In this document: piece by piece, positions 1-64,000 of the stretch
Layout of the letters: each line of letters opens with the position of its first letter
Position numbering within the stretch: position 1 is the stretch's first letter
DNA from: Sphingomonas morindae
GTDB taxonomy: Bacteria; Pseudomonadota; Alphaproteobacteria; Sphingomonadales; Sphingomonadaceae
Assembly (NCBI RefSeq): GCF_023822065.1
Contig: NZ_CP084930.1
Span: 2,000,001-2,064,000 of the forward strand
DNA length: 64,000 nt
Direction of reading: 5' to 3'
Notes under the pieces: generated by a model
Database searches by the model: none
What the model was told of the DNA's origin: nothing
Seen by the model: only the letters and a program-made list of their open reading frames with translations
Program-made: the position numbers and the translations under genes

Positions 1-504
1 CTCGGAAGATGCTGGGTTACTGATCCAGTACCTGAACCCGCCGGGGGGCGGATCAGGTGGGAGGCTTCCCGGGAAGTAAGAAGCGGTCCGAACGTCATCA
101 TCGGACAAGGTGACGCTTAGCAGGGCGCCTAGCAGGCAGGCGCGCCCCATGCCGACACTGGCGATGATCCCGCACACGCCTCGGCCGTCCTGGTGAATTG
201 CGCGCCTCAACCAGCTTCCGCGCGGCACATAGCCGATCGTTTCCCCGGACGCGGTTTCAACCCGCAGGGCCAACTCGTCGTGGGGATTATCGGGCTCATG
301 TATGAAACGAACGGCCTCGCCCGCTGAGCAGGCAGCAAGGCTCTCTTGGTGAAATGATACACCGGCAACCCGAACGTACAGCACGCCATCATCCACGCTG
401 AGCGACTCCGACTCGATGGCCCTATGATCCCTAACACAGGTGAACATTTCAAGAACGGTGTGAAACTTCCCACATAGCTGTTGACGTGGTGTGATCTGTC
501 CCAC
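1..504 (-). CDS. HIRAN-domain protein, 3' end cut by window edge
   Basis: An open frame of 168 codons runs leftward off the window. After about 45 residues it shows the pattern of a HIRAN domain: VRVAGVSF, then EPDNPHDELALRV, then ETIGYVPR, the conserved asparagine/aspartate strand and the IGY.P turn. HIRAN domains bind DNA ends or stalled forks in helicases such as HLTF/Rad5 and also occur alone in phages; which applies here is unknown because the C-terminal part is missing. The start is taken as GTG at 504, which has GGAG seven bases upstream; an ATG at 447 is possible but lacks a ribosome site. The gene is divergent from the phage gene run that starts at 546, and their leader regions overlap. 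Confidence 0.65.
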   Translation of the reverse strand, partial: MGQITPRQQLCGKFHTVLEMFTCVRDHRAIESESLSVDDGVLYVRVAGVSFHQESLAACSAGEAVRFIHEPDNPHDELALRVETASGETIGYVPRGSWLRRAIHQDGRGVCGIIASVGMGRACLLGALLSVTLSDDDVRTASYFPGSLPPDPPPGGFRYWISNPASSE

Positions 505-510
505 TACTTA
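481..510 (+). promoter_or_regulatory. Candidate promoter of the rightward phage gene run
   Basis: TTGACG at 481-486 and TACTTA at 505-510 are separated by 18 bases, a plausible vegetative promoter. It lies just upstream of the first rightward gene and inside the leader of the divergent HIRAN gene. Seen by eye only; weak support. Confidence 0.3.
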
Positions 511-545
511 GCTCCATGGCCCGACGCGGGCGATGGAGACCTTTC

Positions 546-1043
546 GTGATCCACCAGAAAATCGAACCGCCGTTCGACGAGCGCGATCCGGACACCGCCC
601 AGGTGCTCGATCAGGCGCTGCCGATGGTGAAAGCCCTCGCCGGACTGCGCGGGCAGAAGGCGCCGCCGAAGCCGCGCGACGCGGAGGGGCTGGCCGTCGA
701 GATCCGCAAGGTTGAGGAGCTGCTGGCCCTCAAGGCCGATCGCATCGGGTGCTCGGTCGAAGAGCTCGAGGCGAGGGGGCGCGAGCTGATCGAGGCGCGC
801 ACCAAGCGCAAGCTGCCGCCGGTCCGCTTCCAGGTCGCCGAGCCGGCGCGCCAGCCGAGCGAGGTCGAGCGCAAGGCTGATCTGGAGATCGGCTGCATCG
901 AGGACGAGATCCGCGAGCAGGAGGCCCGCAGGGTCGAGGAGGAAGTCAAGCTGGAGCGGCGGCGCGGGCGGATCGCCCAGCTGCGCACCCGGCTCGCTCA
1001 GCTGAAGCTGGAGCGCGCTGGCCTCGCCGGAGGTGCCGCGTGA
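546..1043 (+). CDS. Phage hypothetical protein, helical/coiled coil
   Basis: A 165-residue protein, highly charged, rich in Glu, Arg, Lys and Leu, with a long C-terminal stretch (about residues 105-160) predicted by eye to be a coiled coil (alternating Glu/Arg with heptad-like Leu and Ile). No catalytic motif is recognised. The chosen start is GTG 546, which has GGAG seven bases upstream; an in-frame ATG at 516 lacks a good ribosome site and would sit on the putative promoter. Its stop overlaps the next gene in a TGATG, so it is translationally coupled to the downstream membrane protein. It is the first gene of the rightward run. A structural or DNA-binding accessory role is possible but not shown. 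Confidence 0.6.
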   Translation: MIHQKIEPPFDERDPDTAQVLDQALPMVKALAGLRGQKAPPKPRDAEGLAVEIRKVEELLALKADRIGCSVEELEARGRELIEARTKRKLPPVRFQVAEPARQPSEVERKADLEIGCIEDEIREQEARRVEEEVKLERRRGRIAQLRTRLAQLKLERAGLAGGAA

Positions 1044-1276
1044 TGCGCCTCGTCTTCATCACCGCGCCGATTGGCGCCCTGATTGGCTGGGCCGCTGTAG
1101 CCGCTGCCCTGGCGGGCGACGCCTGGCTCGCCTGGAGCCTGATCGCCGCCTCGCTCTTCTGCATGGCCGCCCCCTGGCTCTTCGACGATGCCGAGCAGGA
1201 CGAGCCCGCCGCAGACGAGCAGGTGCTGGGCGACATGGTGTTGCAGGCTGGCCCGCAGGGTCCGGAGCTCGCCTGA
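1043..1276 (+). CDS. Small phage membrane protein
   Basis: A 77-residue protein with two hydrophobic segments separated by a short turn (about residues 3-22 and 28-48), followed by an acidic C-terminal tail rich in Asp, Glu and Ala. This suggests a small two-pass or hairpin inner-membrane protein. The ATG at 1043 overlaps the previous stop (TGATG) and has GGAGG at 1029-1033. Its own stop overlaps the next start in the same way. No family is recognised. Holin-like topology is conceivable, but no lysis genes are next to it, so I do not assign that role. Confidence 0.6.
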   Translation: MRLVFITAPIGALIGWAAVAAALAGDAWLAWSLIAASLFCMAAPWLFDDAEQDEPAADEQVLGDMVLQAGPQGPELA

Positions 1277-1644
1277 TGCTGACCCGGCTTCCCGCCCGCC
1301 GCCAGCGCAACAGCGGCGCCGCGCAGAAGGTGCGCAGCGTGCCGGGGCATCTCGCCTGGGTCCGCGGGCATGGCTGCTCTGTGCCCGGCTGCCAGCCGGA
1401 TGCGGACCGGCCGGGCTCCGATCGGATTGAGGCCGCCCACGTTCGGCGCGGCACCGACGGGGGCGCCAGCCTGAAGCCGCACGATCGCTGGGCGATCAGC
1501 CTGTGCGCTCACCATCACCGCCGGCAGCATGAGGTCGGCGAGGCGTCGTTCGAGCGCGAGACGGGCATCGACATGGCCGCGCTCGCCCGCGCCTTCGCCG
1601 CGCGATCGCCGCATCGCGCCAAGCTCGACGAGGCACCGCTTTGA
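1276..1644 (+). CDS. HNH-like / DUF968-type putative nuclease
   Basis: A 122-residue basic protein. Its middle contains CSVPGC, then AAHVRRG, then SLCAHHHRRQH, i.e. paired cysteines followed by a histidine cluster. This fits the small phage HNH-like families (DUF968/YbcO type) that bind zinc and cut DNA. The ATG at 1276 overlaps the previous stop. The same DNA stays open further upstream in this frame, but that extension runs through the membrane-protein gene and has no ribosome site. It sits between a membrane protein and the PP-loop protein. Nuclease activity is inferred from the Cys/His pattern only; the exact family would need a profile search. Confidence 0.6.
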   Translation: MLTRLPARRQRNSGAAQKVRSVPGHLAWVRGHGCSVPGCQPDADRPGSDRIEAAHVRRGTDGGASLKPHDRWAISLCAHHHRRQHEVGEASFERETGIDMAALARAFAARSPHRAKLDEAPL

Positions 1645-1682
1645 ACCGTTCGACCTATAGCCTCTTCAGTGGCGGAGTTCGC

Positions 1683-2879
1683 ATGCTCAGTGAGGAGGCC
1701 ATTGAGCTGACGCTCGCATCGCTTCGTGCCTATTGGTCCGAGCATGACCATATCGCCGTCGCCTGGTCGGGCGGGAAGGACAGCACCGCTCTGGTGACGA
1801 TCCTTGTCCACCTGATCGAGGCCGGCGAGCTGCCCCGTCCGGCGCGGCTCTTCGTCTTCTATGCCGACACGCGCATGGAGCTGCTGCCGATCCAGGCCTC
1901 GGCCGAGCTGATCATGGCGAAGCTACGGGAGCGGGACTGGATCACGCTCGAGGTGGTTATGGCGCCGCTCGACAAGCGCTTCATGGTTTACATGCTCGGC
2001 CGCGGGGTGCCGCCGCCGAACAACAACACGCTCCGCTGGTGCACGCGCCAGATCAAGGTCGATCCCATGACAGCGGCGCTGGAGACGGCGCTCAACGGCC
2101 TCAGCGGCTCAGCGCTGATGATAACAGGCGTGCGCCAGGGCGAGAGTGCCGTTCGCGACGGTCGCATCGCCATGTCCTGCGGCAAGGATGGGGCCGAGTG
2201 TGGACAAGGCTGGTACCAAAAGGCGCTACCGGAAGCGAAGAGCCTGCGCGGCCGCCTCAACACGTTGGCGCCGTTGCTGCACTGGCGCGTCTGCATCGTC
2301 TGGGATTGGCTCAAGGTCTACGCGCCGCAGCCGGAGTTCGGTGGCTGGCCGACACAGATGCTCGCTGACGCCTATGGCGGTGACGACGCGGTCGAGAAAA
2401 ACGCGCGTACCGGCTGCACTGAGTGCCCGCTCGCCGAGGATGACACGGCGGTGCAGAATATCATCGCCATGTCCGACTGGGCATATCTGGCTCCGGTACG
2501 GCGCCTGAAGCCGCTCTATCGCTGGCTGCGCGAACCAGCGCAGCGCCTCCGCAAGGCCGGGGCGGAGAAGCTGAAGTCGGGTGCGATCGCGGCCAACCCG
2601 CAGCGAATGGGGCCGCTGACCCTGGAAGCCCGACGGCAGGCGCTCGATACGGTTCTATCGATCCAAGCCGAGGTGAATGCCGAAGCTGACCGGCTCGGCC
2701 GCCCCCGGCTCGACCTGATCAACCCGGAGGAGGAGGCTCGAATTCGTGAGCTCATCGCGCTTGGCACGTGGCCGGACAAGTGGACGGGTCAGGAGCCCCT
2801 CGCGACCGCGTGGTTGGATCGCGTCAACCAAGACGGATCCGTCGAGCCGATCCTCTTCCGCGAGCTGGTTGGATCATGA
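1683..2879 (+). CDS. Phage PP-loop ATPase, PAPS-reductase / DndC-like
   Basis: A 398-residue protein with the pyrophosphate-binding loop WSGGKDST near residues 28-35, then RWCTRQIK, TGVRQGES, a CGKDGAECG pair and GCTECPL. The PP-loop with scattered cysteines is shared by PAPS reductases and DndC, which activates sulfur for DNA phosphorothioation, and is common in tailed phages as a protein of unclear role. The extra cysteines could hold an iron-sulfur cluster. No dndA, B, D or E-like gene is next to it, so DNA thiolation is not supported here. The start ATG 1683 has GGAG five bases upstream; TTG 1641 is an alternative. Its stop overlaps the next ATG. Confidence 0.75.
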   Translation: MLSEEAIELTLASLRAYWSEHDHIAVAWSGGKDSTALVTILVHLIEAGELPRPARLFVFYADTRMELLPIQASAELIMAKLRERDWITLEVVMAPLDKRFMVYMLGRGVPPPNNNTLRWCTRQIKVDPMTAALETALNGLSGSALMITGVRQGESAVRDGRIAMSCGKDGAECGQGWYQKALPEAKSLRGRLNTLAPLLHWRVCIVWDWLKVYAPQPEFGGWPTQMLADAYGGDDAVEKNARTGCTECPLAEDDTAVQNIIAMSDWAYLAPVRRLKPLYRWLREPAQRLRKAGAEKLKSGAIAANPQRMGPLTLEARRQALDTVLSIQAEVNAEADRLGRPRLDLINPEEEARIRELIALGTWPDKWTGQEPLATAWLDRVNQDGSVEPILFRELVGS

Positions 2880-3502
2880 TTGGGCATCTCCCCCGGATCA
2901 CGCCGACGGAGATCGCCGAGGCGGCCTATGAGGCGAAGCCGGCCCGCCGAAAGCTCGTAAACGGGTGGCCCTTGCCCGCCAGCCGCTTCCGGAAGAGCAG
3001 CGACGTGGAGCTGCTCGCCCGCGCGGCGAAGGCGGCGTTCGAGGCCGATCTGGCCGCCTCGGTCCCGCCGGACTGGATCGAGATCGCGCGCACGGCGCTG
3101 CTCGCCGAGGTGGAGCGCCGCGCGCCCGCCGCCGACATGTCGGTGCTCGAGCGCTACGGGCTCGCCGCACCGATTCGGCTGCTCTCGATGGGGAGCACCT
3201 ACTCTTATGACCGGCTGGGCGGGGGAGGCGGAGCCCTGTTCCCGCGCGCCCGGCTCAATCCGTCCGGCGAGCTGGTGTTCAGCGCCGACTGTTCGGAGCC
3301 GATGCCCGCCGCCGCACTCGAAATCCTACAGGCCCGTGAAGTCGTCCGCGCGCAGAAGGTCAGAGGCTATGAGGCCGCCGCCTCCTGGGCCGCGCGCGAG
3401 CTGCGCCGGACGGGCCAGGCGCCGACCTGGGCGGAGATCGAGGAACAGTTCCCGCGCGTCGGCGCGTGGCTCGCCTCTCAACGCAGGATACGCCGATGCT
3501 AG
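2876..3502 (+). CDS. Phage hypothetical protein
   Basis: A 208-residue protein starting at an ATG that overlaps the previous stop (ATGA). It is Ala/Arg-rich and mostly helical by composition, with a glycine run near residue 117 (five Gly) flanked by SYDRLG and ALFPRARL. No recognised motif or family. It is the last gene of the first rightward block; a short hairpin follows, and then the convergent DUF1488-like gene. Confidence 0.55.
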   Translation: MIGHLPRITPTEIAEAAYEAKPARRKLVNGWPLPASRFRKSSDVELLARAAKAAFEADLAASVPPDWIEIARTALLAEVERRAPAADMSVLERYGLAAPIRLLSMGSTYSYDRLGGGGGALFPRARLNPSGELVFSADCSEPMPAAALEILQAREVVRAQKVRGYEAAASWAARELRRTGQAPTWAEIEEQFPRVGAWLASQRRIRRC

Positions 3503-3518
3503 CTTCCATTCTCTCCCA

Positions 3519-3534
3519 CGGCGGCCTGCCGCCG
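3519..3534. terminator. Hairpin between convergent phage genes
   Basis: CGGCGG-CCTG-CCGCCG forms a 6-bp GC stem with a four-base loop between the ends of two convergent genes. There is no T-run, so this is a weak terminator candidate. Confidence 0.3.
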
Positions 3535-3542
3535 GCGAAGGC

Positions 3543-3806
3543 TCAGATGTCGTCGACGTCGATCCTAACCGGCTCGGTGAATCCTTCGCCCTGTTGGTCG
3601 ATCTTCCGATGAGCTGCTCGCTCAACATCTTGCCGGACTTCAGCGAACACCTGCTCCGGCGTCATCGCGCCCGGGATCGGCCCGTAGAGCTCTGCCAGTG
3701 CATCGAGCGTGACCTCGCAGCGCACCGGCTTTTCGCGAAACTTCCACGGCGGGATGTCCTTCGCGTCGTGGCCCAACGTCTCCAACGAAAAGGTCAGGAT
3801 TCCCAT
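3543..3806 (-). CDS. DUF1488-like small protein
   Basis: An 87-residue protein on the strand opposite to its neighbours, with the strong third-position G/C bias of real genes here. The order VRCEVTLDALAEL, then AEVRQDVERAAHRKI, then EPVRIDVDDI resembles the DUF1488 family, which has a short strand, a conserved helix with paired alanines and a terminal strand. Function is unknown in that family. The start is placed at ATG 3806; two further ATGs upstream at 3824/3827 are possible. Its start codon overlaps, on the other strand, the ATG of the ASCH-like gene at 3805, an unusually tight divergent pair. Confidence 0.5.
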   Translation of the reverse strand: MGILTFSLETLGHDAKDIPPWKFREKPVRCEVTLDALAELYGPIPGAMTPEQVFAEVRQDVERAAHRKIDQQGEGFTEPVRIDVDDI

Positions 3807-4458
3807 GTCTGATCGCCCCATCATCTTCAGCGCGCCGATGGTGCGCGCCCTGATCGAAGGCCGCAAGACGCAGACGCGGCGGCTCCTGTCCCTCCGAGGG
3901 CGTCGAGGCTTCAGCGAGTTCGGACCATCGGACACTCCTGGCTATGACTGGCACTTCCGCGATGCTGGCATGCGCTGGCACGACGTGCAGGCCGATCGGC
4001 TGCTCGAGCTTCTGCCTTATGCGGCCGGCGATCGGCTCTATGTGCGGGAGGCGTGGTCGCATACCGGACATGGCGTCTGGTCGATCGAGCAGGCCCGTAT
4101 GGCCGCGCACGTCAATGGCCGTCCGATCTATCGCGCCACGGACGAGACGGACGCTGGCACGAAGTTCTGGCCATCGATCCACATGCCGCGCGAGTTCTCG
4201 CGCCTGACGCTGATGGTCGAGGCTTTGAAGGTCGAGCGGTTGCAGGACATCAGCGAGGAGGATGCGCTCAAGGAAGGTGTGGAGCCGATGAAATACCCGG
4301 AAATTGGCGAGTGGGGGTGGCCGCAGAGGAAGTTTGCCGACCTATGGCGCTCCTTGCACGGCCCGGATAGCTGGGAAGCGAACCCTTGGGTGGTCGCGCC
4401 CACCTTCAGCGTGATCCGCGCCAATATCGACAGCTTGCCCAATCGGGTGGCGGCATGA
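3805..4458 (+). CDS. Phage ASCH-like hypothetical protein
   Basis: A 217-residue protein of a type common in proteobacterial phages: IIFSAPMVRALIEGRKTQTRR at the N terminus, then GDRLYVREAW, then SIHMPREFSRLTL, then ERLQDISEEDALKEG, and a WEANPWV ending. This order matches ASCH/PUA-like phage proteins thought to bind RNA or nucleotides; no enzyme activity is established. ATG 3805 has AGGA six bases upstream. Its stop overlaps the ATG of the next gene. It is divergent from the DUF1488-like gene, whose start codon it overlaps. Confidence 0.7.
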   Translation: MSDRPIIFSAPMVRALIEGRKTQTRRLLSLRGRRGFSEFGPSDTPGYDWHFRDAGMRWHDVQADRLLELLPYAAGDRLYVREAWSHTGHGVWSIEQARMAAHVNGRPIYRATDETDAGTKFWPSIHMPREFSRLTLMVEALKVERLQDISEEDALKEGVEPMKYPEIGEWGWPQRKFADLWRSLHGPDSWEANPWVVAPTFSVIRANIDSLPNRVAA

Positions 4459-4718
4459 CCTGCGGTCATGTCCAGCTGCCCGGCGGAGCCCGGGCGATCG
4501 TCTGCTCATCGAACCGACGGCAGCGCTGCCGCTGCGGCCGGCCGGCGACGTTGCTCTGCGATTGGAAGGTGCCCGAGCGGCGGAGCGGGACGTGCGACGC
4601 GCCGCTGTGCCGGCGCTGCTCCGTCCAGCCGGCCAGGGACAAGGATCTGTGCCCACAGCACGCCGCCGCCTGGGCGGCGCGCCAGGGCCGGCTTAATCTC
4701 GATGGAGGTGCGGCCTGA
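4455..4718 (+). CDS. Small cysteine-rich, probably zinc-binding phage protein
   Basis: An 87-residue protein with CxC and CxxC-like cysteines spread over the middle: RCRCGR, TLLCDW, GTCDAPLCRRC and LCPQH. The spacing suggests two zinc sites of the ribbon or knuckle type. Start and stop overlap its neighbours by a few bases (ATGA before, TGATG after), so it belongs to the same translated run. No specific family is recognised. DNA or RNA binding is a guess from the fold type. Confidence 0.6.
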   Translation: MTCGHVQLPGGARAIVCSSNRRQRCRCGRPATLLCDWKVPERRSGTCDAPLCRRCSVQPARDKDLCPQHAAAWAARQGRLNLDGGAA

Positions 4719-5158
4719 TGGCCTATGGAAAAGATACTGAGGTGCCGTTCGAGCGCTCGGTCGCCGAGATCGTCGCGCTCCTGCGTGGCGCTGGCGCCGA
4801 TCAGATCGGCCAGATGGAGGATCGCGCCAGCTTCACGATCCAATTCGCTTTGGGCGGCCGCATCGTCAAATTTGTGGTGCGGTTGCTGGCCCCCGACGAC
4901 GTCGAGAAGATCCGCGGGCGACGACAGGATCCCGCTCGCGTCGAAGAGCAGTGGCGCCGCCAGCGCGGCCGCGCGCTGCTGCTGGTGATCAAGGCGAAGC
5001 TCGAGAGCGTCGAAAGCGACGTGGAGACCTTCGAGCAGGCGTTCCTCGCCAACATCGTGATGGCCGATGGCACGACGCTCTATGATCGCGTGCGCCAGCC
5101 GCTCGCGCTCGAATATCGAGACCGGAAGCCGGTGCTGCTGCTGGGAGGCCCGGCATGA
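4718..5158 (+). CDS. Phage hypothetical protein
   Basis: A 146-residue protein with a mixed strand/helix make-up: an N-terminal helix, the strand FTIQFALGGRIVKFVVRLL, then a basic linker (RGRRQDPAR) followed by a long helix and a C-terminal LALEYRDRKPVLLL strand. It resembles small phage proteins of unknown function next to replication genes. Start ATG 4718 overlaps the preceding stop; its own stop overlaps the next start. No function is assigned. Confidence 0.6.
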   Translation: MAYGKDTEVPFERSVAEIVALLRGAGADQIGQMEDRASFTIQFALGGRIVKFVVRLLAPDDVEKIRGRRQDPARVEEQWRRQRGRALLLVIKAKLESVESDVETFEQAFLANIVMADGTTLYDRVRQPLALEYRDRKPVLLLGGPA

Positions 5159-5382
5159 CGTGGTCTCGTCAGGCGCTATGGGCGAAAGAGCGCGCGGTTC
5201 TGCTCAAGTGTGAGGGGCTGCTCGCCTATCGCGCCGGTGTGCCCGCCAGCGGCAACCCGCACCCGCTCGGCTCAGCCAATGCTGCAAGTTGGGCGCGCGG
5301 GTGGATCGCTGGACCGGGGCCGCGGGAGCCTGTCCGCATTGAAGCGAAAACGGAGAAAGGATCGCATGGCAAGCCTGGCTGA
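5155..5382 (+). CDS. Rmf/CrpP-like small protein
   Basis: A 75-residue protein with the spacing of ribosome modulation factor-like proteins: CEGLLAYRAG, then a SGNPHP turn, then SWARGWIAG, i.e. a first helix with Glu-Gly, an Asn/Cys-Pro turn and the W..GW second helix. Rmf dimerises ribosomes in stationary phase; CrpP-like relatives occur on plasmids and phages with unsettled roles. The match is to the fold pattern only. ATG 5155 overlaps the previous stop. The start of the next gene lies inside its last codons. Confidence 0.55.
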   Translation: MTWSRQALWAKERAVLLKCEGLLAYRAGVPASGNPHPLGSANAASWARGWIAGPGPREPVRIEAKTEKGSHGKPG

Positions 5383-5698
5383 TCTGGCGCGGCACTGGTC
5401 GCGTCAAACGGAGAAGGGGAAGGGCATCAGGATCGAGGCCGACGCGCTCGACGTCCTGAACGCCAACGGAGTCGGCGAGCTGATCCAGCGCCTCGCCGCT
5501 GAGGAACAGAGGAACGCATGCAAGCAGCGGATCACGGGCTCTACACCCGGGGAAAATACCGGCTCGAGTGGGATCGCCGCCGAGACGGAAGCCTTCGGAG
5601 CCCCTTCCTCCAGATTGTCTGGTATGATCCCGCAGCGCGACGTCTCCGCAGCCGCTCGACGGGCACAGAGGACGTCCAACAGGCGGAAAATGAGCTAG
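5366..5698 (+). CDS. Small phage protein overlapping the integrase start
   Basis: A frame of 110 codons beginning MASLADLARHW. The first ~50 residues have good codon bias and look helical and charged. The remaining ~60 residues (Ser, Thr, Arg and Ala rich) lie in a different frame inside the integrase gene, an overlap of 181 bases. Small genes of this kind often precede and overlap the integrase in sphingomonad prophages, so the overlap may be genuine; alternatively only the N-terminal part is functional. An excisionase or regulator of the integrase is possible from position, but no helix-turn-helix is clear. Confidence 0.5.
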   Translation: MASLADLARHWSRQTEKGKGIRIEADALDVLNANGVGELIQRLAAEEQRNACKQRITGSTPGENTGSSGIAAETEAFGAPSSRLSGMIPQRDVSAAARRAQRTSNRRKMS

Positions 5699-6759
5699 AC
5701 GCCTTCTACCTGAAACGGGAGCGCGGGCAGGCCGTGTGCGGCACCTGCGGCCAGCCGCTGCGCGCCGGCGCGCGGCACCTCGTGACGGACGCGATCGCCG
5801 ATTATCTCGTGGCGAGGGAAGGGCGCTCGAGCATCGGCTCGATCAAGCCTCGCCTCGCGCACGTCACCGCTTACCTAACCGACACGGATCGGCTTGCGAC
5901 CGCGTGCGAGGACCTTGACGAAGACTGGATAGACGCCTTTCGCGAGTGGGCGATGGAGGTGCCGATCGTCTCTCCCACGGGCATTGAGCGAGAGCGGACA
6001 CCCGGCACGGTCGAGGCGAGCGTTCGGCAGCTCGCCGCCGCCATCAACTTCGCGCATGGGCGCAAGGACACGCTGTTCCCTGCCGCCTTCGCCGCGAAGC
6101 CGCCGGCGGAGGTGAGCCGCACGCCCAGCTACCGGGCGGACATCCCGACGCTCGCGCGCATGTTCCGCTATTGCGTGGATCCGGAGATGGCCGAAGGCGA
6201 GGGGCCGAAGGTGCTCGAGCGCCGCAAGCGCGAGCGCGCGCAGCTGCACCGGTTCCTCCAAATCAGCGTGGCAACCTGGGCCAGGCCGGACGCCGCCCAC
6301 GACGTCAACACTGACCGCGAAGCGGACCAGTGGAACACGAACGCGCGAGCGCTGAACCTCAACCCGCGCGGCCGCGCGCAGACCAAGAAGTACAGGCCTA
6401 TCGTCCCGATCCCTCGGCAGCTGGCACCGCTGCTTGACGCGAACAAGGGGTTTTACGTTTCGGTCGACTCGGTGCGGAAGGCGTTCGAGGCGATGCAGGA
6501 TGCTGTCGGCCTTCCGAGGAGCGGGGAGGGTGGGCTTAAGCTAATCCGCCGCAGCATGGCCCATCTGGCGCGCCAGCGCCTTGGTGAACGGGATTGGATT
6601 GAAGGCCAAGTCATGCTCGGACATCGGCGGCCGTCAACCTCAGACACCTACGCGCCCTTTGACGTGGGCTACCTAGCAGCGGCGCTGCGAACAATTGAGG
6701 GGATCATCGACCAGATTGTTGAGTGCGTGCCGATGGCATATCAGATGCCCTTCGTATGA
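5518..6759 (+). CDS. Phage-type tyrosine recombinase (integrase)
   Basis: A 413-residue protein. The C-terminal half carries the catalytic pattern: TWARPDAA (box I Arg), QTKKYRPIVPIP (beta-strand Lys), LIRRSMAHLA (box II Arg, but without the usual His three residues before it), LGHRRPSTSDTYAPF (box III His and the nucleophile Tyr). An N-terminal CGTCG pair around residue 75 may form a small metal site next to the arm-binding region. It should integrate and excise the element at the tRNA-Arg gene about 2.2 kb downstream. ATG 5518 has GAGGAAC upstream. The weakened box II makes activity likely but not certain. Confidence 0.8.
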   Translation: MQAADHGLYTRGKYRLEWDRRRDGSLRSPFLQIVWYDPAARRLRSRSTGTEDVQQAENELDAFYLKRERGQAVCGTCGQPLRAGARHLVTDAIADYLVAREGRSSIGSIKPRLAHVTAYLTDTDRLATACEDLDEDWIDAFREWAMEVPIVSPTGIERERTPGTVEASVRQLAAAINFAHGRKDTLFPAAFAAKPPAEVSRTPSYRADIPTLARMFRYCVDPEMAEGEGPKVLERRKRERAQLHRFLQISVATWARPDAAHDVNTDREADQWNTNARALNLNPRGRAQTKKYRPIVPIPRQLAPLLDANKGFYVSVDSVRKAFEAMQDAVGLPRSGEGGLKLIRRSMAHLARQRLGERDWIEGQVMLGHRRPSTSDTYAPFDVGYLAAALRTIEGIIDQIVECVPMAYQMPFV

Positions 6760-6798
6760 GGCCGTTTAAGGAGATATTAGGCCTCCCAATAGCCAGAC

Positions 6799-6827
6799 TT
6801 GACAGGTATCCCCTTTTGAACGATACC
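6799..6827 (+). promoter_or_regulatory. Promoter with overlapping operator-like inverted repeat
   Basis: A perfect TTGACA at 6799-6804 is followed after 17 bases by GATACC at 6822-6827 in the -10 position. GGTATC at 6805-6810 and GATACC at 6822-6827 form a perfect 6-bp inverted repeat with an 11-base centre, lying directly on the promoter. This suggests a repressed promoter for the ATPase gene that starts at 6855. No cognate regulator is identified in the window. Confidence 0.5.
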
Positions 6828-6854
6828 TAGGGACGTGAAGCTAGGGGTCCGACT

Positions 6855-8099
6855 ATGAGCGCTGAGGAAGAGGCAATCACGCAGGCGCGTTTAGCGGTTG
6901 GTCAGGTTTTTACCCCCGGATCGCCCGTTAACGAGCGAGATCTATTTTCTGGTCGGATCGAGCAGTTCAACTTCGTGTTGGATGCAGTGACGCAGCGTGG
7001 ATACCACGCGGTGATGTATGGCGAACGCGGGGTTGGGAAAACATCCCTTGCCAACGTGATAACAAGTGCGCTTGATCGCAGCGGCAAGTGGATAATCTCT
7101 CGCGTGACTTGCGACGTGTCAGACGATTACGCCTCTCTATGGCGTAAAGCTTTGCAAGATGTGGTCCTAACTAGGAGTAGGCCGGGTGTTGGCTTTAACG
7201 CTGAAGATACGACCGAGAATGGAAGATTAGTCGATCAGCTCCCTTTGGAGCTGTCTCCTGACAACATTCGACGTACGCTCATAGAGATGTCTTCCGCCAG
7301 CCCTATTCTCATCGTTTTCGACGAATTTGATAGAATAAGTTCAGATCGGACAACGACACTTATGGCAGACACCATAAAGTCTCTGTCCGACGTTGGTGTG
7401 GCGGCGACCGTTCTTCTTATTGGGGTTGCTGATTCCGTTGCGGAGTTGATCGAAGGGCATGCCTCAATAGAAAGAGTGCTTGTTCAAATTCCGATGCCTC
7501 GGATGTCAAAAGATGAGATTCTCGACATCATTTTAAAAGGCATAAGTCGATTGGGCATGAAGATTGATCAATCTGCCTGCGATGAGGTAGCCTCATTGTC
7601 CCAGGGGTTGCCATATATTGCGCATCTTCTCAGCCTGAATAGCGTGCGAGCAGCATTGCACCTTGATTCCCTGTTAGTTAAATCTGATCATGTAGCAAGT
7701 GGTATGCAGAGAGCGCTGGATCAATGGCAGCAATCAATCAAGGTATCCTACTACGAGGCTAGCAAGAGCCAGCAACCCGGCCATATATTTAAGGAAGTCC
7801 TTCTTGCCTGCGCCCTCGCTGAAGTTGATGAGCTTGGCTTTTTTACGGCGGCAGCTGTGCGGGCTCCTCTCAGGGCTATAACTAAGAAGAACTACGACAT
7901 ACCAAACTTTGCTCGGCACCTGAAAGAGCTGAGCGAGGCTGGCCGAGGGGAGCTATTGCAGCGGGTGGGCGAAACGAGAAGGATTCGCTACCGTTTTACT
8001 AGCCCGATCATGCGTCCGTATGTCGTTATCAGGGCTGTCGCTGAAAACTTGATTGGCAAAGCTGCTCTGAAGCAGATTCAGAAAACGACAACCGCGTAA
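6855..8099 (+). CDS. AAA+/STAND-like ATPase, element cargo
   Basis: A 414-residue protein. Walker A is GERGVGKT (residues 56-63), Walker B ILIVFDEFD (151-159), a sensor-1-like strand VLLIGVADS follows near 187, and the lid region is around 215-290. The C-terminal 100 residues (arginine-rich, RIRYRFTSPIMRPYV) look like a winged helix. This is the layout of the ORC/Cdc6- or AAA_16-type ATPases used in STAND-like sensors and many phage-defence proteins. The gene is clearly lower in G+C than its surroundings (23 of 60 bases in 7321-7380), has its own promoter and operator-like repeat, and lies between integrase and attachment site, the usual cargo slot. Function unproven; defence is an inference. 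Confidence 0.75.
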   Translation: MSAEEEAITQARLAVGQVFTPGSPVNERDLFSGRIEQFNFVLDAVTQRGYHAVMYGERGVGKTSLANVITSALDRSGKWIISRVTCDVSDDYASLWRKALQDVVLTRSRPGVGFNAEDTTENGRLVDQLPLELSPDNIRRTLIEMSSASPILIVFDEFDRISSDRTTTLMADTIKSLSDVGVAATVLLIGVADSVAELIEGHASIERVLVQIPMPRMSKDEILDIILKGISRLGMKIDQSACDEVASLSQGLPYIAHLLSLNSVRAALHLDSLLVKSDHVASGMQRALDQWQQSIKVSYYEASKSQQPGHIFKEVLLACALAEVDELGFFTAAAVRAPLRAITKKNYDIPNFARHLKELSEAGRGELLQRVGETRRIRYRFTSPIMRPYVVIRAVAENLIGKAALKQIQKTTTA

Positions 8100-8103
8100 A
8101 CAG

Positions 8104-8134
8104 AAAAACCCCGGCAGATCGCTGCCGGGGTTTT
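8104..8134. terminator. Strong rho-independent terminator
   Basis: CCCCGGCAG (8109-8117), loop ATCG, CTGCCGGGG (8122-8130), flanked by an A-run on the left and TTTT on the right, so it can act in both directions. It separates the ATPase gene from the NYN gene. Confidence 0.85.
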
Positions 8135-8180
8135 CCGTCAACCCTGAGAGCAGGGCGACATCGGTGAAAGGGCATCTAGG

Positions 8181-8897
8181 GTGAGCGAGCAAGTTTGTCA
8201 AGTGCCACCGCGCCCTCGTGCCGCGGTCTATGTCGACGGCTTCAACCTCTATCATCCGATTCACGACCTCGGGCCGGCTGAAAATCACCTCAAATGGTCA
8301 AGCCTCTGGACGTTGGGCAAAATGCTTGCCGAGCAAGTTAAGGCGGACCTAGTCAAAGTCGTGTTTTGCACTGCGGTTCCAAAGCATCTACCAGACAGTC
8401 GTGATCGTCATAATACCTTTAACAGGGCCCAGCGTTCTCAGGGCGTTGTCATATTAAAGGGTCACCATGTTCCTGATGATGGTGGCTATTCCGAGAAGCA
8501 GTCCGACATCAACGTCGCTCTGTCATTGATATTGGATGGTCTGGACAACGTCTATGATATAGCGATTGTCCTTTCTGCTGACTCGGATCAGGTGGCAACG
8601 GGCCACGCCTTCAGGAGGCGCCTCGCTCCCAGCGGAAAGCAGATGTTCTGCGCGGTGCCCTTGGGGCGATCGATGCCGATCGGCTTTTCGGAGCTTGGTG
8701 TGAAAAAGCTTGTCGTTACCAAGGCCATGCTTGAGACGTGCGTTATGCCGGAGCAAGTCGTTGGCGCAGACGGTTCCATCCGGCGACCGGCAGCCTACGA
8801 TCCTCCGGTTGGTTGGGTTCATCCGAATGATAGGCCGAAGCAGAAGCCGCCGAAGCCACCCAAGGCCTGGGGTAAGGCAGTGCGCACTTCAACCTGA
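8181..8897 (+). CDS. NYN-domain (PIN-like) putative ribonuclease, element cargo
   Basis: A 238-residue protein with the NYN/PIN-like acidic signature: AVYVDGFNLYH (Asp19), EKQSDINVAL (Asp109) and VLSADSDQV (Asp134/136). These are the metal-binding positions of NYN nucleases, relatives of LabA, MARF1 and VapC-type PIN RNases. The last ~50 residues are a basic, proline- and lysine-rich tail without clear fold. The GTG start at 8181 follows a short leader after a strong terminator, so it probably has its own promoter or relies on read-through. It is the last gene before the tRNA-Arg attachment site and, with the ATPase, forms the cargo of the element. The nuclease call is by motif; target unknown. 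Confidence 0.75.
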   Translation: MSEQVCQVPPRPRAAVYVDGFNLYHPIHDLGPAENHLKWSSLWTLGKMLAEQVKADLVKVVFCTAVPKHLPDSRDRHNTFNRAQRSQGVVILKGHHVPDDGGYSEKQSDINVALSLILDGLDNVYDIAIVLSADSDQVATGHAFRRRLAPSGKQMFCAVPLGRSMPIGFSELGVKKLVVTKAMLETCVMPEQVVGADGSIRRPAAYDPPVGWVHPNDRPKQKPPKPPKAWGKAVRTST

Positions 8898-8960
8898 TGT
8901 TCGCACCGGAGCAACACCGGACCACTTCCGGATACCTGACGCGACCACCCGCCGAAAAGT

Positions 8961-9037
<77 letters not shown>

Positions 9038-9175
9038 GTGGGCGGAGGCGTTAGCAGAGCCGCGCTTGGGCCGCCAGCCCCTTTGCGCCGCGCGGGCGGT
9101 GGTGGCTTTTTTCTGTCCGGGCGCCGGAACTGCGGGAGGCCTGCCGAACGTTGATCGACTCATGGGGAGAGTGTC

Positions 9176-9355
9176 GTGACACGTGAGGATGACAGGATTG
9201 TCGCGGTGGCGCTGCTGACCGAGGCGGAGGCCAAGGGACTGGGCGGCATGTTCCGCACCGTGTTCCGGGTGGATCGCGAGCCGGCGCTGTTCCACGATCT
9301 GCTCGCGGCGATCGACGCCGCCGAGGCGCGCGCCGCCGATCCGCGCCGCCGCTGA
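9176..9355 (+). CDS. Small hypothetical protein (59 aa)
   Basis: A 60-codon frame starting at GTG 9176 with GGGGAG about seven bases upstream. Codon use shows the strong third-position G/C bias of chromosomal genes here. The product is a short acidic/helical protein containing VALLTEAEAKGLGG, a central FRTVFRVDRE strand and a C-terminal Ala/Arg-rich helix. No known family is recognised. It lies on the chromosomal side of the tRNA-Arg gene and ahead of the enoyl-CoA hydratase-like gene, with an 80-base gap. Confidence 0.6.
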   Translation: MTREDDRIVAVALLTEAEAKGLGGMFRTVFRVDREPALFHDLLAAIDAAEARAADPRRR

Positions 9356-9435
9356 CAGGCGGCCGCCGCACCGGCCCCGCGCCGGGGCTGGCCCCGATCG
9401 CGCCGCCGGTCCATCATGGCGGCGAAGGAGAGGGG

Positions 9436-10194
9436 ATGATGGCAGTTGCGGTGGAGCGGCCCGCGCCGGGCGTGTTGGAATTGCGCCTGGCCCGGCCCGA
9501 GAAGAAGAATGCGCTGACCGGCGCCATGTATCGCCATTTGTGCGACGGGCTGCGCGAGGCGGCCGCGGATCCGCAGGTGGCGGTGGTGCTGATCCGCGCC
9601 GAGGGCGAGGATTTCTGCGCCGGCAACGATATCGGCGATTTCCTCCAGGCGGATGGCGCGCAGGCGGCGCTCGGCTTCGTGCGCGCGCTGGCGCTGTTCG
9701 ACAAGCCGCTGGTGGCGGCGGTGCAGGGCCGGGCGGTGGGCATCGGCACGACCATGCTGCTCCATTGCGACCTGATCTATGCCGCGCCCGACGCGCGCTT
9801 CTCGACGCCCTTCGTGACGCTCGGCCTGGTCCCCGAGGCCGCTGCCAGCCTGTTGCTGCCGGCGCGGATCGGCGCGACGCGGGCGAGCGCGATGCTGCTG
9901 CTGGGCGAGCCGCTCGCGGCCGAGGCCGCCGCCGGCGCCGGGCTGGTCTCGGCGCTGGTCCCGGGCGATGCGCTCGCCGAGACGGCACGCGCCAAGGCGG
10001 CCGCGCTGGCGGCGCTGCCGCGCGCGGCGGTGGTGGAGAGCCGGCGGCTGATGCGGGGCGATCGCGCAGCGATCGAGGCGCGGATCGAGGAGGAGGCGCG
10101 CTGCTTCCGGGCGGCGCTGTCCGGCCCCGACGCGCGCGAGGCCTTCGCCGCCTTTATCGAGAAGCGGCCGCCGCGCTTTGGCGGCGCCGCGTAA
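9436..10194 (+). CDS. Enoyl-CoA hydratase/isomerase family protein
   Basis: A 252-residue crotonase-fold protein. It shows the CoA and oxyanion-hole motif EDFCAGNDIGDF near residues 56-67 and the second oxyanion region AVQGRAVGIGTTMLLHCDLIYA around 95-116, followed by FVTLGLVPEAAAS, where the Glu near residue 135 fits one catalytic acid. Such enzymes hydrate or isomerise acyl-CoA intermediates in fatty-acid or amino-acid breakdown; the exact substrate cannot be read. Start is ATG 9436 or the adjacent ATG 9439, with GAGAGGGG upstream. It may be a single-gene unit ahead of ilvD, with an 81-base gap. Confidence 0.85.
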   Translation: MMAVAVERPAPGVLELRLARPEKKNALTGAMYRHLCDGLREAAADPQVAVVLIRAEGEDFCAGNDIGDFLQADGAQAALGFVRALALFDKPLVAAVQGRAVGIGTTMLLHCDLIYAAPDARFSTPFVTLGLVPEAAASLLLPARIGATRASAMLLLGEPLAAEAAAGAGLVSALVPGDALAETARAKAAALAALPRAAVVESRRLMRGDRAAIEARIEEEARCFRAALSGPDAREAFAAFIEKRPPRFGGAA

Positions 10195-10275
10195 GTTTGT
10201 GTCGCGGGGCCGCTAGAAACCGCCTGTTCATTGCGGCGGCGCGGCGCTAAGGCGGCGCCTCTTCGGAGATTTGCC

Positions 10276-12126
10276 ATGCCCGTCTATCGTTCCCGTACCA
10301 CCACCCATGGCCGCAACATGGCGGGCGCGCGCGGCCTGTGGCGCGCCACGGGCATGACCGACGCGGATTTCGGCAAGCCGATCATCGCCGTGGCGAACAG
10401 CTTCACGCAATTCGTGCCGGGCCATGTCCATCTCAAGGATCTTGGCCAGCTGGTTGCGGGCGAGATCGCCGCGGCGGGTGGGGTGGCCAAGGAATTCAAC
10501 ACCATCGCCGTGGATGACGGGATCGCCATGGGGCATGGCGGCATGCTCTATTCGCTGCCCAGCCGCGAGCTGATCGCCGACTCGGTGGAATTCATGGTCA
10601 ATGCGCATTGCGCCGACGCGCTGGTGTGCATCTCCAATTGCGACAAGATCACCCCCGGCATGCTGATGGCGGCGCTGCGCCTCAACATTCCCGCCATCTT
10701 CGTGTCGGGCGGCCCGATGGAGGCGGGCAAGGTGGTGGTGAAGGGCAAGACCCGCGCGCTCGACCTGGTGGACGCGATGGTCGTCGCCGCCGACGAGCGG
10801 TACAGCGACGAGGAAGTGGCCGCCGTCGAGCGCTCGGCCTGCCCGACCTGCGGCTCCTGCTCGGGCATGTTCACGGCCAATTCCATGAACTGCCTCACCG
10901 AGGCGCTGGGCCTGTCGCTGCCGGGCAATGGCTCGACGCTCGCCACCCATAGCGATCGCGAGCGGCTGTTCCGCGAGGCCGGGCGGCTGATCGTCGATCT
11001 CGCCAAGCGCTGGTACGAGGAGGACGATGTCACCGCCACGCCGCGCGGCATCGCGACGCGCGCCGCGTTCGAGAATGCGATGAGCCTCGACATCGCGATG
11101 GGCGGCTCGACCAACACCGTGCTGCACCTGCTGGCCGCCGCGCACGAAGGCGGCGTCGATTTCACCATGGCCGATATCGACCGGCTGTCGCGGCGCGTGC
11201 CCTGCCTGTGCAAGGTCGCGCCGGCCAAGGCCGATGTCCATATGGAGGACGTCCATCGGGCCGGCGGCATCATGGCCATTCTGGGCGAACTCGAGCGCGC
11301 CGGGCTGATCGACGCGCGCCAGCCGACGGTGCATGCGCCGACGCTGGCCGACGCGCTCGCGCGCTGGGACATCGGCCGCACCAATTCGGAGGAGGTGCGG
11401 CGCTTCTACCGCGCCGCGCCCGGCGGCGTGCCGACCCAGACCGCGTTCAGCCAGTCCGCGCGCTGGGAGACCTTGGACACGGACCGCCGCGCCGGCGTGA
11501 TCCGCGCCGCCGATCATCCCTTCTCGGCGGATGGCGGGCTGGCGGTGCTGTTCGGCAATCTCGCGCCCGAGGGCTGTATCGTGAAGACGGCGGGGGTGGA
11601 CGAAAACATCCTGCGCTTCACCGGCACGGCGCGCGTCTATGAGAGCCAGGATGCCGCGGTGGCGGGCATTTTGGGCAATCAGGTGCAGGCGGGCGAGGTG
11701 GTGGTGATCCGCTACGAAGGCCCCAAGGGCGGCCCCGGCATGCAGGAAATGCTCTATCCCACCAGCTATCTCAAATCCAAGGGGCTGGGCGCGGCCTGCG
11801 CGCTCATCACCGATGGCCGCTTCTCGGGCGGCACGTCGGGCCTGTCGATCGGCCATGTCTCGCCCGAGGCGGCGGAGGGCGGGCTGATCGCGCTGGTGGA
11901 AACGGGCGATCCGATCGTGATCGACATCCCCGCGCGCGTGCTGCGGCTCGATCTCGACGAGGCGGTGCTGGCGGCGCGGCGTGCGGCGATGGCGGAGCGC
12001 GGCGCCCAGGCCTGGCGGCCGCTGGGCCGCAAGCGCGCGGTGTCGCCCGCGCTGCGCGCCTATGCCGCGCTCACCACCAACGCCGCGCGCGGCGCGGTGC
12101 GCGACGTGGGCCAGGTGGAGCGCTGA
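10276..12126 (+). CDS. ilvD: Dihydroxy-acid dehydratase
   Basis: A 616-residue protein, the exact length of E. coli IlvD. It catalyses dehydration of 2,3-dihydroxy-isovalerate and -methylvalerate, the third common step of branched-chain amino acid synthesis, using an iron-sulfur cluster in the cytosol. The cluster cysteines are visible as CISNCDK (Cys118/Cys122) and [11 protein letters not shown] (Cys189, 192, 195). Start ATG 10276 has GGAG about seven bases upstream. It is convergent with ubiB and stands alone; no other ilv gene is in the window. Confidence 0.97.
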
Positions 12127-12148
12127 GCGCGGCGGTCAGGGCGGGGCG

Positions 12149-12165
12149 GCGCCTGCCGCAGGCGC
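12149..12165. terminator. Hairpin between convergent ilvD and ubiB
   Basis: GCGCCTG-CCG-CAGGCGC is a perfect 7-bp stem with a 3-base loop in the 54-base gap between two convergent genes. No T-run follows, so terminator activity is only suggested by position. Confidence 0.35.
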
Positions 12166-12180
12166 GCGCGCCGCGCTGGG

Positions 12181-13710
12181 TCAGAGAAAATAGGTGAGCG
12201 CCGCCATCGCGCCCGCGCCGAGCAGGCCGCTGAGGAGATAGCGCCAGCCGCCGCCGAAGCGGATCACCTCGACCGCGCGCAGCGGCGGCGGCGGGGGGGC
12301 GGCGCCGGGGGCGGGATAGGCGTGCTCGATCCGCTCGATCAGATCGGGCAGGCGGGTCAGGAGGCCGGCGGCGCGGCGGATCCCGTCGGCGATCGCGGCT
12401 TCGGGGCCAAGCTCGTCGCGCAGCCAGCCGCGCACCAGCGGCGTCGCCACCTCCCACATATTGATGTCGGGCCAAAGGCCGATCGCCACGCCTTCGACCA
12501 TCACCATCGTCTTTTGCAGCAGCAGCAGATGCGGCTGGGTGGGCATGTCGAAATCGCGCGTGATGGTGAAGAGGCCGTCCAGCATCTGGCCGACCGAGAT
12601 ATCCTTCACCGCCTTGCCGCGGATGGGTTCGCCCACGGCGCGCAGCGCGGTGGTGAATTCCGCGATATTGTGATGCGGCGGCACATAGCCCGCCTCGAAA
12701 TGGATCTCGGCGACGCGCGCGTAATTGCCCGTGATGAGGCCGTGCAGGATCTCCGCGAGCCACAGCCGCGCCTGGCGGTTGATGCGGCCCATGATGCCGA
12801 AATCGATCGCCGCGATGCGCCCGTCGGCACGCGCGAAGAGATTGCCCTGGTGGAGATCGCCATGGAAGAAGCCGTCGACGATCGCCTGGCGCAGAAAGGT
12901 GCGCACCAGCGTTTCGGCGAGCGTGCGCGGATCGTGGCCCGCCGCGATCAGCGCCTCGCGGTTGGAGAGCTTGATGCCGTCGATCCATTCCAGCGTGAGC
13001 ACCCGGCGCGCGGTGCGATCCCAATCGATTTCGGGTACCTGGAAGCCCGGCTCCGCCGCCATGTTGCGCGCCAGCTCGCTCGCCGAGGCGGCTTCGCGCC
13101 GCAGGTCCAGCTCGCGTGCGGTCCATTGCTTGAAGGTTGCGACGACGAGCCGCGGCCGCAGCCGCGCGATCTCGCCGCCCATGCCCTCGGCCTGCGCGGC
13201 CGCCCATTCATAGGTATCGATCGCGCGGGCGAATTCCTCCTCCACCCCGGGCCGCAGCACCTTCACCGCGACGATCCGGCCATCGCTGGTGGTGGCGCGG
13301 TGGACCTGGGCGATGGAGGCGGCGCCGACCGGCTGTTCCTCGATCGCGGCGAACAGGCTGTCCAGCGGACGGCCGAGCGCCTGCTCGATCGCGGCGCGGA
13401 TCTGCGCGAAGGGCACGGGCGGCAGCGCATCCTGCAGCCGGTAGAGATCGATCGCGGCCTGCTCGCCGACCAGATCGGGGCGGGTGGCGAGCGCCTGGCC
13501 GAACTTGATCGCCGCCGGACCGATCGCCTCGAGCGCATCGGCATAGCGCGGCGCCGCCGGCACGCGCGCGCCGAGCCGGGCGAGCCGGGCGAGCCGCTTG
13601 AGCCGGGGCGGGGCGAGCGGATCCTGCTCGAGCCCGCGCAGCGCGCCATAGCGGCCGAGCGTGCGGCCCCAGCGCAACAGCCGCGCGACATGGGTGAGCG
13701 TGGTCGCCAT
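12181..13710 (-). CDS. ubiB: UbiB atypical kinase-like protein of ubiquinone synthesis
   Basis: A 509-residue member of the ADCK/UbiB family, needed for ubiquinone biosynthesis as an ATPase that helps the Ubi complex handle lipid intermediates. Visible marks are the KxGQ-type motif AIKFGQALATRPDLV (about residues 70-84), the alanine-rich loop GAASIAQVH, Lys in VAVKVLRPG, HGDLHQGNLF and DFGIMGRI as the catalytic and metal loops. A hydrophobic C-terminal segment (last ~25 residues) should anchor it in the inner membrane. It lies downstream of ubiE on the same strand, gap 46 bases, a conserved alphaproteobacterial pair. Confidence 0.93.
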   Translation of the reverse strand: MATTLTHVARLLRWGRTLGRYGALRGLEQDPLAPPRLKRLARLARLGARVPAAPRYADALEAIGPAAIKFGQALATRPDLVGEQAAIDLYRLQDALPPVPFAQIRAAIEQALGRPLDSLFAAIEEQPVGAASIAQVHRATTSDGRIVAVKVLRPGVEEEFARAIDTYEWAAAQAEGMGGEIARLRPRLVVATFKQWTARELDLRREAASASELARNMAAEPGFQVPEIDWDRTARRVLTLEWIDGIKLSNREALIAAGHDPRTLAETLVRTFLRQAIVDGFFHGDLHQGNLFARADGRIAAIDFGIMGRINRQARLWLAEILHGLITGNYARVAEIHFEAGYVPPHHNIAEFTTALRAVGEPIRGKAVKDISVGQMLDGLFTITRDFDMPTQPHLLLLQKTMVMVEGVAIGLWPDINMWEVATPLVRGWLRDELGPEAAIADGIRRAAGLLTRLPDLIERIEHAYPAPGAAPPPPPLRAVEVIRFGGGWRYLLSGLLGAGAMAALTYFL

Positions 13711-13756
13711 GCTCAGCCGCGCGCCGCGCGGTCCGGAAAAGCGGCGCTGCGCAAGT

Positions 13757-14488
13757 TCAGATCTTCCAGCCGCTGTGGATCGCCACCAGCCCGCCCAGGA
13801 TCGGCTCGACCGAGGCGCGGACGAAGCCGGCCTCCTCGATCATCGCCTTGAAGCGCGGCATGTCCGGAAAGCGGCGGATCGACTCGATCAGATAGCGGTA
13901 GCTTTCCTCGTCCTGCGCGATCGCCTTGCCGAGGCGCGGCACCAGATGGTGCGAGTAGCTGTCATAGACCTGCTTGAAGCCCGGCCAGGTGGTGGTGGAG
14001 AATTCGAGGCAGAAGAAGCGGCCGCCGCGCCGGAGCACGCGATGCGCCTCGCCGAGCGCGGCCGGGATATCGGTGACGTTGCGGATGCCGAAGGCGATCG
14101 TATAGGCGTCGAAGCGGCGATCCCCGAACGACAGGCGCTCGGCATTCTCCTCGGCCCAGAGCAGCCCTTCCAGCCCCTTGCGCCGGGCCCGCTCCATGCC
14201 CACGCCGAGCATGGCGGGGTTGATATCCGCCACCGTCACGTCCGCGCCGGCGCGCGCGAGGCGGAAGGCGATGTCGCCGGTGCCGCCGGCCATGTCGAGG
14301 ATGGCCTCGCCCGCGCGCGGCTTGACCCGACGCACGAACTGATCCTTCCACAGCCGGTGCAGCCCGCCCGACATGGCGTCGTTCATGATGTCGTAGCGCT
14401 TGGCGACGCGCTCGAACACGTCGCCCACCATGCGGGTTTTGTCCTCGCGGGCGACCTCGGCATAGCCGAAGGAGACGGTATCGGTCAT
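13757..14488 (-). CDS. ubiE: Ubiquinone/menaquinone C-methyltransferase UbiE
   Basis: A 243-residue SAM-dependent methyltransferase that adds the C-methyl group to the benzoquinone ring in ubiquinone synthesis. Motif I is ILDMAGGTGDIAFRLA, followed by the ADINPAMLGVG acidic strand; the family markers RVAKRYDIMNDAMSGGLHR near the N terminus and AFGIRNV in the middle are present. Start ATG 14488 gives MTDTVSFGY, the usual alphaproteobacterial beginning; the frame stays open far upstream but crosses mutM and rpsT and is not coding there. It is divergent from mutM (60-base gap) and followed by ubiB. Confidence 0.96.
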   Translation of the reverse strand: MTDTVSFGYAEVAREDKTRMVGDVFERVAKRYDIMNDAMSGGLHRLWKDQFVRRVKPRAGEAILDMAGGTGDIAFRLARAGADVTVADINPAMLGVGMERARRKGLEGLLWAEENAERLSFGDRRFDAYTIAFGIRNVTDIPAALGEAHRVLRRGGRFFCLEFSTTTWPGFKQVYDSYSHHLVPRLGKAIAQDEESYRYLIESIRRFPDMPRFKAMIEEAGFVRASVEPILGGLVAIHSGWKI

Positions 14489-14548
14489 GGCGCTAGCGCT
14501 TAGCCAGCCCTTGCCGCCACGGCAATCGGAACCTAGCTCAGCGCCACC

Positions 14549-15361
14549 ATGCCCGAACTTCCCGAGGTGGAAACCACCGTCCAGGGCCTTGCCGCCGTGC
14601 TGCAGGGCCGCCGCCTCACCCTGGTGACGCCGCGCCGCGCCGATCTGCGCCGGCCGATGCCGGCGGGGCTGGGCCAGCGGCTGACGGGCATGCGGGTGAC
14701 GGGGCTGGGCCGCCGCGCCAAATATGGGCTCATCCATGGCGATCGCGGCGAGACCCTGATCTTCCACCTCGGCATGTCGGGGCGCTGGCGGATCGATCCC
14801 GAGGCGCTCGGGCCGCACGATCATCTGGTGATCGAGACCGAGACGGGGCGGCGGCTGGCGCTCAACGATCCGCGCCGCTTCGGCTCGCTCGATCTGGTGG
14901 AGACGGCGGCGCTTCACGCCTGGCCGGCCTTCGCCGCGCTCGGCCCTGAGCCGCTGGGCGAGGGCTTTACCGCCGCCACGCTGCGCGCCGCGCTGGCCGG
15001 GCGGCTCGCGCCGATCAAGGCGCTGCTGCTGGACCAGCGGATCGTGGCCGGGCTCGGCAACATCTATGTCTGCGAGGCGCTCAACATCGCCGGGATCGCG
15101 CCGACCCGCGCGGGCGGCCGAATCGGGGCGGCGCGGCTGGAGCGGCTGGTGGCGGCGGTGCGCGAAACGCTCGTCGCGGCGATCGCGGCGGGTGGCTCGA
15201 CGCTGCGCGACTATGCCCGGCCGGATGGCGAACTCGGCTATTTCTCCAAGCAATTCCGCGTCTATGGGCGGGAGGGCGAAGCCTGTCCGTGCGGCGGCCT
15301 GGTGGTGCGGCGCGTGGATGGCGGCCGCTCCACCTTCCATTGCCGCAGCTGCCAGCGCTGA
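14549..15361 (+). CDS. mutM: Formamidopyrimidine-DNA glycosylase MutM (Fpg)
   Basis: A 270-residue base-excision repair enzyme that removes 8-oxoguanine and formamidopyrimidines. The N terminus MPELPEVET supplies Pro2 (nucleophile after Met removal) and Glu3. RRAKYGLI holds the DNA-binding lysine near residue 57, and GNIYVCEAL is the helix-two-turns-helix region. The C-terminal zinc finger reads ACPCGG ... FHCRSCQR; the first pair is CxC rather than the CxxC of E. coli, a spacing I believe other sphingomonads share. Directly upstream of rpsT, as in many Alphaproteobacteria. Confidence 0.96.
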
Positions 15362-15460
15362 TCCTTGACGCGACTCGCTTAATCCCATAGGGGAGCCGCC
15401 TTTCCGGTTCGGGTGTGCCCGCGCCGCACACCCCTTTGACGTAGAGATCCGAGGAACCAC

Positions 15461-15724
15461 ATGGCGAACACGCCGCAGGCCAAAAAGCGCATCCGGCGCA
15501 ACGAGCGTCGCAACGAGATCAACGGGGCGCGCGTCAGCCGCATCCGCACCTTCGTGAAGAAGGTGGAGGCCGCCATCCTGGCCGGCGACAAGGCCGCCGC
15601 CGTCGAGGCGCTCAAGGTGGCCCAGCCCGAGATGCAGCGCGGCATCACCAAGGGTGTGCTTCACCGCAACACCGTGGCGCGCAAAGTGTCGCGGCTGACC
15701 AAGCGGGTCGCCGCGCTCGGCTGA
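15461..15724 (+). CDS. rpsT: 30S ribosomal protein S20
   Basis: An 87-residue, Lys/Arg-rich, all-helical protein that binds 16S rRNA in the small ribosomal subunit. It starts [17 protein letters not shown], the family signature, and ends [10 protein letters not shown]. The start ATG follows GAGGAACCAC. It sits between mutM and dnaA and is closed by a strong terminator. Confidence 0.98.
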
Positions 15725-15748
15725 GCGCAGCCAGACTTCCATTCGTCA

Positions 15749-15784
15749 CAAAGCCCGTCGGTCCCCACGGACCGGCGGGCTTTT
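15749..15784 (+). terminator. Rho-independent terminator of rpsT
   Basis: AAAGCCCGTCGGTCC, loop CCAC, GGACCGGCGGGCTTTT: a 12-bp GC stem with one G-T wobble, extended by A-T pairs and a T-run. Confidence 0.85.
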
Positions 15785-16150
15785 GCATGTGTGACGTCCA
15801 TGTGACGCGGGCCTTCGGGCGACTACGGAGTCGTTCCCGATTCGGCTCGGACTAGTGTTCGACGAACGTATAAAACCTAGTAAAAACAGGCACTTATCCC
15901 TGTATTCCGGGCAAAGTACCGGCTTTCCGATGTCAAGCCGCATTATTTCGGCGCGATGACATTCCTCGGCTTGATCCGCTTCCGTCCGCCTCCCTAAGAC
16001 AGAGCTCCCCAGTCGCGACGAATCGTTACCTGCGGCTGGGGACTGTAATCATGTGGATGATCCTGGGCCGGCGAGGGGCTTGTCGCCGGCTGTCGGTGAT
16101 CCGTGTCTGTCGTGCCACACGCGGTGTCGTGGCGCCTGGGGGAGATGTTT
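15785..16150 (+). promoter_or_regulatory. Upstream region of dnaA
   Basis: No gene is seen in this stretch. It holds a tandem TGTGACG repeat (15790-15796 and 15801-15807), two GANTC methylation sites (GAGTC 15828-15832, GATTC 15839-15843), a TATAAA at 15869-15874 in an A-rich patch, and one DnaA-box-like TGTGGATGA at 16052-16060 (one mismatch to TGTGGATAA). The hairpin CGACT-ACGG-AGTCG spans 15820-15833. This fits a regulated dnaA promoter. A single box is too little to call an origin. Confidence 0.5.
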
Positions 16151-17566
16151 GTGCCTGGATCGGATGACGCCATGCTGGGGATGATCGAGGGCCCGACCGG
16201 CGCGGCCGGCCAGGCCTGGGACTCGATCCGCGCCGGCCTGCGTCGCGATCTCGGCGCGCGCACCTTCGACACCTGGCTCAAGGCCGCGGCGCTGACCGGC
16301 TTCGACGCGGAGGAGGGCGGCGTCACGCTCGCCCTGCCGACGCCCTTCATGGCGAGCTGGGTGGAGACCCATTATCGCGAGCGGCTGCTCCATGCCTGGC
16401 GGGCGCACCTGCCGCTGGTGCGCCATGTCCGGATCGAGGCCGGGCTCGCCGACGGGACGCGCCCGGCGCTCTTCATCCCCGCCGCCGAGCCCGCACCCGA
16501 GCCGGCCGAGCCCGAGCCGGCCGAGCCCGGCACCGCCTTTCCCGAGCCCGTGCTCGAGGCGCGCTACACCTTTGAGGCCTTTGTCGTCGGCAAGGCCAAT
16601 GAGGTGGCGTACAACGCCGCCCGCACCCTGGCCGAAGGCGGCCAGCTCGGCTTCAACCCGCTCTTCCTCCATGGCGCGACCGGGCTCGGCAAGACCCATC
16701 TGATGCACGCCATCGGCCATGAGTTCCGCCGCCGCTCGGCCAAGGCGCGGATCGTCTACATGTCCGCCGAGAAGTTCATGTTCGAGTTCGTGGCGGCGAT
16801 GCGCGCCAAGGATACGTACAGCTTCAAGCAGCGGCTGCGCTCGGCCGATCTGCTGATGATCGACGATGTCCAGTTCATCGCCGGCAAGGATTCCACCCAG
16901 GAGGAATTCTTCCACACGATGAACGAGATCATCGCCAGCGGCAAAAGGCTGGTGATCACCGCCGATCGTTCCCCCCAGGATCTGGAAGGGATTGAGAGCC
17001 GGATCCTGTCGCGCCTCTCCTGGGGGCTGGTGGCGGACGTGAACATGGCCGATTTCGAGCTGCGGCTGAACATCATCGCCAAGAAGCTGGAAGGCCTGCC
17101 GCACGTCCATGTGCCGGACGAGGTGGTGCTGTTCCTCGCCAAGCGGATCGCCTCCAACGTGCGCGAGCTGGAGGGCGCGCTGAACCGCGTGGTGGCCTAT
17201 GCCGCCCTGTCCAACCGGCCGATCGACATCGCCTTTGTCGAGGAGACGCTGACCGACGTGCTGCGCGCGCACCAGCGCCGCATCACCATCGACGAGATCC
17301 AGCGCAAGGTTTCGGACCATTATCGCATCCGTCAGGCGGAGATGATGTCGGCGCGGCGCGCGCGCGAGGTGGCGCGGCCGCGCCAGATCGCCATGTATCT
17401 CGCCAAGCAGCTGACGCCGCGCTCGCTGCCGGAGATCGGCCGGCGCTTCGGCGGCCGCGATCACACCACGGTGATCCACGCCGTCCGCCAGATCGAGAAG
17501 CTGCGCAAGGCCGATGCCGAACTCGACGCCGATGTGCGGCTGCTGCTGCGCCAGCTCGAGGCGTGA
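16151..17566 (+). CDS. dnaA: Chromosomal replication initiator DnaA
   Basis: A protein of about 471 residues that binds DnaA boxes and melts the origin. Domain I (about residues 20-95) contains [12 protein letters not shown] short linker of Pro/Glu repeats follows. Domain III has Walker [10 protein letters not shown] and Walker [10 protein letters not shown]. Domain IV ends with the DNA-binding signature [11 protein letters not shown]. Several in-frame starts exist: GTG 16103, ATG 16145 and GTG 16151; 16151 is chosen because GGGGGAG lies six bases upstream, but 16145 is possible. It follows rpsT, a common alphaproteobacterial order, and is read in the same direction as ubiA downstream. Confidence 0.96.
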
Positions 17567-17624
17567 GCGCCGGCGCCGGCGCGCGCCGATTGGCGCGGCC
17601 GGCACAAGGCGCTAGGCGGGCCTG

Positions 17625-18542
17625 ATGATCACCGCCGATCCCGCCGTTCCCGATAGCGAGGCCGCCGGCCTGCTCGGCCGCCTGCCCGCCGGCGCGCGGC
17701 CCTATGCGCTGCTCGCCCGCTTCGATCGTCCGATCGGCGCCTGGCTGCTCTTCTGGCCGGGCGCCTGGGCGGTGCTGCTCGCGGCGCCGGCCTGGCCGCG
17801 CGCGGTGGCGCTGCTCGCCTTGCTCGGCCTGGGCGCGGTGGCGATGCGCGGCGCGGGCTGCGTCTATAACGATATCGTCGATCGCGATCTCGATCGCCGC
17901 GTGGAACGCACGCGCCAGCGCCCGCTCGCCAGCGGCGCGCTGGGGCTGCGCCAGGCCTGGCTGTTCCTGCTCGGGCTGTGCCTGGTGGGGCTGGGGGTGC
18001 TGCTGTGCCTGCCGCTGCCGGCGCAGCTGATCGCGCTCGCGAGCCTGGCGCCGGTGGCCTGCTATCCCTTCATGAAGCGCATCACCTGGTGGCCGCAGGC
18101 GTGGCTCGGCCTGGTCTTTTCCTGGGCGGCGCTGGTCGGCTGGCCGGCGGCGACGGGCCGGCTCGCCGCGCCCGCCCTGTGGCTCTATGCGGGCGGCATC
18201 GCCTGGGTGATCGGCTATGACACCATCTATGCGCTGCAGGACATCGAGGACGACGCGCTGGCCGGGGTGAAATCCTCGGCGCGCGCGATGGGCGCGCATG
18301 TGCGCGGCGGCGTGGCGCTCTGCTACGGCGCGGCGCTGCTCTGCTGGGGGCTGGCGCTGTGGAGCCGCCGCCCCGGCGCGCTGGCGCCGGTGGCGCTGCT
18401 GCCGGCGGCGGCGCATCTCGGCTGGCAGCTGCGCACCCTGGTGCCCGATTCGGCGGAAAACGCGCTGCGCCGCTTCCGCGCCAACCGCGAAACCGGCCTG
18501 CTCGTGGCGTTCGCGGCGGGGCTGATCGGCGTCGCCGGCTAG
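17625..18542 (+). CDS. ubiA: 4-hydroxybenzoate polyprenyltransferase UbiA
   Basis: A 305-residue integral membrane enzyme that joins the polyprenyl chain to 4-hydroxybenzoate, an early step of ubiquinone synthesis. Both Asp-rich, Mg-binding motifs are visible: NDIVDRDLD (residues 82-90) and LQDIEDD (204-210). Eight or nine hydrophobic segments follow the family topology, and the N-terminal RFDRPIGAWLLFWPG motif is typical. Start ATG 17625 lies 58 bases after dnaA. Third ubi gene in this 6-kb stretch, beside ubiB and ubiE. Confidence 0.95.
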   Translation: MITADPAVPDSEAAGLLGRLPAGARPYALLARFDRPIGAWLLFWPGAWAVLLAAPAWPRAVALLALLGLGAVAMRGAGCVYNDIVDRDLDRRVERTRQRPLASGALGLRQAWLFLLGLCLVGLGVLLCLPLPAQLIALASLAPVACYPFMKRITWWPQAWLGLVFSWAALVGWPAATGRLAAPALWLYAGGIAWVIGYDTIYALQDIEDDALAGVKSSARAMGAHVRGGVALCYGAALLCWGLALWSRRPGALAPVALLPAAAHLGWQLRTLVPDSAENALRRFRANRETGLLVAFAAGLIGVAG

Positions 18543-18565
18543 ACGCGGGCCGGCCGGCTTCCTAG

Positions 18566-19921
18566 ATGCCCGGCATGCTCACCATCGCCGACGCCCAAGC
18601 CCGCACGCAGGATCTCGTCGCCGCCGCCCGCCGCGCCGGCGCGGATGCGGCCGACGCGCTCTATCTCTGCACCGAATCGACCGCCGTCTCGGTGCGGCTC
18701 GGCGCGCTGGAGGAAGTGGAACGCTCCGAGGGCGAGACGATCGGCCTGCGGCTCTTCGTCGGCCAGCGCTCGGCCAGCGTCTCCTCGTCCGATCTCGGCG
18801 GCGCGGCGCTCGCCGGGCTGGTCGAGCGCGGGCTGGCGATGGCGCGCGAGGCGCCCGAGGATCGCTTCGCCGGACTCGCTCCGGAGGATCGGCTGCTGCG
18901 CGCCACCCCGCCCGCGCTCGACGGCGACGATCAGCAAGCGCCCGCGCCCGAGCGGCTGCGCGGTCGCGCGCTGGAGGCCGAGGCGGCGGCGCGGGCGGTG
19001 GCGGGGGTCACCAAATCGGAAGGCGCCTCGGCCAGCGCCGGCCGCACCACGCTGGCGCTGGCCACCAGCACCGGCTTCAACGGCGGCTACAGCACCAGCG
19101 GCTATGGCACGCATGCCAGCGTGATCGCGGGCGAGGGCGCGCGGATGCAGCGCGACATGGCCTATCGCGCCGCGCGCCACTTCGCCGATCTGGAAGCGGC
19201 CGAGGCGATCGGCGCGCGCGCCGGCGCGCGCGCGGTGGCGCGGCTCGATCCGGTCAAGATCGCCTCGGGCACGATGCCGGTGGTCTTCGATCGCCGGGTC
19301 GGGCCGGGGCTGCTCGCCAGCCTGATCGGCGCGATCACGGGCGGCGCGGTGGCGCGGCGCACCAGCTTCCTGCTCGATCGGCTGGGCGAGCAGGTGTTCG
19401 CCCCCGGCATCGTCATCCGCGACGATCCGCTGCGTCCGCGCGGCCTTGGCTCGCGCCCCTTTGACGGGGAAGGGCTGGCGACCGCGCCGCGCGACATCGT
19501 CGCGGATGGCAAATTGACCGGCTGGCTGCTCGATTCGGCCTCGGCGCGGCAATTGGGGCTGGAGCCGACCGGCCATGCCACGCGCGGCATCGGCGGACCG
19601 CCGGGGGCGGGCACGTCCAATCTCCATATGGCGGCGGGCGCGCTGAGCCCCGAGGCGCTGATCGCCGACATCAAGCGCGGCCTGTGGGTGACCGAGCTGA
19701 TCGGCCATGGCGTCAATCCCGTGACGGGGGATTATAGCCGCGGCGCGGTGGGCTTTCTGATCGAGGATGGGGCGCTGGCCGGGCCCGTGGCGGAGGTGAC
19801 GATCGCGGGGAATCTGCGCGACATGTTCCGCGCGCTCACCCCCGCCAACGATCTCGAGTTCGAACGCGCCACCGAGGCGCCGACGATCCGCATCGAGGGG
19901 ATGACCGTCGCCGGCGCCTGA
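18566..19921 (+). CDS. pmbA: TldE/PmbA metalloprotease-complex subunit
   Basis: A 451-residue member of the TldD/PmbA family. With TldD, PmbA (TldE) forms a heterodimeric protease that trims unfolded or peptide-toxin substrates; the partner tldD is not in the window. Marks include the N-terminal ETIGLRLFVGQR strand region, the GHATRGIGGPPGAGTSNLHM loop in the C-terminal half, and the DYSRGAVGFLIEDG segment typical of the family. PmbA lacks the zinc site itself, so catalysis needs TldD. Start ATG 18566 or 18575; neither has a clear ribosome site. Followed after four bases by the cysQ-like gene. Confidence 0.9.
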   Translation: MPGMLTIADAQARTQDLVAAARRAGADAADALYLCTESTAVSVRLGALEEVERSEGETIGLRLFVGQRSASVSSSDLGGAALAGLVERGLAMAREAPEDRFAGLAPEDRLLRATPPALDGDDQQAPAPERLRGRALEAEAAARAVAGVTKSEGASASAGRTTLALATSTGFNGGYSTSGYGTHASVIAGEGARMQRDMAYRAARHFADLEAAEAIGARAGARAVARLDPVKIASGTMPVVFDRRVGPGLLASLIGAITGGAVARRTSFLLDRLGEQVFAPGIVIRDDPLRPRGLGSRPFDGEGLATAPRDIVADGKLTGWLLDSASARQLGLEPTGHATRGIGGPPGAGTSNLHMAAGALSPEALIADIKRGLWVTELIGHGVNPVTGDYSRGAVGFLIEDGALAGPVAEVTIAGNLRDMFRALTPANDLEFERATEAPTIRIEGMTVAGA

Positions 19922-19925
19922 CGCC

Positions 19926-20702
19926 TTGCTGGATGCGGTCGCCGCCGCCGCCGCCGAGGCCGGCGCCTATGCGCTCGCCCGCGCCGAGGGCGGCTTCCGG
20001 CGCTGGGAAAAGGCGGGCGGCGAGCCGGTGTGCGAGATCGATCTCGCCGTCGACCGGATGCTGCGCGCGCGGCTCGGCGCGATCGACGCCGGCGCTGGCT
20101 GGCTTTCCGAGGAAAGCGTCGACGATCCCGCCCGGCTCGCGGCGCCGCGCCTCTGGGTCGTCGATCCGATCGACGGCACGCGCGATTATATCCGCGGCCG
20201 GCCGGGCTGGGCGATCTCGGTGGCGCTGGTGGAGGCGGGGCGGCCGGTGATCGCGGTGCTCGATGCGCCCGCGCGCGGCGAGATCTGGCGCGCGCGGGCG
20301 GGCGCGCCGGCGACGCGCAACGGCGCGCGCCTCGCCGCCTCGACCCGCACCGCGCTGGCCGGCGCCCGCGTTCCGGCGGACCGGCTGCCGCGGCGCGAGC
20401 GCGATTTCGTGGCGGTCGCCAAGCCCAATTCGATCGCGCTCCGCATCGCCATGGTGGCGGCGGGCGAGGCCGATCTCGTCGCGACGCTGCGCTGGGGGCA
20501 TGAATGGGACATCGCCGCCGCCGTGCTGATCGCCGAACAGGCGGGCGCGCGGGTGAGCGATGCGCTGGGGGCCCCGCTCGCCTTCAACACGCCGTCCGCC
20601 TCCGCCTTCGGGGTGCTGGCCTGCGCGCCCGCGCTGCACGCGCCGGCGGTGGCGCGGCTGGCGGGCTATAGCGAGGTGGCGGACCGGGTGCAGCGGCGCT
20701 GA
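19926..20702 (+). CDS. Inositol monophosphatase / CysQ-like phosphatase
   Basis: A 258-residue Li-sensitive phosphatase family protein. The metal-binding motifs are WLSEES (about residue 59), WVVDPIDGTRDYIRG (about 77-91) and WGHEWDIAAA near residue 191. In CysQ the substrate is 3'-phosphoadenosine 5'-phosphate from sulfate assimilation; inositol phosphates are the alternative, and the sequence does not decide. The start is TTG 19926, the only in-frame choice after the stop at 19902 that keeps the N terminus; this makes it a near-overlapping partner of pmbA. It is convergent with hpnL (21-base gap). Confidence 0.85.
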   Translation: MLDAVAAAAAEAGAYALARAEGGFRRWEKAGGEPVCEIDLAVDRMLRARLGAIDAGAGWLSEESVDDPARLAAPRLWVVDPIDGTRDYIRGRPGWAISVALVEAGRPVIAVLDAPARGEIWRARAGAPATRNGARLAASTRTALAGARVPADRLPRRERDFVAVAKPNSIALRIAMVAAGEADLVATLRWGHEWDIAAAVLIAEQAGARVSDALGAPLAFNTPSASAFGVLACAPALHAPAVARLAGYSEVADRVQRR

Positions 20703-20723
20703 GGCGCGGACAAGGCGCCGCAG

Positions 20724-21698
20724 TCAGGCGCGGGCGACGCCGCGCCGCACATCCTGCGCCCACCAGAGCAGCAGCGTGGGCAGGCCGATCGCCACGTCGC
20801 GCGCGCGCTTGATCACCGACAGCGCCAGCGCCGCCTCGGCATTGATGCCGAAGCTGTGGGCGAGCAGCAGATAGGCCGCCTCCTGCACGCCGAGCGCGCC
20901 GGGGATGAGGAAGGCGGCGGAGCGCACCGCGAAGATGAGGCTTTCCAGCGCCACCACGCGCCCCACCGGATAGCGCGCGCCGATCAGCCACAGGATCGCC
21001 CAGGCGAGCAGCGCGCTCGCCATCCAGGCGGCGAGATTGAGCAGGAAGGAGCTGAGGATCGGCGCCTTGGCGCGATAGAGGCGGTCAAGCTCGTCGCGGA
21101 TCCGGCCGAGCGGCAGATCCGCCTCGGGCAGCAGGCGCGTGCCGATTCGATCGATCAGGCTCAGCAGCGGGCGCTGGAACAGCACCATGGCGAGCAAGGT
21201 CGCCACCGCGATGCCGGCCCCGCCCCAGGCCGCGCCCGACACCACGCCGCCCTGGGCGAGCAACGTGGCGAGCGCGCCAAGGCCGAACAGGGTGACGACG
21301 AGCTGGCTCGCCATCTCGGTGGTGAGATCGATGATCATCGCGGCATAGACCGGCACCACCGCCAGGCCGGCGCCGGTCAGCGTGCGGCCGCCCACCATCA
21401 GCCCGCCCAGCTGCGAGAAGGGCAGCAGATCATTGGCCGCCTCGCGCGCCGCCCGCGCCCAGGCGAACAGCCCCACGCGCCGCGCCGGCACCATCGGCAT
21501 TGCCGCCGCCCAGGCGCCGCCCAGCAGGCCCAGAATGCCGACCGAGGCCATGCAGATCGCGAAAAAGCCCCAGCCGCCGAGCCGCGCGGCGGCATGGACC
21601 AGATCCGTCAAGCCGACGGTGCCGATCGCCCAGAGCGCGGCGGCGATGCCGGCGGCGAAGGCGATCGCCACCGGCCAGCGCAGGCTGGCCTTGGTCAC
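20724..21698 (-). CDS. hpnL: Hopanoid-locus membrane protein HpnL
   Basis: A 324-residue integral membrane protein with about eight hydrophobic segments and a long central cytoplasmic part (LLPEADLPLGRIRDELDRLYR). The C-terminal FLIPGALGVQEAAYLLL motif is typical of the lysylphosphatidylglycerol synthase transmembrane family, to which HpnL belongs. Its job is not proven; it is linked to hopanoid handling or trafficking by gene context. Start ATG 21698 overlaps the stop of the diiron protein gene. It is the last gene of the leftward hpnI-hpnJ-hpnK-diiron-hpnL operon. Confidence 0.85.
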   Translation of the reverse strand: MTKASLRWPVAIAFAAGIAAALWAIGTVGLTDLVHAAARLGGWGFFAICMASVGILGLLGGAWAAAMPMVPARRVGLFAWARAAREAANDLLPFSQLGGLMVGGRTLTGAGLAVVPVYAAMIIDLTTEMASQLVVTLFGLGALATLLAQGGVVSGAAWGGAGIAVATLLAMVLFQRPLLSLIDRIGTRLLPEADLPLGRIRDELDRLYRAKAPILSSFLLNLAAWMASALLAWAILWLIGARYPVGRVVALESLIFAVRSAAFLIPGALGVQEAAYLLLAHSFGINAEAALALSVIKRARDVAIGLPTLLLWWAQDVRRGVARA

Positions 21699-22585
21699 GT
21701 CGCGGCGGACCTGCGGGCGAAGCGCAGCGCCAGCCGCATGCAGCCCGGCACGAAGCGGGGCCGGATCAGGCGCGCGTCATAGGGGGCGAGCCGGCGATCA
21801 TTCTCGGCCAGGCAGATCCGCGCCAGTTCGGGAAAGCTCACCTCCACGCCCAGCTCCTTGGAGCCGTTGAGCGTGAAATTATTGTCCTGCGCCTTGGTGT
21901 TGTCGCCCATGCCCTTGGCCATGCTGATCCGCTCTCCGATGAGGAAAGCCCATACAATCAACACCTTGGCCTCAAAAATCGGGCGTTGCCACCATTTCAT
22001 CGTCCGCCGCCGCCACGCCACCCAATTGACGAAAAACAGGATGTGGCGGCCTTCCTCGCGCATCACGGGCTCGAACGTATCGACCAGCGCCGCCGGGAAG
22101 AAGCCCGAATCCTTGGCGATCTTGAACAGGCCGAAGCCGAAAAAGCTGTCGATGCATTCGGAATAGCCGGTGCGCATGAAGGCGAATTCGGGATCGCGCG
22201 GACGCTTATAGTCGGGCTCGGGGCCAAGCACGATGCCATAGGCTTCCACCATGTCGGCCAGCACCACCTTGTGGCGGCTTTCCTCAAAGGCGTTCATGTC
22301 CACCGCGCGCTTGAGCAGCGGATCGGCGACGCCTTCGCCGAAGCTGCGGACATTCATCCCGGCGCGGCCCTCGGTCGCCACCGCAATGTCCCAGATCGGC
22401 AGCGAGGTGATTTTGGCCTGCGTCTCCGGATCGAGCCGGGGCCATTCGATCAGCGCGGGCTTATAGGGATCGTGCGTATCCAGCAGCGTGCGGCAGAACA
22501 GGATCTTGTGCGCCTCCGATCCGAGCGGCACGCGGGTGCCCGGCGCCGGCGCGGTGGGTTCCAGGCTGCGGTCCATGAGAGTCAT
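21695..22585 (-). CDS. Ferritin-like diiron protein in the hopanoid operon
   Basis: A 296-residue protein. The residues Glu72, Glu102-x-x-His105, Glu143 and Glu178-x-x-His181 give the E / ExxH / E / ExxH pattern of four-helix-bundle diiron proteins (EGRAG, EESRH, YSEC, EEGRH). Hydrophobic helices around residues 145-155 and 205-218 suggest membrane contact. It overlaps hpnK upstream and hpnL downstream by four bases each, so it is made together with the head-group enzymes. Diiron proteins of this size are often oxygenases or hydroxylases, so an oxidation of a hopanoid or its sugar is plausible; no activity is established. Simple iron storage is less likely. Confidence 0.8.
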   Translation of the reverse strand: MTLMDRSLEPTAPAPGTRVPLGSEAHKILFCRTLLDTHDPYKPALIEWPRLDPETQAKITSLPIWDIAVATEGRAGMNVRSFGEGVADPLLKRAVDMNAFEESRHKVVLADMVEAYGIVLGPEPDYKRPRDPEFAFMRTGYSECIDSFFGFGLFKIAKDSGFFPAALVDTFEPVMREEGRHILFFVNWVAWRRRTMKWWQRPIFEAKVLIVWAFLIGERISMAKGMGDNTKAQDNNFTLNGSKELGVEVSFPELARICLAENDRRLAPYDARLIRPRFVPGCMRLALRFARRSAAT

Positions 22586-23457
22586 GCGCCAACTCCTTCC
22601 GTCCAGTCCGAAAAGCGGATCAGCCGCACGCCGCGCGCCGCCACGGCGTCCCGCGTCGCCGGCGCGATCAGCGCCTCAAGCTCGGCGCGATAGGCATAGC
22701 CGGGGGCATGGCCCGGCCAATCGTCGCGCTCGGCGGGATGCACATAGAGTTCGCTCACGCCGGACGGAAGATGCGCGACCAGACCGGCGACGCGCGCCGG
22801 CGTCATCGCTCCGGACCAGGCGAGGCCGAACACGGCGTCGGGCACGCGCACCCCGGCGCGGCGCAGCCGCCGGGCGAGCAGCCGGGCATAGGGGGCGGCG
22901 ATGCGCCCGGCCAGCGTGGCGCGCGCCGGCTCCACCGCCGCGACCGGCGCCAGCGGCTCGATCGGCGCGCGCGCGGCGCGGAGGCCGAATTGCCGGCCGA
23001 TCCGCAGCACCAGCCCCGCGATCGTGGGGTGGAGGTGGAAATGCTTGTGCGCGTTGACATGGTCCAGCGTCAGCCCGGTCCTGGCGAAGGCCTCGAACTG
23101 GGCGCGGATCTCGGCCGCAAGCTGGCGCCGCGCCGCCGGCTTGAAGAAAATGGTGGCGCCGGCCCGCGCCATGTTGGTGCGGAACCGGCCGTGCGCATCC
23201 ACCAGATCGGGCACGGCCGATGGCGGCAGCACCGGGCGGCCTTCCACCAGCACGAGATGCAGGCCGACGCCCAGCCCCGGCAGGCGCCGCGCGCGCGCCA
23301 CCGCATCGGCGGCGGCCTCGCCCGCCACCATCAGGCTGGCGCAGGTGAGGATGCCGTCGCGATGGCCGCGCTCGATCGCCGCGTTGACCGAAATCGAGGC
23401 GCCGAAATCGTCGGCGGTGACGATCAGGCGCGGCGCCCCGGCCGCGCCTGTGATCAC
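22582..23457 (-). CDS. hpnK: Hopanoid head-group deacetylase HpnK
   Basis: A 291-residue ChbG/HpnK-type polysaccharide-deacetylase-like enzyme. Metal ligands are in TADDFG (about residues 14-19) and HVNAHKHFHLHP (around 130-141); GLHLVLVEG is also typical. Family knowledge: HpnK removes the acetyl group from N-acetylglucosaminyl-bacteriohopanetetrol made by HpnI, before HpnJ converts the sugar to the cyclitol. It overlaps hpnJ upstream and the diiron gene downstream by four bases. Cytoplasmic by sequence; no signal peptide. Confidence 0.93.
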   Translation of the reverse strand: MITGAAGAPRLIVTADDFGASISVNAAIERGHRDGILTCASLMVAGEAAADAVARARRLPGLGVGLHLVLVEGRPVLPPSAVPDLVDAHGRFRTNMARAGATIFFKPAARRQLAAEIRAQFEAFARTGLTLDHVNAHKHFHLHPTIAGLVLRIGRQFGLRAARAPIEPLAPVAAVEPARATLAGRIAAPYARLLARRLRRAGVRVPDAVFGLAWSGAMTPARVAGLVAHLPSGVSELYVHPAERDDWPGHAPGYAYRAELEALIAPATRDAVAARGVRLIRFSDWTEGVGA

Positions 23458-24899
23458 GCCGCCTGCTTGCGCGCGCGCAGGAAGTTGAAGAATTCCACGC
23501 CCTCGCGCAGGCGGCGCTTCATCATGTCGAAATCGCGCACCATCTCGCCCACGATCGCGCCGATCTTGCGGGGCCGGAAGTAGAAGCGCTTGTACATTTC
23601 CTCGACCTTGTCGAAGATCACCTCGGCCGGCAGATGCGGGTAGGAGAGCTGGGCGATCTGCGTGCCGCCATCGGTGAGCAGATGGTCGGTGCCGTCGAAC
23701 CAGCCATTCTCGGTCGCCTGCTTGTACAGGAAGGTGCCCGGATAGGGCGCCGCCAGCGACACCTGGATGGTGTGCGGGTTGATCTCCTTGGCGTATTCGA
23801 TTGTCTCCTCGATCGTCTCCAGCGTCTCGCCGGGCAGGCCGAGGATGAAGGTGCCGTGGATGACGATGCCGAGCTCGTGGCAGTCCTTGGTGAACTGCCG
23901 CGCGACATCGACGCGCAGGCCCTTCTTGATGTTGTGCAGGATCTGCTGGTTGCCGCTCTCATAGCCGACCAGCAGCAGGCGGCAGCCGCCCTTCTTCATG
24001 ATCTCCAGCGTCTTCCTCGGCACATTGGCCTTGGCGTTGCACGACCAGGAGACGGGGAAGCCGGGCGTGCCGAAGCCGAGCGCGCCGAGCGCCTCGGCGA
24101 TCGCCTCGACCCGCGGGAGATTGTCGGTCAGCGTGTCGTCGTCGAAGAAGATCTCCTTGATCTGGGGCATCTCCTTCAGGACATATTGCACCTCCTCGAT
24201 GACATGGCCGATCGAGCGGGTGCGGTAGTTATGGCCGCCCACGGTCTGCGGCCAGAGGCAGAAGGTGCAGCGGCTCTTGCAGCCGCGGCCGGTGTAGAAG
24301 CTGACATAGGGGTGGCGCAGATAGCCGCCGAAATATTTCTCGAGCGTCAGGTCGCGCTTGTAGACGGGCGAGACGAAGGGCAGCGAATCCATGTTCTCGA
24401 TCACCGCGCGGTCGCGGTTGTGGATGATCGTGCCATCGGCGTCGCGATAGCTGATGCCCTCCACCTCGGACAGCTTCATGCCCTTGGCGACATCGAGGAT
24501 GGTGAAATCGAACTCGTTGCGCGCCACGAAATCGATCGCGGTCGACGCCTGGAGCGACTTTTCCGCCTCAACGGCGACCTTGGCGCCGATCATGCCGATG
24601 AGCACGCGCGGGTTGCGCTGCTTGATCAGCTCGGCGGTGTGGACGTCCTGGCGGAAGGAGGGGGTGGAGGTGTGCAGGATCACGAGATCGCGCGCATCAA
24701 CCTCATGCTTGATATCGTCCCACGAAAGATCGTGCGCGGGCGCATCGATCAGCTTGGAGCCTTCCACCAGCGCGGCGGGCTGGGCGAGCCAGGTCGGGTA
24801 CCAGAAGGAGCGGACCTCGCGCTTCATCTGGTAGCGCGCGCCGGCGCCGCCATCATATCCGTCGAAGGAGGGCGCCTGCAGGAACAGGGTGCGCATCAT
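23454..24899 (-). CDS. hpnJ: Hopanoid radical SAM enzyme HpnJ
   Basis: A 481-residue radical SAM enzyme. An N-terminal domain of cobalamin-binding-like topology (about residues 1-140) precedes the cluster motif CKSRCTFCLWP (CxxxCxxC) near residue 205, followed by a GYESG-type SAM region. Family knowledge: HpnJ rearranges the glucosamine of the hopanoid head group into the cyclitol, giving bacteriohopanetetrol cyclitol ether. It starts immediately after the hpnI stop (TAGATGATG) and overlaps hpnK, so the three head-group genes are one unit. Length and motifs match well. Confidence 0.95.
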   Translation of the reverse strand: MMRTLFLQAPSFDGYDGGAGARYQMKREVRSFWYPTWLAQPAALVEGSKLIDAPAHDLSWDDIKHEVDARDLVILHTSTPSFRQDVHTAELIKQRNPRVLIGMIGAKVAVEAEKSLQASTAIDFVARNEFDFTILDVAKGMKLSEVEGISYRDADGTIIHNRDRAVIENMDSLPFVSPVYKRDLTLEKYFGGYLRHPYVSFYTGRGCKSRCTFCLWPQTVGGHNYRTRSIGHVIEEVQYVLKEMPQIKEIFFDDDTLTDNLPRVEAIAEALGALGFGTPGFPVSWSCNAKANVPRKTLEIMKKGGCRLLLVGYESGNQQILHNIKKGLRVDVARQFTKDCHELGIVIHGTFILGLPGETLETIEETIEYAKEINPHTIQVSLAAPYPGTFLYKQATENGWFDGTDHLLTDGGTQIAQLSYPHLPAEVIFDKVEEMYKRFYFRPRKIGAIVGEMVRDFDMMKRRLREGVEFFNFLRARKQAA

Positions 24900-26006
24900 C
24901 TAAGCCGTCTCCGTCTCGGCCGAAACCCGGCCGTCTTCACTCAATCGCAGCGTTTCGCCCCGCCAATCGACCCGCCGGACGAACCAGGAGGCGACAAACA
25001 GCGCGAAGCCAAGCAGGTCCCGCAGGGGCAGCGTCCACAGGGGCGCGGTCCGGCGGCCGGCGAGCCGATCGATCCGTAGCGCCAGCACCAGCCTGGCGGC
25101 AAGCGCTGCGAGTGCGAGATAGGTCGGCGCGCCCGCCATAATCGCGATCAGCGCCAGCGGCAACGGCCAGGTGACGAGGCTGCCGGCATAGCCCCAGGGA
25201 TCGAGCAGCCGCACCGTCGCCGCCCAGCGCAGCTCGTGCGCGATCAGCGCGGAGAGCGACGATTCGCTGCAGCCATGGGTGAGGATCATCGGCGGCACCG
25301 CCACCTCGAGCCCCAGCGCGCGCACCGCCGCGCCGATCGCATGATCGTCGGCGAGCAGATCCTTGACGCGCGCGAAGCCGCCGATCCGCGCCAGCGTCTC
25401 GGCCGAGAGCGCGATCGTCGATCCCATGCAGGGCTTGGCGAGGCCGGTGGCGAGGCCGATCATCACGTTCGGCAGAAATTGCCAGCTGATGCCGGCGGCG
25501 GCGAGGCGGCTCCAGCCGCCGGCGTCGCCGCGCCCGGCATAGAGGCAGGTGACGGCGCCGGTGCCGGGCGCGGCGAGCGCGGCGACGAGGCGGCGCAGAT
25601 AGTCGCGCGGGGCCTCCATATCATCGTCGCTGAGCACGATCACCGCGCCCTGGGCCGCCTCGGCCATGTTGATGAGGTTGGAGACCTTGCCATTGGCGCC
25701 GTGGCGGCGGGGATCCACCACCAGCGTGGCGCCGACCGCGCGCGCCGCCGCGAGCGCCGGATCGTCCGCGCGCGCGACGCCGCAGATCATCTCCACCGGC
25801 CCGGCATAGTCCTGGTCGAGGAAGCTCGCCAGCTTGGCCTCGAGCCCCGGCTCGGGCCCGTGCAGCGGCTTGAGCAGCGTGATCGAGGGCGCCGCGCCCT
25901 CCGCCGGCGGCGGCGCCCGCCAGCGCCCGGCCAGCGCGGCGGCGGCGAGCGTGTAGAGAATCGCCACCCCCGCAAGCAGCGTCGCGGCCGCCGCCATCAG
26001 GCTCAT
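24900..26006 (-). CDS. hpnI: Hopanoid glycosyltransferase HpnI
   Basis: A 368-residue membrane glycosyltransferase of the GT21/ceramide-glucosyltransferase type. After an N-terminal membrane segment come SITLLKPLHGPEP, the nucleotide-sugar site VLSDDDME, DLLADDHAIG and HELRWAATVR, the position of the (Q/R)xxRW motif; two or three membrane segments close the protein. Family knowledge: HpnI puts N-acetylglucosamine on bacteriohopanetetrol, the first step to the cyclitol ether. It opens the leftward operon and is divergent from hpnA, 98 bases away. Confidence 0.93.
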   Translation of the reverse strand: MSLMAAAATLLAGVAILYTLAAAALAGRWRAPPPAEGAAPSITLLKPLHGPEPGLEAKLASFLDQDYAGPVEMICGVARADDPALAAARAVGATLVVDPRRHGANGKVSNLINMAEAAQGAVIVLSDDDMEAPRDYLRRLVAALAAPGTGAVTCLYAGRGDAGGWSRLAAAGISWQFLPNVMIGLATGLAKPCMGSTIALSAETLARIGGFARVKDLLADDHAIGAAVRALGLEVAVPPMILTHGCSESSLSALIAHELRWAATVRLLDPWGYAGSLVTWPLPLALIAIMAGAPTYLALAALAARLVLALRIDRLAGRRTAPLWTLPLRDLLGFALFVASWFVRRVDWRGETLRLSEDGRVSAETETA

Positions 26007-26104
26007 CGCGCGGGTGCCGCGGCTTCTGGGTGCAGGTGCAAAATCGGCTCAGGCATCACATGTTCTTTTCAAACCATGTCCGCTTTGCCTAAAGGCGCGG
26101 GACG
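26007..26104. promoter_or_regulatory. Divergent promoter region hpnI / hpnA
   Basis: A 98-base gap between divergent operons must hold both promoters. Its centre (about 26040-26085) is the least GC-rich part, with CTTTTCAAACC. No convincing -35/-10 pair or operator was recognised by eye. Confidence 0.45.
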
Positions 26105-27097
26105 ATGGAAGCCGAGACGATCCTGATCACCGGCGTATCCGGCTTTGTCGGCGCGCGCGTGGCGCGGCGTTTCGCCGCCGCCGGCTGGCGCGTGCGGGGC
26201 CTGGTGCGCGCCACGAGCCCGCGCCGCCTGCTCGCCGATTTTCCGGGCGAGCTGGTGGAAGGCGATATGCGCGACGAGGCGGCGGTGGCGCGCGCGCTCG
26301 CCGGCTGCGCGGGGCTCGCCCATGTCGCCGCCGATTACCGGCTCTGGGCGCGCGATCCGGAGGAGATCGTCCGCGCCAATCGCGAGGGTACGCGCGCGGT
26401 GATGCTGGCGGCGCTGGCCTGCCAGACGCGGCGCATCGTCTATACCAGCAGCGTGGCGACGCTCGCGCCCGATCCCGCCGGCCCCGCCGACGAGGAGCGC
26501 CCGCTCACCGAGGAGACCGCGATCGGCGCCTATAAGCGCAGCAAGGTGGCCGCCGAGCGGCTGGTGGAATCGCTGGTGGCGACGCGCGGCCTGCCGGCGG
26601 TGATCGTCAATCCCTCGACGCCGATCGGCCCCGGCGACGTCAAGCCGACGCCGACCGGACGCATCCTGCTGGACGCGGCGGCCGGACGCATGCCGGCCTA
26701 TGTCGATACCGGGCTCAACCTCGTCCATGTCGACGATGTCGCCGATGGCCATTATCGCGCCTTTCAGAAGGGGCTGGTCGGCCGGCGCTATATCCTGGGG
26801 GGCGCCGACGTGCCGCTGCGGGCGCTGCTCGAGGAGGTGGCGCGGCAAAGCGGGCGGCGTCCGCCATCGGTGCGGCTGCCGCGCCGGCCGCTGATGCCGC
26901 TGGCGCTGGCGGCGGAGGGGATCGCGCGGATCACCGGCCGCGAGCCGCGCCTCACGCGCGATGCGCTGCGCATGGCGGGCTACCATATGTATTTCTCCTC
27001 GGCCCGCGCGCGCGCCGCCTTCGGCTACACGGCGCGGCCATGGCAGGAGGGCGTGCGCGATGCGCTCGCCTGGTTCCGGGCGGAGGCGATGCTGTGA
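26105..27097 (+). CDS. hpnA: Hopanoid-associated sugar epimerase-like protein HpnA
   Basis: A 330-residue extended short-chain dehydrogenase/reductase. The NAD(P)-binding motif is ILITGVSGFVGARVA at the N terminus; YTSSVATL and the catalytic YKRSK (near residue 143) follow, with VIVNPSTPIGPGD downstream. Family knowledge: HpnA is found in hopanoid loci and is assumed to act on a nucleotide sugar or a side-chain intermediate, but its reaction is not settled. First gene of the rightward operon; its stop overlaps the GTG start of hpnB (GTGA). Confidence 0.93.
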   Translation: MEAETILITGVSGFVGARVARRFAAAGWRVRGLVRATSPRRLLADFPGELVEGDMRDEAAVARALAGCAGLAHVAADYRLWARDPEEIVRANREGTRAVMLAALACQTRRIVYTSSVATLAPDPAGPADEERPLTEETAIGAYKRSKVAAERLVESLVATRGLPAVIVNPSTPIGPGDVKPTPTGRILLDAAAGRMPAYVDTGLNLVHVDDVADGHYRAFQKGLVGRRYILGGADVPLRALLEEVARQSGRRPPSVRLPRRPLMPLALAAEGIARITGREPRLTRDALRMAGYHMYFSSARARAAFGYTARPWQEGVRDALAWFRAEAML

Positions 27098-28227
27098 TCT
27101 GGGCCGCGCTCGCCTCGCTGCTGATCTGGGCCTATCTGCTGCTCGCCCGCGACGGCTTCTGGCTCGCCGACCAGACCGACCGCGCCGTGCCCCCGCCGCC
27201 GCGGGTCTGGCCGGCGGTGACGGCGGTGGTGCCCGCGCGCGACGAGGCGGACGTGATCGCCGCCTCGATCGGCGCGCTGCTGGCGCAGGACTATCCCGGG
27301 CCCTATCAGGTGGTGCTGGTGGACGATGGCAGCAGCGACGGCACCGCCGCCATCGCCGCCGCCCTGCCGGGCGCGGCGCGGCTGCGCATCGTGGCGGGTA
27401 CGCCGCCGCCGCGCGGCTGGACGGGCAAGCTATGGGCGATGGCGAACGGCATCACCGCCGCCGGCGCCGCGCCGCGCTGGCTCTGGTTCACCGATGCCGA
27501 TATCGCCCATGCGCCGGACATGCTCACCAGCCTGGTGGCGCGCGCCGAGGCGGACGGGCTCGCCATGCATTCGCTGATGGCGCGGCTGGAATGCCGGGCG
27601 CTCGCCGAGCGCGCGCTGATCCCCGCCTTCGTCTTCTTCTTCCAGATGCTCTACCCCTTCCGGCGGGTGAACCGGCCGGCGGCGCGGATGGCGGCGGCGG
27701 CGGGCGGCTGCATGCTGATCCGGCGCGATCTGCTCGCCCGCGCCGGCGGGGTCGGCGCGATCGCCCACGCCATCATCGACGATTGCGCGATGGGCGCGCT
27801 GATGAAGAAGGAGGGGCCGATACGGCTGGCGCTGACCGACCGCGCGGTGAGCATCCGCCCCTATGGCGGCTGGCGCGCGATCGGCGCGATGATCGCGCGC
27901 TCCGCCTATGCGCAGCTGCGCTACTCGCCGCTGCTGCTGCTGCTCACCCTGTGCGGCATGGCGCTGGTCTATTGCGTGCCGCCGCTCGCCGTGCTGGCGG
28001 GCGGCTGGACGAGCCTGGCGGGCCTTGCCGCCTGGGCGCTGATGGCGGTGAGCTTCGTGCCGATGGCGCGCTTCTATGGCCGCAGCCCCTTTTGGGGGGT
28101 GGCGCTGCCGGCGATCGGCCTCTTCTATGCGGGCGCCACCTTGATCTCGGCGCTGCGCCACTGGCAGGGGCGGGGCGGCATGTGGAAAGGCCGGGCGCAG
28201 GCCGGGCTCGAGCGGGTGGAACCATGA
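27094..28227 (+). CDS. hpnB: Hopanoid-associated glycosyltransferase HpnB
   Basis: A 377-residue family 2 glycosyltransferase. An N-terminal membrane segment (about residues 3-20) precedes VTAVVPARDEADVI, LVDDGSSDGT and the metal-site strand WFTDADIAHAP; the C-terminal third has two or three hydrophobic segments. Family knowledge: HpnB is a conserved hopanoid-locus glycosyltransferase of unknown exact product. The GTG start at 27094 lies inside the hpnA stop; a longer frame upstream overlaps hpnA and lacks support. Its stop is followed closely by the hpnC start. Confidence 0.92.
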   Translation: MIWAALASLLIWAYLLLARDGFWLADQTDRAVPPPPRVWPAVTAVVPARDEADVIAASIGALLAQDYPGPYQVVLVDDGSSDGTAAIAAALPGAARLRIVAGTPPPRGWTGKLWAMANGITAAGAAPRWLWFTDADIAHAPDMLTSLVARAEADGLAMHSLMARLECRALAERALIPAFVFFFQMLYPFRRVNRPAARMAAAAGGCMLIRRDLLARAGGVGAIAHAIIDDCAMGALMKKEGPIRLALTDRAVSIRPYGGWRAIGAMIARSAYAQLRYSPLLLLLTLCGMALVYCVPPLAVLAGGWTSLAGLAAWALMAVSFVPMARFYGRSPFWGVALPAIGLFYAGATLISALRHWQGRGGMWKGRAQAGLERVEP

Positions 28228-29060
28228 GCGAGGCGGCGGCGCTGGCATCGGGCAAGGGTGCCAAGGACGAGAATTTCCCGGTCGCCTCCTGGCTGGTGGC
28301 GCCGCGCCACCGGCCGGTGATCCTGGCCTTCTATGCCTTTGCCCGGCTGGCGGACGATATCGCGGATCACCCGACCGTGACCGCCGAGACCAAGCTCGCC
28401 CGGCTGGAGGCGATGCGCGCCTCGCTGACCGGCGAGGCGGAGAGCGAGCCGGTGGCGACGCGGCTGCGCGCGATGCTGGCCGAGGCCGGGCTCGGCGATC
28501 GGCATGCGCTCGATCTGCTCGAGGCGTTCCGCCGCGACGTGACGCGGCTGCGCTATGCCGATTGGGACGGGCTCTATGACTATTGCACCGTCTCGGCGAT
28601 GCCGGTCGGCCGATTCGTGCTCGATGTCCATGGCGAGGACCGGCGCCTCTGGCCCGCCTCGGACGCGCTCTGCGCGGCGCTGCAGGTGATCAACCATCTC
28701 CAGGATTGCGGGAAGGATTATCGCGCGCTGGATCGGGTCTATGTGCCGCTCGATCTGCTCGCGGCGGCGGGGGCGGAGGTCGCCGATCTCGGCCGGCCCG
28801 AGGCGAGCCCGGGCCTGCGCCGGGTGATCGTGGAGCTGGCCGCGCGCTGCGACGCGCTGCTCGATCGCTCCGCCGGCTTCTCCGCCGGGATCCGCGATCG
28901 CCGGCTCGGCACCGAGGTGGCGGTGATCCAGCGGCTGGCGCGCAGCCTCACGGCGCGGCTGATGCGGCGCGATCCGCTGTCGGAGCGCGTGCATCACGGC
29001 AAGGCGGAGGCGGCTTTGCTCGCGCTCTCGGCCGCGCTGCCGCGGCTGGTGCGGCGATGA
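28224..29060 (+). CDS. hpnC: Squalene synthase subunit HpnC (hydroxysqualene synthase)
   Basis: A 278-residue trans-prenyltransferase-like protein. The first Asp-rich motif is ARLADDIADH, and the second, QVINHLQDCGKDY, matches the family's QxxNxxQDxxxD region; YCTVSAMPVGRFVL lies between. Family knowledge: HpnD makes presqualene diphosphate, HpnC converts it to hydroxysqualene, and HpnE reduces that to squalene. Start ATG 28224 overlaps the hpnB stop; its own stop overlaps the hpnD ATG. Cytoplasmic side of the membrane. Confidence 0.94.
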   Translation: MSEAAALASGKGAKDENFPVASWLVAPRHRPVILAFYAFARLADDIADHPTVTAETKLARLEAMRASLTGEAESEPVATRLRAMLAEAGLGDRHALDLLEAFRRDVTRLRYADWDGLYDYCTVSAMPVGRFVLDVHGEDRRLWPASDALCAALQVINHLQDCGKDYRALDRVYVPLDLLAAAGAEVADLGRPEASPGLRRVIVELAARCDALLDRSAGFSAGIRDRRLGTEVAVIQRLARSLTARLMRRDPLSERVHHGKAEAALLALSAALPRLVRR

Positions 29061-29872
29061 GCGCGCCCGCCGCCGCCGGCAGCTCCTTCTATGCCGGCAT
29101 GCGCGTGCTGCCCCGGCGCGAGCGCCACGCCATGTACGCGATCTACGCCTTTTGCCGCGAGGTGGACGATATCGCCGACGACCAGCGCGGCGCGCGGCCC
29201 GAGCGGGCGCGCGCGCTGGAGGGCTGGCGGCGCGATCTCGACGATCTCTATGCCGGCGGCCCGGGCGGCCGCGCCGCCTTTCTCGCCGAGGCGGTGCGCG
29301 ACTTCGCGCTGGAGCGCGCCGATTTCGAGGCGGTGATCGACGGCATGGCGATGGATGTCGCCGAGGATATGCGCTGGCCGCCGATGGCGACGCTCGATCT
29401 CTACTGCGATCGCGTGGCCTCGGCGGTGGGGCGGCTTTCGGTCAATGTCTTCGGCATGGAGCGAGCGACCGGGGTGAAGCTCTCGCACCATCTCGGCCGC
29501 GCGCTGCAATTGACCAACATCCTGCGCGACATCGACGAGGACGCCGCGATCGGTCGCCTCTACCTGCCGCGCGAGGCGCTCGAGGCGGCGGGGATCGGGC
29601 TCGGCGATATCGACCAGGTGATCGCCGATCCCCGGCTGGACGCCGCCTGCCGGACGCTGCTGGCCGAGGCCGAGCGCCATTACGCGGCCGCCGACGCGAT
29701 TCTGCGCGACAGGCCGGCGGGGCATCTGATCGCGCCGCGGCTCATGTCGAGCGCCTATGGCGCGCTGCTCCGGCGGATGAAGGCGGTCGGGTGGCGGGCG
29801 CCGCGCCGGCGGGTGCGGCACAACCGGCTCGCGCTCGCCTGGACGCTGCTGGCGCTGAGGCTGGGGCGGTGA
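29057..29872 (+). CDS. hpnD: Presqualene diphosphate synthase HpnD
   Basis: A 271-residue head-to-head prenyltransferase. Both substrate-binding Asp motifs are present: CREVDDIADD near residue 33 and LTNILRDIDEDAAIGRLYLP near residues 153-172, the latter the classic squalene/phytoene synthase signature. It joins two farnesyl diphosphates to presqualene diphosphate, feeding HpnC and HpnE. Start and stop overlap hpnC and hpnE by four bases (ATGA and GTGA). Confidence 0.95.
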   Translation: MSAPAAAGSSFYAGMRVLPRRERHAMYAIYAFCREVDDIADDQRGARPERARALEGWRRDLDDLYAGGPGGRAAFLAEAVRDFALERADFEAVIDGMAMDVAEDMRWPPMATLDLYCDRVASAVGRLSVNVFGMERATGVKLSHHLGRALQLTNILRDIDEDAAIGRLYLPREALEAAGIGLGDIDQVIADPRLDAACRTLLAEAERHYAAADAILRDRPAGHLIAPRLMSSAYGALLRRMKAVGWRAPRRRVRHNRLALAWTLLALRLGR

Positions 29873-31140
29873 GCGCCGCCGAGGCGCCGCGCGCGCATAT
29901 CGTCGGGGCCGGGCTCGCCGGGCTCAGCGCCGCCGTGGCGCTCGCCAAGGCCGGCCATGCCGTGCAGCTCTCCGATGCCGCCGCCCAGGCGGGCGGGCGC
30001 TGCCGCTCCTATCACGATCCCCAGCTCGGCGTGGAGATCGACAATGGCAATCATCTCGTCCTGTCGGGCAACCGCGCGGTCATGGCCTATCTCGCCACGA
30101 TCGGCGCCGAGGACCGGCTCGACGGCCCGGACGATGCGCGGCTCGATTTCCAGGACGTGCGGAGCGGCGAAAGCTGGTCGATCACGCCCAGCGCGGGGCC
30201 GATCCCCTGGTGGCTGCTCGCGCGCAAGACGCGCGTGCCGGGCACGCGGCTGGGCGAGTATCTCGCGCTGGCGCGGCTGCTGCGCGCCGGGCCCGACGCC
30301 ACCATCGGCGACACGATCCGGTGCAGCGGGCCTTTGTGGGACCGGTTGCTCGAGCCCTTTCTCGTCGCCGCGCTCAACACCCCCCCGCGTGAGGGATCGG
30401 CCGCGCTGGCGGGCGCGGTGGTGCGCGAAACGCTCGCCAAGGGCGGCCGCCACTGCCGTCCGCGCGTCGCCACGCCGACCCTCGCCGCCGCCTTTGTCGA
30501 TCCCGCGCTCGCCTGGCTCGCGGGCCGGGGCGCCACGGTGCGGCTGGGCCGGCGCCTGAAGGCGCTCGAGACCGACGCGGGGCACGTGACGGCGCTGATC
30601 TTCGCCGATGGCCGCGAGCCGGTCGCCCCGGGCGAACCGGTGGTGCTGGCGGTGCCCGCCTGGATCGCCGCCGCGCTGGTGCCGGGCCTCGCCGTCCCCG
30701 ATCGCCACCACGCCATCGTCAACGCCCATTTCCTGATGCCGCCGCCGCCGGGGGCACGGCGGATCGTGGGCGTGATCGGCGGGCTGGCCGAATGGATCTT
30801 CGCCTTTCCCGATCGCCTGTCGGTGACGATCAGCGCCGCCGACCGGCTGCTGGAGACGGACCGCGAAAGCCTGGCGCGCGCCATCTGGGCCGATGTCGCG
30901 GCGGTGCACGCGCTTCCGCCCGACCTGCCGACATGGCAGATCGTGCGGGAAAAGCGCGCCACCTTCTCGGCCACGCCGGCGCAGGAGAAGCGGCGTGGCG
31001 CGGCGGCCACGTCTTTCGCCAACCTGTTCCTCGCGGGCGATTGGACGAACACGGGGCTTCCCGCCACGATCGAGGGTGCTATCCGTTCGGGCGAAACGGC
31101 CGCCCGCCTCGCGGGCGCAGCGGAGAGCGGGATTGCTTAG
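29869..31140 (+). CDS. hpnE: Hydroxysqualene dehydroxylase HpnE
   Basis: A 423-residue FAD-dependent amine-oxidase-like protein. The dinucleotide motif HIVGAGLAGLSAAVAL opens the protein, followed by AGGRCRSY and VEIDNGNHLV, as in phytoene-desaturase-like enzymes; the C-terminal NLFLAGDWTNTGLPATIEGAIRSG is the second FAD contact. Family knowledge: HpnE reduces hydroxysqualene to squalene. The GTG start at 29869 overlaps the hpnD stop; a frame open further upstream crosses hpnD and is not coding. Seven bases before the squalene-hopene cyclase gene. Confidence 0.94.
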   Translation: MSAAEAPRAHIVGAGLAGLSAAVALAKAGHAVQLSDAAAQAGGRCRSYHDPQLGVEIDNGNHLVLSGNRAVMAYLATIGAEDRLDGPDDARLDFQDVRSGESWSITPSAGPIPWWLLARKTRVPGTRLGEYLALARLLRAGPDATIGDTIRCSGPLWDRLLEPFLVAALNTPPREGSAALAGAVVRETLAKGGRHCRPRVATPTLAAAFVDPALAWLAGRGATVRLGRRLKALETDAGHVTALIFADGREPVAPGEPVVLAVPAWIAAALVPGLAVPDRHHAIVNAHFLMPPPPGARRIVGVIGGLAEWIFAFPDRLSVTISAADRLLETDRESLARAIWADVAAVHALPPDLPTWQIVREKRATFSATPAQEKRRGAAATSFANLFLAGDWTNTGLPATIEGAIRSGETAARLAGAAESGIA

Positions 31141-31147
31141 GGACGAG

Positions 31148-33100
31148 ATGGTGGACGAAGGCGGGGCGGGTGCGCCCGATGCGCTGGCGGGGGTGGACGA
31201 GGCGGTGACGCGCGCCACCGACGCGCTGCTCGCGGCGCGTCAGGCGGACGGCCACTGGGTGTTCGAGCTGGAGGCCGACGCCACCATTCCCTCGGAATAT
31301 ATCCTGCTGCGCCACTATCTGGGCGAGCCGGAGGATCATGCGCTCGAGGCCGCGATCGGACGCTATCTGCGGCGCATCCAGGCGAGCCATGGCGGCTGGA
31401 GCCTGTACCATGACGGCGGCTTCGATCTCTCGGCCACGGTCAAGGCCTATTTCGCGCTCAAGATGATCGGCGATCCCGTGGATGCGCCGCACATGGCGCG
31501 GGCGCGCGCGGAAATTCTGCGGCGCGGCGGCGCGGCGGCGACCAACGTCTTCACGCGCATCCAGCTCGCGCTCTACGGCGCGGGGCCGTGGTCGAGCGTG
31601 CCGGAAATGCCCGTGGAGCTGATCCTGCTGCCCCGGCGCTTCCCCATCCACCTGTCCAAAATGTCCTATTGGGCGCGCACGGTGATCGTGCCGCTGCTGG
31701 TGCTGCAGGCGCTCAAGCCCCGGGCGCGCAACCCGCGCGGCGTGGGCGTGGACGAACTCTACGCTCCCGGCCGCGCCAGGCCCGGCCGCGCCGCCAAGGG
31801 CAAGCTCGTCTGGGAGCTGGGCTTCGGCGCGCTCGATGTCGTGCTCAAGCGCGTGCACCGGCTGTGGCCGAAGAAGACGCGCGCGCGCGCCATCCAGGCC
31901 TGTGTCGATTTCGTGGTGGAGCGGCTCAACGGCGAGGATGGGCTCGGCGCCATCTATCCCGCCATGGCCAACAGCGTGATGATGTTCGACGCGCTCGGCT
32001 ATGCGCCCGATCATCCGCACCGCGCCATCGCCCGCGCCTCGGTGGAAAAGCTGCTGGTGCGCCGCGAGGATGGCGAAATCTACTGCCAGCCCTGCGTGTC
32101 GCCGGTCTGGGATACGGCGCTGGCAGCCCATGCCATGCTCGAAGTGGGCGAGCCGGCGGCCGATGCGGCGGCGCTGGCCGCGCTCGATTGGCTGAAGCCG
32201 CGCCAGGTGCTGGACGTGAAGGGCGATTGGGCGGATGCCCGGCCCGATGTCCGGCCCGGCGGCTGGGCCTTCCAGTATAACAACGCCCATTATCCCGATC
32301 TCGACGACACCGCCGTGGTGGTGATGGCGATGGATCGCGCGCGCCCGCTGGCCGGCGCCGACTATGACGCGGCGATCGCGCGCGGAACCGAGTGGACGGT
32401 GGGTCTGCAATGCCGCGATGGCGGCTGGGGCGCCTTCGACGCGGACAATGCCTATCACTATCTGAACGACATTCCCTTCGCCGATCATGGCGCGCTGCTG
32501 GATCCGCCGACCGCCGATGTCTCGGCGCGCTGCGTGTCGATGCTGGCGCAGCTCGGCACGGGCCTCGACGATCCGCGCATGAAGGCCGCGCTCGATTGGC
32601 TGGCGCGCGCGCAGGAGCCCGAAGGCAGCTGGTATGGCCGCTGGGGGGTGAATTATATCTACGGCACCTGGTCGGTGCTGTGCGCGCTCAACGCCGCCGG
32701 GCTCGATCGCTCCAACCCCATGCTGCGCCGTGCCGCCAAATGGCTGATCGCCATCCAGAACGCCGATGGCGGCTGGGGCGAGAGCTGCGACAGCTACGCG
32801 CTGGACCGCAAGGGCCATGTCCAGGCCCCCTCGGTCGCCTCGCAGACCGGCTGGGCACTGCTGGGGCTGATGGCGGCGGGCGAGGTGGATCATCCGGCGG
32901 TGGCGCGCGGCATCGCCTGGCTGCAGCGCCACCAGCAGGCCGATGGCCTCTGGCCGCAGGACCATTATACCGGCGGCGGTTTTCCGCGCGTCTTCTATCT
33001 GCGCTACCATGGCTATCCGAAATATTTCCCGCTCTGGGCGCTCGCCCGCTACCGCAGCCTCAAGCGCGGCAACTCCAAGCGTGTCGGCTACGGCATGTGA
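31148..33100 (+). CDS. hpnF: Squalene-hopene cyclase HpnF (Shc)
   Basis: A 650-residue terpene cyclase, normal length for the family. It turns squalene into the pentacyclic hopene/hopanol on the inner membrane. The catalytic DxDD motif is DLDD at residues 384-387 (DLDDTAVVVM), and repeated QW motifs (for example QASHGGWSL, QCRDGGWGAFD, QNADGGWGES) are seen along the chain. Start ATG 31148 has AGGGA upstream; longer frames starting before it overlap hpnE. It is the central enzyme of the operon, followed ten bases later by hpnG. Confidence 0.97.
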   Translation: MVDEGGAGAPDALAGVDEAVTRATDALLAARQADGHWVFELEADATIPSEYILLRHYLGEPEDHALEAAIGRYLRRIQASHGGWSLYHDGGFDLSATVKAYFALKMIGDPVDAPHMARARAEILRRGGAAATNVFTRIQLALYGAGPWSSVPEMPVELILLPRRFPIHLSKMSYWARTVIVPLLVLQALKPRARNPRGVGVDELYAPGRARPGRAAKGKLVWELGFGALDVVLKRVHRLWPKKTRARAIQACVDFVVERLNGEDGLGAIYPAMANSVMMFDALGYAPDHPHRAIARASVEKLLVRREDGEIYCQPCVSPVWDTALAAHAMLEVGEPAADAAALAALDWLKPRQVLDVKGDWADARPDVRPGGWAFQYNNAHYPDLDDTAVVVMAMDRARPLAGADYDAAIARGTEWTVGLQCRDGGWGAFDADNAYHYLNDIPFADHGALLDPPTADVSARCVSMLAQLGTGLDDPRMKAALDWLARAQEPEGSWYGRWGVNYIYGTWSVLCALNAAGLDRSNPMLRRAAKWLIAIQNADGGWGESCDSYALDRKGHVQAPSVASQTGWALLGLMAAGEVDHPAVARGIAWLQRHQQADGLWPQDHYTGGGFPRVFYLRYHGYPKYFPLWALARYRSLKRGNSKRVGYGM

Positions 33101-33110
33101 TCCGGCGCCG

Positions 33111-33845
33111 ATGATTCTCATCGCCTGCGGGCTCAAGCGCGAGGCCGGGCTGTTCCGCGGCGAGGGCGTCGTCACCGTGGCGGGCGGCGGCGATCCGGCG
33201 CGGCTGGAGGCCGAGCTGGAGGCCCATGCCGGCTCGGCGCGGGCGATCGTCAGCCTCGGCCTGGCGGGCGGCCTCGCGCCGCTGCTCGCCGCCGGGGATT
33301 GGGTGGTGGGCACGGTCGCCCCCTCGGGTGCCGAGCGGCGCGAATGGAGCGTCGGCGCCGGCGCCGGACGGCAGGGGCCGGTGCGGATCGCGGGCGAGGC
33401 CTCGTCCAACGCCCAGCAGAGCGAGTTCAACCGCGCCTGGATCAACCGGCTGGCGCGCACGCTGCCGGGCGCGATGGTGGGCCGCATCCATGCCGATGGC
33501 GCGATGATCGCCTATGCCGCCGAGAAGCGCGAGCGCCACGCCGCGACGCGCGCGATCGCCTGCGACATGGAAAGCCATATCGCGGCGCGCGTGGCGGCGC
33601 GGCACGATCTTCCCTTCGCCGTGGCGCGGGTGGTGTGCGATCCCGCGCATCGTTCGCTGCCGCACGCGGCGCGGGTGGGGATGGGCCGCGATGGCGGGCT
33701 GGCGGCGGCCGCCATCGCGCTGTCGGTGCTGACCCGGCCCTGGCAGATCCCCAAGCTGATCGCGCTGGCCCGCGACGCCGCCAAGGCGCGCCGCGCGCTC
33801 AAGGCGGGCTTCCGCCTGCTCGCCCAGCAGAATTTCTGCCTCTGA
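33111..33845 (+). CDS. hpnG: Hopanoid phosphorylase HpnG
   Basis: A 244-residue nucleoside-phosphorylase-like protein. The N-terminal SLGLAGGLAP and the later CDMESHIAAR segment match the purine nucleoside phosphorylase fold, where the Glu contacts the ribose. Family knowledge: HpnG removes adenine from adenosylhopane (made by HpnH) to leave the ribosyl side chain. Start ATG 33111; the frame continues upstream inside hpnF, but that part is not coding. Last gene of the rightward operon, convergent with hpnH. Confidence 0.92.
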   Translation: MILIACGLKREAGLFRGEGVVTVAGGGDPARLEAELEAHAGSARAIVSLGLAGGLAPLLAAGDWVVGTVAPSGAERREWSVGAGAGRQGPVRIAGEASSNAQQSEFNRAWINRLARTLPGAMVGRIHADGAMIAYAAEKRERHAATRAIACDMESHIAARVAARHDLPFAVARVVCDPAHRSLPHAARVGMGRDGGLAAAAIALSVLTRPWQIPKLIALARDAAKARRALKAGFRLLAQQNFCL

Positions 33846-33853
33846 TCGGCCAA

Positions 33854-33878
33854 GGGGCGACCCCGCCGGGGCCGCCCC
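33854..33878. terminator. Hairpin between convergent hpnG and hpnH
   Basis: GGGGCG (33854-33859) pairs with CGCCCC (33873-33878), and CCCC (33861-33864) with GGGG (33868-33871), giving a GC-rich stem in the 42-base convergent gap. No T-run is present, so it is a probable but unproven bidirectional stop. Confidence 0.5.
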
Positions 33879-33887
33879 GCGTAGCGC

Positions 33888-35033
33888 CTATTCCGCCGCG
33901 ACGACGTGGCGCTTGGCGTTGGGCTTTTCGGCGCGGATACGCGCCAGCTCGCGCTCGACATGGCTGGTATAGGTTTCCACCGCCGGGCGCGCGCCGGCGA
34001 GCGCGAAGTCCGGCGCGAACGCACCCTCGGTGCGCACCCCGCGCATCGCCAGCTTGGCGAGCTTGAGCGGATGCTTGATGGCATCGGCGGCGGCCGTGCC
34101 CTCGAAGCCGCAATGCACCATGCAATCGGCGCATTTCTCGTACTTGCCGACGCCATAGGCGTCCCAGTCGGTCTCTTCCATCAGCTCGGCGAAGGTCTTG
34201 GCATAGCCTTCGTTGAGCAGATAGCAGGGCCGCTGCCAGCCAAAGATGTTGCGCAGCGGCATCGACCAGGGCGTGCACTGATATTGCTGGTTGCCCGCGA
34301 GGAAATCGAGGAACAGCGGCGAATTGGTGAAGTGCCAGCGCTTGGCGCCCGCGCCCTTGGCGAACACGTCGCGGAAGAATTGCTTGGTCCGCTCGCGGTT
34401 GAGGAAATGCTCCTGATCGGGCGCGCGCTCATAGGCATAGCCGGGCGAGATGGTGATCTCGACGTCGCGGCGCTCCATTTCGTCGAAAAAGGCGGCCAGC
34501 CGATCCGAATCGGCGCCGTCGAACACGGTGCAATTGACCTGGACGCGGAAGCCCTTGGACTTGGCCAGCTCGATCGCCTCGATGGCGACCTCATAGACCC
34601 CGTCCTGGCTCACCGCCTTGTCGTGCATCGCCTTGTCGCCATCGAGATGGATCGACCAGGTGAAGAAGGGGTGGGGCCGGTAGTCGTCGATCTTCTTCTT
34701 CAGCAACAGGGCGTTGGTGCAGAGGATCACGAATTTCTTCTTGGCCAGATAGCCCTGCACGATCTCCGGCATCTCGCGATGCAGCAGCGGCTCGCCGCCG
34801 GCGATCGACACCGCCGGGGCGCCGCATTCGTCGATCGCGTCCATGCATTGCTGGACCGACAGGCGCTGGTTCAGGATCTCGCCCGGATAATCGATCTTGC
34901 CGCAGCCCTTGCACGCGAGATTGCAGCGGAACAGCGGCTCCAGCATCAGCACCAGCGGATATTTCTTGCCGGAGAGCTGGCGCTTGACGGTGTAGCCGCC
35001 GATGCGGGCGGTGACGGCGAGGGGCAGACCCAT
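33888..35033 (-). CDS. hpnH: Adenosylhopane synthase, radical SAM HpnH
   Basis: A 381-residue radical SAM enzyme. The cluster motif is CNLACKGC (CxxxCxxC) near residue 37, followed by SIAGGEPLLH; a second cysteine group near the C terminus (KYEKCADCMVHCGFEG) is typical of HpnH. Family knowledge: it attaches the 5'-deoxyadenosyl group to diploptene, giving adenosylhopane, the first side-chain step. Start ATG 35033 has AAGGAGAAG upstream. It lies downstream of ispH on the same strand, gap 16 bases, so isoprenoid supply and hopanoid extension are co-transcribed. Confidence 0.95.
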   Translation of the reverse strand: MGLPLAVTARIGGYTVKRQLSGKKYPLVLMLEPLFRCNLACKGCGKIDYPGEILNQRLSVQQCMDAIDECGAPAVSIAGGEPLLHREMPEIVQGYLAKKKFVILCTNALLLKKKIDDYRPHPFFTWSIHLDGDKAMHDKAVSQDGVYEVAIEAIELAKSKGFRVQVNCTVFDGADSDRLAAFFDEMERRDVEITISPGYAYERAPDQEHFLNRERTKQFFRDVFAKGAGAKRWHFTNSPLFLDFLAGNQQYQCTPWSMPLRNIFGWQRPCYLLNEGYAKTFAELMEETDWDAYGVGKYEKCADCMVHCGFEGTAAADAIKHPLKLAKLAMRGVRTEGAFAPDFALAGARPAVETYTSHVERELARIRAEKPNAKRHVVAAE

Positions 35034-35049
35034 GAACTTCTCCTTGTGC

Positions 35050-36000
35050 TTACGCCGCGGCCGGACGCGGCGTGAGCCGGTCGAGCGCCGGCGGGAGCCG
35101 GAATTGCAGCGTCTCCTCGATCCCGTCGAGCGGGGAGACGGTGACGGGGGAAATGGCGGCGATCGCCTGAATGACGGATTGCACCAGCTCCTCGGGCGCC
35201 GAGGCGCCGGCGGTGAGGCCGACGGTGGTGACGCCGGCGAGCCAGGCCGGATCGAGTCCGGCCCCGTCCTCGATCAGATAGCTCGGCCGCCCCATCTCCT
35301 CGCCGATCTCGCGCAGCCGGCGCGAGTTGGACGAATTGGGGCTGCCGACCACGAGCAGCAGGTCCGCGCGCTCGCACAGCGCGCGGGCGGCCATCTGGCG
35401 GTTCTGCGTCGCATAGCAGATGTCGGACGTGTCGGGCCCGGTGAGATGGACGAAGCGCGCCTTGAGCGCGGCGATGATGGCGCGGGTATCGTCCACCGCC
35501 AGCGTCGTCTGGGTGACATAGGCGACCCGCGCATCGTCGGCGATCGGCAGGGCGGCGACCTCCTCGGGCGTGCCGACGAGATGCACCTCGCCGTCGATCT
35601 GGCCCAGCGTGCCCTCCACTTCGGGGTGGCCGGCATGGCCGATCAGCACCAGCACATGCCCGTTCTTCACATATTTGCGGCCCTGAACATGGACCTTGGT
35701 GACGAGCGGGCAGGTGGCGTCGATCACCGGCAGGTGCCGTTCGCGCGCGACGCGCTCGACCTCGCGCGAGACGCCGTGCGCCGAGAAGACGGTGACGGCG
35801 CCGGCCGGCACCTCGTCCAGCTCCTCGACGAACACCGCGCCCTTGGCCTTGAGCGTGTCCACGACATGGCGGTTATGAACGATTTCGTGTCGCACGAACA
35901 CCGGCGCGCCCACCTTGTCGAGCGCGCGGTCAACGATATCGATAGCCCGGATCACGCCCGCGCAAAAACCGCGGGGCTGGGCGAGAAGCACCTGGATCAT
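35050..36000 (-). CDS. ispH: 4-hydroxy-3-methylbut-2-enyl diphosphate reductase IspH
   Basis: A 316-residue iron-sulfur enzyme, the last step of the MEP isoprenoid pathway, producing IPP and DMAPP. Cluster cysteines are in [15 protein letters not shown] and [11 protein letters not shown]; the conserved IVHNRHVV and SAHGV motifs are present. ATG 36000 is preferred over ATG 36015, because GGGAG lies five bases before it. Placed in front of hpnH in one leftward unit; in many hopanoid producers it is found beside the hpn genes, where it supplies their precursor. Confidence 0.97.
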
Positions 36001-36056
36001 CGGGTCTCCCTGCATTGCAACACGCGCCTATAGAGCGATGACGGAGCTTACGGAAG

Positions 36057-36070
36057 TGACAGCCGTGTCA
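36057..36070. promoter_or_regulatory. Inverted repeat in the ispH / hpnM divergent gap
   Basis: TGACA-GCCG-TGTCA is a perfect 5-bp dyad with a 4-base centre, lying in the 198-base gap between divergent ispH and hpnM. It could be an operator for either unit. No regulator is assigned. Confidence 0.35.
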
Positions 36071-36198
36071 TGCCCGGAGCCGTTTCAAGCCGCTATGTCG
36101 CGCCGGAGCCGCCGGTGCGCCAGCCTCGGTTAAGCCAATGCTGCTATTCTGGGGACGATGCGTTAACCGTGCAACAGTTCAGTCATCGAGGAAATCCC

Positions 36199-36759
36199 TT
36201 GGCTCGTTCGTTTCTTCCGTGCGGCGCTGCGCTGGCGCTGCTTGCCGTGCCGACGCTCGTCGCGGCCCAGTCCGGGCCGGTCGCCGCTGTCACCAGCTAT
36301 AATGCGGGCATCAACGCGATCGAGACGGGCGGCGGCGGCCTCGCCCAGCGCGCCGACAAGTTCGAGGCGCTGGTCCGCCGCACCTATGATATGCCGGCGA
36401 TCGCGGCGCTGGTGGTCGGCCCGGGCTGGGCGCAGGCCTCGGCGGCGGACAAGAGCCGCGCCATCGCCGCGCTCACGCGCCATTCGGCCGTGTCGCTCGC
36501 CAAGAATTTCAAGGGGCCGACGGCGACCGCCTTCACCGTCTCCCCGCAGCCGATCCAGCGCGGCGGCAGCGCGATCGTCCGCGTCACCGTCGACAAGACC
36601 GTGCTCTTCTACCGCATGCGCGGCGACAAGATCATCGATGTGATCGCCGATGGCGTGAGCCAGCTCGCGCTCCAGCGCGCCGATCTCGCCGGCACGGTCG
36701 CCTCGGGCGGCATCGCGGCGATGGTGAAGAAGCTCGGCCAGCTCGACACCGTCTCCTGA
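36199..36759 (+). CDS. hpnM: HpnM, MlaC/Ttg2D-like periplasmic protein
   Basis: A 186-residue protein with a signal peptide of about 23 residues (FLPCGAALALLAVPTLVAAQ). The mature part, including KFEALVRRTYDMPAIAALVVG and VLFYRMRGDKIIDVIADGVS, fits the MlaC/Ttg2D/HpnM family of periplasmic lipid-binding proteins. Family knowledge: HpnM is associated with hopanoid or phospholipid transport to the outer membrane. The start is TTG 36199 with AGGAAA about six bases upstream; earlier frame positions would place the signal peptide inside a longer, poorly supported N terminus. Single gene, divergent from ispH. Confidence 0.9.
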   Translation: MARSFLPCGAALALLAVPTLVAAQSGPVAAVTSYNAGINAIETGGGGLAQRADKFEALVRRTYDMPAIAALVVGPGWAQASAADKSRAIAALTRHSAVSLAKNFKGPTATAFTVSPQPIQRGGSAIVRVTVDKTVLFYRMRGDKIIDVIADGVSQLALQRADLAGTVASGGIAAMVKKLGQLDTVS

Positions 36760-36772
36760 GCCGGAGCGGCGC

Positions 36773-37219
36773 TCAGGGCAGGCTGCGCACCCGGAAGGCG
36801 AGGCGCTGGGGCGTGGTGCCATGGTCGAAGGCCGCATCGGCGAAATGTGGCGGCCCGAAATGCACCGGCGCATCGTTGGAGAAGCCGACCCGCTCGGTGG
36901 GAATGCCCAGGAAGTTGCGGTCGGTGCGGCCATTGCCGTTCTTGTCGTGATAGGCCTGGGCGGCGTAGCGACCGGGCGGCACCGCCGGCACGGTGACATA
37001 GGTGGTGCCCGCCACCGCCGGGGCTTCGGCCATATAGGGGCAGTCGTCGGTCACGAACTTGGCTTCGGGGCAGATATCGACATGGACCCGGCCCTGCGCG
37101 CTCGGCACGTTGGAGACCGCTACGATAATCGGCGCGGCCGGACCCGGCGGCGCGAAGGCGGCGAGCGGGCCGGCGAGGCCGGCAAGAGCGAGCAGGCGCG
37201 CGGGGCGGGACAGGATCAT
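36773..37219 (-). CDS. DUF2141 family periplasmic protein
   Basis: A 148-residue protein with a signal peptide (LLALAGLAGPLAAFA) and the DUF2141 pattern: GRVHVDICPEAKF, VPPGRYAAQAYHDKNGNGRTDRNFLGIPTERVGFSND. The DKNGNGRTD loop looks calcium-binding. Function of the family is unknown; such proteins are common in sphingomonads. ATG 37219 overlaps the MFS gene stop, so the two are co-translated. The hpnM stop is only 13 bases away, convergent. Confidence 0.85.
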   Translation of the reverse strand: MILSRPARLLALAGLAGPLAAFAPPGPAAPIIVAVSNVPSAQGRVHVDICPEAKFVTDDCPYMAEAPAVAGTTYVTVPAVPPGRYAAQAYHDKNGNGRTDRNFLGIPTERVGFSNDAPVHFGPPHFADAAFDHGTTPQRLAFRVRSLP

Positions 37220-38403
37220 CGACGAAACTCCGTGAGGAAGAGCAGCCCGGTCGCCACCGCCAGCGCGGTGCCGGCGGCCATGGCGCCCCACCAGCCGCCC
37301 GCCTGATAGGTGGTGGTGGCGATCGCCGATCCGGTGGCGCCGAGCAGGAACATCACCGTCATATAGGCGGCGTTGATCCGGCCGCGCGCCTCGCCCGGCA
37401 GGCTGTAGATCACGCGCTGGCCGAGCACCTGGTTGAGCTGGGTGGCGCCGTCCAGCGTCAGCGCGAACAGGATCACGCCGGCCAGGCTGTGCCACGCCGC
37501 CGCCGCGCCGGAGAGCAGGCAGGAGAGGATCAGGATCAGAATGGCCGCGCCCGTGCCGGCGCGGACATGGCCGCGATCGCCCAGGCGGCCGGCATAGGGC
37601 GCCACCAGCGCGCCCGCCGCGCCCGCCAGGCCGAACAGCGCGATGCCCTTCTGGCCCATGCCGAAGCGCGCCGCGAGCATCAGCGGCGCCGAGGTCCAGA
37701 ACAGGTTGAAGATCGCGAAGATCAGCCCCTGATAGGCGGCCCGGCGGCGCAGCGCCGGCTCGCGGCGCACGATCGTGACGAGCGAGCGCAGCATCGCGCC
37801 ATAGGGCGGACCGGGCGGCGGCGCGCGGCGCGGCAGGGTGCGCGCCATCCAGGCGGCGAGCAGCAGCATCGCCGCCGCCGACAGCCAGAAGATCGCGCGC
37901 CACCCCGCCAGGCTGGCGACGAAGCTCGCCGCCGGGCGCGCCAGCATTATGCCGGTGAGCAGGCCGGCCATGACATTGCCCACCGTCTGCCCGCGCCGCT
38001 CGGGCGCGGCGAGCGAGGCGGCATAGGGCACCACGATCTGCGCGCCGGACGAGAGCAGCCCCGCCGCCACGGTCGCGACGAGGAAGCTCCACGGCCCCTG
38101 GCTGGCGGCGACTCCGGCAAGCGCCAGCGCCGAGGCGGCGCAGCCGGTGACGATGAGGCGCCTGTTCTCCACCAGATCGGCCAGCGGCACCAGCAGCACC
38201 AGCCCGGCGGCATAGCCGAGCTGGGTGAGCGTGACGATCAGCCCCGCCATGCCGGCGCGCAGCCCGAGCGCCGGCGCGATGAGCGCGATCAGCGGCTGGG
38301 CGTAATAGATGTTCGCCACCATCGCCCCGCAGGCGAGCGCGCAGGCGAAGCTTGCCGCCGGGGCGAGCCCGGCGGGACGGCTTTCGGAACGGACCATGGT
38401 CAT
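37216..38403 (-). CDS. MFS transporter
   Basis: A 395-residue protein with twelve hydrophobic segments, the 12-helix major facilitator layout. After helix 2 the sequence VPLADLVENRRLIVTG matches the conserved loop-2 motif of the family, and GRLGDRGHVRAGTG repeats it in the second half. Such proteins export drugs or small metabolites; the substrate cannot be read. It follows the hybrid kinase gene on the same strand after 55 bases and overlaps the DUF2141 gene, so these may be one unit at the end of the glgC-glgA group. Confidence 0.88.
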   Translation of the reverse strand: MTMVRSESRPAGLAPAASFACALACGAMVANIYYAQPLIALIAPALGLRAGMAGLIVTLTQLGYAAGLVLLVPLADLVENRRLIVTGCAASALALAGVAASQGPWSFLVATVAAGLLSSGAQIVVPYAASLAAPERRGQTVGNVMAGLLTGIMLARPAASFVASLAGWRAIFWLSAAAMLLLAAWMARTLPRRAPPPGPPYGAMLRSLVTIVRREPALRRRAAYQGLIFAIFNLFWTSAPLMLAARFGMGQKGIALFGLAGAAGALVAPYAGRLGDRGHVRAGTGAAILILILSCLLSGAAAAWHSLAGVILFALTLDGATQLNQVLGQRVIYSLPGEARGRINAAYMTVMFLLGATGSAIATTTYQAGGWWGAMAAGTALAVATGLLFLTEFRR

Positions 38404-38458
38404 CGCCGCGCCTCATGGCGGCGCGGGGCGGGATGCGCAATCGCCATCGCGTGCGCGG

Positions 38459-41062
<2,604 letters not shown>

Positions 41063-41085
41063 GGCGGGCTCGCGACGCGGCCATG

Positions 41086-42552
41086 TCAGCCGGGCGTGCC
41101 GGCCAGCCGCCGGTACAGCGCGGCATAGGCCGCCGCCGAGCGCGTCCACGACACGTCCGCGCGCATCGCATTGGCCTGGATGCGATCCCAGGCGGGCCGG
41201 TCGGCGAACAGGGCGAAGGCGCGGGCCAGCGCGGCGGCGAAGGCGGGCCGCTCGACCGGGGCGAATTGCAGCCCCGTCGCCACCTCCGCCGCGAGCGCGG
41301 CCGGATTGGCGTCGATCACCGTGTCGGCGAGGCCGCCGGTGCGCGCCACCAGCGGCACCGCGCCATAGCGCAGCGCGCACATCTGGGTGAGGCCGCAGGG
41401 TTCGAAGCGCGAGGGCACCAGCAGCACGTCCGCCCCGGCCTGGAGCAGATGGGCGCGCGCCTCGTCATAGCCGATCCGGACCGACACGCGATCGGGGCGT
41501 GCCTCGGCGGCGGCGCGGAATCCTTGTTCGAGCCCCGGCTCGCCGCTGCCGAGCAGCACCAGCCGGCCGCCCCGCGCGAGCAGATCGGGCAGCAGCTCGA
41601 GCAGCAGGTCGAGCCCCTTCTGCCAGGTGAGCCGGCTCACCACGCCGAACACGGGCCCCGCATCCGCCGGGTCGAACCCGGCATCGGCGAGCAGCGCGCG
41701 CCGCGCCGCGGCGCGCCCCTCGCGCTGGTGCGCGCTGAACGGGCGCGGCAGCAGCGGATCCTGCGCCGGATCCCAGATCGCGGTGTCGATGCCGTTCAAT
41801 ATGCCGGTCAACTCGCCCGCCGCCGCGCGTCCGGCGAGCAGCCCGCCCAGCCCCATGCCGCCCGCCTCGCTGGCGATCTCTTCGGCATAGCTGGGCGACA
41901 CGGTGGTGATGTGGCTGGCGAAGCGGAGCCCGGCCTTGAGGAAGCCGAGATCGCCGTAATATTCCACCCCGTGGATCGTCATCGCCGCCTCGGGCAGCTC
42001 CAGCCCGTGGCGCTGGTCCGCCGGAAAGCGGCCTTGGAAGGCGAGATTGTGCACGGTCAGCAGGCTCGGCACGGCGATGCCGCGATAATGGAGATAGGCC
42101 GGTGCCAGCGCCGCCTGCCAATCATGCGCATGGATCAGCCGGGGTCGGAATTGCGGGATCACCCCTTCGGCGATCCGCGCCGCCGCCAGCGCCAGCGCGG
42201 CGAAGCGGCGCGCATTGTCCGGCCAGTCGCGGCCCTCGCCATCGGCATAGGGGCTGCCGGGCCGGTCGTAGAGATGCGGCGCGTCCAGCACGAGCAGATC
42301 GAGGCCATGGGCATGGCCGGCGATCAGCGTGGCGGGATCGCCCAGCAGATCGAGCGTGGCGAGCGCGCGGCTCTCGGCCAGCGCGCCCAGCACCGCCGGA
42401 TAGCCGGGCACCAGCGACACCATCTCCACGCCATGCCCCGCCATCGCCGCCGGCAGCGCGCCGGCGACATCGGCGAGGCCGCCGGTCTTGATGAGCGGAT
42501 AGAGTTCCGACGCGACCGAGAGGACGGGCAGGTGCGCCGTCTCGCCGCTCAC
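41086..42552 (-). CDS. glgA: Glycogen synthase GlgA
   Basis: A 488-residue GT5 enzyme that extends glycogen from ADP-glucose. The N-terminal [13 protein letters not shown] is the ADP-glucose motif; [18 protein letters not shown] and [20 protein letters not shown] with RTGGLADTV form the C-terminal lobe. The GTG start at 42552 overlaps the glgC stop (GTGA), coupling the pair; the frame open further upstream lies within glgC. Cytoplasmic. Confidence 0.97.
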
Positions 42553-43811
42553 AGCCTGGCGATCATGTCGGCGGTGATGAGGCATACGCCATTGTCGGTG
42601 CGGCGGAAGCGGGCGGCATCGGCGGCGGGATCCTCGCCCACCACGAGCCCGTCGGGGATCTGCACCCCGCGATCGATGATGACGTTGCGCAAGCGGCTGT
42701 TCCGTCCGATGTCCACGCGCGGCATGATAACCGCGTTCGCGATGTCGCAATAGCTGTTGACGCGCACACCGGTGAACAACAGGCTGCCCTTGATCTGCGA
42801 GCCCGAGACGATGCAATCGCCCGACACAAGGCTGGAAATGGCCTGGCCGCGGCGTCCGGCCTCGTCGTGTACGAATTTGGCCGGCGCGGTCATTTCGCTG
42901 TAGGTCCAGATCGGCCAGTCGCGATCGTAGAGATCGAGATCGGGGACCACCGTGGTCAGATCCAGATTGGCCGAAAAATAGGCGTCGAGCGTGCCGACAT
43001 CGCGCCAATAGGGCTCGGATTCGGGCCCGGAGCGCAGCGCCGAGCGATGGAAGGGGTGCGCGAAGGCGCGGCCGCCCTTGACCAGGCTGGGGATGATGTC
43101 GTGCCCGAAATCATGGCTGCTGTTCGGATCGTTCGCATCCTCGGCGAGGCGCTCGAACAGGAAATCCGTGTTGAACACGTAGATGCCCATGCTCGCCAGG
43201 GCAAAGCCCGGCTTGCCCGGTATTTCGGGCGGATTTTTGGGCTTCTCGAGAAAGTCGACGATGCGGTCCTGGCCGTCGACATGCATGACGCCGAAGCTCG
43301 ATGCCTCGCCGATCGGCACCTCGACGCAACCCACCGTCACGTCGGCGCCGTTCTCGCAATGCTCCTCGAGCATCACGCCGTAATCCTGCTTGTACACATG
43401 GTCGCCCGCAAGGATGACGATGTATTTGGGCGCGTAGCTCGAAATGATGTCGATGTTCTGGTACACGGCATCGGCCGTGCCCTGATACCAATTGTCTTCC
43501 GAGATGCGCTGGCTCGCCGGCAGGATGTCGAAGCTTTCGTTGCGCTCCGGCCGGAAAAAGGCCCAGCCATATTGCAGGTGCTTGATAAGGCTGTGCGCCT
43601 TATATTGGGTGGCGACACCGATGCGGCGAATGCCCGAATTCAGCGCGTTCGACAGAGCGAAGTCGATGATGCGCGTCTTGCCGCCGAAGAACACCGCCGG
43701 CTTGGCGCGTCGGTCGGTCAGTTCCATCAGCCGGCTGCCTCGCCCCCCGGCGAGGACGAAGGCCATGGCCTGCCGTGTGATAAGACCGCTCAACGTCGCG
43801 CTTGGTGCCAT
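42549..43811 (-). CDS. glgC: Glucose-1-phosphate adenylyltransferase GlgC
   Basis: A 420-residue ADP-glucose pyrophosphorylase, the control point of glycogen synthesis. [13 protein letters not shown] with the following [21 protein letters not shown] is the catalytic signature, and the C-terminal [22 protein letters not shown] is the left-handed beta-helix. Start ATG 43811 has GGGAGG about ten bases upstream; a longer frame to 43892 has no ribosome site. Overlaps glgA. Allosteric control is family knowledge, not visible here. Confidence 0.97.
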
Positions 43812-43941
43812 AAACCTGCCTCCCCTGTTCGTCCGTGCGTAAGTCCGCGTACCGGACAAGGTTCCGTGGCGCGCGAAAGATTGGTGCGGCACCGAAGCGA
43901 TGCTGCGACGTTGGCACCGGCGAGATCTGGGGAGACCATCG
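43812..43941. promoter_or_regulatory. Divergent promoter region glgC / glgB
   Basis: A 130-base gap between divergent glgC and glgB must carry both promoters. Besides the two ribosome sites (GGGAGG for glgC, GGGGAG for glgB), no reliable -35/-10 pair was recognised. Confidence 0.45.
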
Positions 43942-46082
43942 TTGCCGCAACTTATGTTTGAAGAGTGGCGGGCCGATCCGTTCGCCTTTCTGGGCCCGCA
44001 CGAGGGGCTGGTGCGCAGCTTCCAGCCGGGTGCAGACGGGGTCGATGCGATCCGGCCCGACGGCGCGGTGCTGTCGCCGCTGCGCGAGGTTTCGCCCGGG
44101 CTGTTCGAGGGGCCGGTCGCGGGCGACTATCGGCTGCGCATCCGCTGGCCGGGCGCGGTGCAGGACACCGACGATCCCTACCGCTTCGGCCCGCTGCTGG
44201 GCGATACCGACATCTATCTCTTCAACGAGGGCCGCCACTGGCAGCTCGCCGACAAGATGGGCGCGTCGCCGGACGTGATCGAGGGCGTGGCGGGCGTGCG
44301 CTTCGCCGTCTGGGCGCCCAATGCGCGCGCGGTGTCGGTGATCGGCGGCTTCAACGGCTGGGACGGCCGCCGCCACCCGATGCGGCTGCGCCACGGCTCG
44401 GGCATCTGGGAGCTGTTCATCCCCGGGCTCGGCGCCGGCGAGGTCTATAAATATGAGGTGATTGGCGCGGATGGCGTGCGGCGCGAAAAGGCCGATCCGC
44501 TCGCCCGCGCCACCGAGATGCCGCCCGCCACCGGATCGATCGTGGCGCCGCCGCTGACGCATGGCTGGGGCGACGCCGATTGGATGGCCGGCCGCGCCGA
44601 GCGTCATCATGCCGGGGCGCCGATCAGCGTCTATGAGGTCCACGCCGCCTCGTGGAAACGCCCCTGGGATGGCGCGGGCGCGCATGACTGGGACGAGCTT
44701 GCCACCATGCTCATCCCCTATGTGCAGGAGATGGGCTTCACCCATGTCGAGCTGATGCCGATCATGGAGCATCCCTTCGGCGGCTCCTGGGGCTATCAGC
44801 CGCTCGGCCAGTTCGCGCCGTCCGCGCGCTTCGGCACCGCCGAGGGCTTCGCGCGCTTGGTCGATCGGCTGCACCAGGCCGAAATCGGCGTGCTGCTGGA
44901 CTGGGTGCCCGCGCACTTCCCGACCGACGCCCATGGCCTGGCGCTGTTCGACGGCACCCATCTCTACGAACATGCCGATCCGCGTGAAGGCTTCCACCAG
45001 GATTGGAACACGCTGATCTACAATCTCGGCCGCACCGAGGTGGCGGGTTTCCTGATCGCCAGCGGCCTGTGGTGGCTGGAGCGCTTCCATGTCGACGGGC
45101 TCCGCGTCGATGCCGTCGCGTCGATGCTGTATCGCGATTACAGCCGCCGCGAGGGCGAGTGGATTCCCAACATCCATGGCGGCCGGGAAAATCTGGAGAG
45201 CATCGCCTTTCTGCAGCGGCTCAACGAGGTGGTGCGCGAGCGCGCGCCCGGCGCCATCACCGTGGCGGAGGAATCCACCTCCTTTCCCGGGGTCACCCGC
45301 CCCGTCGCCGAAGGCGGGCTGGGCTTCGATTATAAATGGAACATGGGCTGGATGAACGACACGCTCCGCTTCATGGAGCGCGATCCGCTGTACCGGCCCT
45401 GGCATGGCGCCGATATCGGCTTCGGCCTCGTCTATGCCTTTTCGGAGCGCTTCATCCTGCCGCTCAGCCATGACGAGGTGGTGCATGGCAAGGGCGCGCT
45501 GATCGAGAAGATGCCGGGCGATCCCTGGCAGCGCCATGCCAACCTCCGCGCGCTCTACAGCCTGATGTGGATGCATCCCGGCAAGAAGCTGCTGTTCATG
45601 GGCGGCGAGATCGCGCAGCGCCGCGAATGGAGCCATGATCGCCAGCTCGATTGGGAGCTTCTGCAGGAAGAAGGGCCGGCGGGCGTGCAGCGGCTGCTGG
45701 CCGATCTCAACCGGCTCTACCGGAGCGAAGGCGCGCTGCATCACAGCGATGCGGACTCGCGCGGCTTCCGCTGGCTGATCGAGGGCGGCGACCATGGTTC
45801 GATCTTCGCCTTTGTGCGCCAGTCCGCCTATGGCGCCGCGCCGCTGATCGTGGCCGTCAACATGCTGCCAACGGTGATCGAGCGGGTGGTGCTGGGCGCC
45901 CCGGCGGCCGGCCGCTGGGCCGAAATCTTCAACAGCGACGCCGCGCTCTACGGCGGCGGGAACATCGGCAATGCGGGAACGGTTGTGACGACCGGCGATG
46001 CCGCTCAGGGCTTTGACCAGTCGCTCGCCGTCACCCTGCCACCACTCGGCGCCATCCTCCTGCGCTATGAAGGAACCGACGC

Positions 46083-46086
<4 letters not shown>
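43942..46086 (+). CDS. glgB: 1,4-alpha-glucan branching enzyme GlgB
   Basis: A 714-residue GH13 enzyme that makes the alpha-1,6 branches of glycogen. A carbohydrate-binding N-terminal domain (about residues 100-200, [20 protein letters not shown]) precedes the barrel. Nucleophile Asp390 lies in VDGLRVDAV, and the acid Glu443 in [16 protein letters not shown] is also typical. The start is TTG 43942, as GGGGAG lies seven bases before it; ATG 43954 lacks a ribosome site. First gene of the rightward glgB-glgX-treZ-malQ-treY operon, overlapping glgX. Confidence 0.97.
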
Positions 46087-48175
<2,089 letters not shown>

Positions 48176-48176
<1 letters not shown>

Positions 48177-49897
48177 TGGCCGCCTGGGGGGCGACGCCGC
48201 GCGACGACGGCACCACCCGCTTCCGGCTCTGGGCGCCCGCGCTCGACGCGCTGACGCTGGAGCTGGACGGCGGCGCCGCGGTGGCGATGACGCCGGCGGG
48301 CGAGGGCTGGTTCGAGGCGATCGCGCCGGCCCCGCCCGGCACGCGCTACCGCTTCCGGATCAAGGACGATCTCGCCGTGCCCGATCCCGCCGCGCGCGCG
48401 CAGGCGGAGGATGTGCATGGCTGGAGCCTGGTGGTGGATCCGGCGCATGACTGGCAGAATGGCGACTGGCGCGGCCGGCCCTGGGCCGAAACCGTGCTGT
48501 ACGAGCTGCATCCCGGGCTGATGGGCGGCTTTGACGGGATCGCCGAGGCGCTGCCCCGTCTCGCCGAACTGGGCGTGACGGCGATCGAGCTGATGCCCGT
48601 GGCGGCGGTGTCCGGCCGCCGCAACTGGGGCTATGACGGGGTGCTGCCCTATGCCCCGGCCAATCAGTACGGCACGCCGGCGGCGTTCAAGACGATGGTG
48701 GATCGCGCCCATGGCCTGGGGCTGATGGTCTTCCTCGACGTGGTCTACAATCATTTCGGCCCCGACGGGAATTATCTCTCGGCCTATGCGCCCGCCTTCT
48801 TCCACGAGGAGAAGCACACGCCCTGGGGCGGCGCGATCGCCTTCGACCGCGCCCCCGTGGCGGACTTCTTCATCGACAATGCGCGCATGTGGATCGAGGA
48901 GTACCGGCTGGACGGGCTGCGCTTCGATGCGGTTCATGCGATCGGCGATCCCGCCTTTCTCGATCGCATGGCGCAGGCGATCCGCGCCGGCGCCGGGGAT
49001 CGGCACGTCCATCTCGTGCTCGAGAACGAGGAGAATGACGCCGACCGGCTCGCGCCCGAGCGGTTCGACGCGCAGTGGAACGATGATTTCCACAATGTGC
49101 TGCACGTGCTGCTGACCGACGAGCGCGACGCCTATTATCAGGATTTCGCGGATCGTCCGGCCGAGCGGCTGGCGCGCTGCCTGGCGGAAGGCTTCATCTA
49201 TCAGGGCGATCCCTCGCCCAATCATGACGGCGCGCCGCGTGGCCGGCCCAGCGCGCATCTGCCGCCCACGCGCTTCGTGAGCTTTCTCCAGAACCACGAC
49301 CAGATCGGCAACCGGGCGATGGGCGAGCGGCTGACCCGGCTGGCCGGCGCCGAGCGGCTGCGCGCGGCCACCGGCCTGTTGCTGCTGGCGCCGCAGATCC
49401 CGCTGCTGTTCATGGGCGACGAGCTTGGCAGCGAAAGCCCCTTCCTGTTCTTTACCGATTTCCACGATGCGCTGGCCGATGCCGTGCGCGAGGGCCGGCG
49501 CAAGGAATTCGCCAAGTTCGCCGCCTTCCAGAGCGAGGATGCCCGCGCCCGCATCCCCGATCCCAACGCGGCCGCCACGTTCGAGGCGTCGCGCGTCGCG
49601 CCGGGGCCGGAGAGCGAGAGCTGGCGCGGTCTCTATATGCGTCTGCTCGCGCTGCGGCGGACGCGGATCGTGCCGCATCTCGAGGGCGCGACCAGCCTCG
49701 GCGCCGAGGCGATCGGCGACAAGGCGGTGGTCGCGCGCTGGCGGCTCGGCAATGGCGAGACGCTCGGCATCGCGCTCAATTTCGGCGTGGGGGACGTGGC
49801 GTTCGCGGCGCCGGACGGCGCCCCGTTCGAGCGGATCGGCGAGGGCATTGTCGATGGCCGGCTGCGCCCCGCCTCCCTGCTCGCGTGGCTGCGATGA
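48176..49897 (+). CDS. treZ: Malto-oligosyltrehalose trehalohydrolase TreZ
   Basis: A 573-residue GH13 enzyme that releases trehalose from the end of malto-oligosyltrehalose. N-terminal FRLWAPALDALTLELDG domain, then the barrel with nucleophile Asp251 in LDGLRFDAVHAI, acid Glu283 in VLENEEND, and FLQNHDQIGNRAMGERL, the last typical of TreZ. ATG 48176 overlaps the glgX stop (TAATG); the frame continues upstream inside glgX without being coding there. Works with TreY at the operon end. Confidence 0.95.
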
Positions 49898-51816
49898 GCG
49901 ACGCGGCGCTGATCCGGCTCGCCGCAAGGGCCGGCCTGCTGGCCGAGTGGCGCGACTTCGAGAACCGTCCGCAGACGGTGGCGCCCGACACGCTGCGCGC
50001 GGTGCTGGGCGCCATGGGCCTGCCCGCCGGCAGCGAGGGCGAGATCGCGGACAGCAGCGCGCGCCTCGATGCGCGCGCCGCCGTCCCGCACTTCGTCACG
50101 GGCGATATCCACCATCCCAGCCCGGTGGCGCTGGACGGGCTCGCCACGCTGACGCTGGAGGATGGGCGCGCCTTCGAATGCGATCCGCGCCAGCTCACAA
50201 TCCATGATTGCGGCTATCACCGGCTGCGCCTCGGCGCCCACGAGATCGGCCTCGCGATCGCCCCGGCGCGCGCGCCCTCGGTGCCCGATCTCACCGGTCG
50301 CGATCGCGCCTGGGGCGCGGCGGTGCAGCTCTACGCGCTGCGTGGCGACGCGCCGCGCGGCTTTGGCGATCTTGGCCAGCTCGGTGCCTTTGCGCGCGCG
50401 GCGGCCGCCGCCGGCGCCGATGCGCTCGCGGTCAGCCCCGCCCATGCGCTGTTTTCGGCAGATCCGGGCCGGTACAGCCCCTATTCGCCCTCCTCGCGCG
50501 ATTTCCTCAACATCCTCTACGCCGATCCCGAGGCCGACGAGCCCGCGGGCGGCGACCTGATCGACTGGCCCGAAGCCGCCGCCGCGCGGCTCGCGGGGTT
50601 GCGGCGCGCCTATGCGGCGTTCGAGGGCGATGCCGGCTTCGATGCCTTTGTGGCCGAAGGCGGCGCCGCGCTGCGCGGCCATGCCCTGTTCGAGGCGCTG
50701 GACCATCATTTCCGCGCGCTCGGCCATGGCAGCGGCTGGCAGGCCTGGCCGTCCGCCTATCATGATCCGGCGAGCCCGGCAGTGGCCGAGTTCGCCCGCG
50801 CCGAGGCGGACGCGGTACGCTTCCATCTCTTCCTGCAATGGCGCGCGGATCGCGGCCTGGCGCGCGCCCAGGCGGGCGCGAAACAGGCGGGCATGGCGAT
50901 CGGCCTGATCAGCGATCTCGCGGTCGGGCTTGATACCGGCGGCAGCCATGCCTGGTCGCGACGCGGCGAGCTGATCGCCGGCCTCACCATCGGCGCGCCG
51001 CCCGATGCCTTCCAGGCCGAAGGCCAGGGCTGGGGCATTACCGGCTTCTCGCCGATCGCGCTCGAGGAGCTGGGCTTCCTGCCCTATCTGCGGACGCTGC
51101 GCACCGCGCTGCGCCACGCCGGCGGCGTGCGCATCGATCACGCGCTCGGGCTCGGCCGGCTCTGGGTGATTCCCGAAGGCGCGCGGCCGCTCGACGGCTG
51201 CTATATGCGCTATCCCTTCGAGGACATGATGCGCCTGCTCGCGCTGGAGGCGGCGCGCCACCGCGCGCTGGTGATCGGCGAGGATCTCGGCGTGGTGCCC
51301 GAGGGGTTTCGCGACCGGCTCGCCGAGCGCCATCTGCTCGGCATGTCGATCCTCCTGTTCGAGCGCGACAATGCCGGTCGCTTCACCGATCCCCGCCAAT
51401 GGCGCCGGGCATCGGCCGCGATGACGACGACGCACGATCTCACGCCCGTCGGCGGCTGGTGGAAGGGCGTCGATATCGAGTGGCGCACGCGGCTCGGCAT
51501 CGGCGCCGAGAGCGCGGAGGCGCGCGCGCACGACCGCGACCTGTTCGCCGAGCGCGCGCGCCAGTCCGGCGCGGGCGACGTCGGTGGTTCCGAGACGGCG
51601 GTGGATGCCGGCATCGCGCTGGTCGCGCGATCGGCGTGCGAGCTGGCGATCGTGCCGGCGGAGGATCTGTTCGGCCTCAGCGAGGCGCCCAACATGCCCG
51701 GCACCATCGACGAGCATCCCAATTGGCGGCGCCGCTATCCGGCGCCCGCCGAGACGCTTTTCGCCGATCCCGCGGCCGAGCGCCGCACCACCCTTCTTCG
51801 CGAGCAGCGCTCATGA
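49894..51816 (+). CDS. malQ: 4-alpha-glucanotransferase MalQ (amylomaltase)
   Basis: A 640-residue GH77 enzyme that moves maltodextrin segments between chains. GDLGQLGAFARAAAAAGADA opens the barrel; nucleophile Asp415 lies in VRIDHALGL and acid Glu463 in VIGEDLGVVP. The extra N-terminal ~130 residues match the longer bacterial MalQ form. ATG 49894 overlaps the treZ stop; its stop overlaps the treY ATG. In this operon it should recycle short oligosaccharides left by GlgX and TreY. Confidence 0.95.
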   Translation: MSDAALIRLAARAGLLAEWRDFENRPQTVAPDTLRAVLGAMGLPAGSEGEIADSSARLDARAAVPHFVTGDIHHPSPVALDGLATLTLEDGRAFECDPRQLTIHDCGYHRLRLGAHEIGLAIAPARAPSVPDLTGRDRAWGAAVQLYALRGDAPRGFGDLGQLGAFARAAAAAGADALAVSPAHALFSADPGRYSPYSPSSRDFLNILYADPEADEPAGGDLIDWPEAAAARLAGLRRAYAAFEGDAGFDAFVAEGGAALRGHALFEALDHHFRALGHGSGWQAWPSAYHDPASPAVAEFARAEADAVRFHLFLQWRADRGLARAQAGAKQAGMAIGLISDLAVGLDTGGSHAWSRRGELIAGLTIGAPPDAFQAEGQGWGITGFSPIALEELGFLPYLRTLRTALRHAGGVRIDHALGLGRLWVIPEGARPLDGCYMRYPFEDMMRLLALEAARHRALVIGEDLGVVPEGFRDRLAERHLLGMSILLFERDNAGRFTDPRQWRRASAAMTTTHDLTPVGGWWKGVDIEWRTRLGIGAESAEARAHDRDLFAERARQSGAGDVGGSETAVDAGIALVARSACELAIVPAEDLFGLSEAPNMPGTIDEHPNWRRRYPAPAETLFADPAAERRTTLLREQRS

Positions 51817-54290
51817 CCCCGCGTGCCACCTATCGCGTGCAGTTCCACAAGGATTTCCCCTTCGAGGCGGCGCTGCCGCTGGTCGATTACTGGGCCGATC
51901 TCGGCATCAGCCATGTCTATTCCTCGCCCATCGCCACCGCGCGCGCGGGCTCGAACCATGGCTATGACGTGGTCGATCCCGGGGTCATCAACCCCGAGCT
52001 GGGCGGCGAGGCGGGGTTCCGGGCGCTGGCGGCGGCGCTCAAGGCGCGCGGCATCGGCATCATTCTCGATATCGTGCCCAATCACGTCGCGGTCGGCGCC
52101 GGCGACAATGACTGGTGGCTCGACGTGCTCGAAAAGGGCGAGGCGAGCGAATTCGCCGGCTTTTTCGATATCGACTGGCACCCCGGCGATCCCGCGCTCG
52201 ACGGCAAGCTGCTCGCCCCCTTTCTCGGCGCGCCCTATGCCGAGGCGCTGGCCTCGGGCGATGTCGTCGTACGCAAGCTGGGCGAGCGCATCGCGGTCGT
52301 CGCCTATGACACGCATGTCTTCCCGCTCCGCCTTGAGGACCAGGCCGCGCTCGCCGACGCCGATCTGGGCGCGATCACCGGCGCGGCGCTGCACGCGCTG
52401 TGCGAGCGCCAGCATTGGCGGCTCGCCTGGTGGCGCACCGCCGGCGATGTCATCAACTGGCGGCGCTTCTTCGACGTCAGCGAACTGGCCGGGATCCGCG
52501 TGGAGGAGGAGCGCGTGTTCGATGCGGTGCATCGGCTGCCGCTCAAACTCTATGCGCAGGGCCTGATCGACGGCGTGCGCGTGGATCATGTCGATGGCCT
52601 TGCCGATCCCGCCGGCTATTGCGTCAAGCTGCGCGCCAAGCTGGAGGCGGCAGGCGAGTGGCGCCCGGCCGACGCCGCGCCGGGGCCGGCCTATTTGGTC
52701 GTCGAGAAGATCCTCGGCGAGGGCGAGCAGCTCGATCCGGCGTGGCGTACCGATGGCACCAGTGGCTATGACTTCATGAACGCCGTGGCGGCGCTGCTCC
52801 ATGATCCGCGCAGCGCCGATGCCTTTGGCGCGCTGTGGCACGAGCTGAGCGGCCGGCCCGCCGATTTCGCCAGCGAGGAACTGGCCGCGCGGCGCGAGAT
52901 TTTGGAGCGCAACTTTGCCGGCCAGCTGGATTCGGTGGCGCGCGCGCTGCGGCGCGTGGCGCTGTCCGATCCGTCGCTGATCGATCTCACCTATGCGGCG
53001 CTGCGCCGCGCGAGCGCCGATCTGATCTGCGGCTTTCCCGTCTATCGCACCTATGGCACCGGCGATGCCGCGCCGGAGAGCGACGCGCCGCTGCGCGCCC
53101 GCGCGGTCGCGCGGGGGCAGGAGATTGCGGGCGTCGCCGACGAGGATCTCGTCCAGCGCATCGCCGACTGGCTGGCGGGCGAGGGGCCGGGCGATCTCGA
53201 TCGGCGGCGCGAGGCGGTGCGCCGCTTCCAGCAGCTGTCCGCGCCGATCGCCGCCAAGGCGGTCGAGGATACCGCCTTCTACCGCTATGGGCGGCTGCTC
53301 TCGCGCAACAATGTCGGCTTCGATCCCGATCGCTTCGGCACCGGCGCGGGCGCCTTTTGCCGGGTCATCGCCGAGCGCGCGGCGGCGCATCCCCATGCCA
53401 TGCTCGCCACCGCCACGCACGATCACAAGCGCGGCGAGGATGTCTATGCCCGGCTCGCCGTGCTGTCCGAGCGGCCCGAGCGCTGGGCCGGCTTCGCGCG
53501 CCGCTGGGCGGGGCTCGCGCCCACCGAGATCAGCCGGGGCGATGCCGATATCCTCCACCAGCTGCTGATCGGCGCCTGGCCGCTGGCGCTCGCCGCCGAC
53601 GACGCGGACGGGCTCGCCGCCTTTGCCGAGCGGATGAGCGCCTGGCAGCTCAAGGCGCTGCGCGAGGCCAAGCTGCGCACCTCCTGGACCGTGCCCGACA
53701 CGGACTATGAGGCGGCGTGCGACGCCTATCTGCAGGGGCTGCTCAAGCCCGACGGCGTGTTCGTGCGCGAGGCGATCGAGCTGGTCGGCGAGCTGGCCGC
53801 GCCGGGCGCCGCCAAGGGGCTGGTGCAGGCGGCGCTGCGCTGCACCGTGCCGGGCGTGCCCGATCTCTACCAGGGATGCGAATTCTGGGATCTGAGCCTT
53901 GTCGATCCCGACAATCGCCGCCCGGTGGATTATGAGGCGCGGCGCGCGGCGCTCGCCGCCGGCCGGCAGGATTGGCGTTCGGGCGCGGCGAAGCAGGCGC
54001 TGATCGCCGCCCTGCTCACGTTGCGGCGCGAGCGGCCGGCGCTGTTCCTCGACGGCACGTTCGAGCGGCTGACGCTGGAAGGCGCGCGCGCCTATGACGC
54101 GATCGCCTTCACCCGCAGCCATGAGGGGCAGACGCTCACCCTGCTCGCGGCGGTGCACAGCGCCGAGGTGGTGGATGCGGGCGAGACGCTGCGCCTGCCC
54201 GATGGCTGGTGGGGCGATACCCGCCTGCCGGACGGCCGCGCCGCCGAGCAGGTCTCGAACGGCGCGGTGGTGCGCTGGCTGCTGGACTGA
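51813..54290 (+). CDS. treY: Malto-oligosyltrehalose synthase TreY
   Basis: An 825-residue GH13 enzyme that turns the reducing end of maltodextrin into a trehalosyl unit. The N-terminal ATYRVQFHKDFPFEAA is the family start, with YDVVDPGVINPELGG following. Nucleophile Asp258 lies in VRVDHVDGLADP, acid Glu298 in VVEKILGEGE, and ATATHDHKRGEDVYAR is family-typical. ATG 51813 overlaps the malQ stop. Last gene of the operon; a hairpin follows. TreY and TreZ together make trehalose from glycogen without UDP-glucose. Confidence 0.96.
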   Translation: MTPRATYRVQFHKDFPFEAALPLVDYWADLGISHVYSSPIATARAGSNHGYDVVDPGVINPELGGEAGFRALAAALKARGIGIILDIVPNHVAVGAGDNDWWLDVLEKGEASEFAGFFDIDWHPGDPALDGKLLAPFLGAPYAEALASGDVVVRKLGERIAVVAYDTHVFPLRLEDQAALADADLGAITGAALHALCERQHWRLAWWRTAGDVINWRRFFDVSELAGIRVEEERVFDAVHRLPLKLYAQGLIDGVRVDHVDGLADPAGYCVKLRAKLEAAGEWRPADAAPGPAYLVVEKILGEGEQLDPAWRTDGTSGYDFMNAVAALLHDPRSADAFGALWHELSGRPADFASEELAARREILERNFAGQLDSVARALRRVALSDPSLIDLTYAALRRASADLICGFPVYRTYGTGDAAPESDAPLRARAVARGQEIAGVADEDLVQRIADWLAGEGPGDLDRRREAVRRFQQLSAPIAAKAVEDTAFYRYGRLLSRNNVGFDPDRFGTGAGAFCRVIAERAAAHPHAMLATATHDHKRGEDVYARLAVLSERPERWAGFARRWAGLAPTEISRGDADILHQLLIGAWPLALAADDADGLAAFAERMSAWQLKALREAKLRTSWTVPDTDYEAACDAYLQGLLKPDGVFVREAIELVGELAAPGAAKGLVQAALRCTVPGVPDLYQGCEFWDLSLVDPDNRRPVDYEARRAALAAGRQDWRSGAAKQALIAALLTLRRERPALFLDGTFERLTLEGARAYDAIAFTRSHEGQTLTLLAAVHSAEVVDAGETLRLPDGWWGDTRLPDGRAAEQVSNGAVVRWLLD

Positions 54291-54304
54291 TCGCCCGACC
54301 GGCG

Positions 54305-54330
54305 CCGGCCCGCCATGTGCGGCGGGCCGG
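54305..54330. terminator. Hairpin between convergent treY and pirin
   Basis: CCGGCCCGCC-ATGTGC-GGCGGGCCGG is a perfect 10-bp stem with a 6-base loop between convergent genes. No T-run, but the stem strength and place favour a bidirectional terminator. Confidence 0.6.
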
Positions 54331-54333
54331 GGC

Positions 54334-55257
54334 TTAGGGGTAGCGGACCGGCGGCGGCGCGTCGGGCAGCGGTATGAAGTCCGTTTCGTGGGGGACATGG
54401 GCGAAGCGATCGCGCCGCCAATCCTCCTTCGCCTGTTCGATGCGCGCGGGATCGCTGTGCACGAAGTTCCAGAAGATGTGCCGCGGCTCGGCGAGCGGCT
54501 CGCCGCCCGCGAGCATGATCCGCGCCGGGCCGCCCCGCGCCTCGATCACGATCTCGGCGCCCGGCTTGAACACGACCAGCGCGTTCGCCTCGAACCCGCC
54601 CGTCTGTCCGGCGATGCCGATCGCGCCGGTGATGACATAGGCGGCGCGCTCGATATGCTCGGCCGAGAGGCGGTAGCGCGCGCCGGCGTCCAGCTGGACA
54701 TCGGCGTAGAGCAGGTCGGACAGCACCGGCGCCGGCGCGCGCAGCCCGTCGAGCGTGCCCGCCACCACCGTCAGCCGAACGCCCTCCGCCTCGGCGACGG
54801 GGATCGTCTCGGCGGCGTGGTGGGAGAAGGCGGGATCCGTCTCCTCATGCGCCTTGGGCAGCGCCACCCAGGTTTGCAGGCCATACAGGCCGCCGCCGCT
54901 GGCGCGCATCTCGGGCGCGCTCCGTTCGGAATGGACGATGCCCGATCCCGCCGTCATCCAGTTCACCGCGCCCGGCCGGATCGGCTGCACCACGCCGAGG
55001 CTGTCGCGATGCAGGATCTCGCCGTCGAGCAGATAGGTGACGGTGGACAGGCCGATATGCGGATGGGGGCGGACATCCAGCCCCTCGCCCGGCCCGAAGC
55101 GCACCGGCCCCATCTGATCGAAGAAGATGAAGGGGCCGACCATGCGGCGATGCGCGGAGGGCAGGGCGCGGCGCACGGTGAAGCCATCGCCGAGATCCCG
55201 CACGGGCGGCAGGATGATCGTCTCCACGGAAGGGTTGCTGCTCGATTGCACGGTCAT
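54334..55257 (-). CDS. Pirin family protein
   Basis: A 307-residue double-cupin protein. The N-terminal cupin shows RPHPHIGLSTVTYLLDGEILHRDSLG, with the metal-binding histidines, and WMTAGSGIVHSE, the pirin signature; the C-terminal cupin is around residues 180-280. Pirins bind iron and some have quercetin-dioxygenase or redox-sensor activity; the substrate is not known here. It lies 68 bases downstream of the second pirin-like gene on the same strand. Confidence 0.9.
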   Translation of the reverse strand: MTVQSSSNPSVETIILPPVRDLGDGFTVRRALPSAHRRMVGPFIFFDQMGPVRFGPGEGLDVRPHPHIGLSTVTYLLDGEILHRDSLGVVQPIRPGAVNWMTAGSGIVHSERSAPEMRASGGGLYGLQTWVALPKAHEETDPAFSHHAAETIPVAEAEGVRLTVVAGTLDGLRAPAPVLSDLLYADVQLDAGARYRLSAEHIERAAYVITGAIGIAGQTGGFEANALVVFKPGAEIVIEARGGPARIMLAGGEPLAEPRHIFWNFVHSDPARIEQAKEDWRRDRFAHVPHETDFIPLPDAPPPVRYP

Positions 55258-55325
55258 TCCACTCTCCTCGGCGCTCGCGCCATCAACGGGGCCGGCGGCG
55301 CCTGGTGCCGCCGGCCGCAGCCGCG

Positions 55326-56024
55326 TCAGGCCGCATCCACCAGCACCACCTCGCTATCCTCCAGCGCGGTGATGCGGATCGTCTCGACATCGGCGATCGC
55401 GACGCCATCGCGCGCCCGGGCGGTGGCGCCGTCGATCTCGATCGCGCCCGTCGCCGGCACCAGATAGGCGCGGCGCCCCGCGCCCAGCGCATAATCGAGC
55501 GTCTCGCCCGCCTTGATCGTGGCGCCGACGACGCGCGCCTGGGTGCGGATCGGCAGCGCGTCCGCATCGCCGTCCAGCCCCGAGGCGAGGGTGACGAACT
55601 GGCCCGCGCGATCATCCTTGGGGAAGGGCTTGCTGCCCCAGCTCGGCGCCTCGCCCGCGCGATCCGGCAGGATCCAGATCTGGAAGATGGTGGTGGGCTC
55701 GTCCTCCAGATTATATTCGGCATGGGCGATGCCCGTGCCCGCCGACATCACCTGCACGTCGCCCGCCACCGTGCGCCCGCTATTGCCGAGATTGTCCTGA
55801 TGGGTGATGGCGCCGCTGCGGACATAGGTGATGATCTCCATGTCGCGATGCGGATGCGGCGGAAAGCCGCTCTTGGGGGCGATCACATCATCGTTCCACA
55901 CGCGCAGCGATCCCCAGCTCATCCGCGCCGGATCATGATAGCCGGCGAAGGAGAAATGATGGTGCGCATCGAGCCAGCCGTGATTGGCACCGCCAAGGCT
56001 CGCAAAGGGTCTCACGTCGATCAT
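55326..56024 (-). CDS. Pirin-like (YhaK-type) protein
   Basis: A 232-residue protein of the shorter YhaK branch of pirins. FPPHPHRDMEIITYVRSGAITHQDNLG gives the histidine metal site, and QVMSAGTGIAHAEYN matches the second conserved strand pair. ATG 56024 has GGGAG seven bases upstream; the frame remains open to 56159 without a ribosome site. YhaK-type proteins are linked to redox or oxidative stress. Lies upstream of the longer pirin gene and divergent from corA. Confidence 0.88.
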   Translation of the reverse strand: MIDVRPFASLGGANHGWLDAHHHFSFAGYHDPARMSWGSLRVWNDDVIAPKSGFPPHPHRDMEIITYVRSGAITHQDNLGNSGRTVAGDVQVMSAGTGIAHAEYNLEDEPTTIFQIWILPDRAGEAPSWGSKPFPKDDRAGQFVTLASGLDGDADALPIRTQARVVGATIKAGETLDYALGAGRRAYLVPATGAIEIDGATARARDGVAIADVETIRITALEDSEVVLVDAA

Positions 56025-56197
56025 GGCTTGTCTCCCGTGGCGGCGCCGATCGGGCCGCCCTGTGCTGGCATCCGATCTAGGCGCGGCTCTGCGTTCGGCA
56101 AACTGGCATAATCTAGCGATCAACATTTCCAATTTGTAAGAGGTGCGGCGCGGGACCACGGGCTAGCGTTGATCCCGCCTTGCAGGAGATGCCTTGC

Positions 56198-57133
56198 GTG
56201 CTCAGCCTATTCCCGAAGACGGCCACGCTCGACGCGGCCTGCTGGATCGATCTGCGCGAGCCTTCGGCCGATGAGGTGGCGCGGGTCTCGGCCCGGCTCG
56301 GCATGGCGCTGCCGACGCGCGAGAGCCTCGCCGAGATCGAGGCCTCGAGCCGGCTGCGCGCCGACGCGGCGGGGCTGACGATGAGCGCGCCGCTGATCGG
56401 CCGGCTGGGCGAGGCGGTGGTGCTGGTGCCGGCGGGCTTCGTGCTGCGCGAGGATGTGCTGGTGACGATCCGCTTCGCCGAGATCCGCGCCTTCGATTCG
56501 GTGCACGAGGCGCTGGAGCGGGATCATCTCTCCGGCCCGCAGGAGGTGATGATCCGGCTGCTGGAGGAGATTGTCGACCGCGCCGCCGACCGGCTCGAGC
56601 GCGTCGCCGAGACGCTGGCCGAGGCGAGCGGCGAGATTTTCTCCGAGCCGGCGCGCGGCCACCGCCTGGGCCATGAGACGCGCCGGCTGCGGCGGCTGAT
56701 GGTGAAGATCGGCCGCTCGAACGAGGAACTGGTGCGCGTTCGCCATTCCTTCCTCGCCATCGCGCGGATGGCGAGCTTCCTGCTCGATCGCTGCGAGCCA
56801 CGGCTCGCCGCGGGGCTGCGCGACCGGCTGAAGACGGTGGCGCACGATGTCAGCTCGCTCGACGAATTCGAATCCAGCCTGGTCGGCCGCACCTCGATGC
56901 TGCTGGACGCGGCGGTGGGCTTTATCAGCATCGAGCAGAATGATGTGGTGAAGCTGCTGACGGTGGTCTCCACCGCCGGCGTGCCGCCGGTGCTGATCGC
57001 GGGCATTTACGGGATGAACTTCAAGGTCATGCCGGAGCTGAACTGGACGATGGGCTATCCCTTCGCGCTGGCGCTGATGGTGGCCTCCACGGTGCTGCCG
57101 GTGCTCTGGTTCAAATGGCGCGACTGGCTCTAG
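56198..57133 (+). CDS. corA: CorA family divalent-cation channel
   Basis: A 311-residue protein. A long cytoplasmic helical part (to about residue 250) precedes two C-terminal membrane segments joined by the filter motif YGMNF (Gly272-Met273-Asn274), the mark of CorA Mg/Co/Ni channels. The extreme C terminus KWRDWL ends as in CorA (positive KKKxWL-like tail, weakened). GTG 56198 is chosen since AGGAG lies nine bases before it; ATG 56189 and TTG 56180 would overlap that ribosome site. Single gene between divergent pirins and aceA. Confidence 0.93.
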   Translation: MLSLFPKTATLDAACWIDLREPSADEVARVSARLGMALPTRESLAEIEASSRLRADAAGLTMSAPLIGRLGEAVVLVPAGFVLREDVLVTIRFAEIRAFDSVHEALERDHLSGPQEVMIRLLEEIVDRAADRLERVAETLAEASGEIFSEPARGHRLGHETRRLRRLMVKIGRSNEELVRVRHSFLAIARMASFLLDRCEPRLAAGLRDRLKTVAHDVSSLDEFESSLVGRTSMLLDAAVGFISIEQNDVVKLLTVVSTAGVPPVLIAGIYGMNFKVMPELNWTMGYPFALALMVASTVLPVLWFKWRDWL

Positions 57134-57135
57134 AC

Positions 57136-57191
57136 GGAGGGATTGTCACAGGCTGACAATTCCTCCTTGTCGTGGCGTGACAGCGCGTCAC
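57136..57191. promoter_or_regulatory. Two inverted repeats upstream of isocitrate lyase
   Basis: Arms 57136-57148 and 57154-57166 form a 13-bp stem with one G-T wobble and core TTGTCA-CAGGC-TGACAA. A second dyad, GTGAC-AGCGC-GTCAC, lies at 57177-57191. Their centres are about 33 bases apart, near three helix turns. The first could also terminate corA (it starts two bases after the stop); together they look like an operator pair for aceA, whose start is at 57258. Confidence 0.5.
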
Positions 57192-57257
57192 CCCTCGCCC
57201 TATCGCGCGGCGGCGCCGTGCCGCATCAGCCGGCCCTCTTCGGCTGGAGGTCCGCCC

Positions 57258-58847
57258 ATGTCCTATGTCTCGCATCTAAACGCCGCCCAGCGCCTGCGCG
57301 ACGCCCGTCCCGATTGGGACGGCATCTCTCCCGATGCGGTGGCGCGGATGCGCGTGCAGAACCGCTTCCCCACCGGGCTCGACATCGCCCGCCACACCGC
57401 CCGGCTGCTGCGCGAGGACATCGCCGCCTATGATGCCGATCCCGCCTGCTACACCCAGTCGCTGGGGGCGTGGCACGGCTTCATCGCCCAGCAGATGGTG
57501 ATCGCCATCAAGAAGCATTTCGGCACCACGCGGCGGCGCTATCTCTATCTCTCGGGCTGGATGGTGGCGGCGCTGCGCTCGCGCTTCGGGCCGCTGCCCG
57601 ATCAGTCGATGCACGAGAAGACGAGCGTGCCGGCGCTGATCGAGGAGATCTACACCTTTCTCCGTCAGGCCGATGCGCGCGAGCTCGGCCAGATGTTCCG
57701 CGATCTCGATGCCGCGCGCGCGTCGGGCGATGCCCTCGGCGCGCAGCGGCTGATCCGCGCGATCGACGCGCACGAAACGCATATCGTGCCGATCATCGCC
57801 GATATCGACGCCGGCTTCGGCAATGCCGAGGCCACCTATCTGCTCGCCAAGACGATGATCCAGGCGGGCGCCTGCGCGCTGCAGATCGAGAACCAGGTGT
57901 CGGACGAGAAGCAGTGCGGCCATCAGGACGGCAAGGTGACGGTGCCGCACGAGGAATTCCTCGCCAAGATCCGCGCCTGCCGCCACGCCTTTCTGGAGCT
58001 TGGCGTGGAGCAGGGGGTGATCGTCGCCCGCACCGATTCGCTGGGAGCGGGGCTCACCAAGCAGATCGCGCTCAGCCACCGGCCGGGCGATCTCGGTGAT
58101 CGCTACAACAGCTATCTCGCCTGCGATCCGGTGACGGACCTGGCCGAGCAGGAGGGCGCGGTGCTGCTAGTGCGCGACGGCGCGCTGGTGAAGCCGCGCC
58201 GCATCGCCTCCAACCTGTTCGAGTTCCGCCCGGGCAGCGGCGCCGACCGGTGCGTCCTGGACGGCATCGCCGCGCTCGACCATGGCGCCGATCTGCTGTG
58301 GATCGAGACGGAAAAGCCCGATGTCGCGCAGATCGCGGGCATGATGGACCGGATCCGCGCGGTGCGGCCGGACGCGCGGCTCGTCTACAATAATTCGCCC
58401 TCCTTCAACTGGACTCTGGCCTTCCGCCAGGCCGTGTTCGACGAGTGGCAGGCGGCCGGGCGCGATCTGTCCGGCTATGCGCGCGCGCAGCTGATGGCGC
58501 CCGACTATGACGGCACCGCGCTCGCCGAGGAGGCCGATGCGCGCATCCGCGCCTTTCAGCGCGAGGGCGCGGCGCGCGCGGGCATTTTCCACCACCTCAT
58601 CACCTTGCCCACCTATCACACCGCCGCGCTTTCCACCGACCGGCTGGTGCGCGACTATTTCGGCGCGGCGGCGATGCTCGGCTATGTCGCCGCCGTGCAG
58701 CGGCCGGAGATCCGCGAGGGCGTGGCCTGCGTCCGCCACCAGGCCATGGCGGGCTCCGATATCGGCGACGACCACAAGACCTATTTCGCCGGCGAGGCCG
58801 CGCTCAAGGCGGGCGGCGCGCTCAACACGATGAACCAGTTCGCCTGA
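57258..58847 (+). CDS. aceA: Isocitrate lyase
   Basis: A 529-residue enzyme of the glyoxylate cycle, splitting isocitrate to glyoxylate and succinate so that acetate or fatty acids can feed growth. The active-site motif is EKQCGH with Cys220, followed by ARTDSLGA and LVYNNSPSFNW. The length matches the longer isocitrate lyase class of Pseudomonas and sphingomonads. ATG 57258 has GGAGG seven bases upstream. Malate synthase is not in the window. Two inverted repeats upstream suggest regulation by carbon source. Confidence 0.96.
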   Translation: MSYVSHLNAAQRLRDARPDWDGISPDAVARMRVQNRFPTGLDIARHTARLLREDIAAYDADPACYTQSLGAWHGFIAQQMVIAIKKHFGTTRRRYLYLSGWMVAALRSRFGPLPDQSMHEKTSVPALIEEIYTFLRQADARELGQMFRDLDAARASGDALGAQRLIRAIDAHETHIVPIIADIDAGFGNAEATYLLAKTMIQAGACALQIENQVSDEKQCGHQDGKVTVPHEEFLAKIRACRHAFLELGVEQGVIVARTDSLGAGLTKQIALSHRPGDLGDRYNSYLACDPVTDLAEQEGAVLLVRDGALVKPRRIASNLFEFRPGSGADRCVLDGIAALDHGADLLWIETEKPDVAQIAGMMDRIRAVRPDARLVYNNSPSFNWTLAFRQAVFDEWQAAGRDLSGYARAQLMAPDYDGTALAEEADARIRAFQREGAARAGIFHHLITLPTYHTAALSTDRLVRDYFGAAAMLGYVAAVQRPEIREGVACVRHQAMAGSDIGDDHKTYFAGEAALKAGGALNTMNQFA

Positions 58848-58927
58848 GGGCGGGGCGGGGCGACGCGGGGCGCGGCCGTCCGCCCGGACCGGGCGCCGCG
58901 CCACCTCCGCCCGTCGAGCGGCCGCGC

Positions 58928-58955
58928 CCGCCGGCGGAACGCTTGCCGCCGGCGG
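58928..58955. terminator. Hairpin downstream of aceA
   Basis: The palindrome CCGCCGGCGG occurs twice (58928-58937 and 58946-58955) with AACGCTTG between, so the copies can pair as a 10-bp stem with an 8-base loop. No T-run; terminator role is suggested by its place after aceA. Confidence 0.4.
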
Positions 58956-58991
58956 CCGGTTGAGCGGCGTGACAAGCGAGAGGAAGATGCC

Positions 58992-59381
58992 ATGTCCGTC
59001 CGGAAGATGATTGCGCTGCACCCCAATGCGGCGGGCCATGCCAACGAGCCGATGGCGACGGCCGCCAAGCACGCCATGTATTGCGCGCTGTTCTGCACCT
59101 CCTGCGCCGATGCCTGTTCCGCCGAGCCGATGGACATGAGCCAGTGCATCCGGACCTGTCTGGATTGCGCCGATGTCTGCACCGCCGCCGCCAAGCTCGC
59201 CGCGCGCCAGACCGGCGACGACGCCGCCATGCTGCGCACCATGCTCACCGCCTGCATCGAGGCGTGCGAGATCTGCGCGGCCGAGTGCGACACGCACGAT
59301 CACGAACATTGCCGCCTGTGCGCCACCATGTGCCGCGAATGCGCCGAGGATTGCCGCCGCGCGCGCAGCACGCTGAACTGA
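58992..59381 (+). CDS. Four-helix cysteine-rich copper-storage-like protein (Csp/DUF326)
   Basis: A 129-residue protein with 17 cysteines in four repeats of the form CxxxCxxCxxxC (CALFCTSCADAC, CIRTCLDCADVC, CIEACEICAAEC, then CRLCATMCRECAEDC), the pattern of copper storage proteins whose four-helix bundle is filled with Cu(I)-thiolates. There is no signal peptide, so it should be the cytosolic Csp3-like type. His residues at the N terminus and in CDTHDHEHC may help metal entry. No copper exporter or regulator is adjacent. Stands alone before tRNA-Gly. Confidence 0.88.
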   Translation: MSVRKMIALHPNAAGHANEPMATAAKHAMYCALFCTSCADACSAEPMDMSQCIRTCLDCADVCTAAAKLAARQTGDDAAMLRTMLTACIEACEICAAECDTHDHEHCRLCATMCRECAEDCRRARSTLN

Positions 59382-59513
59382 GACCGCAGGGAGGGGCGCC
59401 CCCGGCATTGACCGCAAGGCCCCGCCTGTGGCACTCGGCATGCCGATCGGTGGCGCCGGCCCGGCGCCCCGATTGCCGTGGCGTCGCTCTCAAGGCGCAC
59501 GCCACACAAGGGC

Positions 59514-59587
59514 GCGGGTGTAGCTCAATGGTAGAGCAGAAGCCTTCCAAGCTTACGACGAGGGTTCGATTCCCTTCACCCGCTCCA
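59514..59587 (+). tRNA. tRNA-Gly (anticodon TCC)
   Basis: A 74-base cloverleaf: acceptor GCGGGTG/CACCCGC, D arm AGCTCAATGGTAGAGC, anticodon loop CTTCCAA (anticodon TCC), T arm GGTTCGATTCC and encoded CCA at the end. Confidence 0.95.
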
Positions 59588-59590
59588 CCT

Positions 59591-59608
59591 CCCGCCGCCG
59601 GCGGCGGG
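59591..59608. terminator. GC palindrome after tRNA-Gly
   Basis: CCCGCCGCC-GGCGGCGGG is a perfect 9-bp palindrome three bases after the tRNA. Without loop or T-run it is a weak terminator or processing signal candidate. Confidence 0.3.
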
Positions 59609-59729
59609 GCGGACTGAGGCCGCCGCAGCGCGCCTTTGAGCGCGATATTCTTAATTCCTGCCAGCGCCTTAACCATCGAGTAAGGGCTCGGAGATAGAGC
59701 CGATCCGCACAACAGCGGCGGATCCCAGA

Positions 59730-60248
59730 GTGACGTTCAACAAGGTCGGCATCGTGGCCCTCGCGGCGAGTGCAGTGGGGGCGCCATGCGCCGCCGCCTC
59801 GTTCAACCTACCCGTCGCGGCGCGGGTCATCGGCTTTGTTCAGCCGCCGCCGAGCGGCGTCGTGCTCGCGGGGATCGTCTACGAACCCGGCAACGCGGCG
59901 TCCGAGGAGGAGGCCGCGCTGATCGAGCAGCAGCTCGCCGCCATGCCGGCCATCGGCCATGCCACGATCAAGGGGCGCCGGGTCTCGGCCGCCAACCTTG
60001 GCGGCCTCGCCGGCACGCGCGTCGCCTTCGTCACCGCGGGCGTGCGCAACCAGCAGCAGCTGGGCGAGTGGGCCGCGCACAATGGCCTGCTCACCATCAC
60101 CTCCGATCTCGCCTGCGTCGAGGCGGCGCGCTGCGCGGTGGCGGTCTCGTCCGCCGCCCGTACCCAGATCACCGTCAGCCGTGCCGCCGTGAAGGCCGCC
60201 GGCCTGCGCTTCGGCTCCGCCTTCCTCATGCTCGTCAAGGAACTCTGA
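59730..60248 (+). CDS. YfiR-like (DUF4154) periplasmic protein
   Basis: A 172-residue protein with a signal peptide (VALAASAVGAPCAAAS). The mature part, ending GLLTITSDLACVEAARCAVAV ... AAVKAAGLRFGSAFLMLVKEL, fits the DUF4154 family, in which Pseudomonas YfiR is the periplasmic partner that holds the diguanylate cyclase YfiN in check; two cysteines (ACVEAARC) could form a disulfide. GTG 59730 is used; no strong ribosome site is seen. It lies one base before the receptor gene, and the next protein has a HAMP-type layout, as YfiN does. Confidence 0.7.
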   Translation: MTFNKVGIVALAASAVGAPCAAASFNLPVAARVIGFVQPPPSGVVLAGIVYEPGNAASEEEAALIEQQLAAMPAIGHATIKGRRVSAANLGGLAGTRVAFVTAGVRNQQQLGEWAAHNGLLTITSDLACVEAARCAVAVSSAARTQITVSRAAVKAAGLRFGSAFLMLVKEL

Positions 60249-60249
60249 G

Positions 60250-62298
60250 ATGCCCCGCGTCTCCTGCTGTCTCGGTGTCGCGGCGGCGCTGTTGCTCCCC
60301 TCGGGCGCCGGCATGGCCCAGATCGTCGATCACGCCGCGCTCGAGGCCACGCTCGGCGAAACGGTGACGACCAGTGTCACGGGCTCGCCCGAACGCGCCT
60401 CCGACGCGCCGGCCTCGCTGACGATCATCTCGCACGAGGAGATCGCCCGCTCGCCGGCGCGCAGCGTTCCCGATCTGCTCAAGGCCTATGCCGGGGTCGA
60501 GGTGACGCGCTGGACGGCCGGCCAGAGCGATGTCGCCGTCCGCGGCGGCGTGCAGACCTACAACGCCCGGCTTCTGGTGCTGGTGGACGGCCGCCAGGTC
60601 TATCTCGATCACTATGGCATGACCGACTGGAACCTGTTGGGCATCCAGCTGGAAGACATTCAGCAGATCGAGCTGGTGCGCGGCCCGGCCAGCGCGCTGT
60701 TCGGCTTCAACGCCGCCGATGGCGTGGTCAACATCATCACGCGCAACGCGCTGGGCGATCGCTCGGCGGCGATCACCGCCGAAGGCGGCACGCATGGCTA
60801 TGGCCGCGTCGCCGGGTCGCTGATCCTGCCGCTCGCCGACCGGTTGGGGCTGCGCCTGTCCGGCGGCCATCAGCGCGAGGATGAGCGGGCGATCCCCGAC
60901 CGCTTCTATGCGCCGCCCACCATCCCCGCCACCACCGCCGACCAGGCGGCCGCCACGCTCGCCTTCGCCCCGGACGGGGCGACGCGGATCGAGCTGAATG
61001 GCGGCTGGGCGGCCAATCGCCAGCTCGAATTCCTGCCCAGCCAGATCCTGACGGTGCAGCGCTTCCAGAGCGAGACGGCGGGCGTGCTGGTGGATCACGA
61101 TACGCCGTTGGGCAGCCTGACCGGCCATGGCTATGTCAATTGGCTGAACGCCGACTATGGCGTGACGACCCCGCCCGACAGCCCGTTCGGCGCGGTCGCG
61201 GCGTTGCGCGCGCGCAATCGCACGGCGGTGCTCGACGGCGCCGCGCTGATCCGGCTGACCGACGTGAACACGCTGCGGATCGAGGGCGAATATCGCAACA
61301 ACCAGCTCCATTCCGGCCGGCTCTTCTCGCCGCGCATCGGCTATCAGATCGCGGCGGCGAGCGGGATGCTCGATCTCCACCCGACCGACCATATCGGGCT
61401 GACGCTGGCGGCGCGCGTCGATCATAGCTGGCTCGACCAGGGCGGCGCTGCGGTGCTTCCGCAGATCGACATGGCGTCCGCCTATCATCGCGCCTTCACC
61501 CAGGCGAGCTTCAACCTCGCCGTCACCGCGCGGATCGGCAGCGCCGGTCAGCTGCGCGTCAATGGCGGCAAGGGCGTGCAATCGCCCTCGCTGATCAGCT
61601 ACGGCCTGCGGGTGATGGTGCCGGCCGACGATACGCCGGTGCCCGTCTTCCTCTCCGGCGATCCGCGGCTGCGGCCCGTCGCGGTGTGGAGCGGCGAGAT
61701 CGGCTATAATCAGCGGATCGGCGGCCTCACCGTCGATGCCGGCGTCTTCTACAACCACACCGCCCATGCGATCGCGTCGCCGGGCGATCCGATCGAGCTT
61801 AGCTTCGTCCTCTCGCCCACGCCGGCGGCCTTTGCGCGCTTCGCCAATGTCGGATCGTTCGATACCTATGGCCTCGCTTTGTCCGCCTCGGGCCGGCTGC
61901 TGCAGCGGCTCGGCTGGAAGGTCAATTACAGCTGGCTGGGCGTGGACCAGGATCTGCCGGCGGATCGCACCCCCTATACCTATGCGCTGTCGCCGCGGCT
62001 CACCACGCCGCGTCATGTCGCCAATCTGTCGCTCGATTATCAGCGCGGCCGTTGGTCGCTGAGCGCGCTCGGCCATTATGCCTCGGCCACGCGGCAATTC
62101 GCGTTCGATCCCGCCACCAGCCTGCTGGTGGTCGGCGTGCCGGGCGCGGTCACGCTGGACGCCAAGTCCGGCTTCGTCGTGTCGCCGCATCTCACCGCCT
62201 ATGTCGCGGGCGAGAATCTGGGCGCGGCGCGCGGCGCCTATGGCTCGCCGATCCCCGCCGACCGGCGCGTGCGGGGCGGCGTGAGCATAAGGTTGTGA
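60250..62298 (+). CDS. TonB-dependent outer membrane receptor
   Basis: A 682-residue outer membrane protein. Signal peptide ([16 protein letters not shown]), then a plug domain: [49 protein letters not shown] and [15 protein letters not shown]. The rest is beta-barrel strands ending in the aromatic-poor [10 protein letters not shown]. Such receptors take up siderophores, vitamins or glycans through TonB; nothing here shows the ligand. It starts one base after the YfiR-like gene and overlaps the chemoreceptor-like gene, so the three are co-expressed. Confidence 0.92.
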
Positions 62299-64000
62299 CC
62301 CGGCGCGCGCGGCTTGTCGCGCGGCTGGAGCGCCGGCTCCAGCTCGAGGATTGGCCGCTGCTGATCAAGTTCGGCGCGGCGCCCTCGGTGATGCTGCTGC
62401 TGTTCGTGCTCGCCTCCGCGATCAGCATCGCGGCCTTGCTCTATGCGCAACACGCGGCCAGCACGGTGGCCGAACGCGACATGACGATCGTGGCGGGGCT
62501 GAGCGCGACCTCGGCCCAGTTCGAACATGCGGACGGCGATCTCTACAGGCTGCTCGTGGAGAAGGCCGCGGGCAGCGCGCCCGATGTGGCGCGGCGGAGT
62601 GCCGCCATCCAGAAGCGGATCGCCCATGTGCGCGGCAATCTGAAGGCGGTCGAGCCGCTGCTCCTGCCTGCGGACCAGCGCCGCCTGCGCGGCGCGATCG
62701 AGCAGATCGACCGCTATGGCGAGGCCGTGACGGTGGTCTCCTCCATGCTCGATGTCGATTTCGCCGCCAGCGCGGCGATGCTGGCGCCGTTCCGCGCCAA
62801 TGCCGATCATGTGCTGCACGACGTGTCCGATCTCGCGCGGAACGGCGTGACGGCGGCGCGGGACCGGGCCGCCGCGGCGGCGGCGCGGACGCGCTGGCTG
62901 GTGGGCCTTGTGCTCGGCTCGGTGGTGCTGTTGATCCTGTTCGGCCTCACCGCCCCCTGGCTGATCGCCCAGGCGACGACACGCTCGATCCTGCGTATCG
63001 CGGAAGCGACCGAAATGGTGGCGGCTGGTCACCTCGATCTCGATCTGGTGCCCCTGGCGCGCCGCGACGAACTTCAGGCGATCGTGCGTGCGCTCGGCAC
63101 CTTCCGCGACCAGGCGCTCGCCAAGGAGGCGCTGGAGCGCGCCGCCCGCGAGGAGGAGCGCCGGCACCAGCAGCAGGTCGCCGATGCCGCGGCCAGCAAC
63201 ACGCGCGAGCGTTCCGCCATGCTGGCCTCGCTCAGCCACGCCTTCGAAACCAAGGTGCGGACGATGATCGCCGAGGCTTCGACGACGATGGCGCGGGTCG
63301 AGGCCCATGCCGGCGATCTCGGCCGTGTCCTTGCCACCGCCAACCGTCTGGCGGCGTTGCTGGAAGAGATGGCGGCCGCCTTTGTCGAGGAGATGCATCT
63401 GGCGGATAGCGCGACCGGGGCGTTGACCGGCGCCATTCGCAGCATCGACCAGGAGGTGGAACATCTCAGCGGGGCGGCGACCGCGCTGCTGGCCCGGGCC
63501 GAAACGGCGCGGGCCGAAGTGGGCGGTTCGGAACAGCGCGCCGCCGAGGTCCAGCGCGTCGTCGGCGTGATCGATTCCATAGCCCGGCAGACCAATTTGC
63601 TGGCGCTCAACGCCACGATCGAGGCCGCGCGCTATGGCTCGGAGGGGCGGGGCTTCGCGGTCGTGGCGGGCGAGATCAAGGCGCTCGCGCAGCGAACCGG
63701 CCAGTCGACCGGGCAGGTCCGCGCGCAGGTGCGCGAAGTGCAGGAGGGCGTGTCGCGCGTGGTGAGCGAGACCGACCAGCTCGCCGCTCTGATCGAGGCG
63801 ATGGAGCGTGCGGCCGCGCGCGTGTCGGCGGTCTCGCGCGATCAGGCGCGCAGCACCAACCTGATCGACGATCGCATCGCGGCGGTTCGCAGCCGGGTCG
63901 GCGGGCTTTCGAGCATGAGCGCCGATATTCGCACGGCGGCCGATGGCAATGCCGAGAGTCTGCTCGCGCTGCGCGCCGCCAGTGCGGCGCTTCAGGACAC
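62295..64000 (+). CDS. Methyl-accepting chemotaxis-like transducer, 3' end cut
   Basis: An open frame of 568 codons to the window edge, with a GTG start overlapping the receptor stop (GTGA). The first membrane segment is at about residues 30-50, a periplasmic part of about 150 residues follows, the second segment is at 199-222, then a HAMP-like region. The signalling tip reads [20 protein letters not shown] and [15 protein letters not shown] near residues 435-470, the chemoreceptor hairpin signature. It should pass a periplasmic signal to CheA/CheW. Being coupled to a YfiR-like protein and a TonB receptor, it may sense the receptor's cargo. Confidence 0.85.

Follow-up and report, generated by a model that had tools for sequence, protein, structure and literature searches.

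Candidate anti-mobile-element genes for an AAA+/STAND-like ATPase and a HEC-09-family NYN nuclease between an integrase and a tRNA gene in Sphingomonas morindae

Two genes of foreign composition lie between an integrase and a tRNA gene in Sphingomonas morindae. Our favored reading, which we hold with moderate confidence, is that each is a candidate anti-mobile-element gene that moves and is transcribed on its own, and that both lie in the cargo slot of a prophage. The original prediction had joined them in one undescribed two-gene defense or exclusion module. In its place stand two single-gene candidates, of which one belongs to a named candidate family (HEC-09) and the other to an ATPase family that we found to be undescribed. 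The candidates have several vehicles in common, namely prophage slots, IS1/IS1595-type transposons and tRNA sites.

The integrase-to-tRNA locus

We use "the window" for the whole stretch of DNA that was analyzed, i.e., 64,000 nucleotides of contig NZ_CP084930.1. The relevant features of the window are the following.

5518..6759, + strand: tyrosine integrase of the element, 413 aa (ORF; C-terminal motif read by eye)
6799..6827, + strand: promoter-like TTGACA-N17-GATACC ahead of the ATPase gene (position and 17-base spacer by script)
6855..8099, + strand: AAA+/STAND-like ATPase, 414 aa (ORF, Pfam, PHROG 6841, model, solved relatives)
7020..7043, + strand: Walker A GERGVGKT, residues 56-63 (alignment of 68)
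7305..7331, + strand: Walker B ILIVFDEFD, residues 151-159 (alignment of 68)
8105..8134, + strand: intrinsic-terminator-like hairpin between the ATPase and NYN genes (fold, shuffles)
8181..8897, + strand: NYN/PIN-like nuclease, HEC-09 family, 238 aa, GTG start (ORF, Pfam, PADLOC, model)
8961..9037, - strand: tRNA-Arg(ccg), the attachment gene (ARAGORN)
8961..9006, no strand: 46-bp segment of the tRNA 3' end, probable att core (exact repeat at C1:1861948-1861993)

The C-terminus of the integrase, HLARQR...GHRRPSTSDTY, was judged by eye to be a tyrosine-recombinase active site; in Pfam, the protein has sub-threshold matches only. From the integrase end (6759) to the tRNA, the other listed ORFs are shorter and overlap the ATPase gene, the NYN gene or the tRNA, and so these are the only two genes in the interval, as originally described. 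Their low G+C relative to their neighbors was also borne out. The ATPase gene has a G+C of 0.506 (GC3 0.52) and the NYN gene 0.558 (GC3 0.61), whereas the integrase has 0.66 and two host genes have 0.70 and 0.75. At their own sizes, the two genes are the window's G+C minima (100-base steps), and no stretch outside the region is as low. Upstream of the integrase, a small ORF (5155-5382) has a sub-threshold match to RMF, the ribosome modulation factor (21.2 bits vs 27.9).

An exact copy of the 46-bp segment 147 kb upstream supports the proposed role of the tRNA as the attachment site. Given this copy, the integrated DNA is a composite of about 147 kb, not one simple prophage, and the ATPase/NYN pair lies at its tRNA end. 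A P4-type integrase (by eye) adjoins the upstream copy, and a further tRNA-Arg(ccg) is located between the two copies, at C1:1959873. The repeats and the intervening tRNA gene are probably the result of a nested or tandem integration hotspot.

The promoter-like site overlaps an inverted repeat, AGGTATC/GATACCT. A consensus scan listed neither this site nor the hairpin, and because of this absence we grade the promoter-like site as weak. The heptamer AGGTATC occurs 6 times in the window, where 1.67 are expected, and 3 of the 6 copies are around the cargo, at 6804, 6822 and 8931; these copies are possibly binding sites of the integrase or of a regulator. The hairpin has a 13-bp perfect stem and a 4-base loop, with an A tract on one side and a T run on the other, a form that could act as a bidirectional terminator. 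The fold of positions 8096-8145 has an energy of -24.8 kcal/mol (z -5.8), and 0 of 200 shuffles were equally stable. A 9-bp inverted repeat, CAGGTATCC (6803-6811) and GGATACCTG (8930-8938), flanks the pair. We do not rely on this bracket, because 21 other inverted pairs of 9-16 bases are found within the same 2.3 kb.

The ATPase

The description of the first gene's product as an ATPase with these Walker motifs was upheld. Residues G56, G59, G61, K62 and T63 of Walker A and D156 and E157 of Walker B are invariant among 68 aligned sequences, including the window's, and the protein exceeds the Pfam gathering cut-offs of AAA_16, AAA_22, nSTAND1 (35.3 bits; cut-off 27.1), AAA and KAP_NTPase. The predicted model has a mean pLDDT of 95.3, and matches of Orc/Cdc6 chains to the model extend to residue 383 and beyond, which together support the winged-helix-like C-terminal part that had been proposed. 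The P-loop domain, GxP motif and winged helix that mark STAND proteins are present, as seen in the nSTAND1 match, the invariant G251/P253, which we take to be the GxP motif of STAND NTPases, and the fold. The protein has no STAND C-terminal sensor repeats or effector domain, and ends at residue 414, after the winged-helix region.

The best solved relatives of the model are 2qen, 2fna and Orc1/Cdc6, and a search of solved structures by sequence gave short or weak P-loop matches only. The best PHROG is 6841 (4.5e-41), whose function is unknown. No confident PADLOC model was found, the best reaching 1.5e-5 over 23 residues. The IetA profile scored 22.7 bits, with a best stretch of 23 residues and no whole-protein match, while NCBIfam IteA scored 16.8 (cut-off 510). 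No subtilisin-like IetS lies beside the ATPase, whose adjoining genes are the integrase and NYN genes. Judged by these profile comparisons, the ATPase fits no described system confidently. Literature titles, covering mostly open-access work, contained no description of the family. The ATPase family is thus undescribed as far as searched, and to this extent the original prediction holds.

The NYN nuclease

The second protein exceeds the Pfam NYN gathering cut-off (28 bits vs 24.2), and the four aspartates that had been singled out, D19, D109, D134 and D136, are invariant in 34 aligned sequences, including the window's. Its predicted model (pLDDT 94.0) has 2qip and the MARF1 NYN domain as structural relatives. 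The single sequence had no match among solved structures, and the NYN profile found 2qip. The PADLOC profile HEC-09 matches with an E-value of 5.4e-22 (residues 13-205 on 3-201 of 203), and also matches all 34 aligned sequences, window included. The word "undescribed" therefore does not apply to the NYN half of the original prediction. HEC stands for HMA-embedded candidate. HEC-09-like NYN genes are also found on very small enterobacterial plasmids of 3.5-5.0 kb (hits H22-H37 and H39), which are a handy natural context for studying HEC-09-like NYN function.

In the portions of the literature that were available, no demonstrated function of HEC-09 was found, and the main text of the PADLOC paper mentions neither HEC, embedded candidate nor NYN (PMC8565338). 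In a passage of a Pseudomonas survey, HEC-09 is correlated with phage susceptibility, not resistance, and the passage adds that a correlation of this kind may reflect a failure of some systems to protect (PMC12447246). This correlation stands against a defense reading.

Association of the two genes in other genomes

Relatives of the two genes rarely occur together, which the original prediction had itself named as evidence against a shared module. Within the flanks covered, a NYN gene is near the ATPase gene in 2 of 108 ATPase loci, and an ATPase gene is near the NYN gene in 2 of 54 NYN loci. These are the same loci, L163 and L076, so that with the window there are three loci where both genes lie within about 1.1 kb. 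The 108 are non-redundant close loci from 115 above the score limit, several copies having been dropped beforehand. From the genome scan, the ATPase relatives are the best 80 of 209 confirmed, so that close relatives are overrepresented in the counts. No two of the 54 NYN loci are identical, but many are near-copies. Locus flanks vary from 0 to 8 kb, and gene calls in the relatives' loci are greedy ORFs. Of 397 Sphingomonadaceae genomes, counting the window's own, 9 have NYN matches and 3 have close ATPases (E below 1e-60), while 72 match the ATPase query at all. Also common in Sphingomonadaceae is another ATPase subfamily, whose members are about 24-33% identical and mostly longer (L006-L018, L244-L256 and others). 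On account of the rare co-occurrence and the hairpin between the genes, we reject the two-gene module.

Relatives of the ATPase span many phyla and occur in chromosomes as well as in plasmids and phages; most have no partner that recurs, and the rows of the ATPase tree are labeled with more than ten phyla. The ATPase occurs without a NYN gene in the phages Cashline (gp34) and Kevin1 (gp30), on the plasmids pSR31 and pCM2L, and in chromosomes. In both phages the gene has the integrase on one side and structural or lysis genes on the other; L138 resembles the window in having an integrase (by eye) ahead of the ATPase gene; and in L140/L062 the gene is among tail genes (by eye). The only families adjoining at least 3 of the 108 ATPase loci are an IS1-like transposase (10), a small protein (4) and one unstudied family (3). 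Of six larger NYN loci, three (L240, L241, L243) have a tRNA at most 0.6 kb from the NYN relative, one of these tRNAs being tRNA-Arg(ccg), as in the window, and none of the six has the ATPase. Taken together, Cashline, Kevin1, L138 and the tRNA-side NYN loci indicate that either gene can come into a slot of this kind on its own.

Two further loci deserve mention. In L076 (3691-6471), on a Dehalococcoidia contig, the NYN and ATPase genes are divergent inside a different inverted repeat, ATAGGGAAGTGCAAAATAT, and no transposase was seen between them. In L098 (832-2352), a lone ATPase gene lies inside a 51-bp imperfect inverted repeat with no duplication found; this is possibly a minimal mobile unit.

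IS1-related transposons as vehicles

The divergent neighbor common to 10 of the 108 ATPase loci is an IS1-like DDE transposase. By profile, the ATPase has an IS1-like transposase as a neighbor in 12 of 108 loci, and an IS1595 transposase in 3. As a control we used a distant ATPase subfamily, in which an IS1-like transposase was found in 0 of 38 loci within 1.5 kb (one-sided p 0.02) and in 1 of 38 within 6 kb. That one, L185, is itself a fragment of the close family; the control has partly short flanks and includes at least two such fragments (L167 and L185).

In 8 of the 12 loci, GGTAGTGNNTCAGTTTGAA-type inverted repeats and 8-bp duplications enclose the transposase and the ATPase. The duplication is exact in L068, L071, L106, L144 and L163, and has up to one mismatch in L103, L104 and L127. 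Of the others, L065 has a 28-bp repeat that is perfect but lacks a duplication, two repeat-like sites are present in L094, and by pattern L120 has one repeat site and L129 none. The repeat scan of all ATPase loci also gave many GC-rich matches, which were taken as chance. In the layout of these units, the NYN gene is between the transposase and one end, and the ATPase gene is divergent on the other side. L163 (the same as L214 and L287) is one unit with both genes inside a perfect inverted-repeat pair and an 8-bp duplication, CAGTAGGC; its order is repeat, NYN, transposase in two pieces, divergent ATPase, repeat. NYN relatives are beside the same IS1-like transposases in 3 of 54 loci and beside IS1595 transposases in 2 (L238 and L242). 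The GGTAGTGNNTCAGTTTGAA-type repeat also marks where the NYN gene ends in L034, in L036/L039, whose NYN gene is interrupted by a stop, and in L163 and L191; a transposase adjoins the NYN gene in L034 and L191.

A scan of viral contigs for the repeat alone gave 74 loci. For 29 of them a second, inverted copy lies within 9 kb, and in 24 of these 29 the repeats are accompanied by an 8- or 9-bp duplication (one mismatch at most). The loci are not all independent, since several share a contig, and L269, L307 and L314 share one duplication; the script also preferred pairs with a duplication. A transposase match was found at 25 repeat loci, most of them without an ATPase. Passengers checked against Pfam include PemK, HTH-M78, AAA_21/AAA_15, P63C and a DNA methylase with a sub-threshold Mrr_cat match; by these domain assignments, some (PemK, HTH-M78, AAA_21 and the methylase) are defense- or toxin-antitoxin-like.

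Units with GGTAGTGNNTCAGTTTGAA ends were noted at L065, L068, L071, L103, L104, L106, L127, L144, L163, L191, L259, L279, L297, L299, L306, L308 and L327. They mostly have 8-bp duplications and contain varied passengers (Pfam or by eye); L306 has no transposase match. A small conserved protein of about 80-90 aa (MPKGPKGQKRPADVIG...) is encoded in L104 (2491-2757), L127 (7193-7459), L106 (7160-7396) and L308 (4716-4955). Its L104 copy has no Pfam or NCBIfam match.

The window copy itself was considered as cargo of an IS1-related transposon, and this was rejected, as no flanking GGTAGTG-type repeats or duplication were found. Around the window pair, such repeats are at chance level only, and in the whole genome that contains the window there are zero, allowing up to 2 mismatches. 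A search of this genome for the IS1-like transposase likewise found none, although the query itself works, having matches in 13 of 149 Sphingomonadaceae genomes. The ATPase tree was made by a quick method and leaves 29 of its 106 forks open. In it the window belongs to a 10-row set with support 100. Of its 9 relatives in this set, 4 are viral contigs and 0 are beside an IS1-like transposase. The IS1 label, on the rows of 11 of the 12 loci, is scattered and needs 10 changes on this tree.

Interpretation and alternatives

Several other explanations must be weighed. In a true two-component system, the ATPase would sense infection and license the NYN nuclease, the divergent and tandem layouts being variants. 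The closeness of the genes in the window, L163 and L076, and the enclosure of both by one set of transposon ends in L163, fit this explanation, and 2 meetings were seen where 0.009 are expected under uniform placement. However, the partner is absent within the flanks covered in 106 of 108 ATPase and 52 of 54 NYN loci, and the terminator-like hairpin separates the window genes. Moreover, NYN genes are similarly frequent beside the ATPase (2/108) and near the transposon repeat generally (2/73, with L163's contig excluded and loci not all independent), and therefore occasional sharing of a vehicle is enough to explain the pairing. We consider a two-component system improbable. Equally, there is little probability that the ATPase is a TnsC/IstB/MuB-like helper of transposition or recombination that spread with transposons and has no defense role. 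A fixed transposase association of the TnsC/MuB type was not found: the counts are the 12 and 3 of 108 loci given above, and neither the IS1-like transposase nor the repeat was found in the window's own genome.

The ATPase could also serve in phage replication, as an initiator or loader similar to Orc1/Cdc6 or to clamp loaders. This is suggested by the top Foldseek rows, which are mostly Orc1/Cdc6 and RFC chains, and by weak NCBIfam matches to RuvB, DnaX and Orc1/Cdc6. Yet the gene is near the integrase in Cashline and Kevin1, among tail genes in L140/L062, and also on plasmids and chromosomes. The original prediction depended on the ATPase belonging to no described replication or packaging family, and the protein is indeed below every curated cut-off of such families in NCBIfam and PHROG; its best PHROG is 6841, of unknown function, and the PHROG clamp loader reaches 3.2e-4 only. 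An initiator or loader is very improbable. Finally, the NYN protein might be an RNase regulator or a toxin that maintains the element by addiction, not a defense nuclease. A by-eye reading of the ORF list revealed no antitoxin-like ORF beside the NYN gene in the window, and we regard addiction as unlikely.

We therefore prefer the explanation that these are two separately mobile candidate genes. The integrase-to-tRNA slot would have received them in separate events, or jointly from a vehicle that they had in common, and they would be transcribed as two units. The genes, motifs, predicted folds, hairpin, mobility and common transposon vehicles are results of the computation, while the two transcripts, defense role, oligomerization, substrate and trigger are inferences. 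The ATPase is a usually stand-alone, widely mobile AAA+ protein within the STAND/MNS-to-Orc1/Cdc6 range of folds. Most likely it would oligomerize on ATP as a nucleotide switch, and its winged helix would contact DNA or another nucleic acid, a phage factor or a partner, so as to stop a phage or plasmid that competes with the element. For the NYN protein, the most likely role is that of a metal-dependent PIN-like RNase that would cut RNA when triggered. Because their catalytic motifs are complete, both proteins are probably active. Independent mobility, foreign composition, the slot, HEC-09 membership and the company of transposons lead us to favor protection of the element's host. The part of the original prediction that survives is that foreign genes, one of them HEC-09, occupy a slot that often holds defense genes, and defense cargo is a plausible role; the part that does not survive is a single module.

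A broader hypothesis is tentative. IS1-related transposons might be uncatalogued small defense carriers with passenger slots on both sides of the transposase, in which the ATPase and HEC-09 NYN genes are recurring passengers that were passed into prophage moron slots. The ATPase alone might then be a new single-gene anti-mobile-element effector, and its occasional pairing with NYN might reflect functional synergy. The IS1-related carrier family is a more surprising result than the cargo pair, and no description of IS1-type defense carriers was present among the literature titles, which covered mostly open-access work. If the transposon family is general, the GGTAGTGNNTCAGTTTGAA repeats are a handle for mining further defense genes between them, and if the ATPase blocks phages alone, a compact single-gene system is added.

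Comparison with known systems

In its predicted fold, the window ATPase is nearest to the archaeal ATPases of the SSO1545/PABY2304 type (2fna, 2qen), at an rmsd of about 7 A and 13-16% identity. In comparison with these, it has an invariant R207 in what we read as the arginine-finger position and lacks sensor repeats. Orc1/Cdc6 initiators have a similar fold, but differ in genomic context and sequence family, and their curated cut-offs are not reached. Among PADLOC profiles, mad8 of MADS matches 63 of the 68 aligned ATPases at up to 0.01 (best 4.9e-10), and PDC-S59 matches 40 of 68 at the same threshold (best 1.2e-9). The window ATPase itself matches mad8 weakly (3.7e-4 over 36 residues).

The carrier transposases score 74 and 71 bits with the IS1 model, which is below the NCBI cut-off of 100 bits, and 149 bits with the IS1595 model. 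The units have inverted repeats and 8-bp duplications in common with IS1 and IS1595. They also contain passenger genes, a feature that is known for IS1595.

The NYN protein has 7-14% identity to VPA0982 (2qip) and the MARF1-type NYN nucleases, and is longer at its C-terminus. Together with its closest relatives, L190 and L238, it is without the Cys-rich insert of the four other rows in alignment A2, and some other relatives (L240 and L241) likewise do not have those cysteines. Its match to HEC-09 extends over nearly the whole length.
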